From the IMG/VR virus record IMGVR_UViG_3300021356_000007, positions 1 through 64,000 of that record: DNA of 64,000 nt; one strand, given 5' to 3'. Position 1 is the stretch's first letter, and the number at the start of each line of letters is the position of its first letter. This document shows, piece after piece, positions 1 through 64,000 of this stretch. The position numbers and the translations under genes are program-made. The notes under the pieces were generated by a model. It made no database searches. It saw nothing but the letters and a program-made list of their open reading frames with translations, and was not told the origin of the DNA. Origin of the DNA: a virus.

Positions 1-1009
1 TACTTGCATCTTCAATCCAGTAAGATGGTACTATCTTTATTGATTCCTTGTGCAAACTAGATTCAAGTCCGTCATTACTTTGGTTTACTGATAATATGTC
101 ACCTGCTTTTAGTTCCACATCATTTACAGCAGACAAATTCATACTCCAACGAGCCGTACCTCCAAAAGGCACTGACGCATCATCTGATATTTTAGTCACA
201 AAGCCCACAAATTCATTTCTTTGGTTGAAACATTTGGGGGTTACCTTAACCTTTTGGTTGGCGATTATTGCATTAGTTAACGCATTTTCAAATGTAATAC
301 TCGTGCTAGTAGTAGCACTCACTATCCCCATGAAAACTCCACTAGAATCCACCACTCTGTCACCTATATTCAGAAGAGCATCAGCACCAAAACCTAGTAA
401 AGAAGACAAACTGAGTGGAGAGCCATTTATTGATAGAGTGGTTTCTACTGTAAATGCACCTGTAGCACCGACACTATGCGCACCTGTAAATTTTAAATTG
501 GTATCTATCAAAGGACTTAATTGTGTAGAGCCTGTCCAAAATTTAGGTCGGTTGTAGAGTCCTGAAAGATATTGTCCGTCAGGAACTATATCTGTCAGTT
601 CGGTAGTGGTCTTTTTATCGAACCTTTTAGTTAATGTAAACTTAGGGAAGTCTCTTGTCTTTACATTAATCAAAGTCCCTACTTGACTTTTTTCTTTGTT
701 CAGTTGACTTGTTGCTTTGAATTCAGAAAATGGCGTTGAAGGTAACATGCTACCAAAGTTTAGCAGGGTCCTCATAGGAGTCGTACCGCTTACAGTTTGT
801 GCGTTCAGTCCCTCGTCTCCGTCTATGATACCATGAATATCAATGTTGATTCTTGGAGTGTTGGTGTCGATAGCAAAACGCTTGAGAATATTATTAGGTG
901 TAGGAAAACTACTGATGTTTCTTTCTATGTTGATGTCAATGGTATTTGCTACCAAATCCATCTGTATATCGTTTTGAGGACCAGCGAGTAATCTTATCGG
1001 TACAGCCAT
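1..1009 (-). CDS. Virion-block protein, tail/baseplate-like, C terminus cut by window edge
   Basis: The frame is open from an ATG at 1009 to the window edge, so at least 335 residues are visible and the end is missing. The start is preceded by GAGGTGAAAAG, a good ribosome site. The first 70 or so residues (PIRL, then Asp/Ile-rich segments, KRFAIDTN, a GI-DGD stretch) align by eye with the start of the next gene upstream (1019-3541), so the two share an N-terminal domain. The rest is beta-rich and Ser/Thr-rich with no motif I recognise. Its place at the distal end of the tail genes suggests a tail or adsorption protein; this is inferred from position only. Confidence 0.7.
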   Translation of the reverse strand, partial: MAVPIRLLAGPQNDIQMDLVANTIDINIERNISSFPTPNNILKRFAIDTNTPRINIDIHGIIDGDEGLNAQTVSGTTPMRTLLNFGSMLPSTPFSEFKATSQLNKEKSQVGTLINVKTRDFPKFTLTKRFDKKTTTELTDIVPDGQYLSGLYNRPKFWTGSTQLSPLIDTNLKFTGAHSVGATGAFTVETTLSINGSPLSLSSLLGFGADALLNIGDRVVDSSGVFMGIVSATTSTSITFENALTNAIIANQKVKVTPKCFNQRNEFVGFVTKISDDASVPFGGTARWSMNLSAVNDVELKAGDILSVNQSNDGLESSLHKESIKIVPSYWIEDAS

Positions 1010-1018
1010 CTTTTCACC

Positions 1019-3541
1019 TCACAATATAATATCCGCTGCATTGAATAGCAATGCAAATTCGTAAGCCTTTTCTTCTGCACTTCTGCTTACATTGAAGTTA
1101 CTGACTAAACCACTGATGCCGTTCTTTAGATGTCCTTCTTGGCTATTAGCGAAAGTCCTAGAAGCATGAACCGTGTTTATACTGGATAACTTTTCGCTCG
1201 TATTACCTTCTGTAGTAACGAAGAAATTACGCTGCGCTATATGTGAATCTAATACATTTTTACCCTTGGTGACTTCTGTAAGGTAAGGTATCTGTATACC
1301 TCTGATAAAGTCATCAGTGTATTCTTTGGGTATGACTTGGTTCTGAAGGAACTCTACACCCATTCTCAATATCTTACTAGCACCATTGAAGTCAGGGTTA
1401 GTAGCGAAATTGTTACTGTTAGCAAGAATACCTATCATATCCTGAACTTTGTCACCACCACTCTTGACTCGCTTACCACTTCTGCCACCTGAGAAACCTT
1501 GAGTAACAGGCATCTGACCTACGCCTAGAGTGGTGTTGATACTATCTGACAGAGAGCCCAAGGAAGAAGCGTATTGCTGCGTTATAGTGAGTCTACAGTT
1601 ATGGGCGTGAGCAGACTCGCTGATAACAGTGGAGAACGCTTTGTCTATCGTTTTATTACCTGAAGAATTAACTGCTTTACCTAAATCAAGATAAGAAGAT
1701 GTCAATGCTTTAGACAAAAGATAGGTGATATACTCATCAGTCCTAGTGAAACTACTACCGTCTCTAGCAGAACCGTCTTCGTGATTAGGAAATTCAGGAC
1801 CGACTGCCTTCTCAGGGTCAGCGTTTTCGTCAAATGTATCTGCGTTCTTGATAGGTAATACTATGACGGGACTTCCATATCCACTTGATAGACTACCATC
1901 ACCATAACTAATACGATGCATTGCTATGACACTTCCTACAGTATCGGAGATTGTAACTCCTGTGTCTCTTCTAATAGTAATACTGTTACTCGTTACAGCG
2001 GTCACTGTACCAATATGCGGTCTGAATTGACTGTCTATTAGGTAATGCTCGTTTTTAGCAAAAAGCACTTCGAAATTTCTGTTTGACTCTGTAAGTTCAA
2101 ACCACTGCCTAGGGTCACCGTTCAAAGTAAGAGTATTACCTGATACCGATGTTACTTCCAAAGATGTAGACCTAATTTGATTTAAAAATCCATAAGGCTC
2201 TTGTTTACTACCTACCATCTCTTTGTCAAATACTATTCTAACATGTTTAGAATTGTATGAATAATTTCTAAAGTGAGGGTGACTTGAATCACTTAATGAT
2301 ATATCATATTTGTAAGATAGGTAGCCTTCGACCTCTTGTCTTTCAGAAACGCTGAGAGCCCTGTTGTAAACTATGATTTCGTATATGCCACCTTGGAAAT
2401 AATCGCTACCCATCTCGCCTATTTTAAAACTAGCAGAAGTATTTGGCTGGTAATCCACCCCACTGTTTTGAGATGTTTCTACTCCGCCGTTCAGGTACAA
2501 TTCGACTTCGTCAGATTCTGAATCTGAATTAGTGTCCTTCATAACATAAGATGTTAAGAAAGCGTTTGTATTCTTTACAGTGCCGTTGCCACTACCCAAA
2601 TCATCAGTGGTACTGCCTTCTTGCCAGTAAGCAGAAGATTCAAAATTAGTACTCACATCTTTGTATCTGAGCGCATATCCTTTAGCATTCGAGCCTCCAG
2701 TAGTCCCTTCTATAGAACTAAACACTGGTTGGTCGCCAGCAGTTGCATCAGTCTTTGCTACAGCGAACACTGTGAATTCTTCTGAATTAAAGAACGCAGA
2801 ATAGGCTATCTCCATAAAGTCATTAGACCCGTCAAACTGGACATAAGGTTTACCATTTATTCCGTTAGTACGGTATTTGGGTTGCTTGGTAGCATCCAAT
2901 TGCTGAGCCAATCCACCATTACCGCTGCTATCATTCCATGTAGGTAAAACACTACCGTCTGTATTTGTGATTGCATCTGCTTTGAGCCACAGTTGCATAC
3001 CTGAACTGACAGGGACTGTTAACGCCCCACTCTCTTCTATCCAATATGCTACAGGGAAATCAATGTACTTCAAGTTCCAATACTTGAGAATACGATTACC
3101 TAAGTCATTGAGGTCTGTCACCCCGCCTCCTAGAGAGCCACCTATACCGCCTGAGAATGACCCACTGTTAGCGATAGTACCTGTCAATCCTGTGGTCGCA
3201 CCTACTCCGCCTGAAGAGCCTCTTGAGTTGAAGCCTGACGAAATCGGACCACTGGGGTTACCTCCGCTACCTCCAACTGGCTGACCCCATGTAACAATCT
3301 GTTGAGGCTGATAGAAGTCGAGAATAGCAGTAGCCTGTGAAGATTCTTCTTGACCTAGGTCATCAGCAAATACACCCTGTACTTCTACGGTAACAGCAGA
3401 CTGGTTGACATCTATACCCATACGCTTTGCATCCATCAAAGGAATACCAAAGTTAGATTGGACTCTTTCTACTACAATATCAACTTGCGTAGCATCGAGA
3501 GAGATAGTATCACCGTTCTCTTGAACAAGGCGAATAGGCAT
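1019..3541 (-). CDS. Large tail/adhesin-like protein with LamG-type (concanavalin-like) domain
   Basis: About 840 residues. An N-terminal domain is shared with the neighbouring partial gene, followed by a Gly/Ser-rich linker (about 95-150). Then comes a jelly-roll LamG-like domain at about 185-425, seen from MQLWLKAD, a W-DSSG-N motif, YVQFDGSND, FTVFAVAK, ELYLNG and the closing IYEIIVYNRALS. That pattern is typical of laminin-G/pentraxin-like sugar-binding modules in viral adhesins. The C-terminal half is unrecognised. The role in host-surface binding is inferred from domain and position. I chose the ATG at 3541 (ribosome site AAGGAGAGAGA, and MPIRL matches the paralogue's start); an ATG at 3559 is also possible. 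Confidence 0.75.
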   Translation of the reverse strand: MPIRLVQENGDTISLDATQVDIVVERVQSNFGIPLMDAKRMGIDVNQSAVTVEVQGVFADDLGQEESSQATAILDFYQPQQIVTWGQPVGGSGGNPSGPISSGFNSRGSSGGVGATTGLTGTIANSGSFSGGIGGSLGGGVTDLNDLGNRILKYWNLKYIDFPVAYWIEESGALTVPVSSGMQLWLKADAITNTDGSVLPTWNDSSGNGGLAQQLDATKQPKYRTNGINGKPYVQFDGSNDFMEIAYSAFFNSEEFTVFAVAKTDATAGDQPVFSSIEGTTGGSNAKGYALRYKDVSTNFESSAYWQEGSTTDDLGSGNGTVKNTNAFLTSYVMKDTNSDSESDEVELYLNGGVETSQNSGVDYQPNTSASFKIGEMGSDYFQGGIYEIIVYNRALSVSERQEVEGYLSYKYDISLSDSSHPHFRNYSYNSKHVRIVFDKEMVGSKQEPYGFLNQIRSTSLEVTSVSGNTLTLNGDPRQWFELTESNRNFEVLFAKNEHYLIDSQFRPHIGTVTAVTSNSITIRRDTGVTISDTVGSVIAMHRISYGDGSLSSGYGSPVIVLPIKNADTFDENADPEKAVGPEFPNHEDGSARDGSSFTRTDEYITYLLSKALTSSYLDLGKAVNSSGNKTIDKAFSTVISESAHAHNCRLTITQQYASSLGSLSDSINTTLGVGQMPVTQGFSGGRSGKRVKSGGDKVQDMIGILANSNNFATNPDFNGASKILRMGVEFLQNQVIPKEYTDDFIRGIQIPYLTEVTKGKNVLDSHIAQRNFFVTTEGNTSEKLSSINTVHASRTFANSQEGHLKNGISGLVSNFNVSRSAEEKAYEFALLFNAADIIL

Positions 3542-3561
3542 TCTCTCTCCTTCATCCATAC

Positions 3562-3978
3562 TTAGCCACTCCTGTTAAAGCCGCTTTGGGTGAAAGACCC
3601 ACCTATCTTACTTCTCAGTTCTTTAGTAACCATAGTGCTGATTTCTTTAGCGAGTTTCTGCTTGTCTGTTTTGTCAGTTACTCCGCTGACATCTATCTTG
3701 AGATTGACTGTGACATTGTTAGTCTGCCCTCCGCCCCCTCCAGCCAGTTGTCCTTGCTGCACAGGGCTCTCCATCATTTGTTGGAAAGGTTGTGACTTCT
3801 CCATGTTCTTCAAAGAAGCGGTCAAGTCAGTACTGTTGACCTTAGTCATCTCCATAGATTTGCTGAACTTGTCCATCTGCATCTGCAAAGACTTCATGTT
3901 CTCGCCCGCCTCCTTTGCATATTTCTTGAATTTATCCATCGCTTCAACCGAGCGTGGGTCGATTTCGCCGTCAATCAT
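3562..3978 (-). CDS. Short tape-measure-like tail protein
   Basis: 138 residues. The N-terminal half is a charged, Met/Lys-rich helix likely to form a coiled coil. A Gly run is followed by a C-terminal part (NNVTVNLKIDVSGV, then an amphipathic helix and the ending KIGGSF) that resembles the C termini of tape-measure proteins. It lies directly after the tail-chaperone-like genes, where the tape measure belongs, and overlaps the upstream stop as ATGA-type coupling. It is far shorter than a usual tape measure, so it may be only a fragment of that function or a minor tail protein, with the true tape measure elsewhere. Confidence 0.55.
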   Translation of the reverse strand: MIDGEIDPRSVEAMDKFKKYAKEAGENMKSLQMQMDKFSKSMEMTKVNSTDLTASLKNMEKSQPFQQMMESPVQQGQLAGGGGGQTNNVTVNLKIDVSGVTDKTDKQKLAKEISTMVTKELRSKIGGSFTQSGFNRSG

Positions 3979-4247
3979 AGTGAGCCCTCCAATGGCGGGA
4001 CATTGTCATACCCCAAATAAATTGCATCCCTAGGTATCTCTTCTTCTACTTGCATAGCCTGAGCCCAGTAGAGAAGTTGTTTGCCGTCTTCTATTGTCAG
4101 ATTCCTCACCTCTTGTAGATTCATATTGTAGTGCGTCATTAGAAGGTATTCCATCCCTTCTCGTTGGTAGCGAAGTCGGTCTTTGGTAGACCTGTTGTTG
4201 AGGTAGCGTCTGATGTCGCCGACTTCGCCTCCCGAAAAACTAGCCAT
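3975..4247 (-). CDS. Tail assembly chaperone, second frame (GT-type extension candidate)
   Basis: A 90-codon open frame that overlaps the previous gene (4139-4501) by 109 nt and lies in its -1 frame. The internal ATG at 4247 has no ribosome site in front of it. This is the arrangement of the G/GT tail chaperones of tailed phages, where the second frame is reached by programmed -1 slippage. A T5 run (4239-4235, read on the minus strand as AGTTTTTCGG) lies at the start of the overlap, but it is not a textbook slippery heptamer. The protein is helical and acidic at the end, with QYWAQAM-like segments. Position between the tail-tube candidate and the tape-measure-like gene supports the call. Confidence 0.6.
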   Translation of the reverse strand: MASFSGGEVGDIRRYLNNRSTKDRLRYQREGMEYLLMTHYNMNLQEVRNLTIEDGKQLLYWAQAMQVEEEIPRDAIYLGYDNVPPLEGSL

Positions 4248-4501
4248 TCCATAACCTGCGAAGGCTCAGGAAGTAGTTCAGCGAGGCTCTGTCCTTCTTC
4301 AGGCGACAGTGATTCGAAGTCTATAGAAGGTGTGCAGTCGAGCCAGTTGTAGAATGCGTAACGCCAGTAGTTAGAGAAATCCAAAGTGCTGTTAGCGAAC
4401 AGCGGTGCGATTGCTTGAACATCAAAAAATGTCAACCGTTTGGCTGAGACTTGGACAGGTGTTCCGTTTATCTTTATTTTATTCTTCTTCTCCTCCGACA
4501 T
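4139..4501 (-). CDS. Tail assembly chaperone, first frame (G-type candidate)
   Basis: 120 residues, starting MSEEKKNKIKINGTPVQV; an acidic helical middle contains SLSPEEGQSLAELLP. The ATG at 4501 overlaps the end of the upstream gene by 23 nt. It sits downstream of the tail-tube candidate and upstream of the tape-measure-like gene, the fixed place of G-type chaperones, which bind the tape measure during tail assembly. The last 36 codons overlap the second frame described at 3975-4247. No sequence motif by itself proves the family; the gene order and overlapping -1 frame do most of the work. Confidence 0.6.
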   Translation of the reverse strand: MSEEKKNKIKINGTPVQVSAKRLTFFDVQAIAPLFANSTLDFSNYWRYAFYNWLDCTPSIDFESLSPEEGQSLAELLPEPSQVMEWLVFREAKSATSDATSTTGLPKTDFATNEKGWNTF

Positions 4502-4700
4502 ACTTACTCACGCTCTCGTTTGAATCTGCTGAATCATCAGGAGATTCCGCCACCTTTAGGTGAGCGAATGGGTCATCACTGGCTCTACCTGCTTCGGGGT
4601 CGAAGAGGTACTCTCCGCCCTCTTCTTCTTCATCATTGACTATAACTTCGCCATCGAATGGCTGGTATGGGTTGAGGGATTTGATAAATCTTAACGGCAT
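4479..4700 (-). CDS. Small acidic protein of unknown function
   Basis: 73 residues starting MPLRFIKSLNPYQPFDGE, followed by long Glu/Asp runs and ending GGEEE. The ATG at 4700 follows a ribosome site GGGGAGACTT; an in-frame TTG at 4718 is less likely. It lies between the tail-tube candidate and the chaperone genes and overlaps the chaperone start. Not recognised. Confidence 0.6.
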   Translation of the reverse strand: MPLRFIKSLNPYQPFDGEVIVNDEEEEGGEYLFDPEAGRASDDPFAHLKVAESPDDSADSNESVSKYVGGEEE

Positions 4701-4711
4701 AAGTCTCCCCT

Positions 4712-6790
4712 CTAACAATGGTAATCGGCATCAATACTTATCACTTTCACATTCTGAGGCTTTAGTTTCATAGTTGTGAACAGAAGACCTTTGTCGTCAG
4801 GCATAGGTATTGGTAGTTCTGTAATAAAATAATCATCAATTATAACTCTTAGACTGGGAGTAGCCCCGCTGTCACCACTGACGACAGGCTTGGTAAAGTG
4901 AAGCATGATAGTTCCTCCTGTAGAACCAACTGTACCTCCACGCTCTACATGGCTTCTCAGTTCGTGGAATAGGGTAGCATCCTCTAATGCTATAGTCATC
5001 TCCATCTCAAACTCTTCTCTTCCCTCTCTGATAATTGAAGCATTACGAGTACCGCCGTATGGAACTTGCTTGAGGCTGAGATTATTAGCGTTGACTGACT
5101 CAGGTAAGGGGTTACTCTGTATGGTGTGGAACAATTCAACACCAGTTTTCCCTCTGAGTTCGAAAGAACTGACAAAGCCTAAGTTTTGGTCGAAAGCAGA
5201 AATTTCTCCATTGTAATACATGAAAGGTTTCTCAGCACCCTCTGCTATGCCACTGACCTTTCTACCACGCTTTGTGTCGGCTGTATTTTGGAACATACGA
5301 TGAGCAGTATAACGGTCACCTGCATTGCTTGATTCGAGCCTACCCGTATCTGTGTAGCAGGCAAGTGCGTTGAAGATGCACCTGTATTTGACTTCAGCAT
5401 CTACAGTAGAAGACATCTCCCACTCAAGCACCTTACATCCTTTGAATATTCTAGTCAACTGCTTACTGTCATTCGCAGAGCCCGGTGCTACAGTAGATTC
5501 GCCCGTAGCGTTGAAAGAACCTACATCTCTTGTCCTTATACTGTGTTCCATGCTAAAACTCGGTATAGTTTCAGCAGAGAATAGAAGCCTCTTGACATGG
5601 TTGTTGATTGTTCTAGTTGTGTTGATGTCAGGACTACCGTCAGTACTAGCATCATTGTAGTGTCTCAATTCGAGAGTATCGGAAGTGGTGTGAGGGAATT
5701 GCCAGTTATCGTCTATGTATAATCTGAATACATATCTTAATGTTCCTGCGCCTAAATCCTTGATGTACTCTATCGCAGAGATACGGCGACACTCACTAGA
5801 TTCAGCCCACTCAAAGTGAACGGTATCGCTGACAGACGGGAAGTATTTGTCAGTGTTCAGTTCAGGAGTTTTGTATGTTGTAGTAGGGACTCTTGTCGTA
5901 TCTTTCAATAACAGGTAATCTCCTACCGCAGCGTTAGTGCTAGAGCCAAATCTGACACCAGCACTCTCGCTACTGGCTACATCAATGTAACCTTGCCCCG
6001 GCTCTATGTCAGCATGTATTGTCGGTACAGGACTCGTAGCGTGTCCTCTATCTCCGCAGTTGTCTTTACTAACTACTTCTCTACCTAGGCTGTAATATAG
6101 CCACTTAGCACTGTGCATAGGCATCTCAAGAGAGCCACCTACATGATGTACTTTTCCTGTTTGTTGAACTGCAACCTGCCTACCTAGTCCTACTACATGG
6201 TAACTGTGCAGGTCAACTTTGGTATCAGGTAAAGTCATGAAACTCGCTAGTCCTACAAACTGGTCGATGAGGCTAACTTCTTTTGATGAACTAGCCGCTG
6301 TACTCATAGCGAAATTAGTGTCTCCTTGTATGGTAGGTAAGCCCGTAGAGTGTAACATAATGCTATCACCTGTACCGCTGTCAAGTGATGTTGTAGTAGA
6401 AAATGCAGGCACTATCTTGATTTGTGTCGATACATCCCCATCCGTGTTAGCCTCAAGTGTGTGGTCTATTATGGTGTACAGTCTACTTTTCAGTGTGCTA
6501 TTATAGAAATTGCTGAAGTTATTATTCCCTGTAGAAATAGAATGAAAACTCAATTTCTGCCCTATCAGCATACCGAGTGGAACTTTCAGTATAGGTTTAG
6601 TTTGCTCGAAGATACTACTGTTAGTGGCTGCGGTAGTGCCTCTGAACTCTATTGTAGTATACTCACGAGTTGAGTCAGTGGTCTTCGCTGTCCATGTCCT
6701 CGGCTGGTCGTGTTCAATAACTACGCTAGTTTCGTGCCCCATAGAAATCTCTGAGACATCACCCTTGTAATGTGCCCCAAAGCCACTCAT
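4712..6790 (-). CDS. Major tail tube protein candidate
   Basis: 692 residues, beta-rich. The C-terminal third looks like a tail-tube fold: an EMEMTIALED strand and loop, a RSHVERGG turn, GTIMLHFTKP, RVIIDDYFITELPIPMPDD and a final strand near KLKPQNVKV. It is larger than usual tail-tube proteins (often 150-400 residues), so it probably carries extra surface domains in the N-terminal 400 residues. Its place just before the chaperone pair fits a tail tube. The start ATG overlaps the upstream stop and has GGAGGCGATACC in front. Confidence 0.6.
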   Translation of the reverse strand: MSGFGAHYKGDVSEISMGHETSVVIEHDQPRTWTAKTTDSTREYTTIEFRGTTAATNSSIFEQTKPILKVPLGMLIGQKLSFHSISTGNNNFSNFYNSTLKSRLYTIIDHTLEANTDGDVSTQIKIVPAFSTTTSLDSGTGDSIMLHSTGLPTIQGDTNFAMSTAASSSKEVSLIDQFVGLASFMTLPDTKVDLHSYHVVGLGRQVAVQQTGKVHHVGGSLEMPMHSAKWLYYSLGREVVSKDNCGDRGHATSPVPTIHADIEPGQGYIDVASSESAGVRFGSSTNAAVGDYLLLKDTTRVPTTTYKTPELNTDKYFPSVSDTVHFEWAESSECRRISAIEYIKDLGAGTLRYVFRLYIDDNWQFPHTTSDTLELRHYNDASTDGSPDINTTRTINNHVKRLLFSAETIPSFSMEHSIRTRDVGSFNATGESTVAPGSANDSKQLTRIFKGCKVLEWEMSSTVDAEVKYRCIFNALACYTDTGRLESSNAGDRYTAHRMFQNTADTKRGRKVSGIAEGAEKPFMYYNGEISAFDQNLGFVSSFELRGKTGVELFHTIQSNPLPESVNANNLSLKQVPYGGTRNASIIREGREEFEMEMTIALEDATLFHELRSHVERGGTVGSTGGTIMLHFTKPVVSGDSGATPSLRVIIDDYFITELPIPMPDDKGLLFTTMKLKPQNVKVISIDADYHC

Positions 6791-7260
6791 GGTATCGCCT
6801 CCGCAAGGATAACTACTTCCACTTGAAATGTATGTCTGAACAGTTTCTTTGTACGGTCGCTGAGGTCTGTTCTTACTTTGAGAATCATACGGTCAAAGTT
6901 TTCTCCGTCACCCTTGCGATTGACATGTATGATTCTACGCATCTCATTTTCCATCTTACGCAATCTGCTTCTGCTTCTCGTGGTACGCATATCTACTGTG
7001 ATGTTCACACGAGTAGTAACGAAATTGTATAGCAAATCAGGTACTTCTTCGTTAAGTGCCGTCTCGTAGCAGAGGATGTAATCATGACGCTGTAAATCAA
7101 GCCTCTTGCCACGCTCAGGACCGTCTGACGCTATGTCTAGTATGACTGGCTTCACATTGTCTGTATTGGCTCTGTTCCAACCTTTCTTAGTAACAGAATC
7201 ATGGTCGGCTTTGAGAATGTCAATGACAGCGTCAAGAGGCTCTTTCCATGTTGCTGTCAT
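6787..7260 (-). CDS. Tail terminator / tail completion protein candidate
   Basis: 157 residues, alpha-beta, with an Arg-rich middle (TTRSRSRLRKMENEMRRI). The size and the place between connector and tail tube are those of tail-terminator proteins, which cap the tail and join it to the head. There is no diagnostic motif, so the function is positional. ATGA overlap with the upstream gene implies coupled translation. Confidence 0.5.
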   Translation of the reverse strand: MTATWKEPLDAVIDILKADHDSVTKKGWNRANTDNVKPVILDIASDGPERGKRLDLQRHDYILCYETALNEEVPDLLYNFVTTRVNITVDMRTTRSRSRLRKMENEMRRIIHVNRKGDGENFDRMILKVRTDLSDRTKKLFRHTFQVEVVILAEAIP

Positions 7261-8828
7261 GAGAACACCACCACTTCCTTGTATCGAGCGATAATATCTA
7301 AAGCCTCTCTACGCCACAATTGGGCTTTCGAACCCAAGTCTATGTTCTGCGTACCTTCAGGTATCAGTACACTGCGGTCATCAGCCATTAGCAATTCGCT
7401 TGCTACAAGTTTAGTGGCAGCCTCCTCTATTGCTTTTTCAAGATACCTTTCACCGTAGATGTAAGCCACCTTGATTGCGTTCCATTCAAAGAATGGATAA
7501 GAGTTGTTGAAGTAAATAATTCCCATCTCGTGGTCGAGCCACCAGTCTCTCAGACGAGCGTTGTCGCCACTGGCACTGCCGCCCTGTAAATCAGTGACGA
7601 AGGAATTTTGTGTGATTGTACCACTAGAAGGGAGACTACCTCCGCTAACTACGGTGCAAGTTATGAATTTAGTATCAGTTTTACTTTGATACCTGAACAC
7701 CTTTGTACCGTCAGTAGCAACGCCTGATTTAGTAAAGTTGGCAGTGGAACTAACACTGATGTCGTCAGTATCAACTATACCTACTACTGTCGTACTTGCT
7801 TGCGTGGTTTGGTCGATATTAATGTCAGCACTGTCAGTGACTATAGAGCATTCCTCTCCAGCCTTGACAGCCCTCATAGAAGTCAACTTTACAACACCAG
7901 TTCCATAGTCAGAGTTGGCTGAAGCCAAGAACTCATTATGCACTGCTACATTTGATGTAGAGCCTTCAAGCGTAAATGTAGGACTGAACTCTACTGCCGA
8001 CTTAGAAACCCTGTCCTCTTTGTTAATAAGGTCAGCAAAGTTTTGGGCTGTAGAATTAGCATCAATTTCTCCACGCCAGTTGCTACTACCGCTACCGACA
8101 GATAAACTAGCCACGCTACCATTACCCAAGCCGAGGTAAATGCTCTTACCACTGAGCGATGAAACATCTGAAAATTTGATTCTTGCTTCTGCACTTCCGA
8201 TTTCACGATAGTCGTCTCCTTGCCAAAGTTCAATCCGCAATATTTGTTGTACATTGCGGAATAGGAGAGGGGCAGTACCCACATAATCTGTGTAGTATCT
8301 GCGCCTGTATGGTTTGTAGGTATCGAAGTTGATGTACTCTGCGGAGACCAAATAAGGTCTCCAAGCGTTGTGAGTCATGTTGTCAATCCTATCTTGTATT
8401 CTTCTGATGTGGTCGTTAACGATATTCTTTGTCACGCCACGACTTTTACCGTTGGTAAAGATAGTTAGATTCTGAATTTCTGTGTTGGCTGCCGTAGTAT
8501 AATTAGCAGGCGTTGATACAGTCGTAGGGAGTTTGACATACTTAGTACCACTCACATCTTCTACAGAAGGTGCTGTGATTGTGAACTCAGTGCCTAGCGG
8601 GTCAAGGTCACTGTAAACAAGTATCTTGTCACCGCTTTCAAAGCCGTGTTCTCTAAGGTCTGTCCCTGTGATATAGAATCCAGTTGATGCAGCGTTTGCT
8701 GCACCTAGTACAGGCTCACCTGCTGCTATACCTAGAAGTTGTGCTACTTTGTCACCTGTAGTGTAAACAATAGCATCAGGGTCGAGTGGCCTCGTTTCAG
8801 GCTCACCGGGACTGAAAACTACTGGCAT
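7257..8828 (-). CDS. Head-tail connector / adaptor-like protein
   Basis: 523 residues. The C-terminal helix (KAIEEAATKLVASELL, then WRREALDIIARYKEVV) and the preceding IKVAYIYGER resemble head-tail adaptor proteins of the gp6/gp15 type, which have a helical bundle that binds the portal. The N-terminal region is beta-rich and larger than in typical adaptors. It sits after the head genes and before the tail-terminator candidate. ATG preceded by GAGTGATGTTGT. Confidence 0.5.
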   Translation of the reverse strand: MPVVFSPGEPETRPLDPDAIVYTTGDKVAQLLGIAAGEPVLGAANAASTGFYITGTDLREHGFESGDKILVYSDLDPLGTEFTITAPSVEDVSGTKYVKLPTTVSTPANYTTAANTEIQNLTIFTNGKSRGVTKNIVNDHIRRIQDRIDNMTHNAWRPYLVSAEYINFDTYKPYRRRYYTDYVGTAPLLFRNVQQILRIELWQGDDYREIGSAEARIKFSDVSSLSGKSIYLGLGNGSVASLSVGSGSSNWRGEIDANSTAQNFADLINKEDRVSKSAVEFSPTFTLEGSTSNVAVHNEFLASANSDYGTGVVKLTSMRAVKAGEECSIVTDSADINIDQTTQASTTVVGIVDTDDISVSSTANFTKSGVATDGTKVFRYQSKTDTKFITCTVVSGGSLPSSGTITQNSFVTDLQGGSASGDNARLRDWWLDHEMGIIYFNNSYPFFEWNAIKVAYIYGERYLEKAIEEAATKLVASELLMADDRSVLIPEGTQNIDLGSKAQLWRREALDIIARYKEVVVFS

Positions 8829-8834
8829 ACAACA

Positions 8835-9116
8835 TCACTCTTTCTTTCCTAGATTAAAGTCCATCTGTTTTCCACATGTCCTACATTTGTCAACCCAGCA
8901 GAAGTAAAGCATTCCACAATGCTTACACCTCGTACCTGAGCCGATGTTGAGTACATCACCTGCATTCTTATTACGGTTACGCTGCTTGAGAGTCACCCCA
9001 GCGAGGGGGTTATCATCGTCAGTTCTGACAGATGCACCGTAGGATTCGTTGAGGCGAATACCACGCTTCTGTAGGCGAGCGATGTCGTCAAGACCTAGAC
9101 TTCCATATGACTTCAT
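8835..9116 (-). CDS. Small zinc-ribbon protein in head-tail region
   Basis: 93 residues ending in a four-cysteine zinc ribbon: CKHC at about 69-72 and CRTC about 14 residues later. The N-terminal part contains DDIARLQKRGIRL. Such ribbons recur in many proteins of this genome. Ribosome site GAGGTGGTTAT before the ATG. The role in the particle is unknown. Confidence 0.7.
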   Translation of the reverse strand: MKSYGSLGLDDIARLQKRGIRLNESYGASVRTDDDNPLAGVTLKQRNRNKNAGDVLNIGSGTRCKHCGMLYFCWVDKCRTCGKQMDFNLGKKE

Positions 9117-9125
9117 ATAACCACC

Positions 9126-9299
9126 TCAACTGGTAGTTACTATGAAGTATATATTCCCAAGTATCAAGTGAGGGTCAGCAGACACACAAGTGTTGCTTCC
9201 TATTGCCGTACTGATTGCCGTCTCTATAGCAGTTTTAGCCGTAGAGTCTTGGAAATCCGCAGGAGGAAAAGGTCCTACAATGCTCACAGACTTAGCCAT
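9126..9299 (-). CDS. 57-residue small protein of the head region
   Basis: A short frame from ATG 9299 to TGA 9126, starting MAKSVSIVGPFPPADF and ending YFIVTTS, preceded by an ideal ribosome site (GAGGTGATTAA). It fills the only gap between two head genes, with spacing like its neighbours. An ATAIETAIS-type alternating segment suggests a helix. Not recognised; a minor head or decoration protein is possible. Confidence 0.6.
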   Translation of the reverse strand: MAKSVSIVGPFPPADFQDSTAKTAIETAISTAIGSNTCVSADPHLILGNIYFIVTTS

Positions 9300-9308
9300 T
9301 TAATCACC

Positions 9309-9620
9309 TCATCGGCGACCAATAGCAAAGAAAGTTCCACCAGCAGTGGCTTGTGCGCCTCCGGGTGTGTTGACTGTGATTGTCGTTCCACTTACAGTAG
9401 CGAATTCACCAAAGATAAACGGTGCTGCATCGCTTCCATCTGCCGCACCACCTGTTTCAAGGTTCTGTGGGGCTAATCCTGCTGCTGGGGTTACTACTGC
9501 CATGTCTATTGATGTCAACAAATCACCAAGCGCAATGCTGGTATCTGATGCTGCATATGTTCCTGTTATTACAATTCTGTCTCCAAAGTAAGTTGGTCTT
9601 GGGTCTATTGCTACTGCCAT
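9309..9620 (-). CDS. Small beta-rich head protein, decoration candidate
   Basis: 103 residues, Gly/Ala/Thr-rich and beta-rich (FGDRIVITGTYAASDTSIAL, GTTITVNTPGG). It follows the capsid gene closely, where decoration and head-fibre proteins usually sit, and has the general look of the protein at 10036-10443. ATG preceded by GGAGATGAAGAATA. Function inferred from context. Confidence 0.5.
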   Translation of the reverse strand: MAVAIDPRPTYFGDRIVITGTYAASDTSIALGDLLTSIDMAVVTPAAGLAPQNLETGGAADGSDAAPFIFGEFATVSGTTITVNTPGGAQATAGGTFFAIGRR

Positions 9621-10024
9621 TATTCTTCATCTCCTGTTTCTGTTTCTTCTACTGGGGCTTCTGCCTCTTCGACTTCTACTACAGGCTCAGGGGCTGGAGG
9701 ATTTAGTGTTTGCCCTACCAAAGCCAGTAGTTTGGCTTTTGTAGTGTAACCACTGAACTCTGCACCCTTTTCTGTGAGCCATGCGCTGATGTCTTTCTTA
9801 GTCCAGCCTTCATCAGGTATTCCGTCTCCGCCTTCGTCAACAGTGACTTCAGCCTCAGCGTCTCCTTCTACGATGTATACCCAAGGTCTTGTACAGATTT
9901 TTTGTCTGTATGTGTTAAGCCACTCTTGAGTTACTTCAACTGGAACTTTCTTAGGCCAAAGCCTCTTAGAGCCGTCAGGCATTTTACGGTATACCGTAGT
10001 ACCTATGTAAGTTACTGTAGGCAA
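9620..10024 (-). CDS. Head-region protein with HeH/SAP-like helical domain
   Basis: 134 residues. The middle (WTKKDISAWLTEKG then YTTKAKLLALV, about 83-105) looks like a HeH/LEM/SAP-type helix-extension-helix domain. The C terminus is a Pro/Glu/Val tail, probably disordered. Phage head proteins often carry such HeH tails. The start is a TTG at 10024 with a strong site GAGGTGAATAACC. Confidence 0.55.
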   Translation of the reverse strand: MPTVTYIGTTVYRKMPDGSKRLWPKKVPVEVTQEWLNTYRQKICTRPWVYIVEGDAEAEVTVDEGGDGIPDEGWTKKDISAWLTEKGAEFSGYTTKAKLLALVGQTLNPPAPEPVVEVEEAEAPVEETETGDEE

Positions 10025-10035
10025 GGTTATTCACC

Positions 10036-10443
10036 TCACGAAACAATCATCCACAGTGTTACTAGAGCGTCAGGTGAACCGACTACTGTAAATTGTGCAA
10101 CCCCGTTAGTGATATTCTTCAAAGAGACACCTGCTGCTGCTACGCTGGTGTTACCAACGATAACTGCGTGGATAGTGTCTGCACCTCCGCTAAGAGTAAT
10201 GGTTTCATCATCTACCAGTGCAGTAGTTAATTTTCCTGTTACTAACTTCAGACCTCTGCCTGCTGTGTTTGTTGTATCGTCATTAGTTGGTAAGAATGGG
10301 TTCAAACTGCCCGGATAATCTCCCGATGCACCCTTTGCACCATCCAACCAACGAGTGCTGTCAACCAATGCACCTGCGTATAGTTCCAAATTCAAACTCT
10401 CTGTGAAGACTGCGCTTCCTGATGTTGTGTATGTAATTGTCAT
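10036..10443 (-). CDS. Head decoration protein candidate
   Basis: 135 residues, beta-rich, Thr/Val/Gly-rich, directly downstream of the major capsid gene. Size and position fit a decoration (cement) protein; no diagnostic motif. ATG preceded by AAGGAGATGAAGAATT, close to the site used for the capsid gene, suggesting high expression. Confidence 0.5.
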   Translation of the reverse strand: MTITYTTSGSAVFTESLNLELYAGALVDSTRWLDGAKGASGDYPGSLNPFLPTNDDTTNTAGRGLKLVTGKLTTALVDDETITLSGGADTIHAVIVGNTSVAAAGVSLKNITNGVAQFTVVGSPDALVTLWMIVS

Positions 10444-10477
10444 AATTCTTCATCTCCTTAATTTTCTCCAAAGAACC

Positions 10478-11605
10478 TCACTTAAGGTCACGGATAGAAC
10501 CTTGACCTCCAAAGAAAGTTGTCCAAACTTCACCCATAGTTCTGTAAAGTCCCTCTTGACCCAATCTGTTGATTGCGAATGGGTCGCCAGTTTCGATACC
10601 ACTCTCAAAGTATTGAGTAGGTTTAGCAGTGGAGAAGTAAACATAGTCTGTGTCTAGCATGTAGATTCTGCTTAGAGTGTCACTTGCCATCTCCTTGGTA
10701 GGGATGATTGGAACACCGTTGTAAGTTGCTACGATGAATCCGGCTTCAACACCCGGAACACCCTTTACACCGTTGAATGTAGGAACAACTCTCTTTTCTT
10801 CCATGAATCTTTGTTGTGCTTGTAGAAGTTGTTGGATTCTCATTAGAGTATCGTAACCAGTTAGCATAACCTTTGGATTACCTCCTCTTTCCCAAATTAG
10901 TCTGAATGTCTCATCTAAGTGGTCGAGAGATAGAACTCTGTCAGTAGAACCTGAGTCAGCAGAGTCTTCACCGAAAGACCATGTGTTAGCACTTCTGTCG
11001 ATGGAGTAAATGTCTTCATCGTTAGTATCGTAGTGTGTACCTGATGCCATGCTGTTGTTACCAGTGGTGATTCTGTCAAGAGACTCGATGTCGTTACCAG
11101 CAACAGTTGTAACATCCTCAGTTAGCATGTCGTTGATGTGCTCTGCGTGGTGCTTACCCATTTCTTCTTTTAGAACTGAACGAATGTCACCTAGACCGTC
11201 ATCCTTGTCGTTAAGGAAGATAGCAACTTCAGACATATCGAATGAGTGTGCAATGGTCTTTGGCTTTGCTGCAACATTTTGGAATGTTGGTTTTGTTGTG
11301 TCAGGTAGTGTACCGTTCTCAGCAATACCGCCACCAACTGTCTTAGAAGGTTTAGCGGTTACAACTCTCCATCCACTTCTGTCCCAAGGCTTCTTAGGTA
11401 GAATTGAAAATGCGTTGAATTCTTGGTTTAGTTGAGACCATACTTTTCTACCGTAGATTGCTTGGTATGTACCAGCAGTAGTAGACAGCAATGGTGCGTC
11501 AGCCTTCAGTAATTCGCTACCACTGTATGAGTAGCCCATGCTTGAGCCTGCACCGTAGTAGTATCTCTCCATATCGTTAATTGTTCTCATGTAGTTTCTT
11601 GCCAT
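10478..11605 (-). CDS. Major capsid protein, HK97-like
   Basis: 375 residues. The length, the place immediately after the protease/scaffold gene and the layout (helical N-terminal arm, a long spine-helix region around SVLKEEMGKHHAEHIND, a C-terminal domain with RVVPTFNGV and a closing WTTFFGGQGSIRDL) fit an HK97-fold capsid protein. It has the best ribosome site seen in the block (AAGGAGGAATAAGT before ATG), as expected for the most abundant protein. Identification is from context and overall character; a structure-based search would settle it. Confidence 0.8.
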   Translation of the reverse strand: MARNYMRTINDMERYYYGAGSSMGYSYSGSELLKADAPLLSTTAGTYQAIYGRKVWSQLNQEFNAFSILPKKPWDRSGWRVVTAKPSKTVGGGIAENGTLPDTTKPTFQNVAAKPKTIAHSFDMSEVAIFLNDKDDGLGDIRSVLKEEMGKHHAEHINDMLTEDVTTVAGNDIESLDRITTGNNSMASGTHYDTNDEDIYSIDRSANTWSFGEDSADSGSTDRVLSLDHLDETFRLIWERGGNPKVMLTGYDTLMRIQQLLQAQQRFMEEKRVVPTFNGVKGVPGVEAGFIVATYNGVPIIPTKEMASDTLSRIYMLDTDYVYFSTAKPTQYFESGIETGDPFAINRLGQEGLYRTMGEVWTTFFGGQGSIRDLK

Positions 11606-11617
11606 ACTTATTCCTCC

Positions 11618-13012
11618 TTATTGGTTGAAAACACTGCCAGCCAGTCTGTGAACTTCACTCCAGTCCATGTTTCCTAATGCTTCTGTTGATGGTATTTCAA
11701 CAGTGGAGACAGATTTCTTAATTTCTCCACCGGATGGTGCAGAGTTAATGTTGTCGATTCTTGCACTCAAGTCAGACAATGCTTTCTCGATGTTTGCAAG
11801 TGGTGTTCTAGCGTCAAATGCTTGTGCTGCTTTTGCCTCAGCCTCTGCGCTCATTTCCTTGGCTAGTCTGTCAGCAAAGACAGTTCCAAGATTGGATTTG
11901 AATTGTTCTTCTAGGGAAGCAGCCTTGTAAACTTCGTATGCTGCTTCTAGGTCAGCAGGGCTAACTGAGTCAGGAGACAAGTAGTCTCCCTTTGCTACAG
12001 TTCCGCCACTGTTGGAATTTAGTTTTCCAATAGCGTTAGTAGATGGTGAACCACCTTCTTGTGCTCTGCCTTTTACTTGTCCTGCGAAGTAGTCTGCACC
12101 ATCGCCAATTTGCTCAGGTGTAGAACCAAGGTTAGCCTTGGACAGTTGGTCGAAGTGCGCTCTTGCACCACCGATGTCAACTCCTTGAGATTTCAAGGTG
12201 TTTTCCATCCAGTTTAGGTAGTCAGTTGTGATTACATCGCTGTACTCACTCTTTGCATACATTCCTTCTTTCTTGTCTTCTTCAGCCATTTCTTTCCCCT
12301 CGTCTTCTTCTTTCTCAGGTTTCTTTTCTTCTTTCTTATCAGCCATGTGCTCTTTCAAGCCTTCAGGCATTTCGCCCTTTTCCATAGCGTCAAGTCGCCC
12401 ATTTAGCCTGTCCAAAGTGCTGGACAATTCGCCTAATACATTATCGTCACTCATGTTTGTGTCCTCCTTCAATATACGGAATGTCGCCTCCGGGTTAATA
12501 CCTTTCTCGCAAATAGTCACTTCATGAAGTTCCAGTTTGGAGATTTCTGTGTAGTCGCCATGTTGTTGGTCGCTCTTACGCATTCTCTTGAATGCTTGTC
12601 CTCCGATACTGAAGCCTCTTAGTGCCCCCTTGCGAATTTCACTGGCAACTTCTCTTGCCTTTTCGATGTCATCTCTTAATTGGATAACAACGAACATTCC
12701 AGCATCATCAACGCCGGACTTCCAAACACGACCATCAGAGTCAGTGTAGGAAGGTATTACTTGTCCAACTTGTATGTTAGAGTGTGCTAGTTGTACATTT
12801 CTAAAGCCATCTGCTTTCATGAATCCATCGAAAGCATCTTTTAGAGCCCCTCTTGTAATTAGGTCTCCTTGTTTGTCTACCATTTCTACAGATGCATAAC
12901 CTGCGATTACGAGGTCATTTGCTGCCTTGACAATACTGATGCTTCCGCTGTGTTGAACAGGGGAAGTTCGCAGTGTCAATCCGGTAGGCATTACCCCTCT
13001 CACACTTGTCAT
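11618..13012 (-). CDS. Prohead protease (U35/HK97 type) fused to a scaffold-like C terminus
   Basis: 464 residues. Residues 1-185 are a HK97-type prohead protease: AGYASVEMVDKQGD, a catalytic His in LAHS (H77), the serine in RGFSIGG (S135) and a Glu in the ELHEVTI strand. Residues 190-440 are a charged, Lys/Glu-rich and coiled-coil-like region suited to an internal scaffold that the protease would destroy. The C terminus ends NMDWSEVHRLAGSVF, a motif shared with the protein at 19216-19593. It processes the prohead before DNA packaging in related systems. Confidence 0.85.
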   Translation of the reverse strand: MTSVRGVMPTGLTLRTSPVQHSGSISIVKAANDLVIAGYASVEMVDKQGDLITRGALKDAFDGFMKADGFRNVQLAHSNIQVGQVIPSYTDSDGRVWKSGVDDAGMFVVIQLRDDIEKAREVASEIRKGALRGFSIGGQAFKRMRKSDQQHGDYTEISKLELHEVTICEKGINPEATFRILKEDTNMSDDNVLGELSSTLDRLNGRLDAMEKGEMPEGLKEHMADKKEEKKPEKEEDEGKEMAEEDKKEGMYAKSEYSDVITTDYLNWMENTLKSQGVDIGGARAHFDQLSKANLGSTPEQIGDGADYFAGQVKGRAQEGGSPSTNAIGKLNSNSGGTVAKGDYLSPDSVSPADLEAAYEVYKAASLEEQFKSNLGTVFADRLAKEMSAEAEAKAAQAFDARTPLANIEKALSDLSARIDNINSAPSGGEIKKSVSTVEIPSTEALGNMDWSEVHRLAGSVFNQ

Positions 13013-13021
13013 ACTATTTAA

Positions 13022-16000
13022 TCAGGTATGGAACACGGCTTTGTCTGAAGTTATCTCTAAAGTACCCTCTTCAGTAGGGATTGTAATATTCTTTTCATCC
13101 TCGCTGTCCTTCGATTTTGGTTCAATGTAAGAATCTTCACCGGGTCGCTTTCTGTTGTCAAAGTCGGGCATTGTCTTCTCATCGTGCAAGTTAGTAGGTC
13201 CAAGTGGGGATTCTACAGGAGTAGCATAATCAATTCCTAGTCCCTTTGCACCTGCATTAGAACCTCCTACAGAACCAGCACCACTCTTCAAGAATCTATC
13301 AATCAGCATCAATCCCTTGACGAGTATTTTCTTTTTCTCTTTCTCTTTCCACCAATTTGTGCCTTCTTCTTTGTGAGGTTCAATAAGTGGTTCTGCATCT
13401 CCTTGTGACTCATGTACCTCTTCTTTTTCTGTGATGTGTAAGTTAGCCTTGAGCATAGCACCTGCTATTGGACTCCAGTATTGTCTCTGACTTTCTGCTA
13501 ACCTAACTAGATACTTACTGTCAGCCAAAGGTGAATGAACAGTCCACATACTACCTGTCTGTGTACACTTGTAGAGTACATCACCTTGAGGCATGACTAC
13601 TCTAACTCCTGACTTAGCCCTATGAACTTCGCATAGCCACTGGTCTTCAGACTTAGCAAGCAGACCAAGTGTCTCTCTACTAACAAGACCTTCGCCCTCT
13701 GCTTCTCCTAATATCTTAGAAGCAGTCAAAGTATAAACATCGTCACCGCCAGTAGTTTCAACTTTACTGACATTGGCAGCATTAACCATTACATGGTCGC
13801 CTTCATTGTATTTTTCTTCACTGTTGAATGCCACCCCTACATCCATGTAGATTTCACCGTCAGACTCTACAGCCCTATTACCTATCTCTTCTTCTCTTGT
13901 TATTGGACCTGTGCCTAGCCTGTATGTGTACGGACCACTGCCTCTACGCTCTAGTACTCTCAGCACTACATCGTTACCCGGTTTCAGCATAACCCACTTA
14001 GGGTGTCTGAGTTCGCCAACCATGTATACTGACTTAGCATCTCTAAGTAGTAAATTCTCATGCGTTTCGCTTAAATTTTCGACAATGGCTTTGAGGCCTT
14101 CATCATCTGTCAGTCTCGTATCGCTTGCACTTGGAACATGTATATTCTCTACTCCTTCCAAAGCACCTCTTACTATTTTGATACGGTCATTCAATACGAC
14201 ATCGTGGACTTCCTTTTCAGCAAACTCTATGACATCAAAGATGTAGTAGCCCTCTTCTGTCTTGATTACATCAGCAGTAAAGTCTTCATCAGTCACTTTC
14301 TTGAAGTTCTCTTTGTCTTCATCACTCAAATCAAATGTCTTGGAAGATACTTCGTCATCTTCTTTCTTGACAAACCCACGCTCGCCTTCAGGCATGTGGG
14401 ACACTATCCAGTCACCTGTAAAACCTCTCAACTCTTCCAAGTCATCTAGTTCAAAGATACGATGCATTGGTTGTAAGATAGGGACTTCGCTACCCAATTC
14501 TTTTCTGAGAATGTCAGGGTTAGTCAAATCAGCCAAACCTATGTCCGACTTCCTTACGCTGTGTACATCCGTGTTTCTCGCTATACCAAATCGCCCCGGT
14601 CTATCATTTGCAGCCATTCTGTCAGGTCTTAATAAAAGTTGACGAGACTGTTCATGGTCGGGATGTCTAAGCATTTCTAGCCACTCAGGTGGGGCTACTG
14701 CATCCCAAAACTTTCCTAAAATGTTGACAAGTGGCTGCTTGTTACTTTCGCCTTCTGCTACTGGTACAACATTGACATTACCATTTCTTGATATTTTGAA
14801 TTTGAAATTAGGTTCGAAGAAGTCACCGAACTCATGTCTGTAGCCAGCAGAATTGTACAGGCTGTGAACTGAGTGAGTGTGAGGACTAAATTGGTCTGCT
14901 GGCACTGCGGTAAAGGCATCAACTGTTTCTTTGACTTTTGCAGGGGGCTCTATTTCAGGGAAGCCTACTATTAGAGAATCCAAGTACTGCTTAGTATTCC
15001 AGTACCTACTGTGATGCTTGTTCTTGTGTTTACTCTGTGCCGTCTTCTTCCTATCATAGAGGGGTTGCCCTTCGTCAGTCAACTCTCTTACTCTACGGTC
15101 ATCCTCGTTGTAGGCATTTTGGTAATGTACGCCGAGTCTTTCATTGAGGTGACTGAAAGCAGGGTTGGTGATTCTTCTTGTCATACCTTGAACTATGTTA
15201 GCAAACTCATCATCTCTGCTAGTTTTGTGATGGTGTCTTACCTTTTCATGTCTACCATCTATATCCATCTCAGGGTCTGTAGCCTGCAAATACTGCCTCA
15301 TTGTCATAATCGGCATTTTGTAATCCATACCATATTGCTCGAATCTAGGTTGGAAAACATCTTTGATTAAATCGTGTAGATTTTTCTGATGTGGTATACT
15401 CTCAGGGTCCAACCCTAGTTTTTCTAACGCAGTAGGCATGTCAAGTATATCGGCTATATTGAACTCAGTACCTTTTTCGTGAACCATCCTTTTCATGTTA
15501 GCCATGTCGTCAACTTTAGTTTGGTTACCAGTTTGGTCTATACGGGCGTGACCCTTGGTGTAAATACCGTGTTGTTCGTGTGGCACTTTCAGCAAGTAGT
15601 CATTAGCCATGTTAGCAAACATTCTCATGTTAGCCTCAGCAGTTTCGTGGTCTAAATTAGGATTGAAAATGTAATCGTGTACTTCAGGTGCTGTGTTAGC
15701 CAGCATTTGTTTCAGATGGACCATAGCACTCTTGATAGCGTCAGTATCTGCTCTCAGTTTGTTTTCTAATATGGTGTCATGACCTTGTTTAGAATATCTT
15801 AGTCCTTTAGTAGAAAGCGGGTCAATTTTGTCTTCTAGTTCATCTAATAATCTTTGCTTATCCGCTATCAATTTGTGAACTTTAAACTCGTCCTCACCAC
15901 TCAAACCCCCTTCTTCTAGTTGAGCCTCAAGCATACTTATGTTCGCTATTTCTTCTTCGTACAAAGCAAGTTCATCACTTGGAGGTCTAGCCTCGGATAT

Positions 16001-18808
16001 TTGACGAGTTACAGAACCAGCAGGATTTAGAGTAGGTTCTACACCAAATTCCTTAGTAGGACTGTGTCCTGCTAATCCAAATCTATTGTCAAGACGCTCT
16101 AGCCTTCGATTATATTCATTTACTACTCTGTCGATTTCTTCTCTCTTCCTATCTTCGTCAGGCACAGCATTAGCCCTTGACATGGCTGATTCGTAATCCC
16201 TTTCGATTTTGTCTAACTCTGTTTGTTTAACTTCCTCTATATCCCCTTGCCTAACAGGGCTATACCTAAGTTGTAAAATCTTGTCCAGTGGGTTTTCACC
16301 TCCTACAGTATGTTTGGCTCTAGGATTCTTTAGATTCATCACATCCTGCTGAGGGTACATAGGATTCATCCTCATACCAAGTTTAGTACCTATAGTATGA
16401 TAGGAATGAGTTCTATGACTTTGCATAGGTTCAGGATTAAGAGCCCCACCTCTACCTGTGTAAGAATGTGCTACTCTCAAAACACCGTTACCTTGTAATT
16501 TCTTGTGAGCCCTGTCTGCCTTATTACTATCCCCTGACCTTCTCGCTGCGTGGTAATCATCGTGAACCATGTTGTTAAACGCAGAATCTACAGTTTGAGC
16601 ATGTCTAGCATAGTGGGCGTTTTGACCTCCGCTACCCTTGACACTACTTGACATGATGACATTGTGAGGTTTGAGATTCTGAGGTGCATCAAGTGGGCTA
16701 CCTCTAACAGTAGTAGTGATAAGTTTACCACTGCCCTTTTCTTTCTGTTGACTCATGCTCATTTCTCTTTGACCGAATGGTGCAAGTGCATTGAGAACTT
16801 TGTAATCGTCAGCCGATTGTATAGCACCTGTTTGTAAATCGTAATCGTGTCTAGGCTCTATTTGGGCTCTAGTCCTTGAAAACCAAAGGCTGTTTTCTTT
16901 GGGACTAAAGATACTACCTTTGTATCTACCCTCTATATCTTGTTCGAATTCTGAACCTAATTCTGACCTTACATATTCTTCTAATTCTTCATCAGGTACT
17001 AAACCTTTGAACCTATCTTTCAGTTCCTCTAGTTTGTCTGCCCTTTCCTTGTCCTCTTTTTCACTGTAAAGTAAACTGTGATGGTGTATCAAATTGTACA
17101 AGTCGTTGGCATCTTTACCAAGCCCTCCGTGACCCTTGAATGGCTTTTGCCAGTGAGTCGCAAGTGTCTCGTGGTCGTCTAGGTAATCGTAATGGTCGGG
17201 ATGCATAGCATAACCATAATGTATAGAGGAATGGTTCTGAGCCATTCTGCCAGCATTAGCCACACGCATAGACTCAGTTTTCCTAGCATCCATTATCGAA
17301 TCCACTTCTTCTTGTGTGAACTCGCCTCCATCCCAAAGTTGTCCGTAAAACGGATGTTGACCTTTAGGATAGATGTTACCGTCAGGGTCCAGTCCTAACA
17401 TAAATCTCAAAGCGTTGTAATTAGGGTAGTAATCCTCTCTTTGGTCTTTAACCATATCATGCCTAAGCATGGAATCAATACCGTGATTATCAGGGGAATA
17501 ATCTATCTGAGGTACTTGTCTTTCAGTAAGAGGTTCGTAACGACCTGCACTATTAGTAGCGTAGTGGTGCTGTTCCATCATTTTGTTGAAATGAGCCACA
17601 GACCTCTGCCAAGCGTTTTTGTCTTTACCCATAGGCTGATGATTTAGTAACGCTTCATAGTTGAAACCGGGCGAAGGCTCATCCCCCTCTTCTGACATAC
17701 CTATAGGTGTGATGAGCATACCATGTCCCGGTCTGTCAGGGTCTCTTGTCCAGTGGTCGTGAAGTCCTGAAAACCTCTGTTGGATATTTCTGATAACCCT
17801 AGGTATCAAATTAGGGTTACCTGAGTACCTATCTACTCTGAACATCCTGTCAGGATTGTAGCCGTTTTCTTGTACATGTCTATAGAATCTGTCTTTTTCT
17901 TCAGGGGTAAACCACTCTAATCCATGAAAGTAGTCCATGAACCCTAAGTTCTCTTTCCAGTATTGCTTCTTTTCATTGATGTGAGCCAACTTGATAGCGT
18001 GGTCTATTTCTTCATCACTCCTACCTTCTTGCTTCATTTGATTAGTGATTTCATCCACCTTAGATGTGTTGTCACCTAGCCAATTTTGATAATCTCTAAG
18101 ATAGAAAGCATGGTTAGTTGCACCCATCACATTACCTGACAAATCTTCGTCAACTGCTAATTGACCGTAGTGAAATTGATTTCTCAAAAAGTCGTGCTGT
18201 TTGTCATCTCTAACCCAGTTTTCCCACCTTGCCTCTTTATGATGGTCCTTTTCGCTTTGAGATGTAGCGGTGTGGTCTGTAGGGTGTACATAGAAGTCAC
18301 CCACTATATTGTGGTACTCACCATGTAAGGGATTCAAGTCAGAGCCTAGATAATCGTGGTCTGCATAAACATCATGCGGGTCTTGATTGTTAGGTTCTAA
18401 TTTCCAAGGAAGCCCTGCTACAGTTTGTCCCATAGGTGGAGGGGTTATTCTGTGTTCCTGATAACTAGGATTATCACTCAACTCCATACCACTGCCAAAC
18501 CTAAGCATGTCAGACATTTGTGCTTCATCGAGTCCTTGTGCCGATTCAAAGCCTTGTCCCTCTGTACTCAAATCGTAATTACCTGAAGGACCTGTGACTT
18601 CTTGGCTCTTCATAAGAAGAACAGAGTTGAACATTTTCAGAAGGGCTTGGTCTTCTTGACTAAGAACATATCCTCTCCTTTCTGCACTAATTGCTGAGAA
18701 ATAAAACTCAGCACCAGCGTCTAATTTACCTATGCCGTCATTAAGAGACTTTACGAATGTAGAACGGTGTCTATCGAGCGTATCTAATGGCCCTTCTCTC
18801 ATCAGCAT
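13022..18808 (-). CDS. Giant 1.9-kiloresidue virion-associated protein with degenerate ligase-like domain
   Basis: About 1928 residues between the scaffold-like genes and the protease. Residues 1-850 are rich in His, Tyr, Asn and Asp with no family I know. Coiled-coil stretches lie near 850-910 and 950-1000. Residues about 1460-1720 resemble an ATP-dependent DNA-ligase fold: GDWIVSHMPEGERGFVKK at motif I but without the catalytic lysine, then YYIFDVIEF, an EGLKAIVENL segment, RHPKWVMLKPG and an OB-like strand run (VVLRVLERRG). The tail is charged and disordered. It could be an internal or ejected head protein. ATGs at 18808 and 18802 are both possible; a hairpin covers the upstream stop. Confidence 0.65.
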   Translation of the reverse strand: MLMREGPLDTLDRHRSTFVKSLNDGIGKLDAGAEFYFSAISAERRGYVLSQEDQALLKMFNSVLLMKSQEVTGPSGNYDLSTEGQGFESAQGLDEAQMSDMLRFGSGMELSDNPSYQEHRITPPPMGQTVAGLPWKLEPNNQDPHDVYADHDYLGSDLNPLHGEYHNIVGDFYVHPTDHTATSQSEKDHHKEARWENWVRDDKQHDFLRNQFHYGQLAVDEDLSGNVMGATNHAFYLRDYQNWLGDNTSKVDEITNQMKQEGRSDEEIDHAIKLAHINEKKQYWKENLGFMDYFHGLEWFTPEEKDRFYRHVQENGYNPDRMFRVDRYSGNPNLIPRVIRNIQQRFSGLHDHWTRDPDRPGHGMLITPIGMSEEGDEPSPGFNYEALLNHQPMGKDKNAWQRSVAHFNKMMEQHHYATNSAGRYEPLTERQVPQIDYSPDNHGIDSMLRHDMVKDQREDYYPNYNALRFMLGLDPDGNIYPKGQHPFYGQLWDGGEFTQEEVDSIMDARKTESMRVANAGRMAQNHSSIHYGYAMHPDHYDYLDDHETLATHWQKPFKGHGGLGKDANDLYNLIHHHSLLYSEKEDKERADKLEELKDRFKGLVPDEELEEYVRSELGSEFEQDIEGRYKGSIFSPKENSLWFSRTRAQIEPRHDYDLQTGAIQSADDYKVLNALAPFGQREMSMSQQKEKGSGKLITTTVRGSPLDAPQNLKPHNVIMSSSVKGSGGQNAHYARHAQTVDSAFNNMVHDDYHAARRSGDSNKADRAHKKLQGNGVLRVAHSYTGRGGALNPEPMQSHRTHSYHTIGTKLGMRMNPMYPQQDVMNLKNPRAKHTVGGENPLDKILQLRYSPVRQGDIEEVKQTELDKIERDYESAMSRANAVPDEDRKREEIDRVVNEYNRRLERLDNRFGLAGHSPTKEFGVEPTLNPAGSVTRQISEARPPSDELALYEEEIANISMLEAQLEEGGLSGEDEFKVHKLIADKQRLLDELEDKIDPLSTKGLRYSKQGHDTILENKLRADTDAIKSAMVHLKQMLANTAPEVHDYIFNPNLDHETAEANMRMFANMANDYLLKVPHEQHGIYTKGHARIDQTGNQTKVDDMANMKRMVHEKGTEFNIADILDMPTALEKLGLDPESIPHQKNLHDLIKDVFQPRFEQYGMDYKMPIMTMRQYLQATDPEMDIDGRHEKVRHHHKTSRDDEFANIVQGMTRRITNPAFSHLNERLGVHYQNAYNEDDRRVRELTDEGQPLYDRKKTAQSKHKNKHHSRYWNTKQYLDSLIVGFPEIEPPAKVKETVDAFTAVPADQFSPHTHSVHSLYNSAGYRHEFGDFFEPNFKFKISRNGNVNVVPVAEGESNKQPLVNILGKFWDAVAPPEWLEMLRHPDHEQSRQLLLRPDRMAANDRPGRFGIARNTDVHSVRKSDIGLADLTNPDILRKELGSEVPILQPMHRIFELDDLEELRGFTGDWIVSHMPEGERGFVKKEDDEVSSKTFDLSDEDKENFKKVTDEDFTADVIKTEEGYYIFDVIEFAEKEVHDVVLNDRIKIVRGALEGVENIHVPSASDTRLTDDEGLKAIVENLSETHENLLLRDAKSVYMVGELRHPKWVMLKPGNDVVLRVLERRGSGPYTYRLGTGPITREEEIGNRAVESDGEIYMDVGVAFNSEEKYNEGDHVMVNAANVSKVETTGGDDVYTLTASKILGEAEGEGLVSRETLGLLAKSEDQWLCEVHRAKSGVRVVMPQGDVLYKCTQTGSMWTVHSPLADSKYLVRLAESQRQYWSPIAGAMLKANLHITEKEEVHESQGDAEPLIEPHKEEGTNWWKEKEKKKILVKGLMLIDRFLKSGAGSVGGSNAGAKGLGIDYATPVESPLGPTNLHDEKTMPDFDNRKRPGEDSYIEPKSKDSEDEKNITIPTEEGTLEITSDKAVFHT

Positions 18809-18810
18809 CA

Positions 18811-18835
18811 CCAGCCGTTCAAATCAGACGGCTGG
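18811..18835. promoter_or_regulatory. Perfect 8-bp hairpin across a gene junction
   Basis: CCAGCCGT (18811-18818) and ACGGCTGG (18828-18835) pair perfectly around a short loop that holds the stop codon of the gene at 18819-19211, just before the start of the giant gene. In leftward mRNA it would lie next to the giant gene's ribosome site, so it could tune its translation. It has no T-run, so a terminator is less likely. Confidence 0.4.
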
Positions 18836-19211
18836 AGATTCGGTCAACGGACTTCTTCAAATCGCTCATCTTAGGCCCGTCACCGCCTTTGAAGTTTTCA
18901 AGCGCACCAGTTGTGCTAAATGCTGTAGGATAGTAAGGGGATGTTTGAGTCAGAATGTTACTGTTTTCAGAGATTGCACCCTTGTTGGCTACATCCTCTA
19001 CATTAGGAACTGCGTTGTTAGTGTTATAGAAAGCGTTAGGAATACCCGATGGTTGAATCTCAAACCTTGCATGTCCTACATCTGACCCTTCTTCTTGACC
19101 TGAGTAATCAGGCATACTACCTTCTTTCTTAGCGATTCTGTCCTCAAGGGCTTTCGCTGCTTTCAATAGTTCGTATGCTTTATCATTTGCTTGCTCAAAT
19201 CTAGGTTTCAT
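18819..19211 (-). CDS. Helical virion-block protein with FEIQPSG motif
   Basis: 130 residues. The N-terminal helix is MKPRFEQANDKAYELLKAAK, followed by a disordered Gly/Ser/Asn stretch containing ARFEIQPSG, and a C-terminal Lys/Arg helix (DLKKSVDRISSRLI). The FEIQP-G motif recurs in the 373-residue protein at 27425-28546. The ATG at 19211 has the site GGAGTGATAAC; longer starts would run into the upstream gene. Unrecognised; a scaffold or head-internal role is guessed from position. Confidence 0.6.
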   Translation of the reverse strand: MKPRFEQANDKAYELLKAAKALEDRIAKKEGSMPDYSGQEEGSDVGHARFEIQPSGIPNAFYNTNNAVPNVEDVANKGAISENSNILTQTSPYYPTAFSTTGALENFKGGDGPKMSDLKKSVDRISSRLI

Positions 19212-19215
19212 GTTA

Positions 19216-19593
19216 TCACTCCATTCCCATTTGGTTGCCGACAGAGCCCACTTCTTTGGCTTGTTCAGCCAGTGCGTGAATCTCGGACCAATCCATTTTA
19301 TGGAACTCGGCATTGGTTTGAGGCATATCTAAGTCACTACCGTCTTGTGCTTTCAAGACCATAGCATCAGGTACATCGCCTCTGAATCCATCAACCAGTA
19401 CATCTTCAGGTCTTTGTGTTGTTACAGACACAAAGCCTGCTTTCTTTAGCATGGCTGTTGGATTGGAAATCATTTTTCTTAGTTCTCTGTTCTCGGCTTC
19501 TAGGTTTTTCAAACCTGCATCCATTGACTCCATCTTTGTAATCAATGCACTCATCAAGCGTTCTGCGACATTACTCTCTCTTTCTTCTGTCAC
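19216..19593 (-). CDS. Coiled-coil scaffold-like protein with DWSE-IH C-terminal motif
   Basis: 125 residues. A long N-terminal coiled coil (ERLMSALITKMESMDAGLKN) is followed by a linker and a C-terminal motif KMDWSEIHALAEQAKEV. The same motif closes the protease/scaffold protein at 11618-13012, which suggests a common partner, plausibly the capsid protein. Start is GTG with GAGGTGAGCGTAA in front. The scaffold role is an inference. Confidence 0.6.
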   Translation of the reverse strand: MTEERESNVAERLMSALITKMESMDAGLKNLEAENRELRKMISNPTAMLKKAGFVSVTTQRPEDVLVDGFRGDVPDAMVLKAQDGSDLDMPQTNAEFHKMDWSEIHALAEQAKEVGSVGNQMGME

Positions 19594-19604
19594 TTACGCT
19601 CACC

Positions 19605-19940
19605 TCACAGAGTTCTGTTGTTCAACCTTCTGTTAATGTTACCGAACCTACTGGTTCTGATTGTCCCCGGTAGAACATTGGTAGTAGCAGTGTGAACGGT
19701 TTGTACTTCAGACATTTTCTTGATTGGCACTCCACCTGCGTAGATGTCATTGACACCGATTGCGTTATCTGATTTGATAACGGTAGCCTCAATATCCTTA
19801 CTCATGTAGTCTGCGTACTTTATTATTTCATTGATGTGAGTCCTTGCAGTGAGCCCATCTTGGCTCTCAAGAGCCTTGTAAAACTCATCCACATGAGAGC
19901 GCATTTTTCTAGCCATCGGGTCTAATTTCTTCAAGTCCAT
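19605..19940 (-). CDS. Small helical protein next to portal
   Basis: 111 residues, mainly helical for the first 60 (ARKMRSHVDEFYKALES, EIIKYADYMSKDIEAT), then a Thr/Arg-rich tail ending NRRLNNRTL. It follows the portal gene. The ATG at 19940 has GGGGATTGGC upstream; an in-frame TTG two codons earlier is possible. Not recognised. Confidence 0.6.
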   Translation of the reverse strand: MDLKKLDPMARKMRSHVDEFYKALESQDGLTARTHINEIIKYADYMSKDIEATVIKSDNAIGVNDIYAGGVPIKKMSEVQTVHTATTNVLPGTIRTSRFGNINRRLNNRTL

Positions 19941-19976
19941 TGCCAATCCCCACTACTTCACTTATCTTTAATGTTC

Positions 19977-21722
19977 CTAAGCCCCTCTTGGATTACGGGC
20001 GTTAATTATACCTTGACTTGCTTGTTCCAAACCTGTGGGTTGCATACCCCTTTGTTGAACGCTCGACATAGGACTACCTGAGCCCATGCTAGTTCTGTTC
20101 TGTGGGCTCGCAGGACCACGGTCTCTTAGCCCCATACCTTCTCCTCCGGGGTTAGCCATACCGGGTACTTGAGCCTGCCTTCCCATCTGTGCTGCCAATT
20201 GCGGAGGGATGTTTCTACTCGGTAGTGCGCCCGGAGTACCCATACCTCCACCCATTCTCATACCTCCCATAGGTTGAGGTTGTTGTCCTTGCATCGCTGC
20301 CTCAGCAGGGTCAGGTTGCTTGTAGATGAATCTGATGTCTCGGTTAGCATCTTCTTGTAGTGTAGGTTTGTAGCCCATCATCATCATTCTTTGAGCGATG
20401 TTGACTTCCATCTCGTCTCTTCTCAGTCTAGTGACTTCGTCTTCCTCTTCATTTGGATATAGTGTCAACTTCCAATCAGTGACATCCATCTGTTCCATCA
20501 TCCTTGGGAATAGATGCTCTGTGTATACTTTGTGACCGAACTCTACTGCACGATTAGTGACGAGTATCTGCATACCTTCGTTGTTTAAACCGCCTGACTT
20601 ACCTGTGTCCATCATGAACACATTAGATACTCCGTAGAACGCAGCAATACGCTGACGCATCTCATCACGAGCAGGTATGTACTGCATTTCTTCAAGACTG
20701 TCCATCAGTTTGACCCAATTGACACCACCCTTACCGTTACCTTCAGTAGCAATCTTAGGGATGTAATGAGGGTCACGCTCAAGTTTTTCATCAGTGGCTT
20801 TCCAAAATGCCTTCATTGATTCAAGATTCTCTGTACTAATGCTCAAAATACCTCTTGGTATTCTGCGCTTTGAATAAGCAGTGTACATGTAGTTGTCCAT
20901 CGCTGTCAAAGTCATAGCCTGTCTCCAAAGTGTAGATACAGGGCTTCGACCATACAACTTACTAGGGTTGTATTTACTCACATGTATGACTTCACCCTTG
21001 AGGTAATACTGAGTCTTACCACTACCGGCAGTATTGACATGGTGTACATCTTCCATCTCAGTCCCACATATAGAGCATTTCTTTTCTTCTTCAGAGAAAG
21101 ATTTGACTTCGCTTCTGTGAATAGGGCAAACTCTGAATCTGCCTCCTCTTACACCACGCTTGTCAGCAATAATACGCATGAATATAGGGTCGCCTCTAAC
21201 AATTTCCTTGATACGATAGAAAGCCATTTCATTAGTTTCAGGGTCAATGAAGTATTCTTTGATGAGTATAAGGAATGCGTCATCGGTGATATTGAGGTCA
21301 TATTCTATCTCCCTTAGTACATCCATGAAGGTTTGTTCCATAGAGTTTCTCTGCTCTATTAGCCACCTTGGATATACTAATTGGTCGGGATTAGGACTGA
21401 CTAATTCAGTACTACCGCACTCTTTACATTCATCTACATCGTGCTGGAACTCTTTGTCACAGGCTGTACACTTCTTGTGAAACTTCTTCTCCCAATAGTA
21501 GCCTCTTCTGAATATCTCTTGTTGCAAAGTACTCAACACAGTTCTTAGAATAAGATTTTCATTAGCCACTGCATAAAGAGCAGGGATAGTAATACCTTGG
21601 ACAAGTACAGGCTCTTGTATACCAGTAGTCCATAAAGGCATTTGGGGCTCAGGCGTTGTCCTTCTACGAAAAGGACTACCCAAAGTTTCTAAGAATCTAC
21701 CTACTCTACCTTTCTCTGCCAT
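19977..21722 (-). CDS. Portal protein with two zinc-binding inserts
   Basis: About 581 residues. The portal call rests on position after the terminase, the length, and typical segments: an N-terminal wing, HVSKYNPSKLYGRSPVSTLW at the domain entry, the helical VSNVFMMDTGKSGGLNNEGM region and the long C-terminal helices. A Met/Pro/Gly/Gln-rich tail follows. Two inserts are unusual: CTAC...CKEC near 82-100 and CPIH...CSIC near 200-225, both zinc-ribbon like. The ATG at 21722 shares its A with the upstream TGA and has a GGAGG site. The portal is the DNA gate of the head. Confidence 0.85.
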   Translation of the reverse strand: MAEKGRVGRFLETLGSPFRRRTTPEPQMPLWTTGIQEPVLVQGITIPALYAVANENLILRTVLSTLQQEIFRRGYYWEKKFHKKCTACDKEFQHDVDECKECGSTELVSPNPDQLVYPRWLIEQRNSMEQTFMDVLREIEYDLNITDDAFLILIKEYFIDPETNEMAFYRIKEIVRGDPIFMRIIADKRGVRGGRFRVCPIHRSEVKSFSEEEKKCSICGTEMEDVHHVNTAGSGKTQYYLKGEVIHVSKYNPSKLYGRSPVSTLWRQAMTLTAMDNYMYTAYSKRRIPRGILSISTENLESMKAFWKATDEKLERDPHYIPKIATEGNGKGGVNWVKLMDSLEEMQYIPARDEMRQRIAAFYGVSNVFMMDTGKSGGLNNEGMQILVTNRAVEFGHKVYTEHLFPRMMEQMDVTDWKLTLYPNEEEDEVTRLRRDEMEVNIAQRMMMMGYKPTLQEDANRDIRFIYKQPDPAEAAMQGQQPQPMGGMRMGGGMGTPGALPSRNIPPQLAAQMGRQAQVPGMANPGGEGMGLRDRGPASPQNRTSMGSGSPMSSVQQRGMQPTGLEQASQGIINARNPRGA

Positions 21723-23023
21723 CACAATGCCTCCGCCCAACTCATGACTGTATCACGGTCTACTCCCCATTCTCGCAGAGACTCCTCACCTTTAGATGTT
21801 CCATCCCTGTTAGAGAATTGAACAAATCTCTTGAGTTGAGTTTTCCTGACTGGGTCTTTCTCTCCAATATATGCAAGTACAGCCTTTGCCTGCATATCTT
21901 TCATCCTTAGATGTGGGGTAAGATTACTGAGTAATTTACTCAAATCATCCTTGGCATAGAAACTAACACGATGTTGACTCCTCTGATTATCAGAGTACAC
22001 TTTTTGGTCGAGTTGCAAAACGCCCGCACCGATGTGTTTGTGTAATTCTTCACAGTGCATTCTGCCCCTTTCTCCTGTAGCGATGAATCCCGCCCTTGGC
22101 TCTCCACGCTCGGTGATGGTAATATAACCATCAGCATCTAAGAAGCCTGCCGCATAAGCCCAATTATCTTTGATTATCAAACCTTCTCGGTTGATACACA
22201 TGTATTCACCTCTTCTGTGTGACTTGATTATGTTAAGTTCTTCACCGTACATATTCAGTAACTTAGCCAATTTAGCAGAACTTACATTGGAGACTCCCTT
22301 CTCTATCAAGTTAGATGCGATTGCCTTAGATGTCATTGCACCTTTTTCTTCCATCTCCGATTTAGATAGTGTCAATAGTTTCTGTTGCTCTTTGTTGAGG
22401 TTATCGAATTGATGCAATGCATTCTTCCAAATCTTACGAGCGTCTTGCTTCTGTTGCATAGAACTAACCCAAGAGTTCTTTTCTTCTTCTCCCCACACAT
22501 CTTGGAACTCATCTAATTTGGCGAGTATATCTTCTGCATTATTCCAAAGATGACAGGCTCTCATCAGAGTAGTCTTCCTAGTATTACCAAAAAGTCTCAA
22601 TGCTCTCAGGTCTTTGTTAGATAGTCCCATCTTTCTCATAGCATCTTGGTAAGGCTCGGACCAATCTAACTTAGATAGTGTAGCCTCTACTTCCAAACTC
22701 TTCAACGCTCTGACACTGTGAATAATACTGTCAATCTCTTCTTTGTCTTCTTTGAATACCCTGCGGGCTTTTCTAAGGTCCTTGATGATACTGTTAGCAC
22801 TTTTACCTAACTTATCTTCGAACCAACCTTCACCAGTAGGCGAGAACGGTGCATATTGCGGTTTTCTTATTTCTTCAGTGACGAAAGAATTTGATGCTAT
22901 TGACTTAGCAATCACTTCATCAACATTAGGATGGGACAAAAGACTTGACGCAATAGTACTCAATGTGTCGTCTCCCATATCAATCGAATAATTGGAGTCA
23001 CCTACAGACAAACTAGACCACAT
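21722..23023 (-). CDS. Virion-block protein fused to a LAGLIDADG homing-endonuclease domain
   Basis: 433 residues. Residues 1-270 are helical and unrecognised. The C-terminal part holds one LAGLIDADG helix (YAAGFLDADGYITI, about 289-302), followed by the expected beta strands and a second helical half without a clear second motif, so it would act as a dimer if active. No intein splice residues are seen, and the terminase before it and portal after it are intact. It is therefore a fusion and not an intein. Site GGGTGATAAT before the ATG. It may spread this locus, or the domain may have been recruited for DNA binding. Confidence 0.7.
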   Translation of the reverse strand: MWSSLSVGDSNYSIDMGDDTLSTIASSLLSHPNVDEVIAKSIASNSFVTEEIRKPQYAPFSPTGEGWFEDKLGKSANSIIKDLRKARRVFKEDKEEIDSIIHSVRALKSLEVEATLSKLDWSEPYQDAMRKMGLSNKDLRALRLFGNTRKTTLMRACHLWNNAEDILAKLDEFQDVWGEEEKNSWVSSMQQKQDARKIWKNALHQFDNLNKEQQKLLTLSKSEMEEKGAMTSKAIASNLIEKGVSNVSSAKLAKLLNMYGEELNIIKSHRRGEYMCINREGLIIKDNWAYAAGFLDADGYITITERGEPRAGFIATGERGRMHCEELHKHIGAGVLQLDQKVYSDNQRSQHRVSFYAKDDLSKLLSNLTPHLRMKDMQAKAVLAYIGEKDPVRKTQLKRFVQFSNRDGTSKGEESLREWGVDRDTVMSWAEAL

Positions 23024-23052
23024 ATTATCACCCAGTTTTTGGTGTCACTTAA

Positions 23053-24534
23053 TTATATCGTGTACCAACTCGCCCCTGCGACATTTCTCTGCGGTACATC
23101 GCCAAACCAATCATCGACTCCATCAAGATAGTCGTCAAGTAATACAATAGTCCCTCTGAACTCCTTAGTAGCCCAGTTAGCAAGGGCTACACTTACAGCC
23201 AAGTCATCGTGGCTACCCACAGATTCTAGCCTGCCGTTCTTCTGCATACCGAATCTACTCAATTGTGTCTCCAAAGTTCTAGTGAACTCCTTGCTCTTTT
23301 CGTCCCCCCAAGGTGTTTTGATGTGACCTTGTTCAAAGGCAAGTAGTAAACTCATGAACATGGACTCCTTCTTAGCACGAGTAGTCATGAATATCTTGAT
23401 TGGCATATCTGCTGCCATCTCTCGCATCTCTGCCTCAAGCATTCTTTGGAAATTGTTACCTTCAAGTTCAATCAAGTCAGGTTGGAATTTGTTATTGAGT
23501 GAAACCATCATGCGCTTTTGAGCCATAGACGATAGTCCCTTTTGGTGAACTGTGTGTATCAACTGCTTGACATCCTCGCCCGGCAACATACGCATAACTG
23601 TCATAGCAGTGTAGTCAGCATTTTTATCAGAAGAGATAGCGGGGTCATAACCTATGAAATGTTGACCGAATATACCACTCGCCTCTCCTTCTTCGTTATA
23701 GTCAACTTCTGCTTTATCTATCAATCTGAGATTAGGGTCACGAGCCTTTTCTAGTAATGTCATTGGGAACATACTAGACATATCGTGGATAGGCTCACAC
23801 AGATACTCACGAGCAAACTTGATTGCAGGCATAGAGTTTTCACGCTGTTTCAACGCTTCAAGAGGCCACCTGTTAGGCCAAAGTGGTTGACCGTCAGGTA
23901 ATATCGCAGGGTAAGTCTCTACAGTGAATGTGTCTTTGTCTTCAAGTTCAGCGTACAAGTCGTTGTAACTGAAAGGAGTACCTACCATCATCAGTCTACC
24001 TGTGTGGTGAAGCACAGGAAGCAATACAGTATAGAACCAATCGGCTGCTCTTTGAAGTTCAGAACTGGTAGTACCCCATAGAATATCGTCACATACTACA
24101 ACATCAGGGTGAAAACCACGAGTAGCACCACCAACGGACTTAGCCATGATACGACTACCGTTAGTGAACTCAAAGTATGATTTAGCCCAAGGTTTACCCT
24201 GTGGCTTAAGCCCTTTAAGAATATCAGCAGACTCTATATTATTTCTAATGAATCTCATGTGTTCCAGTGTCTGTTCAAGGCTGTGACTGAACACCATGAT
24301 GTGAGTATTAGGATTGAAAGCACCTAGCCAAAGGGCATAACTCATGAAAAATACAGACTTACCGTGGTCTCTACTAGCCTTAACACAGTAGTATTTGTTT
24401 TGATTGAGTCCTTTGAGCCAGTCTTCGTGGTGTTTGGATAACTCAAACCCTAGTATCTCTGTGAAGAAATAAGAAAAGGACTTCTTTGACATCTGAGTGT
24501 CCATCTCGTGCACTAGGCTATCAATATCAGCCAA
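23053..24534 (-). CDS. terL: Terminase large subunit (TerL)
   Basis: 493 residues. ATPase: Walker A ASRDHGKS at 53-60, Walker B VVVCDD at 145-150, coupling motif VGTPF near 184-188. RNase H-like nuclease: GYDPAISS with D297, an acidic residue in LIELEGNNF (about 354-362) and HDDLAVS with D443-D444. It therefore has both motor and nuclease sets intact. It pumps DNA into the prohead through the portal and cuts the concatemer. The frame opens at a TTG (24534) with an AGGGGGT site; an ATG ten codons in (24504) is the alternative. Confidence 0.93.
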   Translation of the reverse strand: MADIDSLVHEMDTQMSKKSFSYFFTEILGFELSKHHEDWLKGLNQNKYYCVKASRDHGKSVFFMSYALWLGAFNPNTHIMVFSHSLEQTLEHMRFIRNNIESADILKGLKPQGKPWAKSYFEFTNGSRIMAKSVGGATRGFHPDVVVCDDILWGTTSSELQRAADWFYTVLLPVLHHTGRLMMVGTPFSYNDLYAELEDKDTFTVETYPAILPDGQPLWPNRWPLEALKQRENSMPAIKFAREYLCEPIHDMSSMFPMTLLEKARDPNLRLIDKAEVDYNEEGEASGIFGQHFIGYDPAISSDKNADYTAMTVMRMLPGEDVKQLIHTVHQKGLSSMAQKRMMVSLNNKFQPDLIELEGNNFQRMLEAEMREMAADMPIKIFMTTRAKKESMFMSLLLAFEQGHIKTPWGDEKSKEFTRTLETQLSRFGMQKNGRLESVGSHDDLAVSVALANWATKEFRGTIVLLDDYLDGVDDWFGDVPQRNVAGASWYTI

Positions 24535-24537
24535 GCG

Positions 24538-25455
24538 TCAAACCCCCTGCTGTTGCCTTGACTGTATGCCTCTCAAACTACTAGGGTTAACTACTCCAAC
24601 TCGGTTTTCTTCAGGTTCCTCCTCGTTTTCCTCAAACTCAGCCTCTTGGATTTGTCTCAGATTCTTAACTCCTACTGATGTGGAACGCTCGCCATCCATA
24701 CCATTGTTAACCGCTTCTTTGTTGCCCGCATTTTCATCCCTTTGAATTTCGGCAGCAGCGGTATCTCCTGCACCCATAGGCGGAGGCAACTGTAACATAG
24801 GGTCAACTGGCTGACCTTGAGCATTGATTGGTTGCATACCAGCAGCAGCCCTCTGTGCTTGCGTTATTTCTTCTTCAGAAGCACCATAATTTGTGAACAT
24901 ATTAGTAAACGCCCGACCTCTATTCGCCATGTTTAGGTCTTCTTCACCAAACTCCCTACCTCTTGCCCTAGCACGAGCCCTATTCTCTGCTCTTTGGGCT
25001 TGCCTAGCCATTCTTTCTTCTTGTGCTTGCCTAGCCTTCTCAGCATCAATCACGCCTATTTGTTGTCGCATATCTTGAGGTCTTCTCTGCCTAAATTGAA
25101 ATCTATCAAGGTCTCCACGAGCCCCATACTGAGCGTATAGATTACGAGTAGCCTCATCCATGTCTGCCCTCGCCCTGCTTTCTCTACTAGAAAGCCTCCT
25201 ACCCAAAGAGCCTCCAAGTGTAGAGCCTTGAGCCCCGCCACTTACCATAGCGTTAGCAAGACTACCTAGGCTTCTATGTTGCCCTGTCAAAGCACCTGCT
25301 ACTCCGACTAATCCACCTAATCCTCCACCGAGTCTTTGTAATCTAGTTCTGCCTTGACTACCTCTACCTTGGTTACCGCCTACTACCATTACAGGTCCTC
25401 CGCCCAAAGTGTTGTAGTTAGGTCTGATAGCCTTAGTAACCAGTACTTTATCCAT
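24538..25455 (-). CDS. Arg/Gln/Gly-rich virion-block protein
   Basis: 305 residues of low complexity: a Gly/Leu-rich start, a basic Arg/Ala/Gln helix (about 140-200), then a Glu-rich end (EFEENEEEPEENRVG). It is probably largely disordered or coiled coil. It lies just upstream of terL; GAGGTGA site before the ATG. No family recognised. A DNA-contacting internal head protein is possible. Confidence 0.6.
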   Translation of the reverse strand: MDKVLVTKAIRPNYNTLGGGPVMVVGGNQGRGSQGRTRLQRLGGGLGGLVGVAGALTGQHRSLGSLANAMVSGGAQGSTLGGSLGRRLSSRESRARADMDEATRNLYAQYGARGDLDRFQFRQRRPQDMRQQIGVIDAEKARQAQEERMARQAQRAENRARARARGREFGEEDLNMANRGRAFTNMFTNYGASEEEITQAQRAAAGMQPINAQGQPVDPMLQLPPPMGAGDTAAAEIQRDENAGNKEAVNNGMDGERSTSVGVKNLRQIQEAEFEENEEEPEENRVGVVNPSSLRGIQSRQQQGV

Positions 25456-27425
25456 CAGAATTCACCTCTCAAGAATCCATCGAAGTAACCCATCTTCTTA
25501 CGAATCAAATCAATGTCGTTGACTACATCACCGCTTGTTCTTATCGGTGCTTGTTGTACAAGCCCTGTAACATCATCGCTTGGGGCAATGTTGAAGAAAG
25601 TTTGACCTCTCGGTAAAGCCCTCGCTTGTTGAAAAGCCATTTCTTCAGGAGATGCCTGTCGAGTTGGTAAAGCGGGTATAGCAGGCATTTGACCCGTAGG
25701 TTGTGGTATGCCCGCCATGTCACCCGGTACAACTCTTACTTGTTGAGGTCTTTGTTCAATTGCTGGTGCTGGCTGTACCGTTCCTTCTCCTACCATACCT
25801 TGAGAACCAGCCATATCGTTGAGTTCTCCACGGACAGTTGCACCCGGAGGTGCTAGTTGCTGCTGGGTGTATATCCTATCCTGCCAATGGTCGGGGGCTT
25901 GATGGTGTCCAAAATCAGGAACACTGTGTTCAAGATTGTCCTTTTCGTAGTCGGTAGGTATTTCTCCAAAGGTGAACCTTTCATGCCCTGTCTTTTCTAG
26001 TAACTTGTCGATTACTCCTTGAACCTTATCACGGTATTCTTCATCTACACCATGGCTGTCAATATTAGCATCTTCTTCTTCTGCCCTAAGTTGACCTAAC
26101 ACAGTCTGCAAAGCCTCATCTTGAGGAACGCCTTCATTCATGAGTTTACTAGCAGTGTGACTAATGTGTGCTACTATCTCTCCAGCCCTGTGATTAGCAC
26201 TTCTTGCAAACTGAGTGTCTCCTACAGCAGCACCACTAGCATGTTGTGCGTGTAACTTGTAAGTATCTTCATTGTGGTGAGAGCCTAGCCCTCTAACGAT
26301 ATTTCTGAATACAGCACCGACACCCCTGCCAGTTCCATCTGAATTTATACCGTGTGATTTATTTTGGAAAAGTAACCTAATCATAGCAGACCTAGATACA
26401 TCATTGAGTTCTTCAGGGCTTAATCCGTGGTCTATACCTTGCTCGTCAAAGAATGCTTGTAACTTCTCACCGTTAAATCCAGCACCTTGCCCTCTACCAC
26501 CTGCACCCATTCTTCTAAAAGCCGAATGGGGTAGGAAATGTGCAAGTTGGTGACCGTGTACTTCAGGGTGTCTTCTGTTTTCAGCAAGTGATTGTTGTTG
26601 TTCACCACTAAGATACATGTCAGGTAATTGACCTGTTTGCTGATAAGTCTTGAAATCTCTAGGGGCAATAGACTGAACTATACCTCCGCTAAGGCTGCCG
26701 GGCATCAATCTGTTATACTTGACATAATGCAGTTGCGATATATCTTTATCGTCAAGGTAAGTCCTCTTTTTCAGAACATCACCTAGTTCTTTATTCATGT
26801 GAATGAAGCCGCTGTCAATCCATCTTCCAGTAGCCCCACCTTTGACATTTCCTCTGTTCATAGAATAAGTAATCAGAGGTCTTGGTCCATTTTCGTATAA
26901 GGGTTCAGCACCTCTGACTCTTCTCATGTGCGTTGGAACATTGTTTTCATAGTGAGGACCAGCATGGACTTTTCGCCAAGCACTGCTTGAAAAATTAGGA
27001 AGGCTATGGTTAGTCTTCCCATCACCATGTACAGTATCGTGGTTAGCATTGTATTGGTCTATTGCCTCTTGTATCAAACCAGCGGTTTGAACTTGAGCCT
27101 CTCTCAACTTATCAGCATCTCCACTAGCCAATGCTTTAGGGAATATCCTTTGCATTAAGTCTCTGTGAACATAATCAATAGGATGTAATCCCCCATCTAG
27201 TAACTCGCCCGTTTCAGGGTGATGATTGAAAGGAGGGTGGTCGTGTTGCTTAGGGTCAGGATTAACACCTGCATCTGAAGGATTCCAAGAATGTCTGAGT
27301 TGATTGTTGAACATCAGTCCTGCTGATTTTCTGATAGTGTTATTGAACACTCTAAGAAAGTCGTTAGTACCAAAGAAGGTCTGCTTCTTAATATGACTGG
27401 TAGCAGGTAGATGGACTTTCCACAT
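25455..27425 (-). CDS. His/Asn/Gln-rich 656-residue virion-block protein
   Basis: 656 residues; the composition (many His, Asn, Tyr, Gly) is like the first half of the giant protein at 13022-18808. The N terminus contains TFFGTNDFLRVFNNTIRKSAG. The C-terminal 150 residues are Pro/Gln/Ala-rich. There is no enzymatic motif. Starts and ends overlap its neighbours by one base, so it is translated as part of a coupled set. The function is unknown; a virion-internal protein is plausible. Confidence 0.6.
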   Translation of the reverse strand: MWKVHLPATSHIKKQTFFGTNDFLRVFNNTIRKSAGLMFNNQLRHSWNPSDAGVNPDPKQHDHPPFNHHPETGELLDGGLHPIDYVHRDLMQRIFPKALASGDADKLREAQVQTAGLIQEAIDQYNANHDTVHGDGKTNHSLPNFSSSAWRKVHAGPHYENNVPTHMRRVRGAEPLYENGPRPLITYSMNRGNVKGGATGRWIDSGFIHMNKELGDVLKKRTYLDDKDISQLHYVKYNRLMPGSLSGGIVQSIAPRDFKTYQQTGQLPDMYLSGEQQQSLAENRRHPEVHGHQLAHFLPHSAFRRMGAGGRGQGAGFNGEKLQAFFDEQGIDHGLSPEELNDVSRSAMIRLLFQNKSHGINSDGTGRGVGAVFRNIVRGLGSHHNEDTYKLHAQHASGAAVGDTQFARSANHRAGEIVAHISHTASKLMNEGVPQDEALQTVLGQLRAEEEDANIDSHGVDEEYRDKVQGVIDKLLEKTGHERFTFGEIPTDYEKDNLEHSVPDFGHHQAPDHWQDRIYTQQQLAPPGATVRGELNDMAGSQGMVGEGTVQPAPAIEQRPQQVRVVPGDMAGIPQPTGQMPAIPALPTRQASPEEMAFQQARALPRGQTFFNIAPSDDVTGLVQQAPIRTSGDVVNDIDLIRKKMGYFDGFLRGEF

Positions 27426-28546
27426 CAGCCTACCCTCCCACTCCCTCTAGCAGCGAAAAGTAGACTTGGTGCGCCCCAGTTCTTTGGGTCATCCTCTAAG
27501 TTCTCTGTAGCACCTTCAGGTTTGGTAGTGCTGTCTTGTCCTTCACGATGTCCCGCTTCTCTGTTGTTACCATGACCTCCTTGCTTAGCAGCCTTTTTAC
27601 TCCCTTCTTTTCTCTCTAGGGCTTCTTTAAGTTGCCTGACAAGTCTTCTCATCTGATTGAATTGCATGTAGTCCATCTTTTTCTCGACTAACTCTATATC
27701 TTCTCTAATCAAAGACAAAGACTTTGCAAAGGACTTGCCCTTTTCTTTGATATTTCTTGGTTCTTTGATTTGTCCTGAGCCTCCTGATTTAGGGACCCTT
27801 GGGTTGTAATCAGTTTCAGCACCTATTCCGTGTCCTGAAGGTATCTGTGGTACATTACCCATCAATTTTCTACGAGCCTGAGTAGCCTGTTGCTGTCCAT
27901 ACCTTTGTGCATCGAGTCTTAGAGGTTGTTTGGTTTCAACACCTAAGTGAGTCCTGTGTACAGCAAGAGGGGCTCTATCTAATCCTCTCTTTTTCTGAGG
28001 ACTCATAGTCCTTGACTGTTGTTTAGAACGCCTACTGGTTGCTGATGCGATGTTAGAACCGCCCGGTTGAATCTCAAATTGAGGCTGACTCCAAGTCTTA
28101 TCCTTGGCAGTACCCATCTCATCTAACTTAGACTTCATCAAACTAGACCAAGCATCCTCCATAGGCTCACCTGTAGCGAGCATACCGCCCGGTGCAGGCA
28201 TAGTCCCAGTAGCAGCACCAAGACTGAGGTTACCCATATCGGGCATACCTGTCATAGCACCGAACTGCTGACCTTCATTGAATTGGTCGCTCATCTGTAA
28301 AGGGTCTTCTTCTTCCTCCATCATAGGAGGCATCATAGGAGGTTCTTGTTGAGGGATTGATATTTGTAGATGCGGTAGAGTTTCACTCATAACAGGCTTT
28401 TCCTTTTCAGCCTGCTTTTCGTCACGCACCTTTTCCATTTCTTCAGGGTCGCCATAACCATGCTTGTAGTCTTCATCTTTGGAATAACCAAGATTAGACT
28501 CACTTCTAGGTGAGTACATGCGTGTATCAGAACCTGTACTTGGCAT
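27425..28546 (-). CDS. Disordered virion-block protein carrying two shared motifs
   Basis: 373 residues. The first 130 are acidic and Met/Pro-rich. At about 125-145 there is TGEPMEDAWSSLMKSKL, matching the C terminus of the protein at 35989-36813 (TGEPMNMAWRLLKGLV). Then comes QFEIQPGGS, shared with 18819-19211. A basic Arg/Lys/Gln stretch and a coiled-coil (SLIREDIELVEKKMDYMQFN) follow. No enzyme signature. GAGGTGAAGAAAC site before the ATG. Confidence 0.6.
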   Translation of the reverse strand: MPSTGSDTRMYSPRSESNLGYSKDEDYKHGYGDPEEMEKVRDEKQAEKEKPVMSETLPHLQISIPQQEPPMMPPMMEEEEDPLQMSDQFNEGQQFGAMTGMPDMGNLSLGAATGTMPAPGGMLATGEPMEDAWSSLMKSKLDEMGTAKDKTWSQPQFEIQPGGSNIASATSRRSKQQSRTMSPQKKRGLDRAPLAVHRTHLGVETKQPLRLDAQRYGQQQATQARRKLMGNVPQIPSGHGIGAETDYNPRVPKSGGSGQIKEPRNIKEKGKSFAKSLSLIREDIELVEKKMDYMQFNQMRRLVRQLKEALERKEGSKKAAKQGGHGNNREAGHREGQDSTTKPEGATENLEDDPKNWGAPSLLFAARGSGRVG

Positions 28547-28557
28547 GTTTCTTCACC

Positions 28558-29259
28558 TCATAAAATGTCAAGGATGTCCTCATCCACTGTTCCATCAGCG
28601 TTGGCGAGTAGGCTGGCCTTGACTCGCTTCCATACATCGGTACTTTCTTTGCCTAATTCAACTTTGAGGACATTTATCGTATTATTGGCTACATTTGTAG
28701 ATGGTTCAGCCCATTTTTCTTGGTAAGCACTCAAATCCTTGAGTGTCTCTCTGACCTCTTTGTGGAGTCTTACCATGTCACTGATGACACCGTCATCGTG
28801 TATGTTGGTTTCTTCCATATACTGTGCTAACTTACCGTTCAGTCCTTGTACATTGTTCCTAAGAATATCAATTTCTTCGCCTACTTTGATAGCAACTACG
28901 GCTGCGGAACTCTTTCTAACTAGAGGCTGGAAGTGTTGCTTCATGTGTCTATACACTGAATCTTCACTGCACTCTAGTTCCGTGGCAATATCGTCACTGG
29001 TCCTTTCACCTTCAAAATATGCTACTTCCAATTCCTTTCGATTCTCGCTAGTGCATACTGCACATGAATGATTAGAAGTAGAATGATATTCACCTACATG
29101 ATTTTTCATGTGACGCTCTGCTGTGTTGGCTCTCCAGCCCATATCTTTATCCATTATTTGGGGGTTAGCGATACCGTCAATGATACTCTGCTCTAAAGCA
29201 TCACGGTCACCATGTTGACAAAAAGAACAACTTCTCTTTGTCTGACGAGTACCTCCCAT
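28558..29259 (-). CDS. Tandem zinc/helix-turn-helix protein, terminase small subunit candidate
   Basis: About 233 residues. Two repeated units of about 45 residues each have C-x2-C, a helix, then a helix-turn-helix ending HM-xx-H: CSFC...AERHMKNH and CAVC...SVYRHMKQH, with SDDIATELECSEDSVYRH as the clearest HTH. A coiled coil (about 130-190) and a short C-terminal tail follow. DNA-binding HTH plus coiled coil upstream of terL is the plan of a small terminase. Equally it could be a regulator. The ATG at 29259 lacks a clear ribosome site; a start at 29316 would overlap the divergent gene. Confidence 0.55.
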   Translation of the reverse strand: MGGTRQTKRSCSFCQHGDRDALEQSIIDGIANPQIMDKDMGWRANTAERHMKNHVGEYHSTSNHSCAVCTSENRKELEVAYFEGERTSDDIATELECSEDSVYRHMKQHFQPLVRKSSAAVVAIKVGEEIDILRNNVQGLNGKLAQYMEETNIHDDGVISDMVRLHKEVRETLKDLSAYQEKWAEPSTNVANNTINVLKVELGKESTDVWKRVKASLLANADGTVDEDILDIL

Positions 29260-29280
29260 ACCATGTCGGAGGGGGCTGGT

Positions 29281-29631
29281 ATGAATAACCTTTTTGAATG
29301 GGAAGGTTACCCTCATTTTGTGAAACTGCCTAGAATTAAGCCCAAAATCATGGGTGTACCTGTTTCTATAGAAACTGCTCGTGGCTTGTCAAGAGCCTCT
29401 AAGGATATATTAAGAAAAAGAGTAGTCCCTGAAGAAATAAAGCAAGAAAGACTCGACATTTGTATGTCCTGTCCCAGTTGGAAAAACTACAGATGTATGG
29501 AATGTGGTTGTCAAATGCGTGTCAAGACTACACTAACATCGAGCAGATGCCCCAAAGGTAAATGGAAAGAGTACCTAGACTTCAGAAATACGGGAATAAA
29601 TACCAGTCAACATGAAGAAAGCACCGAATAA
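29281..29631 (+). CDS. Rightward zinc-ribbon protein inside the leftward block
   Basis: 116 residues. The C-terminal ribbon has CMSC, CMECGC and a final CPKGKW, a pattern common in small phage proteins. It is the only rightward gene in the leftward block. Start ATG 29281 with GGAGGGGGCTGGT upstream. It begins 22 bases from the divergent gene at 28558-29259 and its tail overlaps the convergent membrane gene at 29575-29817 by 57 nt, so antisense interference is possible. The function is unknown. Confidence 0.7.
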   Translation: MNNLFEWEGYPHFVKLPRIKPKIMGVPVSIETARGLSRASKDILRKRVVPEEIKQERLDICMSCPSWKNYRCMECGCQMRVKTTLTSSRCPKGKWKEYLDFRNTGINTSQHEESTE

Positions 29632-29817
29632 TCCCAGCACAAGGTAAGCCATTGTATTACTAGCCATCTTGCCACCTGATGTCAGCAGTAAAACTGTGAG
29701 AGTGACTATTATTGTCAATAGTTGAACCATAACCATGTCAATGATTACACTTTTACGAGGTGCAAATATTTCCATAGCAGTCCCTGAAAAGCCAGCAATT
29801 GGTGTAAAATCCTTCAT
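29575..29817 (-). CDS. Small two-helix membrane protein
   Basis: 80 residues with two hydrophobic helices (about 28-48, rich in Ile/Leu/Val, and 55-74). The size and topology resemble holins or small virion membrane proteins, but no lysin gene was seen nearby. ATG with GAGGTGATATAG site. Overlaps the end of the rightward gene. Confidence 0.6.
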   Translation of the reverse strand: MKDFTPIAGFSGTAMEIFAPRKSVIIDMVMVQLLTIIVTLTVLLLTSGGKMASNTMAYLVLGLFGAFFMLTGIYSRISEV

Positions 29818-29822
29818 CTATA

Positions 29823-30455
29823 TCACCTCGTACCCATAAAATTACCCATGAACTTACCCGCAGCAGAACCTGCCTTGTCCATCAGATTGTCATTAGCCAG
29901 TGCAGCACTCAAAGCCCCGCCCATCATAGATTGTTGAGCGAAAGCAGCAATCTGCTGTTGCTGCATCTCTGCGTTTTGAATACTCTGTTGACTTGCCATC
30001 TGTAAATTACTGAACTGACCTTTGACATTCTCTGCACTCATAGTCTGTAGACTATCAGGTAGAGAAGTTACATCCATTTTCATTGTCCCTTCTTTGTCGT
30101 TAATCACGAATTCGGCATTCTTTAGTATCTCAAGTACAGAAAAACTCACTAAATCGTTCATCATTTGTAAGAAAACAGCCATCTGAGCCCCTACTACGAA
30201 CCTATCAATAGGTGCAAGTGAGCGCATCATAGCCATTTGTATCTCCATTTCACTCGGAGGTTGTATAGGTTGCTGCATCATATTCGCTTGCATACCCATT
30301 CCGCCCATCATTCCGCCCACAAATGTATTCTGAGAAGCCTGTTGCATCATACCTTGTGGTGCGAATGGGTTCATTTGGGCAGCCATTGGGCTAGAATTAC
30401 CTTGTGCGCTGAGATTCAGTGCGCCGTTTTGCTGTTGTCCATTACCAAATATCAT
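29823..30455 (-). CDS. Met/Gln-rich protein of unknown function
   Basis: 210 residues, with runs of Met, Gln and Gly at both ends. A more structured middle (about 72-150) contains APIDRFVVGAQMAVFLQMM and FSVLEILKNAEFVIND. Likely partly disordered. GAGGTGAAAAGAT before the ATG. No known family; belongs to the virion block by position. Confidence 0.6.
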   Translation of the reverse strand: MIFGNGQQQNGALNLSAQGNSSPMAAQMNPFAPQGMMQQASQNTFVGGMMGGMGMQANMMQQPIQPPSEMEIQMAMMRSLAPIDRFVVGAQMAVFLQMMNDLVSFSVLEILKNAEFVINDKEGTMKMDVTSLPDSLQTMSAENVKGQFSNLQMASQQSIQNAEMQQQQIAAFAQQSMMGGALSAALANDNLMDKAGSAAGKFMGNFMGTR

Positions 30456-30466
30456 ATCTTTTCACC

Positions 30467-31480
30467 TCATACTGTGGATTGTGTAAATATACCTTGCTCT
30501 GTCTGTGGCAGGACATCCTGATTGATAACACCATTGGCATTTTCTTGGGGTAAACTCTGCGCTACACTAGGTTGAGGGACTTGATTTATACCCAATTGAG
30601 TGATAGCATCGGACAAAGTAGGGCTCATATTAGCCATTTCTTGTTGAAATAGCCTCAAATCGAACACAATCATAGTCACATCGTTGATTCCAGTCTCAGG
30701 ATTCTTGTAATGTAATAGGTTAATACCGTTATATGCCTTAGAATCCTTCTCTAATTGCATGAAAAATGGCTCATATTTCTTCAATAATTCAGGTGTATTG
30801 TCCTTCTTTTTGACTACTGCAATGGGTACAGCGACTGTAGAAACGCCCTTTTTCACCATTTCTTTCATGCCCATGCTAGTTTTATTGTGGTCTTTGTCTG
30901 CTTCAGACTCCCATTTGCACAATAAATGGTACAAATGTAGGTGTTCAGGGCAATATGTACCCTTCATTTTCCTACCATTAGTAACTTGTTCTCTTGCTAC
31001 AAAGGCTTCAGGGGCATTAGTTACAGGGTTTTTCCAATACATTTCCCACAAACTCTTACCTGAAACCTCATCTGTAATCTTAGCATAGAGATTATCATAC
31101 TTGATTAACTCTTCACAGTCACAACCATCAATCACACAAAGATTACTTTGTCTATTATATCTATATTTTCTACCCCAAATCCACCTTAGAGGACTGTACC
31201 ACTTACGCTTAGTAGGTGTCAAAAGCCTTCTCGCACTTCTGATGTCTTGTTTTCTTGCCTTTCTTGGGTCAGGGTGACGACTTGGGTAGAAATTCACCTT
31301 TGGAACTTCTATATTCTGCTTAGCAATTTCTTGCATACCTTGTTGAGCAGCCTGCATTTCGAGTAACTGTTCATGACTAGCATTACCCTGCTGGCTCAAA
31401 GCCATCATGTGCGCCTGACTCATATTAGCCAAATTCACATCCCCTTGTGGGACTCTTCCATATCCGCCTATCCTCATCAT
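30467..31480 (-). CDS. Virion-block protein with Cys/His cluster
   Basis: 337 residues. A Met/Gln-rich N-terminal helix is followed by a basic segment (PTKRKWYSPLRWIWGRKYRY), then a likely zinc site: CVIDGCDC near 115 and YCPEHLHLYHLLC near 175. A C-terminal alpha-beta part and a disordered Gln/Pro tail follow. The ATG at 31480 has an AGGTGATATT site. Its neighbours are membrane and GTPase genes. Function not recognised. Confidence 0.6.
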   Translation of the reverse strand: MMRIGGYGRVPQGDVNLANMSQAHMMALSQQGNASHEQLLEMQAAQQGMQEIAKQNIEVPKVNFYPSRHPDPRKARKQDIRSARRLLTPTKRKWYSPLRWIWGRKYRYNRQSNLCVIDGCDCEELIKYDNLYAKITDEVSGKSLWEMYWKNPVTNAPEAFVAREQVTNGRKMKGTYCPEHLHLYHLLCKWESEADKDHNKTSMGMKEMVKKGVSTVAVPIAVVKKKDNTPELLKKYEPFFMQLEKDSKAYNGINLLHYKNPETGINDVTMIVFDLRLFQQEMANMSPTLSDAITQLGINQVPQPSVAQSLPQENANGVINQDVLPQTEQGIFTQSTV

Positions 31481-31488
31481 AATATCAC

Positions 31489-32205
31489 CTAACTTAGTAA
31501 CTCCATCATTGTATTTTCAACATTCCAGCCTATTCTTGTAGCCATCATTCCCCTCTTCGTAGGAACGCCCGCTTTTTGGAGGCGTACAAGGTCTTCTCTG
31601 AAGGGGTCGAACATCTTGTGTTCACCCAATCTTTGTTGCTGCCAAAGTATATTGGCTTGCTCATCCCACCATTCATCTGCTTTATTTGCAACCAACATAA
31701 TAGTCTTTGGAACATACTTTTTACCTCTCAATCTACTTTTAAAATTTCTATAACGATACTGCCTGTGGAGTATTGAATCTACGAGGAACTTAAAACCCCC
31801 CACTGCTTGTACTGCTGGGTCTCCACCTAATGTAGTTCTGTTATCAAATAAGAATATAATGGCTTCAACTTGTCTATTAACCATATCATCTATCCAAAGA
31901 TTCCAAAACCTTTCCTCACCTGCTATGTCAGAAGAATAAACTACTCTCTTGTCACCTTTCCAAGCAACTCTTTTTCTTGTAGGGTTTGGTAACAAGAATC
32001 TGTTTATACCCGGCACTTTGAAATGTTTAGTCCTTTCACTAAGAGGTATCTCTTCCATTTCGCCCGGTGTTGTCATGTAGCGGTCAAGTGTAGTCTTACC
32101 TACCATTGTCGGTCCGTACACCCCTACTCTTCTTGGCTTCCAGTAGTGGTAGAATTCCTTAGCGAACACCACTCCGCCAACTAAAGCACTACCACCCAAT
32201 GACAT
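31489..32205 (-). CDS. Membrane-anchored small GTPase, Ras/Arf/SR-beta-like
   Basis: 238 residues. A short hydrophobic N-terminal segment (about 3-18) precedes a P-loop GTPase core: G1 GPTMVGKTT at 31-39, G3 DIAGEE at 93-98 (DxxG in place), hydrophobic strand EAIIFLFDNR at 114-123, and G4 NKAD at 174-177, the guanine-specificity motif. N-terminal membrane anchor plus small GTPase is the plan of the SRP receptor beta subunit and Arf-like proteins. There is a long insert between G3 and G4. It lies in a row of small membrane-protein genes, so it may act on host or virion membranes. This family is not expected in a tailed virus. Confidence 0.8.
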   Translation of the reverse strand: MSLGGSALVGGVVFAKEFYHYWKPRRVGVYGPTMVGKTTLDRYMTTPGEMEEIPLSERTKHFKVPGINRFLLPNPTRKRVAWKGDKRVVYSSDIAGEERFWNLWIDDMVNRQVEAIIFLFDNRTTLGGDPAVQAVGGFKFLVDSILHRQYRYRNFKSRLRGKKYVPKTIMLVANKADEWWDEQANILWQQQRLGEHKMFDPFREDLVRLQKAGVPTKRGMMATRIGWNVENTMMELLS

Positions 32206-32206
32206 T

Positions 32207-32464
32207 TCAATTTCTCCAACTGAATATAGCGTCAGACCACTCTCTTAACTTTTCTTTGAGCCAGTCTCCAGTTGACTCCCATAAATTCCAATCAGTGTAA
32301 AACTCAAACGCACTGACTACAAACGCAGTACAAACAGAAAAAATGACGGTCCTAATCCAGCCCCACCCTCTTTCGTATGCTACATCAACCGTATTGGCTA
32401 TGTGCATACTCCTCAGTGTTTCTTCAACTGCGTCATCACTGGGGGTCTTGAAGATTCGACCCAT
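32207..32464 (-). CDS. Single-pass small membrane protein beside the GTPase
   Basis: 85 residues with one hydrophobic helix (about 37-53, TVIFSVCTAFVVSAF) flanked by Trp-rich amphipathic segments (WGWI; WLKEKLREWSDAIFSW). Two bases separate it from the GTPase gene, so the two are co-translated. It could be the membrane partner of the GTPase. AGGAGAAGTGATAACTT before the ATG. Confidence 0.65.
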   Translation of the reverse strand: MGRIFKTPSDDAVEETLRSMHIANTVDVAYERGWGWIRTVIFSVCTAFVVSAFEFYTDWNLWESTGDWLKEKLREWSDAIFSWRN

Positions 32465-32470
32465 AAGTTA

Positions 32471-33025
32471 TCACTTCTCCTTTTTCTTGAATGTCCCATC
32501 TGCGTTTCTCTTTCTCTTAGCGTCTTTTTCATCATCAGTTTCTTCGAATGTTAAACCAAGTGACATAGGCTCTTTTGATACTGGTTGAGTTGCTGGTACA
32601 AAATCAGCAGTGCTAGTAGTAGGTGGATTCATCCTTTCTTGAATCCAAGGTGGAGTTTGACCGGGGTTTTGCTCAAGCCAGTTTAGTTCAGCCTCCAACT
32701 GTGCTTCTTGAAGTCTTAATTCCATGTCTTGTCTTCTACGGTCAAAGTTCATCTCCATACTTCTGTACCTTGTTTTTCTCTGTTTTTCCTGTGCGGCCAA
32801 TCTCGCTCTTTCATCCATACCTTGTTGGAAGAACATTTTGAAAAGATAGTACGCTACACCCTGAACAGCAAATGCTGCCATAGCATAAGTAATTCCGTTA
32901 ACTGTAGGGTCGTCTAATTTTAACCAGTATTCTGCATCGAAAACGGCTATTGCTATACCGATTGATACGGCTTGGGTGAGTATCAAACCCATCAATCTTA
33001 TTTCTGCTTGGTCTACATCTCTCAT
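32471..33025 (-). CDS. Two-pass membrane protein with long charged coiled-coil tail
   Basis: About 184 residues: two hydrophobic helices (about 13-30 and 44-65), then a strongly charged coiled coil (ERARLAAQEKQRKTRYRSME onward), a Pro-rich region and a Lys-rich end (FKKKEK). Next to the single-pass protein and GTPase. The ATG at 33025 is favoured over a GTG at 33076, although neither has a strong ribosome site. Function unknown; a membrane-remodelling or virion-egress role would be speculation. Confidence 0.6.
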   Translation of the reverse strand: MRDVDQAEIRLMGLILTQAVSIGIAIAVFDAEYWLKLDDPTVNGITYAMAAFAVQGVAYYLFKMFFQQGMDERARLAAQEKQRKTRYRSMEMNFDRRRQDMELRLQEAQLEAELNWLEQNPGQTPPWIQERMNPPTTSTADFVPATQPVSKEPMSLGLTFEETDDEKDAKRKRNADGTFKKKEK

Positions 33026-33109
33026 TGTCTCTCTGCCACTCTGCAAAGTTATCCCTCTAACCTTCTGCAAGACCACTGCGTAAATAAAGGTATCACAAAA
33101 TTAGAAGGC

Positions 33110-33145
33110 GGGTCGGCAGGGAATGAGAGAGAACCTGACCGACCC
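33110..33145 (-). terminator. Stem-loop between two leftward genes
   Basis: GGGTCGGCAGG (33110-33120) pairs with CCTGACCGACCC (33134-33145) with a single bulge. It lies in the 139-nt gap between genes, downstream of the gene ending at 33165. A short T-rich tract follows on the leftward RNA, but not a classic run, so it could be a terminator or an RNA-processing site. Confidence 0.45.
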
Positions 33146-33164
33146 ATGTGTTGTAATTATATCA

Positions 33165-34460
33165 TCAATCTTTTTTCTTTTCAGAATCAAGTTTTTCCCT
33201 CTTGCCATTCTTTGAAGGGCCCGGGCCTGCTTTAGAACCGATAACAATAACCATGCCATGTGCTGGCTTTTTGCTACCTTCTTTTTTGTTCAAATCTTCT
33301 TCACCTTTACCGTCAGCAGCGAACTTAGGGACTTTCTTGCCCTCATGCTCTACCATTTCCAGTTCTCCCTTAGCCGTACATCCCATTTTATTGACGCAGT
33401 TTTCTTTACCGCATCCGGGGCATTTAGCCTTAGACATTTCTTCATTCATCCCGTAAGGGCAGGTCATTTTACCGATGCACTCAGGTTTAGCGCATCCAGC
33501 GCACCTTGCTTTGTACATCATATCTTCAACTTGCTTCTTTATTTCTTCGCCTATATTGTTTGTAAACATATACTCACCTAATGATTTCCTAGTCCCGCCA
33601 TACTCTGCCTGTTGTTCGAAAGCAGAACCCTGATTCGGATTCCAAATCTCTCTATCAAGAACAGAACTACTCTGAACATTGGAAATATCACCCATACCTG
33701 CATTAGTCTGACCTAGACCAAATGTTGAACCTGAACCACCCCCACCAATCAAAGACGAAAGGTTTGTCCCTTGCCCGCCACCGCCACCACCGGGCGTATT
33801 ATTTTGCATATAATTCAGACCTGCCATACCGAGTCCTACTGCACCTGCACCCAAAGCACCAAGACCAGCCATTCTTCCAAGAGAAATAGACTCGTCTACT
33901 CCTTTAGCACCCCTTCCAATTTGACTGTAAGCACCTTGTCTGAAAGCACCCCTACGGGCAGCATCTGTTCCGGCTTCTCTTGCCATTCTTCGAGTATAAG
34001 GTTGGTTTCTTGCTAGTTCAAATAATCGAGCGTCTGCGTTAGCAGCAGTCACAGGAGGAAGTTGTCGGCTGACTGCATCAGCCTGCTCTCTTGCAATACG
34101 GTTTCTAGTAGCAGTTTCTGCTGCTTCTCTTGCTGCTGCTCTCTGTGAAGCAATTTGAGCCCCTCTTCTTCCAGCGAGTCTTCCCACTCCCTTAGCACCT
34201 AACTTAACTGCTGCACCTGCACCAAGACCTTGAGCCATTCCTGTACCAAACTCAAGTGCATTAGAACCAAAACTATCGTCACCTTCAGCGAGTTCCATAC
34301 CAATGAATGGGTCTGTGATTTGATTATCACGGACATTCTTATAACCTTGATAAGCACCATAGCCCAATAATGCCAATGGTATAAGCGGAAGTGCCTTGTT
34401 TACGGTGTCTTCTTTAACCACCGACCATGCTCGGTCAATCGGCGAAATAGATTCCGACAT
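33165..34460 (-). CDS. Membrane-associated protein with tandem cysteine clusters and AW-VVK tag
   Basis: About 431 residues. Starts MSESISPIDRAWSVVKEDT, carrying the AWxx(hydrophobic)K motif seen in several other virion-block proteins. A hydrophobic stretch follows (ALPLIPLALLGYGAY), then an Ala/Arg-rich helical region and a second hydrophobic segment (LGALGAGAVGLGMAGL). Near the end are two matching cysteine clusters, CAGCAKPEC...C and CPGCGKENC...C, each C-x2-C-x4-C-x5-C. The C terminus is Lys-rich. The ATG at 34460 (GGGGATATTC) is preferred to upstream ATG/TTG codons, which would extend the overlap with the previous gene. Confidence 0.6.
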   Translation of the reverse strand: MSESISPIDRAWSVVKEDTVNKALPLIPLALLGYGAYQGYKNVRDNQITDPFIGMELAEGDDSFGSNALEFGTGMAQGLGAGAAVKLGAKGVGRLAGRRGAQIASQRAAAREAAETATRNRIAREQADAVSRQLPPVTAANADARLFELARNQPYTRRMAREAGTDAARRGAFRQGAYSQIGRGAKGVDESISLGRMAGLGALGAGAVGLGMAGLNYMQNNTPGGGGGGQGTNLSSLIGGGGSGSTFGLGQTNAGMGDISNVQSSSVLDREIWNPNQGSAFEQQAEYGGTRKSLGEYMFTNNIGEEIKKQVEDMMYKARCAGCAKPECIGKMTCPYGMNEEMSKAKCPGCGKENCVNKMGCTAKGELEMVEHEGKKVPKFAADGKGEEDLNKKEGSKKPAHGMVIVIGSKAGPGPSKNGKREKLDSEKKKD

Positions 34461-34638
34461 GAATATCCCCATGCTGTTTGTTTTCATAAGCCTGTTGCAA
34501 GTAATGGTAACTTTCTGCGGCTTCAACAAGTAGGTTCATAGCCTCTATGCTACCGTCTTGAAGGTCTTGTATCTTACTCAAGTTGTATTCACTAACCTTG
34601 AGTAACTCTTTCAAAAGTGTGTTCCAAAAATCTTCCAA
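34435..34638 (-). CDS. Small helical protein
   Basis: 67 residues, almost all helix: LEDFWNTLLKELLKVSEY then IEAMNLLVEAAESYHYL. Its FWNTLLK start is reminiscent of the AWxxLK tags. Start is a TTG at 34638 with a GAGGGACTGAC site. The end overlaps the next gene by 26 nt. Not recognised. Confidence 0.5.
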   Translation of the reverse strand: MEDFWNTLLKELLKVSEYNLSKIQDLQDGSIEAMNLLVEAAESYHYLQQAYENKQHGDIHVGIYFAD

Positions 34639-34648
34639 GTCAGTCCCT

Positions 34649-35212
34649 CTACCTAACCAGTACTATATCTGATTTAAGAGTACCTCGTTCTTTGAAATGT
34701 CGGGCTCTGTTGCTATGAGGGTCTTCTGCTACCAAAGTGTGGTCTTTGGTGTGACTCATATCAGGTCCACCCTGTCCGTAAATACCTCTTTTCCTGCGCT
34801 CACGATTCAACTCTTCACGATACTTGACACGCTTAGGACTAGACTCATACTTCTTGTCATACTCCAACTTGTGCCTTTTGGCTTCAGGGCTGACAGGACT
34901 CTTGATAACCAAGACTCCTTTGACAATAGTAGGCTTACCGCCGACACCTTGTTTCTTAGCACGCTTTCTTTTGGTAGCAGCCTGCTTCTGACCGCTAGTC
35001 ATTTCACCACTGGTCTTGGGTGTTTTGCTGCTGACTCTCACACTTGGTCTACACTTTGGATAGCCTTTGCTTCCTTTCTTGGCTTTCGACCTACCACAAG
35101 GAGGGTGCTTACCATCCTTGTCTTTACGACTGACATCTACCCACTTTTCTTTGAACCATCTGTTGAGGTTCTTGACAACTAATGTGTCATGACAAGTGCA
35201 TCTATCGTTCAT
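34649..35212 (-). CDS. Basic cysteine-containing protein of a common marine-phage type
   Basis: 187 residues. Starts MNDRCTCHD; then KWVDVSRKDKDGKHPPCGRS, KGYPKCRPS and long Lys/Arg stretches, followed by KRVKYREELNRERRKRG, YGQGGPDMSH and NRARHFKERG. These segments look like those of small basic proteins found in many marine phages; I do not trust a family number from memory. Overlaps the upstream stop (ATGA). Likely binds DNA or zinc; role unproven. Confidence 0.6.
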   Translation of the reverse strand: MNDRCTCHDTLVVKNLNRWFKEKWVDVSRKDKDGKHPPCGRSKAKKGSKGYPKCRPSVRVSSKTPKTSGEMTSGQKQAATKRKRAKKQGVGGKPTIVKGVLVIKSPVSPEAKRHKLEYDKKYESSPKRVKYREELNRERRKRGIYGQGGPDMSHTKDHTLVAEDPHSNRARHFKERGTLKSDIVLVR

Positions 35213-35415
35213 TTTTTACCCGCCCAAGCATCACATACATGGTCTGCTCGACACATGAAGTCGTACCATTCACAATAGCCCGTCATAGGGTCATCGGTCT
35301 TCGAGGAGTCCCACGCTTTACAATTACCGCACTTTTCAGAGCCAGTGGCTTTTCTATAATTAGGCGCATCCTCTTTGCCCTTAATTATAGCCCACGCTTC
35401 TTCGAGAGGTATCAT
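35209..35415 (-). CDS. Small four-to-five-cysteine protein with AW-IIK tag, iron-sulfur or zinc candidate
   Basis: 68 residues. The N terminus MIPLEEAWAIIKGKED carries the AWxx(I)K motif. Then CGNCKAW, GYCEWYDFMC and VCDAWAG, a spacing like high-potential iron-sulfur-like small phage proteins, which could equally bind zinc. ATGA overlap on both sides. The short length makes the tag a large share of the protein. Confidence 0.6.
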   Translation of the reverse strand: MIPLEEAWAIIKGKEDAPNYRKATGSEKCGNCKAWDSSKTDDPMTGYCEWYDFMCRADHVCDAWAGKK

Positions 35416-35606
35416 TTCTTCTTCCCCTTTTTCTTACCACGGAACTTACCCTTACAGTATTGAACAGCCCAGCCATTTGCATAAGCAGATGGATAAACTT
35501 TGAATTTTCTTTTTGCTGCTGCTTTACCAGCAGGACAGAGTTTCTTTTCTAAAAAATCAAAAGCAGAGTCGATACCTATGCAATGTCCACAGTCGCACTC
35601 ACTCAA
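35412..35606 (-). CDS. Small basic Cys protein
   Basis: About 64 residues: SECDCGHC, LCPAGKAAAKRKFKVYPSAY, a YCKG motif and a Lys-rich end. The CPAGKAAAKRKF...YPSAYANG pattern recurs in marine phage proteins. Start uncertain: a TTG at 35606 overlaps the upstream TGA and follows GAGGTGG with good spacing; a GTG at 35615 is the alternative. Confidence 0.55.
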   Translation of the reverse strand: MSECDCGHCIGIDSAFDFLEKKLCPAGKAAAKRKFKVYPSAYANGWAVQYCKGKFRGKKKGKKK

Positions 35607-35992
35607 CAGTTCCACCTCTTTAATGCCGCACCTTTAGGTGTTAATTTACCTTTTTTACTGGTTGGACCTTTAACTCCACTCATACGAGCACAGAATGATT
35701 TTCTCCTTTTCGATGCCTTGCTACCCCTTTTTAGTTTAGAAGGCTTCTTAGTGACAGGTCTTTTCAGATTTGCGCCCGTCTTACGCTTTGCTGCCGCACG
35801 ACCCTTAGCATTGAGTCCTCCAGTCTTGGCGTGTTTGTTAGGATTGTAACCGTGGAAAGGTTTTGACTTTTTCTTGGCTTTCATAACCGCAAGACTGAGT
35901 TCCATAGGACTACAGCAATCACAGAAATTGACATCCGACCAGTCGGTTTTACCTACAATGTCAGCCTCAGTCAACCATTCTATATCTGTCAT
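35603..35992 (-). CDS. Basic protein with HAKTGGLNAKGR motif
   Basis: 129 residues. NFCDCC near the start; then NPNKHAKTGGLNAKGRAAAK, a Lys/Arg-rich middle, and RRKSFCARMSGVKGP leading to the end LKRWNC. This combination is a recognisable small basic protein of marine phages, of unknown function. The ATG at 35992 with GAAGGGATTAGT in front was chosen over an upstream TTG. Together with its three neighbours it makes a cassette of small basic Cys proteins. Confidence 0.65.
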   Translation of the reverse strand: MTDIEWLTEADIVGKTDWSDVNFCDCCSPMELSLAVMKAKKKSKPFHGYNPNKHAKTGGLNAKGRAAAKRKTGANLKRPVTKKPSKLKRGSKASKRRKSFCARMSGVKGPTSKKGKLTPKGAALKRWNC

Positions 35993-36813
35993 ACTAATCC
36001 CTTCAATAATCTCCAAGCCATATTCATCGGCTCGCCTGTTTGTATATCCCTTTCTTCGTCTCTTCTCCTTACTGCATCCCTAAACGCAGGTGGTAAATTA
36101 GCATATTTATCAAAAGGCTCAGGTGCAGGCGGAGGAGTTTGTAAATCTTCAAAGGTAGACGGTACATCTCTTGGGAAGAAATCTACCCTGTTAGGTAGCC
36201 CTTCGTGGATTCTTGAGTTGTTGTGTGTATCTTGCTCAGGAAGTATAGGGCTTGTCGTAGGTAAAACATGTATGTTTTGTCGAGTTTTATCATTTAGCAT
36301 ACCATGCCCTATAGTCTTGAGTTGCAACTTATCATTCTCATCTAAGTTAAAATGAGGAGTTACGGTATGACTCAGTCCCATTTGCTTTTCACTTTCGTCA
36401 AGTTTAGGGTCATCAGTTCTCATCACATCAAAACTCAGACTAGGTTCACGCTCATCTAGTCGCTCATCAGATGCAGGCTTCTTGAGTTTCATAGCCTCAA
36501 TTATCTCAGGATGATTGTTAGCCAAATCGTTAGCCATAAAGGAAAAGATGTCTGCTAAATTGAACTTATAGCCTTTCATACCTCTTTTCTTGAATGCATT
36601 CGGCAACTCTTGATTTTCATTGTATCTCTGACTTAATCGCTTTTTGTAATGCTCATGAGGGTTAGCGTTAACATGTTCAAGTGGTTTTCTACTCTTCACC
36701 CTGTCCATCATTCGTTGTGACAAATTGTCGTAATACTCTTCAGGGAGGTGATTAAGTAAAGTATAATCTTTGAGTAAAACCCAAGCCTGCTGTAGACTAT
36801 GGCTTTCGCTCAT
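35989..36813 (-). CDS. Virion-block protein with AWxLLK motif at both ends
   Basis: 274 residues. The N terminus is MSESHSLQQAWVLLKDYTLL and the C terminus GEPMNMAWRLLKGLV, so the AWxLLK motif appears at both ends. The middle is charged, His/Asn/Pro-rich and probably flexible. ATG at 36813 without an obvious ribosome site, just downstream of a strong stem-loop, so it may start a transcript or be leaderless. Unrecognised family. Confidence 0.6.
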   Translation of the reverse strand: MSESHSLQQAWVLLKDYTLLNHLPEEYYDNLSQRMMDRVKSRKPLEHVNANPHEHYKKRLSQRYNENQELPNAFKKRGMKGYKFNLADIFSFMANDLANNHPEIIEAMKLKKPASDERLDEREPSLSFDVMRTDDPKLDESEKQMGLSHTVTPHFNLDENDKLQLKTIGHGMLNDKTRQNIHVLPTTSPILPEQDTHNNSRIHEGLPNRVDFFPRDVPSTFEDLQTPPPAPEPFDKYANLPPAFRDAVRRRDEERDIQTGEPMNMAWRLLKGLV

Positions 36814-36851
36814 GGCTGTCGCATGTTTGCACAGAACAAAAAGATTAGGGT

Positions 36852-36911
36852 GGCTGACAGGAAAAAAAGAGGAAGTGCAACCCCGGTTGGTGTTAGGTCG
36901 GCCTGTCAGCC
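36852..36911 (-). terminator. Perfect 10-bp stem-loop, likely terminator
   Basis: GGCTGACAGG (36852-36861) and CCTGTCAGCC (36902-36911) pair without mismatch around a 40-nt loop. On leftward RNA it follows the small gene at 36937-37074 and is followed by CTAATCTTTTTG, a T-rich tract. It lies in the 322-nt gap 36814-37135, otherwise filled only by that small gene. Confidence 0.55.
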
Positions 36912-36936
36912 AAAGTTGAATCCAAAGTAGACTATA

Positions 36937-37074
36937 TTATTCTTTTGTAAAAAGAGTGCACATTTCACAATACCAAGCGAGCCCTCTGAAAACACCGTTG
37001 ACTTTCATGTAAACTCTTTTGGTAGGATGATGAAAACAATGTTCGCATTTGATGCTTTTTCTTTTACCCGCCAA
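36937..37074 (-). CDS. Very small zinc-ribbon protein
   Basis: 45 residues read from a TTG at 37074 to TAA at 36937: CEHC near the start and CEMC near the end, separated by basic and aromatic residues (KRVYMKVNGVFRGLAWY). The two C-x2-C pairs argue that it is real, because cysteine spacing rarely survives by chance. A GGGTGAGGAC site precedes the TTG. No ATG start exists upstream of the first cysteine pair. Confidence 0.5.
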   Translation of the reverse strand: MAGKRKSIKCEHCFHHPTKRVYMKVNGVFRGLAWYCEMCTLFTKE

Positions 37075-37135
37075 GTCCTCACCCGCTTACAGGGCAAGTG
37101 AAGTGCATTCACTACTTGTAGTTTGGTGTCACTAT

Positions 37136-38389
37136 TCAGGCTGACCTATCAATTTCACCCTGAACCTTAGAACCATCTTGGCGACCCATGTTCATTGCTG
37201 CCTGCATAAGTTGCTGTCTAGCAAATTGTTGTGCCTCCGGGCTAGATGGGTCAGCGAATGCTCTCATAGTTGGTGTATTTCTTAAGCCCGGACTTAGCAT
37301 TATTTCTTTTTCTTCAGCACTCATAGGTTGCCTTTGCATGTCATCCATTGCTTGTCTCCTTGCGCCAGTCATCCTTGGCTCGAATAATTTACGAGAAACT
37401 CTCTCAGGTTTGTCCTCTTCGACAGGTGCTTCTTGTATTTTAGAACCGCCCGGTGTCATCATACCTTCGAGCATTGCTCGGATTCTATCTTCTTGGCTCA
37501 TTTCTTGAGGTGCTTCTTCTTGTTCAGGTTGAATGAATCTAGTTGTCATACCGGATAGAGGGTCTTTTCCAAAACCTCCAGTCTTCATACCTTCGACATT
37601 GCTAAGTTTTGAAGCAGACCTTTGACGAGCAAATGGATTTCTTTGGACCCTGCCAGTCTTATCACTGACTACTGGCTGATTGAATTGGTCTGTTTGCATA
37701 CCAAGGTTCAGTAAATTTTGACCTGACCTAGCACCACCTCTAACATCGAACCTACCGCCTCTGCTACCTGAAACCATACGGTCAGCAGCAGATGTCATAC
37801 CTTCTCTACCTCTTGCTCTTTCAAGCGGAGTAGTGAAACTTTGTTCAGGGTCTACATCCATCATAGGGATAGTCTGTGTAGGGTGTCTCACTTCTAGTTG
37901 CCCTGTGTTTGGGTTCAAAGCCATACTCGTACCCATTTGGTCTACCACATCTTCTCTTAGAGGACTGATGTCTCTCTCGATAGCAGCGACACTTTGAGGG
38001 ATAGGGTCACCCCTGCCTCCTCCAAGGTTACCTAGAGGAACTGGAACGCTCGCTGTCATTTCACCGGGTCTTTCTACATCACGCTGTACTGCGTCACCTC
38101 TACCACTAAAGGTATCAGTCATCCCCTCTAGTTCAGCCCTTTGCTCAGGAGTAAGCATCTCCAAATCTTTACCTCTTAGTCTGTTGAGCATACCGCCCCT
38201 CATTGTCGCTACTGGGTTCAAAACTCTTGTAGCGATACCTTGACGATTATCTAAAGCACTGTCGCCCATGTATTCATCAATGTATTCGTTAGACGGCATA
38301 CCTGCAATAGCAGGGTGAACTGTACCGTATATACCCTGTGCGCCGGGTTGTGCTTTCAATGTAGTCCAAGCGTTTTCGAGTGCGCTCAT
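37136..38389 (-). CDS. Disordered virion-block protein with N-terminal AWTTLK tag
   Basis: 417 residues. Starts MSALENAWTTLKAQPG. The rest is rich in Arg, Met, Gln, Gly and Pro, with a repetitive look (ERPGEMTASVPVPLG, RERxSR-type segments), so probably disordered. Its ATG overlaps the stop of the HMG-CoA lyase gene as ATGA, so the two are co-translated. No family recognised; an internal head protein is likely from composition and place. Confidence 0.6.
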   Translation of the reverse strand: MSALENAWTTLKAQPGAQGIYGTVHPAIAGMPSNEYIDEYMGDSALDNRQGIATRVLNPVATMRGGMLNRLRGKDLEMLTPEQRAELEGMTDTFSGRGDAVQRDVERPGEMTASVPVPLGNLGGGRGDPIPQSVAAIERDISPLREDVVDQMGTSMALNPNTGQLEVRHPTQTIPMMDVDPEQSFTTPLERARGREGMTSAADRMVSGSRGGRFDVRGGARSGQNLLNLGMQTDQFNQPVVSDKTGRVQRNPFARQRSASKLSNVEGMKTGGFGKDPLSGMTTRFIQPEQEEAPQEMSQEDRIRAMLEGMMTPGGSKIQEAPVEEDKPERVSRKLFEPRMTGARRQAMDDMQRQPMSAEEKEIMLSPGLRNTPTMRAFADPSSPEAQQFARQQLMQAAMNMGRQDGSKVQGEIDRSA

Positions 38390-39243
38390 GAGGTGGGGAT
38401 AGCGAGACCACTAAAAAAAGTGTTGATTGATTTTGCAAAGTCAGTTGCTTTCCCCAGCATCTTCTCGTCTACCCCTGTTTCAAAGCCCCAAGCGTGTAGA
38501 TGGCTGACAAGAAGGGCAGTATCAAGATTAGCCCCGCTGCCCTCTGCGAAGGGACAACCACCCAATCCCCCGATGCTAGAATCAAATTGCCTGATACCGG
38601 AAAATAAGCCAGCCCTAACAAGCCTGATTGCCTGTTCTTCTGAGCCTTTATGGTGCAAATGCAGAGCCGGAGTTAGGTCTTCTTCGTATACAATAGAAGC
38701 CCAGTCCTTTACCTCTTGCTCAGTCGCAGCACCAACCGTATCGCTGAGAACTACAGTAGAGCCTAGCATCTTCGCATCTCTGATGCAAGACTTGATTTCT
38801 GACTCAGAAAAACTACCGCTATATGGACTACCAAACGCCATGCTTATGTATACCCTAACTAAATCCTTGGGGTAAGCGTTGAGCATCGTCTTGTACATCA
38901 GAACAATTTCGCTTCGAGTCTTACCCATGTTCTTCAGGTTGAATGTCTCACAAGGGCTGAACACGATGTTGATGTAGTCCATACCTAAATCCATAGCCCT
39001 GTCAAAGCCCCTCTGATTCATGACAAGCCCAGCACCTATGCCAGTCCAAACTTCCTCTGCATCAGCCATCTGCGGCAAGATTTTCGGGTGAGCGAAACTG
39101 ACTTCCTCAATCTCAGTCAGCCCGCTGTCATACAGAAGCCCTATGAGTTTCTGTTTGTCAGAGGTAGGGACAAAGTGCTTGATGTATTGCAACCCATCTC
39201 TAGGACCAACTTCGTAGACTGTGATTTTCATAAGACCGTTCAT
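38386..39243 (-). CDS. HMG-CoA lyase homologue
   Basis: 285 residues, a full-length DRE-TIM metallolyase. Signatures: EVGPRDGLQ (Arg15, Asp16), EEVSFAHPKILPQMAD, FGSPYSGSFSES, DTVGAATEQEV, the metal-binding LHLHHKG (H195, H197) and the HMG-CoA-lyase loop GGLGGCPFA with C230, followed by N239. All catalytic and metal residues I can name are in place. The family splits 3-hydroxy-3-methylglutaryl-CoA into acetyl-CoA and acetoacetate. It is the first gene of the leftward block, next to the putative origin. In archaea HMG-CoA feeds mevalonate and membrane lipids, so a viral copy could change lipid supply. Start at 39243 or an ATG at 39231. Confidence 0.88.
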   Translation of the reverse strand: MNGLMKITVYEVGPRDGLQYIKHFVPTSDKQKLIGLLYDSGLTEIEEVSFAHPKILPQMADAEEVWTGIGAGLVMNQRGFDRAMDLGMDYINIVFSPCETFNLKNMGKTRSEIVLMYKTMLNAYPKDLVRVYISMAFGSPYSGSFSESEIKSCIRDAKMLGSTVVLSDTVGAATEQEVKDWASIVYEEDLTPALHLHHKGSEEQAIRLVRAGLFSGIRQFDSSIGGLGGCPFAEGSGANLDTALLVSHLHAWGFETGVDEKMLGKATDFAKSINTFFSGLAIPTS

Positions 39244-39366
39244 ACGAGTCCGGTGTAGAAATTAAACTTGTTGGTGATTACTCAAGTAGAAAAACTAGCG
39301 GGCTCTTTGGTATACCAAATTTTCTGTAAAATTTTTTTTGTTGGAACGCCGTGTGCGGTTAAAGGA

Positions 39367-39480
39367 GGCTAAACTCCCGTCTAAACTCCATCCCTCCGTC
39401 TAAACTCAGCCGTCTAAACTGCCGTCTAAACCGCAGTCCCCCAGTCTATAGACCGTATCACAGCGAGCCCGTCTAAACTC
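39367..39480. repeat. Repeated CGTCTAAACTC motif, iteron-like
   Basis: Full copies of CGTCTAAACTC lie at 39378-39388, 39397-39407 and 39470-39480; shorter ones at 39411-39420 and 39423-39431; a GCTAAACTC variant at 39368-39376. Two further CTAAAC units occur near 39709 and 39722. All point the same way and are irregularly spaced. They sit at the junction between the two oppositely directed gene blocks, so an origin or a regulator-binding array is the natural reading. Confidence 0.65.
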
Positions 39481-39596
39481 CAGTCGCTCGTAGGCGTACC
39501 TCTCGTATGTCATGCGTACCGTTGGTATTCGAAAGGGGCATTGGTGTCCATGTGAGCGAGCCAGCCCACACACTAATCGGGGTACTGCGAGCCAGT

Positions 39597-39624
39597 CGAG
39601 TACCAGTGGGCGGGCTGGTACTCG
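39597..39624. repeat. Perfect 10-bp inverted repeat in the intergenic hub
   Basis: CGAGTACCAG (39597-39606) and CTGGTACTCG (39615-39624) flank 8 bases. The surrounding stretch (39480-39720) has no convincing gene and a G/C-richer look than its surroundings, with related GGTAC and CGAGCCAG words. A binding site or an origin structure fits. Further hairpins lie at 39863-39890 (GTACACC/GGTGTAC) and 39900-39916 (CTCGAA/TTCGAG). Confidence 0.55.
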
Positions 39625-39775
39625 TGGGTAGGTGGTGGGGCGTGGGGAGTACCTCCCTCAACCCACGCATATGGGTGGTACATATTGCCCATTACCATAC
39701 TTACACGCCTAAACCCCATGTGTCTAAACGCACGCATATGATTCCTCTGCTAACTGGAAAACGATGGACTGAGCC

Positions 39776-39800
39776 GAACTGGTTATAAAGACCCAACAAA
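39776..39800 (+). promoter_or_regulatory. Early promoter box, copy 1 (TTATAAAG)
   Basis: GAACTGGTTATAAAG followed by ACCCAACAAAGG. TTATAAAG at 39783-39790 is a good archaeal TATA box. The same box occurs five more times upstream of rightward genes. About 25 bases downstream there is an ATG and a small GCCG-AAAA-CGGC hairpin, also present after copy 2. Confidence 0.7.
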
Positions 39801-39804
39801 GGAG

Positions 39805-39951
39805 ATGTTCGCCGAAAACGGCAGTCAACAACCACCTCCCCTCCCCTCCTCGACACATGGGGTGGGGCAGTACACCCTCATGGTGTACTACGGTGGTGTA
39901 CTCGAATGGTTTCGAGTGCATCAGGGTGGTTGTATATATCCTGCTAAATGA
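39805..39951 (+). CDS. Possible 48-residue leader peptide
   Basis: An open frame of 49 codons starts at the ATG right after promoter copy 1 (MFAENGSQQPPPLP) and ends at TGA 39951. Pro-rich start, then YTLMVYYGGVLEWF. The frame runs through two hairpins, so it may be chance or a regulatory leader. There is no second line of evidence. Confidence 0.2.
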   Translation: MFAENGSQQPPPLPSSTHGVGQYTLMVYYGGVLEWFRVHQGGCIYPAK

Positions 39952-39969
39952 TAACCGACTGACTGAACA

Positions 39970-39997
39970 GAACTGGTTATAAAAACCCAACAAAGGA
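39970..39997 (+). promoter_or_regulatory. Early promoter box, copy 2 (TTATAAAA)
   Basis: GAACTGGTTATAAAAACCCAACAAAGGA, nearly identical to copy 1; TATA at 39978-39985. A GCCGAAATCGGC palindrome (40003-40014) follows, then AAAAAGGAGAGATACAA before the ATG at 40048. The tandem duplication of promoter plus leader suggests strong or dual control of the first rightward gene. Confidence 0.75.
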
Positions 39998-40047
39998 TAT
40001 GACTGCCGAAATCGGCAACCAAAACAAAACAAAAAGGAGAGATACAA

Positions 40048-40698
40048 ATGAGTAATAAACACACAATGGAACAACTGAAAGTAACAGGGGTAGCAATACC
40101 TGTGCAATTCAACGCTTGCACAGAGTTAATGAGGCAACATGTAAATGCCAAAGGTAGTGCGAAACTTGCGCTACCTATACAACCTGACGCTTTTGAGAAC
40201 GGTAGGCTTGAATGGGATGACAAGATGAACGACTTTACTAAGGCTGACATCCACAGAGGTCTTGCGGCTATCGTGAAACTGGGTCAAGAACTGAACATAA
40301 CAAATGCAAACGGACTACCAACCGCAGGTAAGGCTGTCGGTTCAAAGGCTATCCTAAGCAGTTACCACACACCTACAAGAGGCAAGAACATAGGCAAGAG
40401 ATTCTTCAACATCTTGATTGTATGGCAGAAGATTAAGCAAGCAGAGAAAGCCAACGCTAACATGCAGGCTCTTGAGGTTGCTAAGAAATTCGGTATGCAA
40501 GTCTATGTCGAAACAGTCACACTGAAAGACGGTTCGCACAGAGCATTCACTGACATCAAGAAAGCAATGGGTGCATATTGCAGACAAAACTTTGGTAATG
40601 AATGGCACAATTCGCCTAACAAAAGATTGTATCAGGCTGAAGCAATGGGTGCTATCATGTCTGCTGATGACGAAAGAATCGTTCACCCACAAGAGTGA
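40048..40698 (+). CDS. First early gene, unknown function
   Basis: 216 residues, mildly basic, helical with a central TNANGLPTAGKAVGSKAIL loop and FFNILIVWQKIKQAEK. The C-terminal third holds a DIKKAMGAYCRQNFGNEW segment. Strong leader: tandem promoters and an AAAAAGGAGAG site. Its prominent place suggests an abundant early protein such as a DNA-binding or takeover factor, but no family is recognised. It is followed by a long structured non-coding stretch. Confidence 0.75.
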   Translation: MSNKHTMEQLKVTGVAIPVQFNACTELMRQHVNAKGSAKLALPIQPDAFENGRLEWDDKMNDFTKADIHRGLAAIVKLGQELNITNANGLPTAGKAVGSKAILSSYHTPTRGKNIGKRFFNILIVWQKIKQAEKANANMQALEVAKKFGMQVYVETVTLKDGSHRAFTDIKKAMGAYCRQNFGNEWHNSPNKRLYQAEAMGAIMSADDERIVHPQE

Positions 40699-40715
40699 AC
40701 CTATCAAACTCATAC

Positions 40716-41160
40716 AGAAGTAGTACGGCGTTATGCCGAGACCAACGATTCCCCAGCGGGGAGGGGTAGTAACAATATCCCCCGCATCACATTCCACTGG
40801 AGAGAGAATGCTGACGGGCATGGTGGCGACTGAGGTGTAAGATACCTTATCTCGAAACATCTATCTGTAACACGACCAAAGAATTCGGTCAGTGTTGAAA
40901 ACCGAGGACAACATACGCAAGTATCGAGTCGCCTGTTAGCAGACGGGAATGAACTAATCTCGTAGCGGTGAGAGATAATTGACCGCCGACTGGGTGCGAT
41001 GCCCAGTTATATTCGTGGTTGCTACCCTTCTTGGAAAATAAAGCCACACCCTCGGAGAGCCGTATGCAACCAGCATCCTCCACCTACCCACGGCATTTCA
41101 TTATCACATTCCACCAGCCTCTTACCTGTAAGGTAATCGAGGCACTGCTAAGAAGTAGTA
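40716..41160 (+). ncRNA. Candidate large structured RNA, unclassified
   Basis: No plausible gene lies in 40699-41307. The stretch is dense with stems: CGGC/GCCG (40728-40740), GCGGGG/CCCCGC (about 40756-40785), CATTC/GAATG (40790-40810), AACACGACC/GGTC-GTGTT around 40870-40896, GCGGT/ACCGC (about 40965-40985), ACTGGGT/GCCCAGT (40989-41008, with a G-U pair that favours the plus strand), a long-range TGGTTGC/GCAACCA helix (about 41016-41073) and TTACC/GGTAA (41121-41135). A 10-base direct repeat AGAAGTAGTA flanks the region (40716-40725 and 41151-41160). I do not recognise RNase P, SRP, group I or group II cores. It may be transcribed from the early promoters through the first gene. Confidence 0.65.
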
Positions 41161-41194
41161 AGAAATAGTATAGTAATAATACAATTAATACAAT

Positions 41195-41298
41195 ATATAC
41201 AACATACTACTTTACTTTATTATAATATTAGGGGCTTACCATATTGTTGTATATTATATTCCGAACATTGAATACATTGAATTAACCATAAAAAGGAG
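41195..41298 (+). promoter_or_regulatory. AT-rich promoter with inverted repeat
   Basis: An AT-rich stretch after the structured RNA. ATATACAAC (41195-41203) and GTTGTATAT (41246-41254) form an inverted repeat around TTATTATAATATTA, a good operator layout. A TATA-like GTATATTATATT (41249-41260) and the ribosome site AAAAGGAG (41291-41298) precede the ATG at 41308. This promoter differs from the GGTTATAAAG class. Confidence 0.5.
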
Positions 41299-41307
41299 AC
41301 TGAAAGC

Positions 41308-42045
41308 ATGACGATAGCATTTGTGAAAGGACAAAGAGCAAGAGGAAAGAGACTGATACTAACTGGCGATGCAATAGTAAGACAGTTACATGAACTAGCC
41401 GAGGATATAATCTACCATGATGTAGATGAATACAATAACTTGGGTGACGAATGCCGTGTGCCTCCTGACTATGCCGAGGCTTGTATGCTAGTAGACAATC
41501 TCAGGATAGTCACACAGAAGTTCCAAAAGATAACAGATAAGATTAGCAGGTGGGGCTATCAAAAATACTACGCTCAATCATACAAAGAAGGGAGTACCTT
41601 GAGAGAGATAGATGGCTTCGGACTTGAAGACTGGGAGTCCGAGTATCAAGAGAAAGCACACAGGTGCATGGGCAAAATACAGGAGAAGTTCGACACACTC
41701 ATGGACACAATCAAGAACCTTGAGCCCAGTGACTTGCACGATTCTATTTCCTTTTTCGACCAAAGTTATCAAGCAAGTAGCGGGAGATGGGAATACGAAT
41801 CAACGAAAGTAGTCATTGTCAAAGGGTTCGATGACTTTGGTATCGAGGACAACAGAACACGCTACAAAGATATGACACTCAAAGAAATGCATGACGCACA
41901 AGAGCAAGCGTACTGGGATAGCCTCTCCGATGCACAGAAGCAGAAGGAAGAGGAGTACGCTAAACCTGACATCACATACATGAGAGAGAACGGCTACACT
42001 TCCTTCGCATGTAATGACAACGGTACAATATCCTACTGGAGATGA
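41308..42045 (+). CDS. Hypothetical protein, 245 residues
   Basis: Mainly helical, acidic and basic mixed, with no cysteine pattern: RARGKRLILTGDAIVRQLHE at the start, then coiled-coil-like helices (KAHRCMGKIQEKFDTLMDTI) and SLSDAQKQKEEEYAKPD near the end. First gene of a coupled set with its own promoter. Not recognised. Confidence 0.7.
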   Translation: MTIAFVKGQRARGKRLILTGDAIVRQLHELAEDIIYHDVDEYNNLGDECRVPPDYAEACMLVDNLRIVTQKFQKITDKISRWGYQKYYAQSYKEGSTLREIDGFGLEDWESEYQEKAHRCMGKIQEKFDTLMDTIKNLEPSDLHDSISFFDQSYQASSGRWEYESTKVVIVKGFDDFGIEDNRTRYKDMTLKEMHDAQEQAYWDSLSDAQKQKEEEYAKPDITYMRENGYTSFACNDNGTISYWR

Positions 42046-42049
42046 TAAC

Positions 42050-42430
42050 ATGAGAACAAAAGCAGAATGGTTCGACCAACAACCAATGATGAAAAAGCGG
42101 GTAGGGAATATTTCATATGAGATATGGGCTAATGGAACATTCGCTTGCACCGCACCTAATGGTGATAGGTTCAAGCATTACGATAGCGCAGAAGATTGGT
42201 TAGTCGCAAGAGGCATCACTAATGATGAAGAGTTAAGCGCAATGCAAAACGGTGAGAAAGAAGGATGGTCTTGCGACATGAACCGTTGGTTCGAGTTAAT
42301 TGTATTCAAGGGTGAAGACAACTGTATGACAGAATTGTATTGTGATGATGTATTCTTTGAATGGGATAAAGAGTATGCAAGCACAGTCATACACGAAGCA
42401 ATCGAGAGAGATAAGGAGGTGAATGTATGA
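42050..42430 (+). CDS. Hypothetical protein, 126 residues
   Basis: Starts MRTKAEWFDQQPMMKKR at ATG 42050, four bases after the upstream stop, with a GGAGATGATAAC site. Trp- and acid-rich; SAEDWLVARGITNDEEL suggests a small helical domain. It overlaps the next gene by four bases. Not recognised. Confidence 0.65.
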   Translation: MRTKAEWFDQQPMMKKRVGNISYEIWANGTFACTAPNGDRFKHYDSAEDWLVARGITNDEELSAMQNGEKEGWSCDMNRWFELIVFKGEDNCMTELYCDDVFFEWDKEYASTVIHEAIERDKEVNV

Positions 42431-42873
42431 ACAACAGTTGGCTAAGTCATAGTACTTGTAAGGTATGCAACCAAAGACTTGAAGCAAGCGGTCATCCCTA
42501 CGGTGATGTATTCCTTTCATGCACATACTGTGGATGGTTCAGCGAGGAAGAGGATGGTGAATCCACATACCTCAACACCGAACCTACCATGAAGATGTCA
42601 GTGGAAGTGATTGACCTCATGAACTATCTTCAATCACAGATGAAACACAACGACACTGTAAATGAAATTACAAGAGCAGTCATGGCTTGCTTGCGTACTA
42701 ATGTGAACAAGGACTACCGCTTACAAATACAAATGTATGATGATGACGGTGAACTTTCATGGGAAGATTACAGTGAGAAAAGATTCGCTACTAAAGCACA
42801 AGCAATTGTGTGGAGAAATAAATACACAGAAGATGAACCATACAACTTCCGTGTACATGAGGTGATTGAATGA
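42427..42873 (+). CDS. Zinc-ribbon protein, 148 residues
   Basis: N-terminal ribbon CKVC (11-14) and CTYCGWF (32-38), then an acidic helix and an alpha-beta half (LQIQMYDDDGELSWEDY, TKAQAIVWRNKY) that resembles small viral single-domain proteins. ATGA-type overlap with the previous gene. It is the last gene before promoter copy 3. Unknown function. Confidence 0.65.
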   Translation: MNNSWLSHSTCKVCNQRLEASGHPYGDVFLSCTYCGWFSEEEDGESTYLNTEPTMKMSVEVIDLMNYLQSQMKHNDTVNEITRAVMACLRTNVNKDYRLQIQMYDDDGELSWEDYSEKRFATKAQAIVWRNKYTEDEPYNFRVHEVIE

Positions 42874-42914
42874 CGACCTCATCGAGTGCTACTAAGGAAT
42901 CGAAGGACTGGATA

Positions 42915-42941
42915 GAACTGGTTATAAAGAAACAATAAAGA
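42915..42941 (+). promoter_or_regulatory. Early promoter box, copy 3
   Basis: AACTGGTTATAAAG then AAACAATAAAG; TATA at 42922-42929. It lies in the 88-nt gap between coupled gene sets. The conserved AAACAATAAAG downstream of the TATA probably covers the transcription start. Confidence 0.75.
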
Positions 42942-42961
42942 AGATGAACGGAGAAATTGAA

Positions 42962-43216
42962 ATGACAATAACAATTGAAGAAAGAAAAGCATTGATGAAA
43001 ACTGACGAAGGAATACTATGCGAGGTACTGATAGACATACTGGATTCACTGGAGGGAGGCGACATCATTGAGGATGCGACCACTCCATTCGAAGCAGGTA
43101 TCATACACACAATCAGTACCTTAACCAAAGCACTACTCGAATCAAGACTTAGGAATCTCCAAGTCCGTAAGGAAATGGATGACATCATTAGGAACAAAAC
43201 AAACACAGAGGAATGA
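42962..43216 (+). CDS. Hypothetical small protein, 84 residues
   Basis: Starts MTITIEERKALMKTDEG, with a GGAGAAATTGAA site; an ATG at 42944 is too close to the likely transcription start. Helical and acidic, with GGDIIEDATTPFEAGII. Ends NTEE, where GAGGAATGA forms the ribosome site of the next gene. Not recognised. Confidence 0.6.
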   Translation: MTITIEERKALMKTDEGILCEVLIDILDSLEGGDIIEDATTPFEAGIIHTISTLTKALLESRLRNLQVRKEMDDIIRNKTNTEE

Positions 43217-43218
43217 AC

Positions 43219-43656
43219 ATGAAGATTAAAACAATTTACACAGTAAAACAAAAGCGAGTCGTTGAAGACTATTACAGAGTCGAAGCAACGAGTAAGGCTG
43301 AGGCACTTCGCAAGTTCGAAGATGGCGAACACGGTTATGACTACGAGTCTTACACTGACAAAGAGTACAACCCAAGTGTCGAGAAACTACACGACATACT
43401 TGAGTGTCCTAACAAAGGTGAGGCATGGACAAACATACCTCTCAGTCAAATCGCTGGTATTGATTTCACTAAGTATGGCTGGGGTCTTGACTGGCACTAC
43501 AATGGTAAGTGTCAAGGTGAGAGAACTGACAGCCAAACGCACTGCCACAATTGTAAAAGTTCTATGCTCAGGGGACTCAGATTACTTACACTTGAGGAAA
43601 AGAAATACCTCAAGAGAACTTACTCATTCAATGAGGACTTAAACACAGAGGAATGA
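43219..43656 (+). CDS. Hypothetical protein with ribbon-like cysteines, 145 residues
   Basis: KTIYTVKQKRVVEDYYRVEA at the start resembles small viral beta-barrel starts and the segment ATSKAEALRKFEDGE is typical of short DpnD/PcfM-like domains. The C-terminal half has CHNC and nearby Cys/His residues (CQGERTDSQTHCHNC) that could bind zinc. Ends NTEE like its upstream neighbour. ATG 43219 chosen by GAGGAATGAAC spacing. Confidence 0.6.
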   Translation: MKIKTIYTVKQKRVVEDYYRVEATSKAEALRKFEDGEHGYDYESYTDKEYNPSVEKLHDILECPNKGEAWTNIPLSQIAGIDFTKYGWGLDWHYNGKCQGERTDSQTHCHNCKSSMLRGLRLLTLEEKKYLKRTYSFNEDLNTEE

Positions 43657-43658
43657 AC

Positions 43659-43838
43659 ATGGAAGAAACAACAGAAGAACTAGCAATATATGTGCTGAGA
43701 TGGCTGGATAGAAACGACCTCAGCATGACTAACCTGAGAGAGATGATGGACTTGATGGCTAACTACAACAGAACACTTGAGGAAGCAAGAGACAGGCAGA
43801 AGGAGAGACAATACCAACACGGTGATACATATGAATGA
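43659..43838 (+). CDS. Hypothetical small acidic protein, 59 residues
   Basis: MEETTEELAIYVLRWLDRND, then helices ending RQYQHGDTYE. GAGGAATGAAC before the ATG, the same start cassette as the previous gene. It overlaps the next gene by eight bases. Not recognised. Confidence 0.55.
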   Translation: MEETTEELAIYVLRWLDRNDLSMTNLREMMDLMANYNRTLEEARDRQKERQYQHGDTYE

Positions 43839-44268
43839 TATAAAATACACAGAGACAAACCAAGCAGATACACTGAACAGACTGGACTACCTCTTGCAGG
43901 TAGTCAAAGACAGACAAGCCATGCAGAGAGGTGACGAAGGATGGGAGTACGGCTTCGATAGTGATGCAGAAATCACCATCAGTACAGCGTACGATGGGGC
44001 TCTCATCAGACCATCTAAGACTATGGCTAAGCAATGGATTAAAGATTCATGGAACAGTATGAGAAGAATGTACGACCCTGATAACTTACCCGATTACATA
44101 GAGTCTGTATCTCCTGAGTTCGACCTTGAACTTACGAAGTACGGTACGATTTGGTTGAGACCTCGTGTGAGAACAGAAAGGTCAGAACAAAACAAAGCGT
44201 ACCTTGCTGAAGCACAGCAAGCGAGAGAAGAAATTTATTCAAAGCACTACGGAGATGATGAAGAATGA
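43831..44268 (+). CDS. Hypothetical protein, 145 residues
   Basis: Starts MNDIKYTETNQADTLNR at 43831 with a GGTGATACAT site. Helical, with SKTMAKQWIKDSWNSMRRMY and a basic-acidic C terminus ending GDDEE, which encodes the ribosome site of the next gene. Not recognised. Confidence 0.6.
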   Translation: MNDIKYTETNQADTLNRLDYLLQVVKDRQAMQRGDEGWEYGFDSDAEITISTAYDGALIRPSKTMAKQWIKDSWNSMRRMYDPDNLPDYIESVSPEFDLELTKYGTIWLRPRVRTERSEQNKAYLAEAQQAREEIYSKHYGDDEE

Positions 44269-44435
44269 ATGACGCAGATTGGATAATATTATCACAGGCT
44301 GAAATAGATTACATTGTTAATTGTATGTGGTATTTACAATCCTATAAAGTAAATAGAGAAGAATTAGCGAAGAAAATAACGAGCCTACCTGCTGGTAGAA
44401 AGAGGCTACAATACTGGGGAGATGATGAAGAATGA
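44265..44435 (+). CDS. Hypothetical small protein, 56 residues
   Basis: MNDADWIILSQAEIDYIVN, then a basic helix (REELAKKITSLPAGRKRLQY) and the end WGDDEE. ATGA overlap on both sides. It looks like a small three-helix protein and shares its acidic YWGDDEE-type ending with other genes of the block. Not recognised. Confidence 0.55.
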   Translation: MNDADWIILSQAEIDYIVNCMWYLQSYKVNREELAKKITSLPAGRKRLQYWGDDEE

Positions 44436-44965
44436 CAGAAGAGATACACTTCGAGAAAGAAGCATGTGTACAATGCTTAGGTTGCTACAACGAAGGGAGA
44501 CTGAACTTCAAGTGGGTCAACGCTGAGTACATACAAGAGAACATCCAAGACCTGAACCCATGCAAGCGAGCCGACCATGAAGAATACATGATGGCTGATA
44601 CTAACTTTGGACTGACCCACAAGATGGGTGAGTACCCTGACTGGGAAGTAGTAGCACAGGTGATGGAACTGATTGAAGAACACGGAGAGCCGTTCAAAGT
44701 GTGGCTCACTTACTCAGACACAGACCACTTGGATGTCAGCGAACTTGCTGACATATTCATGGAAGAATATCGTGGCGAAATGTCTGAGAAAGATTACGCA
44801 TACGAATACATAAATTCCATTTACTCACTTTCTGACCTCGACTACATCATTACAGGCAACATCGACTACGAGGGTGTGTGGATTGACCTCAGTCACGGAC
44901 AACACTGGAGTCACACAACTGGCTCACCTAACTATAACACTTACATATTTGAGAGGCGATACTAA
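44432..44965 (+). CDS. ArdA-like antirestriction protein
   Basis: 177 residues. N-terminal CLGCYNEGRLNFKWVNAEY matches the opening strand of ArdA proteins; the middle has a long acidic stretch, and the end carries FMEEYRGEMSEKDYAYEY and IDYEGVWIDL, then YIFERRY, as in ArdA. These proteins mimic B-form DNA and block type I restriction enzymes. Extra cysteines near the start (CVQCLGC) are unusual. Together with the adenine methyltransferase at 63182-63961 it suggests the host has restriction systems. Confidence 0.75.
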   Translation: MTEEIHFEKEACVQCLGCYNEGRLNFKWVNAEYIQENIQDLNPCKRADHEEYMMADTNFGLTHKMGEYPDWEVVAQVMELIEEHGEPFKVWLTYSDTDHLDVSELADIFMEEYRGEMSEKDYAYEYINSIYSLSDLDYIITGNIDYEGVWIDLSHGQHWSHTTGSPNYNTYIFERRY

Positions 44966-45372
44966 TGGGAATAGAAAATTGGAACATGTACGAAATGGAA
45001 GAGAGAGAACTATGGACACCGAGGTTCGGAGGTAACCTAGCAGAGTTCATAAGAAGAATGGTTGAGCAAGAGGGCTTCACACTTGGTAACCTCTTCCCTT
45101 TTTACGAGGGCAGACATCACAACATCATCGAGGGGAAAGGTATTGCTCTTGATGACTACGAAGAGATTGCTTACCAAGCACTGAACTATGAACACACTAA
45201 CCTTGACTTCGAGAAAGAAGGACACGGACAGACTGTATCAATCATGTGCAGTGGAGATGCTTGGTGCGATGTAGTTCCTATCAACGACTGGTCGTTCAAG
45301 AGAGACAAAGAAGATGTGGTTGACAGAGTGTACAACACAATGAGAAAAGAAATCATGGGAGATGAGGCTTGA
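44965..45372 (+). CDS. Hypothetical protein, 135 residues
   Basis: Acidic, with RFGGNLAEFIRRMVEQEGFT and GHGQTVSIMCSGDAWCDVVP. The ATG overlaps the stop of the ArdA-like gene by one base, so co-translated. It could be a partner in antirestriction, which is only a positional guess. Confidence 0.6.
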   Translation: MGIENWNMYEMEERELWTPRFGGNLAEFIRRMVEQEGFTLGNLFPFYEGRHHNIIEGKGIALDDYEEIAYQALNYEHTNLDFEKEGHGQTVSIMCSGDAWCDVVPINDWSFKRDKEDVVDRVYNTMRKEIMGDEA

Positions 45373-45542
45373 TGGCGTTGCCTCCCGATGGCGACCCAAT
45401 AGACCCCCATGCTTTACCGAGAACTATTGTACAACAAATTACATCTGCTATTTATGAGATTGAATTTAGGAATGACACGGAACTAGGACTGGTTAAGTTA
45501 TACCGCTTACTCAGACACATGGAAGACCCTGAAAATTACTAA
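45372..45542 (+). CDS. Hypothetical small protein, 56 residues
   Basis: MALPPDGDPIDPHALPRTIV then a helical half (EIEFRNDTELGLVKLYRLLR). The start overlaps the upstream TGA as TGATG. A 12-codon frame (45552-45590) between this gene and the next may be only a coupling leader. Not recognised. Confidence 0.5.
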   Translation: MALPPDGDPIDPHALPRTIVQQITSAIYEIEFRNDTELGLVKLYRLLRHMEDPENY

Positions 45543-45586
45543 GGTGATACTATGACATGGAAAGATAAAGCAATGGAGATGATTGA

Positions 45587-45883
45587 ATGAACAAAGAAGA
45601 ACTAATAGAAATACTACAAAGTAACTACGATGATGAAGCACCCGTTGAGGTGAACGATGAACTGTGGACACTCGCTGACTTGTTCGCACGACAGTACCTG
45701 AACAATGGCGGGGATGGATTTCACATGACAGATGTCAGAGCGATGTATGTATTGTTGTGCAAGAACAAAGAATTGCTTCTTGATAACAACATGATAAGTG
45801 AATCGGCAAGTAACAATTCAGGCTATCCTCTTTGGGATAACTTTGACTTTGACTCATACTACCGAGAGGAGATGATTGAATGA
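45587..45883 (+). CDS. Hypothetical small acidic protein, 98 residues
   Basis: MNKEELIEILQSNYDDEAPV, helical, acidic; ELWTLADLFARQYLNN and a Asp/Tyr-rich end with FDFDSYYREEM. ATGA coupling on both sides. Not recognised; acidity like other early proteins of this block. Confidence 0.6.
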   Translation: MNKEELIEILQSNYDDEAPVEVNDELWTLADLFARQYLNNGGDGFHMTDVRAMYVLLCKNKELLLDNNMISESASNNSGYPLWDNFDFDSYYREEMIE

Positions 45884-46488
45884 ACAAACTAACACAACAC
45901 GAACAAGAAGCAATTGACTGGTGGAATGAAAAACTATCCGAACAAGAGTACCCCTCTGACTACGGGGGAGAGGACTACTGGAAAGATGACGGATGGATTC
46001 TTGCTACCTCTTGGAATCCTTCATTGGGTAAAGTAAATGAGATAGCATTCGATTTATTCAAGCAAGACTTAGAAGAAGAAGAACCTGACAACATTGAGCA
46101 AGTTAGGTTCAAGCACTGGGCTTGTGGCTATGTGCTACAACTGAATGTCAGACCCATCGTTAACAATAGACTAACCAAAGTCGGAGAGATGGTGTACGAT
46201 TACAGCATCAACGATGGCTCGATGGATTACTTTGACTTAGCATACGAGGATGAAAGATACTACGAATGGTGTGCAGAAATGATGAGAGACTATGTTGAGT
46301 GGGAACTCAGAGATGAAGAAGAGTTCGATGACTTGACTGACGAACAATACGAATTGATTACTACCGCACTTGAGCATGAAGAACCCTACGCTACTGTTGA
46401 GTATGATGGTAGTGTATACATAAGTGACAGAAACTTTGACCTAATCACATTCGCAAGAGAGATACTAGCAAAGGAGGAAGAAGAATGA
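45880..46488 (+). CDS. Very acidic hypothetical protein, 202 residues
   Basis: Dense in Asp, Glu, Trp and Tyr: EQEAIDWWNEKLSEQEY, EDYWKDDGWILATSW, and a Glu-rich end AKEEEE. A net negative charge throughout is compatible with DNA mimicry, but no fold is recognised. Coupled with neighbours by ATGA overlaps. Confidence 0.6.
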   Translation: MNKLTQHEQEAIDWWNEKLSEQEYPSDYGGEDYWKDDGWILATSWNPSLGKVNEIAFDLFKQDLEEEEPDNIEQVRFKHWACGYVLQLNVRPIVNNRLTKVGEMVYDYSINDGSMDYFDLAYEDERYYEWCAEMMRDYVEWELRDEEEFDDLTDEQYELITTALEHEEPYATVEYDGSVYISDRNFDLITFAREILAKEEEE

Positions 46489-46775
46489 AAGAAGAAACAA
46501 GAAAGAAATTAGAATACATCGAGAAACAGAAAGAAAAATATCGAAAGTACAGCAAAGAACGATTGATAGAAATGGCCCTAAGTGCTGGTGCTCTTTGGGA
46601 AATCGCAGACAACTGGGGCATGTGTGAAGATGACTATACCATGCACGACCTATACGAAAAACTTGACGAGCGTTATGCTTGGGATGATGGTTGGGATGGA
46701 AGCAGAATTATTCTCAAAGAACTATACACATACACAGAAGAAGATGGATGGATAAGAAAGGAGGAAGAAGAATGA
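46485..46775 (+). CDS. Hypothetical small charged protein, 96 residues
   Basis: A Lys/Glu-rich helix (KKLEYIEKQKEKYRKYSKER) followed by Trp/Asp-rich segments (WDDGWDGSRIILKEL) and the end KEEEE. Coupled to both neighbours. Not recognised. Confidence 0.55.
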   Translation: MKEETRKKLEYIEKQKEKYRKYSKERLIEMALSAGALWEIADNWGMCEDDYTMHDLYEKLDERYAWDDGWDGSRIILKELYTYTEEDGWIRKEEEE

Positions 46776-46897
46776 GCAAGAAAGAAGAACAACTGAACGC
46801 ACTAATGATTGACACCGCAGGAACTGAACCACTAACTCAGGGGGAGTGGATGAGCGCAGTGAATATCATCATGCGAATAATGAAACAAGAGGACTGA
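46772..46897 (+). CDS. Hypothetical small protein, 41 residues
   Basis: MSKKEEQLNALMIDTAGTEP then a helical end (MSAVNIIMRIMKQED). Coupled by ATGA overlap to the gene before it. Last gene before promoter copy 4. Confidence 0.5.
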   Translation: MSKKEEQLNALMIDTAGTEPLTQGEWMSAVNIIMRIMKQED

Positions 46898-46900
46898 ACT

Positions 46901-46926
46901 GAACTGGTTATAAAGAAACAATAAAG
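46901..46926 (+). promoter_or_regulatory. Early promoter box, copy 4
   Basis: GAACTGGTTATAAAG then AAACAATAAAGAG; TATA at 46908-46915. A 5-codon frame (ATG at 46930, MERLK) precedes the real start at 46944; the leader matches that of copy 3. Confidence 0.75.
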
Positions 46927-46943
46927 AGAATGGAGAGATTGAA

Positions 46944-47594
46944 ATGATGAAGAAATGGATTAAGAGAATGATTACAGAACTACTGGATGAGAAAGAAACT
47001 ATTGAGCAAGTCGCAGAGCATATCAGTGACAAGGTTACTGATGCTTGTGTTGCTTCTATGAGTGCACAAGATGTGGCTCATGAGATGGACTACTCAGAAG
47101 TTGCCGAACACATTAGTACTAGCGACATCGCTAGTGACTTGGCATACGACATTGATGCTGGAGAAGTTGCAGAAAACATATCACTGGATGACCTAGCATA
47201 CCACTTAGACAACGATGAGATAGCAGACTACCTTGACAAAGCAGAGGTAGCAGAAAGTATCAGACTTGACGACTTGGCTGGTGCAATTGATTACAGGAAC
47301 TTAGCAGATTACATAGACTCAGACGACATCGAAGTTGACTTGCATGACTTACAAAGTCACATTGACATGAGTGAATTGGGTGAGTACACTGCCGACCACA
47401 TTGATTACGAGTCAGTGGTTGGTGCTATGGATGACACCGCACTTTACAATCAATTGAGAGATGCGTTTGAGACTGACATCGAGCAACTTCACATCGAACT
47501 AAATAAGAAAATGAAATCACTCATTCACTGCTTCGAGTCTATAGAACTAGCAGTGACAGAGATGAGAATGACACTAGGGAGTGAAGAGGAATGA
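46944..47594 (+). CDS. Acidic repeat protein
   Basis: 216 residues. Residues about 45-135 are built of imperfect 17-20-residue units such as EVAEHISTSDIASDLAYDID, EVAENISLDDLAYHL and EVAESIRLDDLAGAID. Each unit has a short helix with an Asp-Asp-Leu-Ala turn. The C-terminal helix is coiled-coil-like (HIELNKKMKSLIHCFESI). Strong negative charge in a repeated helical array suggests DNA or helix mimicry, or an oligomeric scaffold. No family recognised. Confidence 0.65.
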   Translation: MMKKWIKRMITELLDEKETIEQVAEHISDKVTDACVASMSAQDVAHEMDYSEVAEHISTSDIASDLAYDIDAGEVAENISLDDLAYHLDNDEIADYLDKAEVAESIRLDDLAGAIDYRNLADYIDSDDIEVDLHDLQSHIDMSELGEYTADHIDYESVVGAMDDTALYNQLRDAFETDIEQLHIELNKKMKSLIHCFESIELAVTEMRMTLGSEEE

Positions 47595-47662
47595 GTATAC
47601 TACCACTCATCAAATACATAATGACAGGAGAGATACCTGAAGAACAAACAGAGGAGGAATGA
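47591..47662 (+). CDS. Possible micro-protein, 23 residues
   Basis: MSILPLIKYIMTGEIPEEQT then EEE, with ATGA overlap at its start and a GAGGAGGAATGA ending that forms the next ribosome site. Too short to judge by content; the placement is gene-like. Confidence 0.4.
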   Translation: MSILPLIKYIMTGEIPEEQTEEE

Positions 47663-47664
47663 AT

Positions 47665-47823
47665 ATGACAGAGAACACAAAGGACTGGAAAAAATACGAG
47701 AAGAAATACAACTGTACAAGGAATCAGTATAGGCGAATCGTCAACGGTGCGCCATACCAACTTGAACTTGATGGACCGTATGAAGAGTACACCGCACGAA
47801 AGGAACTGATTGGAAAGGAATGA
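47665..47823 (+). CDS. Hypothetical small protein, 52 residues
   Basis: MTENTKDWKKYEKKYNCTRN, then VNGAPYQLELDGPYEEYT. GAGGAGGAATGAAT before the ATG. Charged, possibly a small beta-alpha unit. Not recognised. Confidence 0.5.
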   Translation: MTENTKDWKKYEKKYNCTRNQYRRIVNGAPYQLELDGPYEEYTARKELIGKE

Positions 47824-47825
47824 AC

Positions 47826-48806
47826 ATGGGACAGACAGAATGGAAATACAGAAGAGACCTAGCACCCAAGATTAAATGGGTGAAGACTGCTGGGCAATTG
47901 AAGTTCAAGGGTGCTGAGGCATATGACAAACAGATGCTCAAGAAACTCAAGGCTGGAGATAATCATTGGGAGAAACTCAGTCTCGACCAACTAGAAGAAC
48001 TAAAGCAATGGGCTTTAGAGAAAAGAAAATACATTTGGACTGACAACAGAAACGCAAGTTCTTATTCTAGTTACCCACAGTACATGATAGCACTAGAACC
48101 TAACATCAAACTGTCAGGGCGTTTCAAAGGTAAAAAGAATACTTTGTGCAGAAGACAGTTCAACATCGAGGAACACCTACACACGAGGACTACTACATAC
48201 AATTGGTCGTATCGCAATACTGAAGACAAAACCACTGTGAGTGTTTACAGAGGACTGTTCGATTACATAGACGACAGACTTGAGGAAGGTGAGGACTCTG
48301 TGTTCAAAGCCAATGTCGCTGAGAGAGTCAGACAAATGAATGTGAAGTACAAGGAGAATGTACAAGCAAGAGGCAGGGTCGGCATACCCGAAGAGCAAGC
48401 GACCAAATCTTACATCCTCAGACAAATGCTTGAGACAGTAAAGAGTGAAGCCATCGGAGGAAGTCAGTCATTCACTCGGAGTAATTACACTAGAGGACTA
48501 GACAGGGAAAACGATAAGGGTGGATGGAATGAAACTGTTATCCTGAGAGTCACACCTGCGTCAGACGAAGGGATTGCAGACGCACTGTACGGTGCAGTCA
48601 ATGGGACTCGTTATGATGCCATTGGCTTCAGTGACGAAGTGGAAGAGTTCGCTAAGGACATTATCATCAAGCAACACCTCACTGACTACACCAATCGTAT
48701 CAGGCTACAAGAGCAAGCATCTCAAAACTGGTGCGAAGTTATGACACAGTTAGAGACGGCACTGAAAGAAATGCTAGACGGAGTAGAGGAGTCGTGGAAA
48801 ATATGA
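47826..48806 (+). CDS. Hypothetical protein, 326 residues
   Basis: A basic, alpha-helical protein with clear inner structure: LAPKIKWVKTAGQLKFKG, LDQLEELKQWALEKRKYIW, RFKGKKNTLCRRQFNIEEH and a helical C terminus ending GVEESWKI. No nuclease, helicase or polymerase motif seen. It is one of the longer genes of the early block. The ATG at 47826 follows GGAATGAAC. Not recognised. Confidence 0.65.
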   Translation: MGQTEWKYRRDLAPKIKWVKTAGQLKFKGAEAYDKQMLKKLKAGDNHWEKLSLDQLEELKQWALEKRKYIWTDNRNASSYSSYPQYMIALEPNIKLSGRFKGKKNTLCRRQFNIEEHLHTRTTTYNWSYRNTEDKTTVSVYRGLFDYIDDRLEEGEDSVFKANVAERVRQMNVKYKENVQARGRVGIPEEQATKSYILRQMLETVKSEAIGGSQSFTRSNYTRGLDRENDKGGWNETVILRVTPASDEGIADALYGAVNGTRYDAIGFSDEVEEFAKDIIIKQHLTDYTNRIRLQEQASQNWCEVMTQLETALKEMLDGVEESWKI

Positions 48807-49063
48807 ACACAGACAAAGAATCAGTGTGGATTACTGACGAGGAACTATTGCACAACGCTCGTATAGACATAGAGAATCAGATAGATAACGGACTGATGTA
48901 TGTGATTGGAGAAGAACCTGAACCATTCAATGACGGAGATAATCTACACACAATAGTTACTGCTCATGCTCAGTATCAAAAAGATGAGGGCAGAGCGCAC
49001 AAGATATTGTGGGAGATGTTCAGGAAAGAATACCCTCAATACTTAGGGGAGGCAATCGAATGA
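48803..49063 (+). CDS. Hypothetical small acidic protein, 86 residues
   Basis: MNTDKESVWITDEELLHNAR, helical, acidic, with GEEPEPFNDGDNLHTIV. ATGA-type overlaps on both sides. Not recognised. Confidence 0.55.
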   Translation: MNTDKESVWITDEELLHNARIDIENQIDNGLMYVIGEEPEPFNDGDNLHTIVTAHAQYQKDEGRAHKILWEMFRKEYPQYLGEAIE

Positions 49064-49158
49064 ACACAATCCAAACAAGACATGGAAAAGCAACTCTCAT
49101 TTGTATCGCTGAGAGTGAAGACGGACAAACCGAAATGATACTACAACTGGAGGAATAA
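49060..49158 (+). CDS. Hypothetical small protein, 32 residues
   Basis: MNTIQTRHGKATLICIAESE then a short beta-like end (MILQLEE). It begins in the ATGA of the previous gene and ends in GGAGGAATAAAC, the ribosome site of the next. Gene-like by position only. Confidence 0.45.
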   Translation: MNTIQTRHGKATLICIAESEDGQTEMILQLEE

Positions 49159-49160
49159 AC

Positions 49161-49841
49161 ATGCCACTAACAATAGGGATAACATTGGAGAAAGCAAACG
49201 AAAACGGAATAACAGAAACAGAAAGAATGATAGCGAACTCATTTGAGTTCGGCATTGTCTGTATGCACGCTGGTGTATGCAAACTAGAAGGTACATACTA
49301 CGGTACTAACTACAAGAAAAGACCTATCACTATTGATGAGGTACTTGAGAGATTCACTGTCGTGGAGAATGAGTTCAAGGTTCTTGAGCAAACACACAGA
49401 GGAGAAGGTGATGAGAAAATCAATGGGAAAGATTTCATCTTGAACAAGGACAACCTCATCAGGCTACACAATGCTGGCTGGGAATGCAACGCTGGCTGGA
49501 AGTCAAGTGAGGAATTCATTTGGCACATGGGTAGGTTGGCTGTGGAGAATGTGTTCAAGAACACTGAGCATCTAGGCTACGAACAAACCTATGACACATA
49601 CGATGACTACCTGAAAAGAAAGAGAGTACCTGCTCATGTTGTAGGTATGCTATTGACTGGTGAGAAGAAAATGTTCTTCGACACTGACAAGGAATTCGCT
49701 GAAATGATTATCGAAGAAGGTAACATGTACGACCAGTACTGGAACAAGTCATTCTATCAAGATGCTAATGGTACTGACTGGTACTTGCACTGGCACGATG
49801 ATGGTACATTCACAATCGACACAAGTAAACAGGAGGAATGA
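49161..49841 (+). CDS. Hypothetical protein, 226 residues
   Basis: Alpha-beta protein with Trp/His-rich end (WYLHWHDDGTFTIDTS). Segments: GIVCMHAGVCKLEGTYYG, IDEVLERFTVVENEFKVLEQ and KSSEEFIWHMGRLAVENVF. The double-Cys segment CMHAGVC is not a typical ribbon. No family recognised. Confidence 0.6.
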   Translation: MPLTIGITLEKANENGITETERMIANSFEFGIVCMHAGVCKLEGTYYGTNYKKRPITIDEVLERFTVVENEFKVLEQTHRGEGDEKINGKDFILNKDNLIRLHNAGWECNAGWKSSEEFIWHMGRLAVENVFKNTEHLGYEQTYDTYDDYLKRKRVPAHVVGMLLTGEKKMFFDTDKEFAEMIIEEGNMYDQYWNKSFYQDANGTDWYLHWHDDGTFTIDTSKQEE

Positions 49842-49843
49842 AT

Positions 49844-50095
49844 ATGGGAGGCGCATGGAGAAACATGGTAAGAGTAGCCTGTTATGTTTCCATAGACATC
49901 TATGATTGGGGTAAGAATGAGATAGAGTTAATGGTAGAAGATATACGGTGTGTAGAAACTGTAGTTGATTTCTTGAGAGCATATCAAAGCACATTTGGTG
50001 TTGATATGAAAGATAAAATCGAATGGGCTTTCTTAGCCGATATAAAGATACAAGAGGAATACTATGCTTCGAAAGAAAAGGAGGAGGAAGAATGA
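49844..50095 (+). CDS. Hypothetical small protein, 83 residues
   Basis: MGGAWRNMVRVACYVSIDIY, then a helical acidic part ending KEKEEEE. GGAGGAATGAAT before the ATG. Not recognised. Confidence 0.55.
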   Translation: MGGAWRNMVRVACYVSIDIYDWGKNEIELMVEDIRCVETVVDFLRAYQSTFGVDMKDKIEWAFLADIKIQEEYYASKEKEEEE

Positions 50096-50520
50096 GAGCC
50101 TTCCCCTACTCAAAACACAGGAGAACGGTTGAGATTTCTAACCACCAATATGTACTCAAGCAACTCATGAACAAGTTCAAACTAACTGACTATCAGATAG
50201 TCAGGTACGAAGATGAGGACTGGATAGAAGTCAAAGAGTCGCAAGGTGCATACGAATTCATACAACAGTGCATGAAGGCAGAGGAACAATACCCTGTCCT
50301 AAATGATATGCACTACGCAGAACTTGAGTGGGCTGGAATCGTTGACGCTATGCGTAGCAGGGCGAAGTCATTGGGCACTATCATCGTCTCCATCGAGGAC
50401 TTCCATGACGCACTAATAGACCACTCTATCGAGATAATAGAGGACACCCCACAGAAGTACATTGTACTATGTGGTGACGACACCTTCCTGAAAATACTGA
50501 ACGGAGATGAAGAAGAATGA
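50092..50520 (+). CDS. Hypothetical protein, 142 residues
   Basis: MRAFPYSKHRRTVEISNHQY and a mixed alpha-beta body: KLTDYQIVRYEDEDWIEVKE, YAELEWAGIVDAMRSRAKSL. Ends GDEEE. Coupled by ATGA overlaps. Not recognised. Confidence 0.6.
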   Translation: MRAFPYSKHRRTVEISNHQYVLKQLMNKFKLTDYQIVRYEDEDWIEVKESQGAYEFIQQCMKAEEQYPVLNDMHYAELEWAGIVDAMRSRAKSLGTIIVSIEDFHDALIDHSIEIIEDTPQKYIVLCGDDTFLKILNGDEEE

Positions 50521-50756
50521 ATGATGCTGAAAAGGAATTAGTTGAAAGGTTGTTCGCAGAAGTCGAAAGACTGCAAGCAATAGTCGAAGAAGATAACGAA
50601 GTGCTGAGGAATTCGATAGATACTATCGCAGAACTGCGTATTCAGAACAGGCGACTGCGTTCAATTGCAGATGACTTGTATGCTTACATTGTAAGTGATG
50701 CAGATATTTCACTAAAGGTGATTGAAGAACAGATGGACTGGAGGGAAGAAGAATGA
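50517..50756 (+). CDS. Coiled-coil protein, 79 residues
   Basis: A heptad-rich helix, KELVERLFAEVERLQAIVEE then AELRIQNRRLRSIADDL. Its RLQA/RLRS pattern is like those at 51226-51507 and 50753-50980. Such coiled coils could assemble with each other. Not recognised. Confidence 0.6.
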   Translation: MNDAEKELVERLFAEVERLQAIVEEDNEVLRNSIDTIAELRIQNRRLRSIADDLYAYIVSDADISLKVIEEQMDWREEE

Positions 50757-50980
50757 TTGACACAGACAAATTGATAAATTGGTTGAGAGAATATCTGGAC
50801 TTATTAGAGAAAGAAGTCAAGGGGTTGCGTAGAGATAGGGACTTGTTATGGGATGCTATACGCTTTGCAGGAACAGGCGGTAATCAAGAAGAAGAAATCG
50901 CTTTTTGGCATGAGAAACTTCTCAATATGAATGAAGCCGAATTGAAAAAGGCTCTCAAAGAACACTACGGGGATGATTGA
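50753..50980 (+). CDS. MIDTDK-start coiled-coil protein, 75 residues
   Basis: Starts MIDTDKLINWLREYLDLLEK, helical, with RDRDLLWDAIRF and MNEAELKKALKEHYGDD at the end. First of four genes whose first codons are almost identical in DNA (MIDTDK). Confidence 0.55.
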   Translation: MIDTDKLINWLREYLDLLEKEVKGLRRDRDLLWDAIRFAGTGGNQEEEIAFWHEKLLNMNEAELKKALKEHYGDD

Positions 50981-51229
50981 ATGATTGACACAGACAAATA
51001 CGAAGGACTCACACATGACGAAGCGTTAGAAGTTTGGAACACAAAAGGCATACCTATGGGTAGGTGCGATTATTGTTTGGGCTTCTTTCCTATGACACAT
51101 TTCAATTCATTGAATGCACAAAAGCACATCACTTTTCAAGACGAGATTTGCGTTAAGTGCTTTGAAGAAAAGAAAAGAACAGGCGGTTATTCTAAAGAAC
51201 AATTGAAACTATGGGGTGAAGAAGAATGA
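50981..51229 (+). CDS. MIDTDKYEG-start zinc-ribbon protein, 82 residues
   Basis: MIDTDKYEGLTHDEALEVWN, then a ribbon CDYCLGFF...CVKCFEEK that probably binds zinc, and a short helix with LWGEEE at the end. It begins right at the TGA of the previous gene. Unknown function. Confidence 0.6.
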   Translation: MIDTDKYEGLTHDEALEVWNTKGIPMGRCDYCLGFFPMTHFNSLNAQKHITFQDEICVKCFEEKKRTGGYSKEQLKLWGEEE

Positions 51230-51507
51230 TTGACACAGACAAATACGAAAGGATGAGACTACTGTTCCTTGACTTCATTGATACTGCTTCTGATGAAGTA
51301 GACGAGGAAGCATGGAAAGACAAACTAACAGCACTCGATGAACTACTCGCAGAAGTCAAGCGACTACAAAAGAAAGTCAGGAAACTCAACTGGGTACTAA
51401 CCGACCTTGATGAAAAGATACGGAACTACGAAAGTCATGTTGAACTCATGAAGGCATTTGAGCAAGGGCTAGAGTTACCTGAGACTTGGAAGGAGATGGT
51501 CGAATGA
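51226..51507 (+). CDS. MIDTDKYE-start coiled-coil protein, 93 residues
   Basis: MIDTDKYERMRLLFLDFIDT, an acidic helix, then LLAEVKRLQKKVRKLN, a strong leucine-zipper-like segment. It resembles 50517-50756 in the RLQ segment. Ends ETWKEMVE. Not recognised. Confidence 0.6.
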   Translation: MIDTDKYERMRLLFLDFIDTASDEVDEEAWKDKLTALDELLAEVKRLQKKVRKLNWVLTDLDEKIRNYESHVELMKAFEQGLELPETWKEMVE

Positions 51508-51671
51508 CTGAGAAACACTGTGCTTACTGCGAAGAAGTAATTCAAGGGGAAGCAACGATGACTACATACGGAACACCGTATCATCACTACTGCGCTGACA
51601 AATTGATTGAAATGAAGCATCGAGGCTACGATGGTCTTGACGAAGAAGATATTGCATATTGGGGTGATTAA
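51504..51671 (+). CDS. Small zinc-binding protein, 55 residues
   Basis: CAYCEEV near the start with HHYC about 18 residues later, like a LIM- or FYVE-type half-site or a compact ribbon: MTEKHCAYCEEV, TPYHHYCADKLIEM. Ends AYWGD. ATGA overlap at the start. Confidence 0.6.
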   Translation: MTEKHCAYCEEVIQGEATMTTYGTPYHHYCADKLIEMKHRGYDGLDEEDIAYWGD

Positions 51672-51672
51672 A

Positions 51673-51963
51673 ATGACCGACAAACCCGAATGGGCTGAAT
51701 GCACCAAAGAAGAAGATTACCACAGATACATGTCCGACTGGAAGGATGTAATAGTTATGCACTTGATTGGTGGCTACGGTGTTCTTGAATGGCAGTATTA
51801 TCAACACATGGTTAACCATGCAGGATGGTGTCCTGTTTGTTTAAGACCCGATGATGGTGATGGTAGTTCGAAGTATTGGCAAGGCAGAACACTGGGTAAA
51901 GACGAAGATGGTAACTACGAATGTTTTTACTGCGATGAAAGAGAGGTGAATGAAAATGATTGA
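51673..51963 (+). CDS. Zinc-ribbon protein, 96 residues
   Basis: A helical N-terminal half (EDYHRYMSDWKDVIVMHL) and a ribbon CPVC...CFYC in the second half. The ATG at 51673 follows GGGTGATTAAA. Role unknown; one of several small ribbon proteins in the block. Confidence 0.6.
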   Translation: MTDKPEWAECTKEEDYHRYMSDWKDVIVMHLIGGYGVLEWQYYQHMVNHAGWCPVCLRPDDGDGSSKYWQGRTLGKDEDGNYECFYCDEREVNEND

Positions 51964-52318
51964 ATGTAATTTAACAAGAGAAGAATTGATTGACGAGTGT
52001 TTGAGACTATGGGAAGGGATAGACTATCTAATGCGCTATGCACCGAATACTATTGGAGTCAATGTCAAATACGGATGGAGAGTATCGGAATGCTTACAGC
52101 GTGATAAGTTTGTGGAAGAAGGCGGTGAAGATATTCTTTACGGTGATGTATACGAGCAAAAACACACTAGCGACTTTGCGCCTGAATCTATGCAAGAAAG
52201 ATATGCAACACTTCCCCCAAGAGATTTCTTTTGGAAAAGATTAGAGAAAGCGATAGACGAAAGCGCAAGGCTAGGAAAGAAACGATGGGAAAAAGCAAGA
52301 AAGGAGATAGAAGAATGA
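51956..52318 (+). CDS. Hypothetical protein, 120 residues
   Basis: MIECNLTREELIDECLRLWE, a Cys-containing acidic helix, then LQRDKFVEEGGEDILYGDVY and a basic end (RLGKKRWEKARKEIEE). Start at ATG 51956, with an ATG at 51950 possible. Not recognised. Confidence 0.55.
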   Translation: MIECNLTREELIDECLRLWEGIDYLMRYAPNTIGVNVKYGWRVSECLQRDKFVEEGGEDILYGDVYEQKHTSDFAPESMQERYATLPPRDFFWKRLEKAIDESARLGKKRWEKARKEIEE

Positions 52319-52554
52319 TTGACGATAGCAAATTCACATACGAAAAGGACTGGACTGAAATCTTTCAATTGCTAGAGTTCGCTGAGGCTGAAAGAGCGAA
52401 GCACAAGAGATTAATTCATGACAAGGACACTACGATGAAAGACAGAGCCAAACACATGAGAGATTACAAGGGGTTGCAGGGTGTCTGCTATTCACTTAGA
52501 TGGGTGATGGGCGACCCACAAATCAGCCTAAACAAAGTACTAGGGAGAGAATGA
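52315..52554 (+). CDS. Hypothetical small protein, 79 residues
   Basis: MIDDSKFTYEKDWTEIFQLL, helical and basic, with HKRLIHDKDTTMKDRAKHMR. A looser relative of the MIDTDK starts. ATGA overlap at the start. Not recognised. Confidence 0.5.
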   Translation: MIDDSKFTYEKDWTEIFQLLEFAEAERAKHKRLIHDKDTTMKDRAKHMRDYKGLQGVCYSLRWVMGDPQISLNKVLGRE

Positions 52555-52556
52555 AA

Positions 52557-52952
52557 ATGGAAAAAGAGAGTATGTATTTCATATTTGCAGATGGAAAAGA
52601 CCACATAATAGCAGAAGGCGAGGAAGAAGAACACTATGTCACTATGACATGGCATCTTCCTTATTCCGAGATTAGGGATTATGTGAATGAATGGACTGAT
52701 AGTTTGAGGGAAGACCAAGAATGGAGGCGTAGCCCTTATGAGATTGCCCACAAATTCGCATACGGCAAGTGGGAAGATGAACCCTACGGTATGAATTGGG
52801 CTGAATGCGTAAAGGATGCAATAATTAGTCGTCTTAGAACATCCGATGGTTACTCAACAAGTGTTACCTATGATTTGAACGAACCAATGACAAAAGCGGA
52901 GATAAGGTCATTCCTCACAGGAATTGATGAAAGGTATCTAACTAGGAGATGA
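52557..52952 (+). CDS. Hypothetical protein, 131 residues
   Basis: MEKESMYFIFADGKDHIIAE, a beta-hairpin-like start, then an acidic/Trp-rich helical body (SEIRDYVNEWTDSLREDQEW) and MTKAEIRSFLTGIDERYLTR at the end. GGGAGAGAATGAAA before the ATG. Not recognised. Confidence 0.55.
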   Translation: MEKESMYFIFADGKDHIIAEGEEEEHYVTMTWHLPYSEIRDYVNEWTDSLREDQEWRRSPYEIAHKFAYGKWEDEPYGMNWAECVKDAIISRLRTSDGYSTSVTYDLNEPMTKAEIRSFLTGIDERYLTRR

Positions 52953-52956
52953 AAGA

Positions 52957-53256
52957 ATGATTGACACAGATAAATACGAAGGACACTTGATAGACAAAGC
53001 AGTAGAGGACAACTCACAAGTTTGGGTTTGGAAGAATTGGATGCTCAAGAATGCTGAAACGATTGAACAACACAGGGCTACCTCCGCACTACTGAATGAC
53101 GCACCACTTCTCTTAGAAGAAGTCAAGCGGTTGTGTAAAGGTATTTGTGGCATTTTATCGGACTATGACATTACTGAACTTATCCGTGATGTTCCCGAAG
53201 AGGAATGGAACTTTGAGCAACGAGCATTAGTGCGAATGAAGGAGTTGATTGAATGA
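52957..53256 (+). CDS. MIDTDKYEG-start protein, 99 residues
   Basis: MIDTDKYEGHLIDKAVEDNS, then a helical body with LLLEEVKRLCKGICGILSDY, echoing the EVKRLQ of the related gene at 51226-51507. Ends RMKELIE. Its last gene partner is followed by promoter copy 5. Confidence 0.55.
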   Translation: MIDTDKYEGHLIDKAVEDNSQVWVWKNWMLKNAETIEQHRATSALLNDAPLLLEEVKRLCKGICGILSDYDITELIRDVPEEEWNFEQRALVRMKELIE

Positions 53257-53269
53257 CTGACAAATCCAA

Positions 53270-53294
53270 ACTGGTTATAAAGAAACAATAAAGA
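53270..53294 (+). promoter_or_regulatory. Early promoter box, copy 5
   Basis: AACTGGTTATAAAG then AAACAATAAAG; TATA at 53275-53282. The gene at 53310 starts about 30 bases after the TATA with an AGGGAGACAA leader. Confidence 0.75.
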
Positions 53295-53309
53295 TAATGA
53301 GGGAGACAA

Positions 53310-53699
53310 ATGACAACGACAAAGAATACACTTAGAAAAGAACTCCGTAAGATACAGGAGAAGATGGAACTACTATCGGATTTCGAGAGTTACAATTTCG
53401 AACACAAGACTTGCGAAAACAACGAACATGAATGGGCAAACCCTGAAGTCATATCGCACGAGGCAGGTTGTATCAAAACAAGTGATACTTGCAGACTTTG
53501 TGGCGTGACGACCATCAGGATATACAACCTAGACAAAGTCGTATACGAAGATGACTACGAGGAATTCAGAGACGAATCCCTCGACCAAGAAACCACAGAA
53601 ACAGATGACAAACCTACACTTCCACTGGAGAAAACCAGCCAAAGCGATGGCACATACAAAGTGGATGTTGCTAGTATTTTAGGGAGAGATGAAGAATGA
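53310..53699 (+). CDS. Hypothetical protein with C/H cluster, 129 residues
   Basis: MTTTKNTLRKELRKIQEKME, a helical start, then CENNEHEW, GC and CRLCGVTTIRIYN, which together can form a zinc ribbon. The acidic tail is disordered (DEEFRDESLDQETTETDD-like) and ends GRDEE. Not recognised. Confidence 0.6.
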   Translation: MTTTKNTLRKELRKIQEKMELLSDFESYNFEHKTCENNEHEWANPEVISHEAGCIKTSDTCRLCGVTTIRIYNLDKVVYEDDYEEFRDESLDQETTETDDKPTLPLEKTSQSDGTYKVDVASILGRDEE

Positions 53700-53896
53700 A
53701 TGAGAAGGAACAAGAGTTACGGGAAATAGAGGAACTGGCTAAGTTGGCTGATGAAGTAGAAGGAATGGTAAGCCATCTCCTAGAAGAGATGAGACATCAT
53801 GACTTCCAAGAGCCACACGGCTGGCTGTCACAGATAGTCCACGAACTGAGGACAGAGATTGAACAGAAGCACAAAGAACTGGAGGCGAAAGAATGA
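53696..53896 (+). CDS. Small coiled-coil protein, 66 residues
   Basis: ELREIEELAKLADEVEGMVS, then HLLEEMRHHDFQEP and a helix ending ELEAKE. The same ELEAKE-stop and the DNA around it recur at the end of the next gene. Not recognised. Confidence 0.5.
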   Translation: MNEKEQELREIEELAKLADEVEGMVSHLLEEMRHHDFQEPHGWLSQIVHELRTEIEQKHKELEAKE

Positions 53897-54072
53897 GACA
53901 ACTAGCAAGAGGGGCGGCAAGCATCCGTATGGAACTCACAGATGGACAACTATTAGTATTCCACGGTGATGACGGTATCAAGTTACATCAAAGACCAATC
54001 TACGAAGGAGAGTGGGATGAACTTTGGAACTGGATAAGAACTACACCGGAAGAACTGGAGGCGAAAGAATGA
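53893..54072 (+). CDS. Hypothetical small protein, 59 residues
   Basis: MRQLARGAASIRMELTDGQL, beta-like, then an acidic helix ending TTPEELEAKE. The junctions at both ends read GGAGGCGAAAGAATGAG, a duplicated start cassette. Confidence 0.5.
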   Translation: MRQLARGAASIRMELTDGQLLVFHGDDGIKLHQRPIYEGEWDELWNWIRTTPEELEAKE

Positions 54073-54485
54073 GGCAACTAATTAGCATAGACGAAATACA
54101 AAGACTCGGATTGACAAAGGAGATGATACCGCCACAGAAAGGGTATCAACTGGATGCAATGTATGCCTTTGACTTGAGCGAAACTCAGCGAAACGGCAAG
54201 AGAGATGAACTGCTTGAGGATGGCTATACTGAGGAACAGATAGTATGGGAAGTAGTCGAAGGTAACACACTCCTTTGGCTACCTATTGACCCTGACAGAA
54301 AATACAGGAACATCAGACTCACTTTCACGAACGACTCATACTCATCCTGCGCCCTGCCGTGGGAGACAGATACGACACTCTACGATATTGCTTACTGGAA
54401 TGAAAGTGAGGAAGACATCAGTTACCTCATCGGACAACTGGAAGAGGCTTGTGCAGAAATAGTGAAGAAATGGAATGGTGAATAA
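54069..54485 (+). CDS. Hypothetical protein, 138 residues
   Basis: MRQLISIDEIQRLGLTKEMI (first residues like the previous gene), then LDAMYAFDLSETQRNGKRDE and an acidic helical end. Not recognised. Confidence 0.6.
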   Translation: MRQLISIDEIQRLGLTKEMIPPQKGYQLDAMYAFDLSETQRNGKRDELLEDGYTEEQIVWEVVEGNTLLWLPIDPDRKYRNIRLTFTNDSYSSCALPWETDTTLYDIAYWNESEEDISYLIGQLEEACAEIVKKWNGE

Positions 54486-54487
54486 GA

Positions 54488-54655
54488 ATGAAGGTGAAAC
54501 AAAGAAATTGGCTAGAAATAGTGATGAAGGTATTCGAAGCACAGAGAGAGATGTACCACCAAATTGATGAGTCTCGTGGGTTAGACCTATCCGATTTGAG
54601 CGAGCAAGAGAAAATGGAATGGATAGCAGATTTAATAGAGTGTGAACAAAGATGA
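54488..54655 (+). CDS. Hypothetical small protein, 55 residues
   Basis: MKVKQRNWLEIVMKVFEAQR, helical and charged, with LDLSDLSEQEKMEW. Not recognised; no ribosome site stronger than GGTGAATAAGA. Confidence 0.5.
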   Translation: MKVKQRNWLEIVMKVFEAQREMYHQIDESRGLDLSDLSEQEKMEWIADLIECEQR

Positions 54656-54825
54656 CTACACTACCAAAAGATATGATTGGGATAAAAATGGAACCCATTT
54701 GGGAAAATGAATACTATGAAATTAACTTTGAAGATTTTTCGGATGAAGAATTGATAGATTTGAGAAATTGGATAAATAAATATCTATCATTTAGATTAAT
54801 AATAGAAGTAATAGGAGATGAATGA
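54652..54825 (+). CDS. Hypothetical small protein, 57 residues
   Basis: MTTLPKDMIGIKMEPIWENE, then acidic and hydrophobic segments (DEELIDLRNWINKYL, SFRLIIEVIGDE). ATGA overlap with the previous gene. AT-rich codons compared with its neighbours. Not recognised. Confidence 0.5.
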   Translation: MTTLPKDMIGIKMEPIWENEYYEINFEDFSDEELIDLRNWINKYLSFRLIIEVIGDE

Positions 54826-54999
54826 ATGAGCGAAACAGAACAGACAGTAAATGAGATAAGAGAACATCTCGAAGATGCAGTACATCTAGCCCACTCTCTG
54901 ATGATGGCTCTTGAAATGAAAGATAGTGACTACAGTTACTTCAACAACACAGTCGCAGCACTAGAGATGATGCTATCAAGAACAGTACTAGGTGAATAG
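54826..54999 (+). CDS. Hypothetical small helical protein, 57 residues
   Basis: MSETEQTVNEIREHLEDAVH, a His/Met-rich helix, then YSYFNNTVAALEMMLSRTVL. Two bases separate its stop from the helicase gene. Possibly regulates or co-occurs with it, which is a positional inference. Confidence 0.5.
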   Translation: MSETEQTVNEIREHLEDAVHLAHSLMMALEMKDSDYSYFNNTVAALEMMLSRTVLGE

Positions 55000-55001
55000 A
55001 T

Positions 55002-56669
55002 ATGGAGATAGTAACCACAGTAGTCTACAAGAATGACTACGGTGACGAGAGGCTGGGTCTCAAGTACAATTACAACCCTGACACAAATGAAATGCTCAAA
55101 GCCAATCTTAGATTTCCTAAGTTCGCTTGGGACAAAGACAGAAAGATGTGGAATGTTGAGAACAACAAATCAGTAATCAAACAACTGTGTGACACACTCG
55201 ATGCGATTGGTCGCTATGATACATCGGCAATCAGAGACTACGCAGAGGTGTACTCCACTGATGCACCCAGCAGAAGTGACTGCTGGACTAAAGTGAAGCG
55301 CACCCGTATGTATCTGAACTGGCCTTGGATTAACGACCCTGACTTGAGAGATGATGTCAGACTCGCAGTGAAGAGTATCAGTGGTAGCCGGTGGCACAAT
55401 GCGGAGAAAAGTTGGTCTATACCTACGCCACAGGCTACCACCCTACACGGACTGCTAGAGGACTTGTACCCACCACTGGCTGAAGCAATCATCAGCAACG
55501 AGGACATCAAGGAAGCAGTAGTCAAGAGCATTGAGCGTGTCAAGATAAGCGGTGCTAAGCAACTAGACGAAGCAACACAACTTGACATTGACAGCAGACT
55601 GGCTGGTAAATTCCCTGAAGGTCTTGACCTCTACCCGTTCCAAAAGGTAGCGGTGGCTTTCGCAGAGATGGCTGGCGGTAGGTGTTTGATTGGTGACGAG
55701 ATGGGCATTGGTAAAACAATCAGTGCTATCGGTTACTCAGCCTTGCACCCTGAAGCGAGACCAGCGATTGTTCTTTGTCCTTCGAATGTAAAGTTCAACT
55801 GGAAGAAGGAACTGAACAAGTGGTTACCTACTGAATCAGTGCATGTAGTGCAACCTGACAACGAACTGAAGGTTCAGTACTTCAAGGACATCGCTGAATC
55901 TCTAGGAGGTACAGGAGAACAAATCAGAACTGGCAACAATGCCAAGAAGTACATCAAGTCAAAGGGTTTCAATCCTATGACATACATACCCAAGTGTGAT
56001 TTCGTAGTTGTCAACTACGATGTGATTGAGAAGTTCAAGGACTCACTCATCGACATATCACCGAAACTAATCATACTCGATGAGAGCCACTACATCAAGA
56101 ACAGTGGCTCTAATAACAAACCTGTTCAGAGGACTGTGGCTACGCTAGAAGTGTGTAGTTACATTGAGAAGGTAATCGCACTATCAGGTACAGCGATTGC
56201 AAGTAGACCGAAGGAGTTCTTCAACACATTGAACCTACTCAACCCTGCTCTGTTCAGGAGTGAATGGGATTTCAAGCAGAGGTACTGTGACCCTTTCCAT
56301 AACGGAATCGGATGGGACTTCAATGGCGCATCCAATACCAAAGAACTGAATGAGAGAACAAGAGACCTGTGTATCAGGAGACTCAAGAGCGAAGTACTAC
56401 CTGAACTCCCACCAAAGACTAGAACATTCTTACCGATTGTACTGGACAAGGCTACTAGAAGCCCTTACGACTCAGCACAAGATGAGTGGGACAAGAAGAT
56501 TGACAGTTATTATCTCAACGGTCAACCCCTACCAGCAGGTACGATGCTGAACATGATTAACGACTTGCGTCACATGTGCGGTCACATCAAAGTCAATTAC
56601 GCAGTTGGTTGGATTAACCAGTACCGTGAACAAACAGGTAAGCCGATTGTAGTATTCACGCATCACTGA
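55002..56669 (+). CDS. SMARCAL1-like SNF2 helicase, N-terminal part up to an in-frame TGA
   Basis: 555 residues. Residues about 35-145 hold two HARP-like units (FAWDKDRKMWNV and RWHNAEKSWSIP), as in annealing helicases. The ATPase begins with LYPFQKVAV, Walker A DEMGIGKT (232-239) and a DESH box (359-362), and the SNF2 signature GTAIASRPKEFFNTL is present. The frame stops at TGA 56667-56669, exactly at the VVFTHH-x-DV segment that opens the second RecA lobe. The remaining lobe continues in the same frame at once, so one base change would restore a 701-residue enzyme. These enzymes anneal RPA-coated strands and remodel forks. Confidence 0.85.
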   Translation: MEIVTTVVYKNDYGDERLGLKYNYNPDTNEMLKANLRFPKFAWDKDRKMWNVENNKSVIKQLCDTLDAIGRYDTSAIRDYAEVYSTDAPSRSDCWTKVKRTRMYLNWPWINDPDLRDDVRLAVKSISGSRWHNAEKSWSIPTPQATTLHGLLEDLYPPLAEAIISNEDIKEAVVKSIERVKISGAKQLDEATQLDIDSRLAGKFPEGLDLYPFQKVAVAFAEMAGGRCLIGDEMGIGKTISAIGYSALHPEARPAIVLCPSNVKFNWKKELNKWLPTESVHVVQPDNELKVQYFKDIAESLGGTGEQIRTGNNAKKYIKSKGFNPMTYIPKCDFVVVNYDVIEKFKDSLIDISPKLIILDESHYIKNSGSNNKPVQRTVATLEVCSYIEKVIALSGTAIASRPKEFFNTLNLLNPALFRSEWDFKQRYCDPFHNGIGWDFNGASNTKELNERTRDLCIRRLKSEVLPELPPKTRTFLPIVLDKATRSPYDSAQDEWDKKIDSYYLNGQPLPAGTMLNMINDLRHMCGHIKVNYAVGWINQYREQTGKPIVVFTHH

Positions 56670-57107
56670 GATGTTCTCAGTCGTTTGGCTGAGAAGATGA
56701 GCAATGTCAAAACCATCACAGGTGACACACCTTCGCACACTAGACAGGAGATAGTCGATGACTTCCAAGCAGGCAACATCGGTGTACTCATCTGTAACAC
56801 AGTCGCAGCGAAGGAAGGTATCACACTCACTAGAGCAGACACAGTTCTGTTCCTAGAGCGTGAATGGACTCCTACTGACGAAGAACAAGCAGAGGACAGA
56901 GTGTATCGTATTGGGCAAGAGAGCCAGCATGTACACGCTGTCTATCTGTCATGCGAAGGGACAATTGATGAACACTTTGACAGAGTCATTGAGTCTAAGA
57001 GAGCAGTAGTCAAAGCAGTGCTGGATGGCGGAGATGTAGAACAGCGAAAGGGATTGGTCGCCCAACTTGTCAAGCGACTACAACAAGAGAGAGGTTGGAA
57101 GATATGA
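56670..57107 (+). CDS. SNF2 helicase, C-terminal RecA lobe after the TGA
   Basis: The same frame as the previous entry, continuing DVLSRLAEKMSNVKTITGDT. Motif V is seen in ICNTVAAKEGITLTRA, motif VI in QAEDRVYRIGQ with the arginine finger. The first ATG is at 56685 and has no ribosome site, so this lobe is made only if the TGA is read through, bypassed, or is a sequencing or assembly error. A CGA-to-TGA change (Arg to stop) is the simplest single event. Ends ERGWKI, then ATGA overlap with the next gene. Confidence 0.8.
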   Translation, partial: DVLSRLAEKMSNVKTITGDTPSHTRQEIVDDFQAGNIGVLICNTVAAKEGITLTRADTVLFLEREWTPTDEEQAEDRVYRIGQESQHVHAVYLSCEGTIDEHFDRVIESKRAVVKAVLDGGDVEQRKGLVAQLVKRLQQERGWKI

Positions 57108-57301
57108 GAGAGAATTGGAATGGTAGAACACAAGAGATACACAAGGACATGATTATGTACATCATGGACTGTTATACCCACAGAAGAGAAGACAGAGAAC
57201 ACTTCATGGATATGAGAGACATCAGTAAAGAACTAGAAGAATCCCTGTGGTGGGAATTGGCTCATCTTGTCGCAAAGAAGTTTAACATAAAGGGTGACTG
57301 A
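57104..57301 (+). CDS. Hypothetical small protein, 65 residues
   Basis: MRENWNGRTQEIHKDMIMYI, helical, His/Met-rich, with WWELAHLVAKKFN. It overlaps the helicase stop as ATGA. Similar in style to the next gene. Not recognised. Confidence 0.5.
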   Translation: MRENWNGRTQEIHKDMIMYIMDCYTHRREDREHFMDMRDISKELEESLWWELAHLVAKKFNIKGD

Positions 57302-57302
57302 A

Positions 57303-57488
57303 ATGAAGAGAATAACGAAACACACTAAGCAATTAGTATGGCACATATTGAGTGAAGGGATGGATAGAGAATGCCCGTCTTTACTAGAGATAGCAAACCA
57401 TGAATGGGAATGCGAGACAAACAGACCATACACCATGGAAGATTACTGGGATGCTTACTATTGGATTCTCAAGAAGGTAGGTAATTGA
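57303..57488 (+). CDS. Hypothetical small protein, 61 residues
   Basis: MKRITKHTKQLVWHILSEGM, basic helix, then Trp-rich half YTMEDYWDAYYWIL. Start at ATG 57303 with GGGTGACTGAA. Not recognised. Confidence 0.5.
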   Translation: MKRITKHTKQLVWHILSEGMDRECPSLLEIANHEWECETNRPYTMEDYWDAYYWILKKVGN

Positions 57489-57489
57489 C

Positions 57490-57819
57490 ATGGGTATCGG
57501 AGTAGAATATATTCAAGACCACAACCAAGAATACTGGTACGACAATCTCTTAGGAATGCTCAAGATGGTAGACCAAATTATCAGAATCTACGGTGATGAC
57601 GAAGAGACATTCAGAGAGCGTATCAGTGACTACATGTGGGAATTAGTCGTCAGGAATCTTGACGCTGATACCAAAGCAAGACATGACGGCGAGTTCGAGA
57701 GGTGCGGTACATTCCCTAAGTTCAAGGGCGAGCCGGGCATCAGTCATCTGATTGCTGAGGCTTACCCTAGAGAGAATCCACTCAAGCCTCAAGACCTAGA
57801 AGACCAAGAATCCGATTGA
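57490..57819 (+). CDS. Hypothetical protein, 109 residues
   Basis: MGIGVEYIQDHNQEYWYDNL, helical acidic body (QIIRIYGDDEETFRERISDY) and a Pro-rich end. Its last 38 bases overlap the end of the leftward gene at 57782-58582. Not recognised. Confidence 0.55.
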   Translation: MGIGVEYIQDHNQEYWYDNLLGMLKMVDQIIRIYGDDEETFRERISDYMWELVVRNLDADTKARHDGEFERCGTFPKFKGEPGISHLIAEAYPRENPLKPQDLEDQESD

Positions 57820-58582
57820 GTTCGGTTTGCTGGTTACTGACACGGTCAGACAAATCTAGTTCTTGTTGTGCAGTCATTGGTACTTCAGAATCGAACACTG
57901 GGTCAACGAAGTCTTCAAATGACTGTGCATCTATTTGTCTAGCGAATGGCTGTAACTGAGCGTCAGTTAATTCATAGTCAATCCCATACCTGCGAGGGTC
58001 TTTTCTAGCCAACCTAGAAGCCATCTGAGCGACTGGGTCTTTTGGGTGAGCAGCACCATAGAACATAGGGTCATTGAATAAAGCGTGTCCTTCTATGGGT
58101 CTACCAGTAACCTGACTCGCAGTCAATGCCGTGGGTCGGTCTACTGCCATCCAGTTAGGAGGCTTTGCATCTGCTACGCCGGTAGCCTCTGCTAGGGGTA
58201 TGGCATGGTGTATGGATGTAGCGAGTGTTCTACCTCTGTCTGAGTCAGCCTTTGGATTACCTGATTCGGCAAATGGTCTGCCTCTTATCTGTTGAGATAA
58301 AATAGGCGTACCACGACCTGACATAAATTGTTGAGCCTCCGGTGGCAATTCATAAGTCTGCGCTATTGGTGTCTGTTCAACAAAGATGTCCGGCATCAAA
58401 CGAGCCAACTGGCTCGCAAGGTACATGTCACTCAATGTATTACCGTGACCTACCTTAGTAACATCAGGATTACCTTCTTGACCGAACACCATCTGATTCA
58501 TCCCCTGCCCTATCCGAACACCTTCGGAGGGTTGGAAGACAGCCTTGAGCAATAACCATGCTCTCTCAAATGGGCTGTTCAT
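57782..58582 (-). CDS. Displaced virion-type protein with AWLLLK tag
   Basis: About 266 residues and the only leftward gene in the rightward block. Starts MNSPFERAWLLLKAVFQPSE, with the AWxLLK motif of the virion block. Residues about 20-50 (GVRIGQGMNQMVFGQEGNPD then VTKVGHGNT) faintly resemble a protein-kinase-like glycine loop and ATP-binding lysine, but no catalytic loop was found. The rest is Pro/Ala-rich with PFAESGNPKADSDRGRTLAT. It may be a late virion gene carried as a moron. Start at 58582, or 58588. Confidence 0.6.
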   Translation of the reverse strand: MNSPFERAWLLLKAVFQPSEGVRIGQGMNQMVFGQEGNPDVTKVGHGNTLSDMYLASQLARLMPDIFVEQTPIAQTYELPPEAQQFMSGRGTPILSQQIRGRPFAESGNPKADSDRGRTLATSIHHAIPLAEATGVADAKPPNWMAVDRPTALTASQVTGRPIEGHALFNDPMFYGAAHPKDPVAQMASRLARKDPRRYGIDYELTDAQLQPFARQIDAQSFEDFVDPVFDSEVPMTAQQELDLSDRVSNQQTELNRILGLLGLEA

Positions 58583-58629
58583 GCACATCGCAAGGCGTGA
58601 TGTGTAATATCACTTTCCGCTTACCAAGC

Positions 58630-58656
58630 CAAACTGGTTATAAAGAAACAATAAAG
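58630..58656 (+). promoter_or_regulatory. Early promoter box, copy 6
   Basis: CAAACTGGTTATAAAG then AAACAATAAAGG; TATA at 58638-58645. A 14-codon leader frame (ATG 58660, MAGTLEKTTKTNKK) lies before the real gene at 58720. The divergent leftward gene starts 50 bases away on the other side. Confidence 0.75.
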
Positions 58657-58719
58657 GAAATGGCTGGGACTTTGGAAAAAACCACAAAAACAAATAAGAA
58701 ATGAAAACGAGGAGATAAT

Positions 58720-60231
58720 ATGGAAGACATAGTATTGATAGGAAAAGTAACGCAAAGCACACCGAACACAGTAGAAGTGGAGTACCCTTCTATTGTGGGA
58801 ATCAACGCCGTAAGAGTACCAAGAACAATGGTAGCAAGATTCGAAAGAATCAGCGGTGGTAGAGTGGCAGTGCTGGTAAGAACAGACGAAACAGAAAAAG
58901 GCAAGAACTTGTATCAGCATATTGGTATCGACCAAGCACCATTGCATGTAACAGATGAGCACATGAGCATCGTTTCAGCACTGGAATACAACGAACCAAT
59001 CCCAGCAGGACTAACACAAGACACAGCAGAGGAGTCAGTGATGTGGGGCGCATCAGCCCCAGTCAACAATCAACCTCTCATCACCATTGCTAACAATGAT
59101 GGTACAGAAGAATTTGTGATTGCTAATGAGGCATTCGATGCAATGCTTTTCTCAGGCGGTAGAAAGAAAGTTGAGAGCATCAACTGGGACTTCACACCAT
59201 CTAGGAAGCCAGCATTTGTAATGCACGAAGAAGGACAATCAGGTACAACCGTAGCAAGAGTCAATGACAATGCTGGTAAACCTGTTGCCTACCACATCTT
59301 CAATCCAACTTACGCTAATGAATCAAGACCAGCAGGTGCTTACCTTGGTACATTCAGTGGCTCATATTACCCAATGCCATACAGAGATGGCTACCAACCA
59401 ATCATGGACATGTCTGCTGAAAGAGGCTGGCCTTGTCAAGTGATTGCTTGGGATGAAGGTAAGAGGTCTGCTCTGTTCTGTGATGTTACAAGCAGTGTAG
59501 ATTGGGACAAAGCAACCAAGGGATTCGGCAATAGGTGGTCGGGTCTTGTTAACACTGGTGACTACAGAATCGGTATCGCTGTGTACAACAGCCTTGACGG
59601 TTCATCATCATTCAAAGTACAAGCGGTAGCGATGAGACTTACATGTTCTAACGGTATGTTCATGGGAGACTCTGCTACTCTAATCAACCTCAAGCACACA
59701 GTCAACACACTGGGTAACTATGACTTTGAGAAGTTGGCTGGTAGAATTATGGATGTCATTGAGACCGCAGCACAAGAAATTGTTGTCACTGAATCAATGC
59801 GTGATGTCGAAATTAACAGAGATACCTTTGAGAAACTCATGACTATCTGTGAGAAGAAAGGACTAATCACCAAGCCTGTCATCAAAAGAGATGACACTGG
59901 CAATGTATCTGCTGTCACTAGAGGACACATGTGGAGACTGATGGGACAAGGATGGACTAACCCAAGCGAGCCTTGGGTTGCAGTCGATGAACAAGACACT
60001 GGTTCTCTTTACCATGTATACAATATCATGACTGGTGCTATCACCCACAAACCTGTGTGGACTGATGGGGCAACCAAACTAGAAGGAAGTAAACTTAACT
60101 TCAGCACACTCACTGACAGACTGAGCAAGGTTCACAAAATCTTTGGTGACATCGCAAACAAGTCAATCAACGGTACACCTGTTGAGGAACAACTTGAGAA
60201 GGTCAAGATGTTCAGTGAGATACTATACTGA
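58720..60231 (+). CDS. DUF932-like protein, 503 residues
   Basis: The middle third (about 205-330) matches the DUF932 pattern of phage and plasmid proteins: YYPMPYRDGYQPIMDMSA, IAVYNSLDGSSSFKVQAVAM, then LTCSNGMF and LINLKHTV. This family is common in phages and plasmids; its function is not established. The N-terminal 100 residues look like a small OB or beta domain. GAGGAGATAAT before the ATG. It is one of the longest genes of the early block and has its own promoter. Confidence 0.75.
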   Translation: MEDIVLIGKVTQSTPNTVEVEYPSIVGINAVRVPRTMVARFERISGGRVAVLVRTDETEKGKNLYQHIGIDQAPLHVTDEHMSIVSALEYNEPIPAGLTQDTAEESVMWGASAPVNNQPLITIANNDGTEEFVIANEAFDAMLFSGGRKKVESINWDFTPSRKPAFVMHEEGQSGTTVARVNDNAGKPVAYHIFNPTYANESRPAGAYLGTFSGSYYPMPYRDGYQPIMDMSAERGWPCQVIAWDEGKRSALFCDVTSSVDWDKATKGFGNRWSGLVNTGDYRIGIAVYNSLDGSSSFKVQAVAMRLTCSNGMFMGDSATLINLKHTVNTLGNYDFEKLAGRIMDVIETAAQEIVVTESMRDVEINRDTFEKLMTICEKKGLITKPVIKRDDTGNVSAVTRGHMWRLMGQGWTNPSEPWVAVDEQDTGSLYHVYNIMTGAITHKPVWTDGATKLEGSKLNFSTLTDRLSKVHKIFGDIANKSINGTPVEEQLEKVKMFSEILY

Positions 60232-60240
60232 GGAGATAAA

Positions 60241-60510
60241 ATGAAAACACACTACATAGAAACAGACCACGGAGTATACGAGATTGTCCCACTATGGGAT
60301 AGTCACGCACACTACATGAGAGAAAGGTATGACGAGGATGATGCAAAGTGGGAGATATTTGCACCTAAAGGTAGAAACTTCAACACTTGTCATTCTTACC
60401 TAGAGATTTCCTACGAAAACTGCTTAGGTCATGTAGGTGAAGCAGATTACACTTGTAACATCGACAACGACTGTGGGTGCTTAGAGAATATGAATGAGGG
60501 AGACGAATGA
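60241..60510 (+). CDS. Hypothetical small protein, 89 residues
   Basis: MKTHYIETDHGVYEIVPLWD, beta-like, then DAKWEIFAPKGRNFNTCHSY and a Cys-rich end (CNIDNDCGCLENM). GAGGAGATAAA before the ATG. May bind metal. Not recognised. Confidence 0.55.
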   Translation: MKTHYIETDHGVYEIVPLWDSHAHYMRERYDEDDAKWEIFAPKGRNFNTCHSYLEISYENCLGHVGEADYTCNIDNDCGCLENMNEGDE

Positions 60511-61223
60511 CACAAACACCGGAAGAAGAACTACAGACCATACTTGAAAGAGTGATAGACGGAGGACTATGGCAACCAGCAGGGCTGGGACTATCCTATG
60601 TCCGTAGTGGAGACAGAGAGATTCAACTTGTATCTCAAGAGAACAACCCTACATCGGCTCAAGCAAGAATCAGAATGAAACTGCTGGCTGAAAGCATAGG
60701 TTGGTCTGTCGATGAAAGTAATGTACAACTGAAAGATGTCCAGCACTTGTCTCCTCAAGAGGCACACATGCAAGAGATGGCTCTCAGACAAGAGATGGCA
60801 CAGAACTGGAAATGCCAATGTGGTACACCACTGTCAGCCTTCCCACTGGAAGATGGTAAGTGGGTTCATGACGGACAGTCAGAAATGAAACTACCCCATG
60901 GTGAAGTTGAACTGGTTGAGCAGTGGTCTGTCGCAATCGACTGCCCTGTGTGTGAACTGAGAATACCACTTGAGCCATACGACTACGGTCTGTTGGCTGG
61001 CGATGATGCTATGCTCACTTACAAGACACCCAATGGTGTAACATACACAGCACTTTCGAGACCTGAAATCATAGAAAGAATTGACAGCGAGGCGACTGGT
61101 AACTTTGACCTGAATAGTTTACTCATGGTACTTGGGACATTTTGTCCTAGGTACGGAGACTTGCTACCTCCTCATGTAAGAGGTAGCGTTGTATTGAAAA
61201 CAGAAGGAGATGAAGAAGAATGA
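60507..61223 (+). CDS. Hypothetical protein with Cys pairs, 238 residues
   Basis: An alpha-helical first 90 residues (EELQTILERVIDGGLW, LAESIGWSVDESNVQLK), then CQCGTPLSAF and CPVCELRIPL that can form one zinc ribbon about 50 residues apart, and a C-terminal helical part ending GDEEE. Coupled with neighbours. Not recognised. Confidence 0.6.
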   Translation: MTQTPEEELQTILERVIDGGLWQPAGLGLSYVRSGDREIQLVSQENNPTSAQARIRMKLLAESIGWSVDESNVQLKDVQHLSPQEAHMQEMALRQEMAQNWKCQCGTPLSAFPLEDGKWVHDGQSEMKLPHGEVELVEQWSVAIDCPVCELRIPLEPYDYGLLAGDDAMLTYKTPNGVTYTALSRPEIIERIDSEATGNFDLNSLLMVLGTFCPRYGDLLPPHVRGSVVLKTEGDEEE

Positions 61224-61378
61224 TACTAGAAGATAAATTGGAGGAGATGAACTCTGTAGACCTTGAAGAACTGATTAATAAACTGAAGAAGCGACTAAAA
61301 AGGGTGAAGGAAGATGAATTCTTGGCGGAATTTCATGCAAAGCATTTCTCAGGACAAAGCGAGAGGGAAGAAGAATGA
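61220..61378 (+). CDS. Small coiled-coil protein, 52 residues
   Basis: MILEDKLEEMNSVDLEELIN, a basic helix LKKRLKRVKEDEF and the end SEREEE. ATGA overlap on both sides. Not recognised. Confidence 0.5.
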   Translation: MILEDKLEEMNSVDLEELINKLKKRLKRVKEDEFLAEFHAKHFSGQSEREEE

Positions 61379-61641
61379 AGGTAGAAATGATACCGATTGA
61401 GGGAGTCATCGTAAGATGTCTCATAGTAGACGACAATGACAAATGGACTCACTGTGAGAACTGTGGGGCTCAGAATTACAATCACGAATTACTGGCTAAG
61501 GAAGACGATGAATGGTGTATGGATTGCAACGACAAGCATTACCGTAAAGATTGGTCTGACATGCAATTGGGACAATGGACTGTCCAGCAAATGATTGCTG
61601 GTAAGATTACCCATGTAGTCCGTGATGCGAACAAAAAATGA
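61375..61641 (+). CDS. Zinc-ribbon protein, 88 residues
   Basis: CENCGAQN and CMDCNDKH about 20 residues apart form a clear ribbon; a hydrophobic start (MIPIEGVIVRCLIVDD) and a helix QWTVQQMIAGKITHVV follow. Not recognised. Confidence 0.6.
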   Translation: MKVEMIPIEGVIVRCLIVDDNDKWTHCENCGAQNYNHELLAKEDDEWCMDCNDKHYRKDWSDMQLGQWTVQQMIAGKITHVVRDANKK

Positions 61642-61652
61642 GAGGAATAGAT

Positions 61653-61862
61653 ATGAAGAGATTTCCAAAATCAAAAGGTAAGATACAGGCACTGAACATT
61701 TGCATCATGCAATACACATGTATTGAGGGAAGCGAAAGAGATTGGTTCAAAACATACAATGACGGTATGGACACTTTCGGTAGACCTATCATTTGTACAG
61801 CAGAAGATATTGATTGGGCTATGGAATACCTGTGGGAAAGATGTCAGAAGGTGGAAGCATGA
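61653..61862 (+). CDS. Hypothetical small protein, 69 residues
   Basis: MKRFPKSKGKIQALNICIMQ, basic start, then acidic EDIDWAMEYLWERCQKVEA. The ATG at 61653 with GAGGAATAGAT was chosen over one at 61638. Not recognised. Confidence 0.5.
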   Translation: MKRFPKSKGKIQALNICIMQYTCIEGSERDWFKTYNDGMDTFGRPIICTAEDIDWAMEYLWERCQKVEA

Positions 61863-62368
61863 ACATATTTGTATTAGACAAAGACCCTGTCAAGGCAGCG
61901 AAGTACATTGACGACCAAAGAATCAGCAAGATGATTATTGAGTCAGGACAAATGATGCGAGCAGCACTGGGTAGACATGGCATGAGTGAAGAAGACTGCC
62001 GACAGTTCGGCATCCTGACTAAGAGTGGTAACCCTTGGCGTGTCACTCACAAGAATCATCCTTGTACACTGTGGGCTGGTGAAACTAGAATGAACTTCAT
62101 GTGGCTTGCTACTCATGCCCTTGCTATGTGCAAAGAGTTTGAGTATCGTTATCTCAAAGAACACGCATGTCGTAAACCAATCATGCACATGATTGACTAC
62201 ATGGACATGTTCATTCCTGAAGGTGACTACACACCTTTCGCTCAGGCTATGCCTGACGAGTACAAGGATGACGATGCAGTATTTGCTTATCGTAGATACT
62301 ACAAGAGCAAGGACAACATCAGATACAGAAAAACAGATGTCCCTACTTGGTGGGAGGTGACGGCGTGA
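61859..62368 (+). CDS. DNA-repair-type protein (pyrimidine-dimer glycosylase-like family)
   Basis: 169 residues. Starts MNIFVLDKDPVKAAKYIDDQ, then RISKMIIESGQMM, THKNHPCTLWAGETRMNFMW and EFEYRYLKEHACRKPI. This order is that of a phage family often annotated as pyrimidine-dimer DNA glycosylase or endonuclease V-like. I trust the resemblance more than the annotation, since the catalytic residues of that family are not firmly established. ATG 61859 follows GGTGGAAGC. It ends EVTA in a repeated junction. Confidence 0.6.
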   Translation: MNIFVLDKDPVKAAKYIDDQRISKMIIESGQMMRAALGRHGMSEEDCRQFGILTKSGNPWRVTHKNHPCTLWAGETRMNFMWLATHALAMCKEFEYRYLKEHACRKPIMHMIDYMDMFIPEGDYTPFAQAMPDEYKDDDAVFAYRRYYKSKDNIRYRKTDVPTWWEVTA

Positions 62369-62520
62369 GTGAATGCTTTGATGACGAGTATTGGGAACAC
62401 CATGCAAAAGAGCAATTGCTGAAATGCAAAGGTTGTACTGGTTGCCCTATTACTTACTATCCTCTTACTACAATAGTAGGCTATGGTTTAGAGTGTGAAT
62501 GCGTGGAGGTGACGGCGTGA
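62365..62520 (+). CDS. Small Cys-rich protein, 51 residues
   Basis: GTG start, MSECFDDEYWEHHAKEQLLK, then CKGCTGCPITYYPL and CEC near the end. Cys spacing suggests a small metal site. It begins in the GTGA of the previous gene and ends EVTA, like the next four genes. Confidence 0.55.
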   Translation: MSECFDDEYWEHHAKEQLLKCKGCTGCPITYYPLTTIVGYGLECECVEVTA

Positions 62521-62726
62521 AGGATATTGTAGAATACAGAATCCATTATGGTGAGGATGGAGACTCACACGACATTCTGTATTATGAGGGTAAGGATTGG
62601 CGCAAGTGGAAACAGCACATTGGCGAAGAAGGAGTCCAATGGATTGAGAGAGTGGTTGACACTTTCTGTTCCAACGGGGATTTGATTAGTTCGGAGTATG
62701 AAACCCTGTGGGAGGTGACGGCGTGA
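62517..62726 (+). CDS. Hypothetical small protein, 69 residues
   Basis: GTG start in GGAGGTGACGGCGTGA. Sequence MKDIVEYRIHYGEDGDSHDI, then YYEGKDWRKWKQHIGEEG and an end ETLWEVTA. The junction with the next gene is identical. Not recognised. Confidence 0.5.
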   Translation: MKDIVEYRIHYGEDGDSHDILYYEGKDWRKWKQHIGEEGVQWIERVVDTFCSNGDLISSEYETLWEVTA

Positions 62727-62854
62727 ATCATGAATACAGAATAAAGCGAATTAGAAATATCATCAAGCGGTTTGAAGAAAAGGAAGGTGGCAACATTGGT
62801 GACCTCGTGGACGCTTGGGAAAGAATCAAAGAACAAGTGGAGGTGACGGAGTGA
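62723..62854 (+). CDS. Hypothetical small basic protein, 43 residues
   Basis: GTG start, MNHEYRIKRIRNIIKRFEEK, then a Glu-rich helix ending KEQVEVTE. The start and end junctions are copies of the GGAGGTGACGG cassette. Not recognised. Confidence 0.45.
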   Translation: MNHEYRIKRIRNIIKRFEEKEGGNIGDLVDAWERIKEQVEVTE

Positions 62855-63027
62855 AGTGCATACCAAAGAAAAACAGTCGTGCAATTTCCTATTCAAGCCA
62901 AGTTGATTGGTTGCTGGACATTGACTGCGCTACTTGTAGGAGTCGGACATCAATGTGTAGGGTCAAGGTGACAATGGATGAAATGGAAGATTGGATTGCT
63001 GAACGAGGCGTGGAGGTGACGGCATGA
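62851..63027 (+). CDS. Small Cys-containing protein, 58 residues
   Basis: GTG start, MKCIPKKNSRAISYSSQVDW, then CATCRSRTSMC, a possible metal site, and an acidic end RGVEVTA. Junction cassette on both sides. Not recognised. Confidence 0.5.
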   Translation: MKCIPKKNSRAISYSSQVDWLLDIDCATCRSRTSMCRVKVTMDEMEDWIAERGVEVTA

Positions 63028-63185
63028 AGTGTTGTGAGAAGATAGATGATGATTGGATAAATGGTGATATGTGGCATGATAATCACACTACATTTGGGTT
63101 TAGTGGCAGGATGCTTTTAGTGACTTACCAATGCCCTCACTGTGGTAAAAGAAGTGAGAGAGATTTCTTAGAGGTGAATGAGTGA
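63024..63185 (+). CDS. Small zinc-ribbon protein, 53 residues
   Basis: MKCCEKIDDDWINGDMWHDN, then CPHCGKRSERDF. CC near the start and CPHC about 38 residues later can form one ribbon. The start follows GGAGGTGACGGC; the end GAGGTGAATGAGTGA overlaps the methyltransferase start. Confidence 0.55.
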   Translation: MKCCEKIDDDWINGDMWHDNHTTFGFSGRMLLVTYQCPHCGKRSERDFLEVNE

Positions 63186-63961
63186 AGAGCATTCTAAGAT
63201 ATGTCGGTGGTAAGAGTAGGGCAGTCAAGCACATCCTACCTTACCTTGAGGGCGCAGACACATTGTACTCTCCCTTCTTTGGGGGAGGCTCAATCGAGTT
63301 TGCCTTCTCCGAGAAAGGTAAGGTCATCGGTTGTGACTTGTACAAACCAGTCGCAATGTTTTGGCAACAGGTACTCAGAGACCCTGACCTTGTAGCAGAC
63401 GAGGTACAGAAATTTCACCCTCTACCAAAGTGTGACTTTGTTTCTTTACAGCATCTGTTACCTCACATGGAAATACCAGTCAACATAGCATGTTCCTTTT
63501 ATGTCCTGAACAGGGCATCATTTTCAGGCTCAACAAATTCAGGTGGTATGTCACCTGAACATCCAAGATTTAATCAAGCGTCTATTGACAGATTGAGAGA
63601 ATTCTCAGCACCAAATGTAGAGGTGCATCACAGTGACGCATTCGTTTTCCTCAAAGGTTTGATGGGGCAGAATCCATCAGGCAAAGTGATTTACCTTGAC
63701 CCACCTTACATGATTAAGAACAACTTGTACGGTAACAAAGGAGACATGCACAGAAACTTCGACCATGAAAAGTTAGTCGAGGTCGTCAAAGGATTAGATG
63801 CACTGGGTTGGAAGATAGTCATGTCTTACAACAATAACGAGGATATTGAGAAGTGGTATAGTGACTTTGAAATCATCCCGCTTGAATGGAAGTATGGGAT
63901 GAATAGTAGTAAAGAATCAAATGAGATTTTGATAGTAAGTAAAAGAGAGGTGAATGAATGA
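63182..63961 (+). CDS. Dam-type N6-adenine DNA methyltransferase
   Basis: 259 residues. D12-class signatures: RYVGGKSRAVKHI at 6-18, motif I SPFFGGGS at 30-37, RASFSGSTNSGG around 111-122 and motif IV DPPY at 173-176. The DPPY motif is that of adenine methyltransferases; the target site is unknown (GATC is usual in the family). GTG start at 63182, coupled to the upstream ribbon gene. With the ArdA-like gene it suggests protection from host restriction or marking of viral DNA. Confidence 0.9.
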   Translation: MKSILRYVGGKSRAVKHILPYLEGADTLYSPFFGGGSIEFAFSEKGKVIGCDLYKPVAMFWQQVLRDPDLVADEVQKFHPLPKCDFVSLQHLLPHMEIPVNIACSFYVLNRASFSGSTNSGGMSPEHPRFNQASIDRLREFSAPNVEVHHSDAFVFLKGLMGQNPSGKVIYLDPPYMIKNNLYGNKGDMHRNFDHEKLVEVVKGLDALGWKIVMSYNNNEDIEKWYSDFEIIPLEWKYGMNSSKESNEILIVSKREVNE

Positions 63962-64000
63962 AAGAAAAAACAGTCTGCGTATGTGGTTCAACCACTTTCA
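63958..64000 (+). CDS. Partial small ribbon protein, cut by window edge
   Basis: ATG overlaps the methyltransferase stop and opens MKEKTVCVCGSTTF before the window ends. The CVCG suggests another zinc ribbon. The rest is outside. Confidence 0.5.
   Translation, partial: MKEKTVCVCGSTTF

What the first reader, a model, noticed from the sequence alone, without database searches (positions are those of the whole stretch)
3975..4501. Probable programmed -1 frameshift in the tail assembly chaperone
Seen: the second frame overlaps the first by 109 nt, lies exactly in its -1 frame, and its internal ATG has no ribosome site; a T5 run sits at the start of the overlap. Known: G and GT chaperones of tailed phages are made this way, and the genes lie between tail tube and tape measure. 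Inference: the same recoding happens here, possibly in an archaeal cell, with a non-standard slippery site.
Basis: partly seen in the sequence, partly recalled or inferred. Interest (0 to 1): 0.62.

Follow-up and report, generated by a model that had tools for sequence, protein, structure and literature searches.

The report
Tail-chaperone ribosomal frameshift in archaeal virus
A virus of marine archaea almost certainly makes the two forms of its tail-assembly helper protein by having ribosomes slip back one base at a short run of U's just before a conserved RNA hairpin: a known phage trick, here with an unusual slip site and unusually good evolutionary evidence.

Summary
Confirmed and sharpened. 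ORF1 (4501-4139, minus strand, 120 aa) and ORF2 (open 4265-3975, in the -1 frame of ORF1) are as described. About 60 relatives from IMG/VR keep the second frame in -1. In 46 distinct relatives plus the window, coding constraint switches from ORF1's frame to ORF2's frame exactly at 0-frame codons NNU_UUU (GUU_UUU_CGG here). It is conserved in all 47 sequences, including compensatory changes. The codon where ORF2 could start has changed at least 18 times, and CUG appears in six of 47 rows (six changes on the tree), so internal initiation is not what is conserved. Gene order matches HVTV-1, an archaeal virus annotated with the same recoding. The virus looks like a magrovirus (Poseidoniales virus). 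What is new: the P-site half of the canonical heptamer is degraded, the A-site holds a very rare CGG codon, and a strong stem is kept. Distant relatives have canonical G_GGU_UUU or A_AAU_UUU. I read it as -1 frameshifting giving a 120-aa G and a 175-aa G-T fusion (about 0.93), probably by one-tRNA slippage of tRNA-Phe (about 0.5). No protein evidence exists.

The parts
4139..4501 (-). ORF1, G-like tail assembly chaperone, 120 aa (0 frame)
   Evidence: fold search: HHTV-2 tail assembly chaperone prob 0.95, E 0.11, and several other chaperones among weak hits
3975..4265 (-). ORF2 open frame (-1), T-like domain; read in a fusion from Ser at 4235
   Evidence: similar to the HVTV-1 gp130 T domain
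4235..4240 (-). slip site GTT_TTT (0-frame codons), T5 run 4239-4235
   Evidence: NNT TTT invariant in 47/47; Val GTT 32/32 and Leu CTT 9/9
4232..4234 (-). A-site codon CGG, rarest Arg codon in this virus's structural genes
   Evidence: 4 of 514 Arg codons; CGG at this place in 43/47
4229..4234 (-). 6-nt spacer CGGGAG between slip site and stem
4219..4228 (-). stimulatory stem, 5' arm GCGAAGTCGG
   Evidence: inverted repeat; covariation
4170..4179 (-). stimulatory stem, 3' arm CCGACTTCGC (39-nt loop 4180-4218)
4245..4247 (-). ATG of ORF2, position not conserved as a start (ATG/GTG/TTG/CTG in relatives)
4712..6790 (-). tail tube homologue, 692 aa
   Evidence: two colinear matches to HVTV-1 gp128, E 7e-6 and 6e-5; the syntenic HCTV-5 gene is annotated tail tube
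3562..3978 (-). 138-aa protein in tape-measure position
   Evidence: C-terminal similarity to HVTV-1 tape measure gp131, E 0.003; 136-163 aa throughout the magrovirus-type relatives

Best explanation
ORF1/ORF2 encode a lambda G/GT-type pair of tail assembly chaperones in a magrovirus-type archaeal virus. Most ribosomes translate ORF1 to its stop (G, 120 aa). A minority slip back one base at UUU (4237-4235), helped by the stem-loop that begins 7 nt downstream, and continue with Ser (UCG) into ORF2, making a 175-aa fusion (89 + 86 residues, junction ...EWLVF-SGGEV...). Shown by sequence evolution: the site of the frame switch, its direction, the conserved stem, absence of a conserved start. Inferred: that slippage really occurs, its rate, that G coats the tape measure and T recruits the tail tube as in lambda, and that the slip is mostly by the P-site tRNA-Phe alone while the rare CGG waits in the A site.
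For: Relatives: 22, 43, 55, 59 and 80 loci in successive, overlapping scans; ORF2 is always in -1, no indel to +110. Codon-position entropy: upstream of the site 0-frame position 3 is most variable (1.36 vs 0.37 at position 2); inside the 97-nt overlap -1-frame position 3 is most variable (0.67 vs 0.36-0.41). Base before TTT is T in all 41 Val/Leu codons where any base would do. Stem: 95.3% of cells paired, 3 pairs with double changes, covariation score reached by 0/500 shuffles, slid versions 20-43% paired; MFE z -3.4. In 24 relatives where ORF1 ends early, 3'-arm synonymous codons are more fixed (0.84 vs 0.61; Leu CTT 1.00); 3'-arm pairing probability about 0.0085 per sequence under random synonymous codons for most of them. 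Start position: at least 18 codon changes; CTG by 6 changes. Stops in -1 just upstream, at codons -8 or -7, in about 20 of 47. Synteny with HVTV-1 gp127-gp131.
Against: No protein or reporter evidence. The heptamer is not canonical in the window's clade. Pfam and PHROGs give no significant chaperone match. Fold matches are weak. CGG is partly dictated by dual coding. A subclade carries GAGGTGAT upstream, which could serve initiation as well as slippage.
Confidence: 0.93

Rival explanations
1. ORF2 is translated separately by internal initiation at the ATG/GTG nine bases before the slip site.
For: ATG at 4247 with AGGT 6 nt upstream; some relatives have GAGGTGAT.
Against: The codon is NTG only because Trp TGG is invariant in ORF1; N is A, G, T or C (18/13/10/6 of 47), at least 18 changes on the tree, CTG by six changes; several relatives lack any Shine-Dalgarno match. 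ORF2's codons between this start and the slip site are not conserved while those after it are. It does not explain the invariant T or the stem.
Confidence: 0.04
2. Termination-reinitiation: ribosomes finish ORF1 and restart in ORF2 at TAATG (4139-4141).
For: In the window the ORF1 stop overlaps an in-frame ATG (LLMTHY) of ORF2.
Against: ORF1's stop lies at four different distances (97, 52, 28, 25 nt) in relatives and several early stops have no overlapping start; conserved ORF2 residues upstream of that ATG would be lost.
Confidence: 0.01
3. Transcriptional slippage on the T-run gives mRNAs with an inserted or missing base.
For: T5 run.
Against: Runs of 4 T's suffice in L116-L125 and in the G_GGT_TTT relatives; slippage by polymerases normally needs longer runs (own knowledge); the stem position fits ribosomes.
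Confidence: 0.02
4. A +1 shift at UUU_CGG, the motif known from influenza PA-X and proposed for HF1 haloviruses.
For: UUU_CGG is conserved in 43/47; UUU_CGN is a known +1 site (PMC7230728).
Against: The +1 frame is not conserved: 5-81 aa open, often shorter than 30 aa. ORF2 is in -1 in every relative. A +2 shift would give the same frame but is rare.
Confidence: 0.01

Closest known systems
Phage lambda G / GT tail assembly chaperone frameshift
   Same: Overlapping ORFs between tail tube and tape-measure positions; -1 shift; T domain has no conserved start of its own (PMC5009743 for lambda)
   Different: Lambda uses G_GGA_AAG; here UUU preceded by non-re-pairing GUU/CUU, followed by rare CGG and a covarying stem; virus of archaea
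HVTV-1 gp129/gp130 and HCTV-1, -2, -5 (Druskaviridae)
   Same: Archaeal virus, same gene order, similar T domain and tail tube; -1 frameshift annotated or predicted (PMC5009743)
   [quoted passage not shown] GGGAAAG in HVTV-1 read here
Bacteriophage T7 gene 10 (G_GU first half)
   Same: P-site codon GUU re-pairs poorly after the shift (PMC5009743 gives X_XX as G_GU)
   Different: Capsid gene, bacterial ribosomes, a far-downstream stimulator instead of a stem 7 nt away
HF1-group halovirus chaperones, TTT-CGC (PMC7230728)
   Different: +1 shift proposed there; -1 here
Saccharolobus solfataricus alpha-L-fucosidase -1 frameshift (PMC8211752)
   Same: -1 shift on archaeal ribosomes
   Different: Cellular enzyme gene; no tail role

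Membership tests
-1 frameshifted tail assembly chaperones (lambda G/GT type) | Two overlapping ORFs between tail tube and tape measure genes | tested here: met
   tube homologue; downstream 138-aa ORF weakly like HVTV-1 tape measure
-1 frameshifted tail assembly chaperones (lambda G/GT type) | Second ORF in the -1 frame without its own conserved start | tested here: met
-1 frameshifted tail assembly chaperones (lambda G/GT type) | Canonical X_XXY_YYZ heptamer (typical, not strictly required: T7 gene 10 departs from it, PMC5009743) | tested here: not met
   A_GTT_TTT in the window; canonical in L119-L125 and L251-L271
-1 frameshifted tail assembly chaperones (lambda G/GT type) | Downstream RNA structure 5-9 nt from the site (general for -1 frameshifting) | tested here: met
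   6-nt spacer, covarying stem
-1 frameshifted tail assembly chaperones (lambda G/GT type) | Homology of the G and T proteins to known chaperones | tested here: inconclusive
   T domain E 3e-4 / 5.5e-5 to HVTV-1; G E 0.005; fold hit HHTV-2 TAC prob 0.95, E 0.11
-1 frameshifted tail assembly chaperones (lambda G/GT type) | Both G and the G-T fusion are made in a fixed ratio and needed for tails | not testable with these tools
   needs proteomics or genetics
Order Magrovirales (viruses of Poseidoniales) | 90-100 kb genome, PolB replisome, chaperonin, HVTV-like capsid protein, two opposed gene clusters | tested here: met
   91.9-kb record, PolB, RFC, PCNA, thermosome ORFs recognised by eye, MCP 35% to HVTV-1; no tree was made
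UUU_CGN +1 frameshift sites | downstream ORF in +1 | tested here: not met

The most novel reading that the evidence does not exclude
In this archaeal virus clade the canonical two-tRNA heptamer (G_GGU_UUU or A_AAU_UUU in relatives) has decayed to NNU_UUU_CGG, and recoding now relies on single-tRNA (P-site Phe) slippage with a very rare CGG codon in the A site plus a strong covarying stem: a naturally conserved 'hungry-codon' type -1 frameshift on archaeal ribosomes.
Probability: 0.45. Interest if true: 0.65.

Novelty: new variant of a known kind. Interest (0 to 1): 0.52.

Why it matters
A 2021 review counted one demonstrated cellular -1 frameshift in archaea (PMC8211752); viral cases rest mainly on slippery sequences. 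Here dozens of related viruses give comparative evidence, including a covarying stimulatory stem and a series from canonical to degenerate slip sites, so the slippage rules of archaeal ribosomes become testable with one short cassette. It also corrects annotation of an abundant marine virus group, whose ORF2 would otherwise be called as a separate gene.

Tried and rejected
Pseudoknot: the best loop-downstream helix (columns 64-69 with 114-119) is 82.6% paired but broken in the window itself and in L119-L125, so not claimed. Rfam: nothing relevant. Virus-encoded tRNAs in the window: none found. Relatives in 84,980 cellular genomes: none found in one scan. Pfam, PHROGs and PDB gave no significant chaperone match. 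ORF2's model (pLDDT 67) found no fold match. tblastn of ORF1 or ORF2 against phage records: no real hit. The stem is not evident in the most distant relatives with canonical sites (fold z +0.4 to -2.0). The Poseidoniales virus reference ON649702 is not in the collection.

Full report
What is there. The window is the first 64 kb of a 91,888-base IMG/VR virus record. On the minus strand ORF1 runs 4501-4139 (120 aa) and ORF2 from an ATG at 4247 to 3975; ORF2's frame is open from 4265 and is exactly -1 to ORF1. The T5 run is at 4239-4235 in GTT TTT CGG (0-frame codons). One detail is not: a weak AGGT lies 6 nt before the ATG.

Relatives. ORF1 and ORF2 probes and their alignments brought 22, 43, 55, 59 and 80 overlapping sets of viral loci. 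In all 55 ORF2-anchored loci the second frame is -1 to the first and there is no insertion or deletion from the slip site to +110. They reduce to 46 distinct sequences; with the window 47 were aligned.

The frame switch. By codon position, entropy upstream of the site is highest at 0-frame position 3 (1.36; position 2: 0.37) and downstream, while ORF1 is still open, highest at -1-frame position 3 (0.67; others 0.36-0.41; loop only 1.12 against 0.65 and 0.72). So selection changes frame at the site, not at ORF1's stop. -1-frame residues before the site vary freely (S, G, T, A, Q, K, R just before it) and stops occur there at codons -8 and -7; after it F-S-x-x-E-V is near invariant. The third base of the 0-frame codon before TTT is T in 32/32 Val and 9/9 Leu codons, where any base would serve the protein.

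The stem. GCGAAGTCGG (4228-4219) pairs with CCGACTTCGC (4179-4170) across 39 nt, six bases after the slip codon; the window folds at z = -3.4. In the 47-row alignment 95.3% of cells pair; pairs 41-99 (GC, CG, AU), 45-95 (AU to GC) and 49-91 (GC, AU) have changes on both sides; no shuffle of 500 reaches the covariation score, and slid versions pair 20-43%. On a tree built without the site or stem these pairs change 6, 1 and 5 times. In 24 relatives ORF1 ends 25-52 nt after the site, so the 3' arm codes only for ORF2; there synonymous codons in the arm agree in 0.84 of comparisons against 0.61 further on, and Leu is always CTT. No pseudoknot is supported.

Alternatives. The ORF2 start is NTG because ORF1's Trp TGG is invariant; it is ATG 18, GTG 13, TTG 10, CTG 6, changed at least 18 times, CTG by six changes. 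Shine-Dalgarno matches range from none to 8 nt. ORF1's stop moves (97, 52, 28, 25 nt). Four T's suffice in several relatives. Internal initiation, reinitiation and polymerase slippage therefore fit poorly.

How it works. The nearest relatives of the capsid protein are HVTV-1 and other Druskaviridae (35%). Synteny supports the tail functions: 6787-7260 matches HVTV-1 gp127 (E 2e-5), 4712-6790 the tail tube gp128 (E 7e-6), ORF2 the T part of gp130 (E 3e-4; profile 5.5e-5), and 3562-3978 the end of the tape measure gp131 (E 0.003). HVTV-1 is annotated with a joined (frameshifted) chaperone. By analogy with lambda (PMC5009743) the short product would coat the tape measure and the fusion would bring in the tube protein; this step is inferred.

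The slip itself. Re-pairing of the Phe tRNA from UUU to UUU is perfect; re-pairing of Val, Leu or Ser in the codon before is poor. CGG follows in 43/47; it is 4 of 514 Arg codons in the window's structural genes and 2.4% over the loci. The relatives with canonical heptamers (A_AAT_TTT in L119-L125, G_GGT_TTT in L251-L271) do not have CGG, and the G_GGT_TTT group has no clear stem. This suggests a move from two-tRNA to one-tRNA slippage, but rests on few lineages, and dual coding partly dictates CGG. That one-tRNA slippage occurs when the A-site tRNA is limiting is described in PMC8211752.

Known or new. -1 frameshifted chaperones are known in phages and proposed in HVTV-1, HCTV-1, -2, -5 (PMC5009743) and Hardycor1 (PMC7911831). 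A magrovirus survey (PMC10160649) does not mention frameshifting; the Aoguangviridae profile (PMC10768690) only labels a tail assembly chaperone in its genome map; two key papers were not held, so an earlier mention cannot be excluded. I rate it a new variant of a known kind.

Limits. All evidence is comparative sequence analysis. The tree is a quick one with open forks. The host is inferred from gene content.

Noticed in passing
window 3562-3978 (-): The protein in tape-measure position is only 136-163 aa throughout the magrovirus-type relatives, against 480 aa in HVTV-1; if it is the tape measure, the tail would be very short (about 20 nm).
   Followed up: partly
window 1019-3559 (-): 846-aa tail-region protein with a concanavalin-like lectin (Laminin_G_3) domain, a candidate receptor-binding or decoration function.
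   Followed up: no
window 21722-23023 (-): 433-aa ORF overlapping the portal ORF start, with a C-terminal stretch (WAYAAGFLDADGYITI) that looks by eye like a LAGLIDADG homing endonuclease.
   Followed up: no
window 4479-4718 (-): 79-aa acidic ORF between tail tube and ORF1, overlapping the start of ORF1 by 23 nt; no counterpart in HVTV-1 and no family match.
   Followed up: no
window 38386-39243 (-): ORF that looks by eye like HMG-CoA lyase, an auxiliary gene also listed for Aoguangviridae.
   Followed up: no
L091, L094, L097, L098, L100, L104, L106 upstream of slip site: A subclade carries an 8-nt Shine-Dalgarno-like GAGGTGAT about 15 nt before the slip codon, which might act as a dnaX-like frameshift stimulator.
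   Followed up: partly
L251-L271: A distant group of viral contigs with canonical G_GGT_TTT sites and mostly 253-311-aa genes in tape-measure position; their hosts are unknown.
   Followed up: partly

Follow-up and report, generated by a model that had tools for sequence, protein, structure and literature searches.

What does a 609-nt stretch without genes (positions 40699-41307) encode directly behind the first gene of a viral early block? The stretch separates gene X (40048-40698) from an ORF at 41308 and lies in 64,000 nt of DNA (hereafter the window), positions 1 to 64,000 of the IMG/VR record IMGVR_UViG_3300021356_000007. We propose that the stretch after X very probably holds a real, predicted RNA gene. 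With moderate confidence, we read it as a virus-encoded noncoding RNA gene of the first early transcription unit, which combines a 3' core with a fast-changing 5' body of hairpins and acts in trans.

The record as a whole is linear and 91,888 bases long. It encodes a terminase, a family B polymerase, a chaperonin, a PD-(D/E)XK nuclease and a major capsid protein, which matches haloarchaeal tailed viruses and is 34.7% identical to that of HVTV-1. Two gene blocks diverge from a strand switch at 39244-40047. The Magrovirales, viruses of Poseidoniales, are described by the ICTV as kin of the Druskaviridae, 90-110 kb in size, with a family B polymerase and with the replication module running opposite to the morphogenetic one (PMC12999244). 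The capsid protein, the polymerase, the strand switch and the length of the record all agree with these traits. The virus thus appears to resemble Magrovirales, a placement in the order that is drawn from shared features and not from a tree. At the start of the late block lies an HMGL-like gene (38386-39243, Pfam E 7.1e-18), which is probably an auxiliary metabolic gene.

The strand switch carries several repeats. Five CCGTCTAAAC-type 12-mers at 39369-39489, possibly iterons of a replication origin, adjoin a GCCGTGTG.GG.TAAAG block that also occurs in other related records. An 82-nt promoter unit with a TATA box, ACAAAG and a short hairpin is duplicated (39747-39828 and 39941-40022), and two TATA-type units precede X in the related loci L129 and L231 as well. 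Between 39201 and 41310 the plus strand has two matches to TT[AT]TA[AT]A, the boxes P1 and P2 (Table 1). The contigs L201, L362, L363, L231 and L128 end at most a few hundred bases from the strand switch or the RNA, which perhaps reflects an assembly break or a physical end.

Table 1. Features of the early-block start and of the predicted RNA gene (window coordinates)
Feature	Position	Strand	Basis
TATA-like box P1 (TTATAAA), early block	39783-39789	+	inside 82-nt duplicated unit
TATA-like box P2 (TTATAAA), upstream of gene X	39977-39983	+	sequence match
Gene X, 216 aa, first gene of early block	40048-40698	+	ORF and homologues
Noncoding RNA candidate	40716-41150	+	gene-free, folding z -2.81, syntenic homologues
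Hairpin A, GCGGGGA / loop GGGGUAGUAACAAUA / UCCCC(C)GC	40756-40785	+	conserved loop, differing stem sequences
Small hairpin ACUGGGUGCGAUGCCCAGU	40989-41007	+	sequence
3' domain modelled as R1	41014-41140	+	116.8 bits as training member
Conserved core modelled as R2	41050-41148	+	27 invariant columns in 7 viruses; 78.1 bits as training member
Terminal hairpin of core, outer stem GCCUC/GAGGC in window	41117-41143	+	folding, alignment
AT-rich tail	41150-41307	+	partly common to L231 (alignment)

None of the ORFs of 40699-41307 passes a hexamer coding score, which bears out the preliminary description of the stretch as gene-free; its minus strand has short ORFs of 50 aa or more. The start of the RNA candidate in Table 1 is the figure of that description and not a mapped 5' end. 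It lies 17 nt past the stop codon of X. Sequence conservation extends to about 41148, and the AT-rich tail is probably the transcript end combined with the promoter of the next gene. A 10-base direct repeat had been reported at both ends of the element. AGAAGTAGTA is indeed present in exact form at 40716 and 41151, but such a repeat is at chance level, as a repeated 10-mer occurs in 173 of 1000 dinucleotide shuffles. The stretch also contains a longer repeat, the exact 12-mer ATCACATTCCAC at 40786-40797 and 41103-41114, whose second copy falls within the core. A 16-nt complementarity between 39623-39638 and 41077-41092 was judged by eye to be chance.

Long gene-free stretches with an alignable 3' domain follow homologues of X in three related viruses (G048, G015 and G044). 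In the 3' domain, the mean column identity with these three homologues is 68 and 78%. The covariance model R1, built from the window and the three 3' domains, turned up nothing else convincing when run on 90 related records (50 + 40). It scores 63.6 bits (E 3.4e-15) in L231, a locus of virus G091 fetched by a 19-base pattern scan of IMG/VR. L231 repeats the order of the window, from an HMGL-type gene through the strand switch, an X homologue and the RNA to the AT-rich tail, and its X homologue (profile E 6.8e-55) played no part in finding it. Global alignment of the stretch with L231 scores 222.5, and none of 50 letter shuffles exceeds 116. The counterpart of the small hairpin ACUGGGUGCGAUGCCCAGU in L231 is UUGGGCGAUGCCCAA; the global alignment does not align the two.

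A second model, R2, is restricted to the core, which in the window runs AGAGC..GCAACC..C-rich..CATTC..hairpin..ACTGC. It was built from seven cores on the trimmed alignment A6, because columns 1-45 of the preceding alignment A5 were unreliable; in A6, the sequences of L367 and L220 have their terminal hairpin shifted one column out of register. The gaps of A6 are 1, 2 and 3 columns long, which argues against a coding reading. R2 was run on 99 other records (50 + 49, including HVTV-1), many of whose contigs do not reach the core region, and on 141 loci. It matches convincingly in seven of the 99, six of which are training members. Outside the training set, G027 is recovered (E 0.001 when its record was scanned and 0.0039 in the locus run), in a gene-free stretch on the same strand after the first early gene; this site had been spotted by eye before the run. 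A copy cut by a contig end in G061 is found with E 0.0091. There is no R2 match in HVTV-1.

Taken together, the core of about 100 nt is present in nine virus records including the window, as seven full copies, the diverged copy of G027 and that of G061. So far as the contigs extend, all nine have it where the early gene block begins. It follows X or its homologue in the window, G048, G015, G044 and G091, and in G027 a gene only weakly similar to X. The whole RNA is about 120 nt long in its shortest form and a series of hairpins of roughly 650-760 nt in its longest.

Several further candidates were discarded. The remaining R2 hits in the 99 records have E values from 0.004 upwards and include a pair in G072 (E 0.004 and 0.007); they were taken as noise by score, as were weak R1 hits in G011, G018, G020, G005, G085, G084 and G073 (E 0.007 to 0.52). 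Blastn of the stretch against phage records and 50 related records returned short matches only, all taken as chance (best E 0.0016, in the related records). A recurring 15-mer (query 5-19) belongs to one sequence common to relatives and does not lie beside an RNA. A first DNA pattern retrieved 57 stretches, many sharing one 67-nt sequence with unrelated flanks, G044 and G048 being the sole true ones. The 19-base scan gave 20 new stretches, of which R1 accepted only L231. The pattern scans are not exhaustive, since G015 fits both patterns and was listed by neither. A pattern scan of genome contigs gave at least 118 loci, and R2 found none convincing among the matches listed (best E 0.1).

The RNA also has a compact form. 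A motif expression (AACC..CC, preceded by AGAG or CAGCG and followed by a C-rich segment) has eight hits in 1,894,408 positions, a background that includes overlapping loci as well as both strands; the expression does not match the window. All eight hits fall where the RNA lies and come from five viruses: G044, G048, G015, G091 and the newly found G006. Blastn with the G006 sequence led to G009 (95.7% over 230 nt) and to G061 (97% over 67 nt, promoter included), where the match ends at the contig end. In G006, G009 and G061 the core stands directly after a TATATAAAG TATA box with neither X nor any ORF between, and the X profile finds no match in the three. The next gene in G006 carries its own TATA box. 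A core placed right behind a TATA box without X is the best evidence for a stand-alone RNA gene in which the core of about 100 nt is essential.

The compact form also bears on the most serious alternative, which we consider possible but clearly less probable than a gene of its own. The stretch might act in cis, as the 3' untranslated region of X or the leader of the next gene, and serve as a stability element, an attenuator or an autoregulatory site to which X binds. In the window and in the four viruses listed above the RNA does come after X or a clear homologue, and in the window the two are separated by only 17 nt. Against this stand the cores of G006, G009 and G061, which follow a TATA box instead of X, and the separate TATA box of the next gene in G006.

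A stand-alone RNA gene is also consistent with the folding of the long forms. The plus strand of 40699-41170 (472 nt) folds with z -2.81, and 0 of 100 dinucleotide shuffles are as good; the minus strand reaches z -0.43, with 34 of 100 shuffles as good. Strong folding is likewise seen after X homologues, with z -5.45 in L130, -4.58 in L128 and -4.86 in L129.

We then compared eleven gene-free stretches of the early block (window, L231, L128, L129, L130, L206, L212, L213, L217, L219 and L204) with 50 other same-strand gaps of the group. The stretches come after the first early gene. Exceptions are L213 and L217, which have a second gene in between, and L204, for which the strand switch is not visible at the contig start that was fetched. 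Their sense z values range from -2.47 to -7.25 (30-shuffle values), against a median of -0.79 for the control gaps, some of which are mutual copies (L376/L377/L378, L203/L368, L219/L371); the difference has p 1.6e-6. The six core-bearing long stretches alone also differ from the 50 gaps (p 0.0002). These gaps supersede an earlier set of 12 hand-picked ones (p 0.0002) that had included the former candidates L203:5394-5825 and L218:12083-12779. Six of the 50 control gaps reach z -2.4 or lower, down to -6.83, and six of eight strand-switch gaps, that of the window included, have a sense z below -2.2, another being at -2.17; the strand-switch gap of G032 is unstructured (z +1.03). For the compact RNAs, folding does not exceed that of shuffles (z -0.88 in G006 and -1.35 in G009). 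Neither R1 nor R2 matches convincingly in five of the eleven stretches (L206, L213, L217, L219 and L204), whose homology to the RNA of the window therefore lacks model support. Two other gene-free segments also fold strongly in the sense direction, L364:1306-1868 (G092:91362-91924) with z -4.64, or -5.14 in another run, and L213:7297-7550 (G030) with z -6.83.

The sense strand is the more negative one in 11 of 14 stretches (exceptions L129 and L220, with L367 tied). As this is also the case in 31 of the 50 control gaps, the preference is weak evidence, and its closeness to the control figure would suit an element that works as DNA, such as a replication origin or a recombination site with folding single strands. 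The strand switch with its five CCGTCTAAAC-type 12-mers is near the RNA, and several contigs end close by. On the other hand, these repeats and the GCCGTGTG..TAAAG block lie upstream of X and outside the stretch, and the core follows right behind a promoter in G006 and G009. We therefore regard a DNA-level element as improbable and return to the predicted RNA gene.

The body and the core of this RNA gene can be described by their hairpins. A conserved-loop hairpin is found in the 5' body of the core-bearing long members. The GGGU..AUA loop of hairpin A is present in 7 of 12 stretches (window, L128, L130, L129, L212, L213 and L382), by a descriptor that has 69 hits in 746,560 background positions and no match in L206, L217, L219 and L204. 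A similar descriptor recovers hairpin A with a 4-bp stem in L231, too. Its five distinct stems pair in 24 of 24 stem cells, and 1 of 120 permutations of the 3' arm is as good, for a descriptor and arms that were chosen after the sequences had been seen. In the terminal hairpin of the core, 25 of 25 cells pair, but 6 of 120 permutations do as well, making this a weak test. RNAalifold on the first four cores gave no pair with two-sided changes. The long-range pair between TGGTTGC (41016-41022) and GCAACCA (41066-41072) proposed in the preliminary description is present in the sequence. It lacks covariation support, because GGTTGC/GCAACC is invariant where present, with one sequence in the window, L128 and L130 and a shorter version in L129, and because in L231, the nearest relative, the pairing is disrupted. 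All these covariation figures rest on few sequences. By eye, G030 (L213:8401-8732, minus strand) and G092 (L382, about 37-560, plus strand) show the same RNA. In G092 (L382:1-600) an ORF of about 70 aa splits the RNA between its 5' and 3' parts, and the RNA is uninterrupted in G030.

Tblastn with gene X in 50 related records found homologues in three (G048, G015 and G044). Against profile A1, the X-like gene of L217 is clear (hhalign E 2e-6, probability 89); similarity is weak for the genes of L212 (E 0.002, probability 14) and L219 (E 0.0013, probability 18). Profile A4 matches X in 7 of 50 records whose proteins are themselves rows of A4, hence this is not an independent test. The AlphaFold2 model of X is poor (pLDDT 57.9), Foldseek returned nothing for it (best E 1.0), and its Pfam matches are below cut-off. 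A clear X stands beside five long forms, and the three compact forms yielded none; for this reason the body may be a scaffold and X its partner.

Is this RNA one that is already known? At gathering scores, the Infernal search against Rfam that had been recommended gave no match in the window or in L388, L389, L231, L128, L129 and L130. Up to E 10, the region 40650-41310 has two minus-strand matches, far below cut-off and to other families than GOLLD. Rfam and ARAGORN models detect no group I or II intron, RNase P, SRP RNA or tmRNA. No tRNA gene occurs in the window, the remainder of the record (L388, L389) or nine related loci.

In its architecture the RNA is reminiscent of GOLLD, which frequently has tRNA genes close by and which according to PMC12286853 forms a closed 14-mer RNA nanocage and sometimes carries tRNAs in a linker. 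Like GOLLD, it has a conserved 3' region, with a core alignable in seven viruses, and a 5' body variable in length and sequence. The variable part can hold an inserted gene in both, tRNAs in GOLLD and the small ORF in G092 here, a likeness of layout only. Unlike GOLLD, it matches no model and has no tRNA found nearby. GOLLD belongs to bacterial phage, whereas the RNA described here is found in an archaeal tailed virus, in the early block, often beside X and with compact members of about 120 nt. ROOL is likewise viral, several hundred nucleotides long, of elaborate structure and of unknown function (PMC12286853). The long forms share the viral source, the length and an elaborate, here predicted, structure, but differ in that no model matches and no tRNA was found. 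The haloarchaeal virus HFTV1 makes antisense RNAs (PMC12542753), which resemble the present RNA, predicted to be noncoding, in coming from an archaeal tailed virus. Unlike them, it lies between genes and not antisense to genes, and its position and core are kept across viruses. In the titles and abstract openings covered by a partial literature search, we found no structured noncoding RNA of magroviruses or archaeal tailed viruses, and the main text of a magrovirus survey (PMC10160649) contains none of the words non-coding, noncoding or intergenic. Judged by these comparisons of sequence, the RNA may represent a viral RNA family not yet described. The proposal of a new structured RNA made from the early promoters is well supported by where the RNA lies and by its conservation: the core in eight other records (one of them truncated), the strong folding of the long members and the lack of an Rfam match are in its favour. 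The suggestion that it is mobile is not supported, given the chance-level repeat, the relatives that carry the RNA at the same place and the lack of an empty site in the loci viewed.

Two further explanations carry little weight. The C-rich strand of the core could be an antisense or a decoy for Shine-Dalgarno sites, which we consider very unlikely: CCTCC is present in the window, L128, L129 and L130 and absent from L231, L367 and L220, and in the window the pairing with 21 early-gene starts is no better than in shuffles, 117 of 200 being as strong. That the stretch is a degraded gene or a mobile element (an intron or IS relic) with a flanking target-site repeat is hardly credible, for although a 10-bp direct repeat marks its ends and a small ORF interrupts the related RNA in G092, the repeat is at chance level, the core is conserved at one place in nine records, Rfam shows no intron or element family and there is no coding signal.

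If the trans-acting RNA gene is the correct reading, the RNA would be transcribed from P2 together with X. It would then be cut or terminated near the AT-rich tail and so separated from the X message. Early in infection it would act in trans; its core would contact a partner, and its body would be a scaffold to which protein X or further copies of the RNA may bind.

A bolder version, to which we give a small chance, is that viruses of marine archaea possess an undescribed family of ornate RNAs in which a core of about 120 nt has grown by accretion of hairpins (and, in one case, of an ORF), and that these form an early particle with X or with themselves. If true, this would be an archaeal-virus counterpart of the RNA assemblies of GOLLD and ROOL. 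The jobs of large structured phage RNAs are still poorly understood (PMC12286853). With compact and ornate members at one genomic place, such a family would allow the indispensable part of an ornate RNA to be sought, and protein X, encoded by the adjacent gene, would be the first candidate for a partner.
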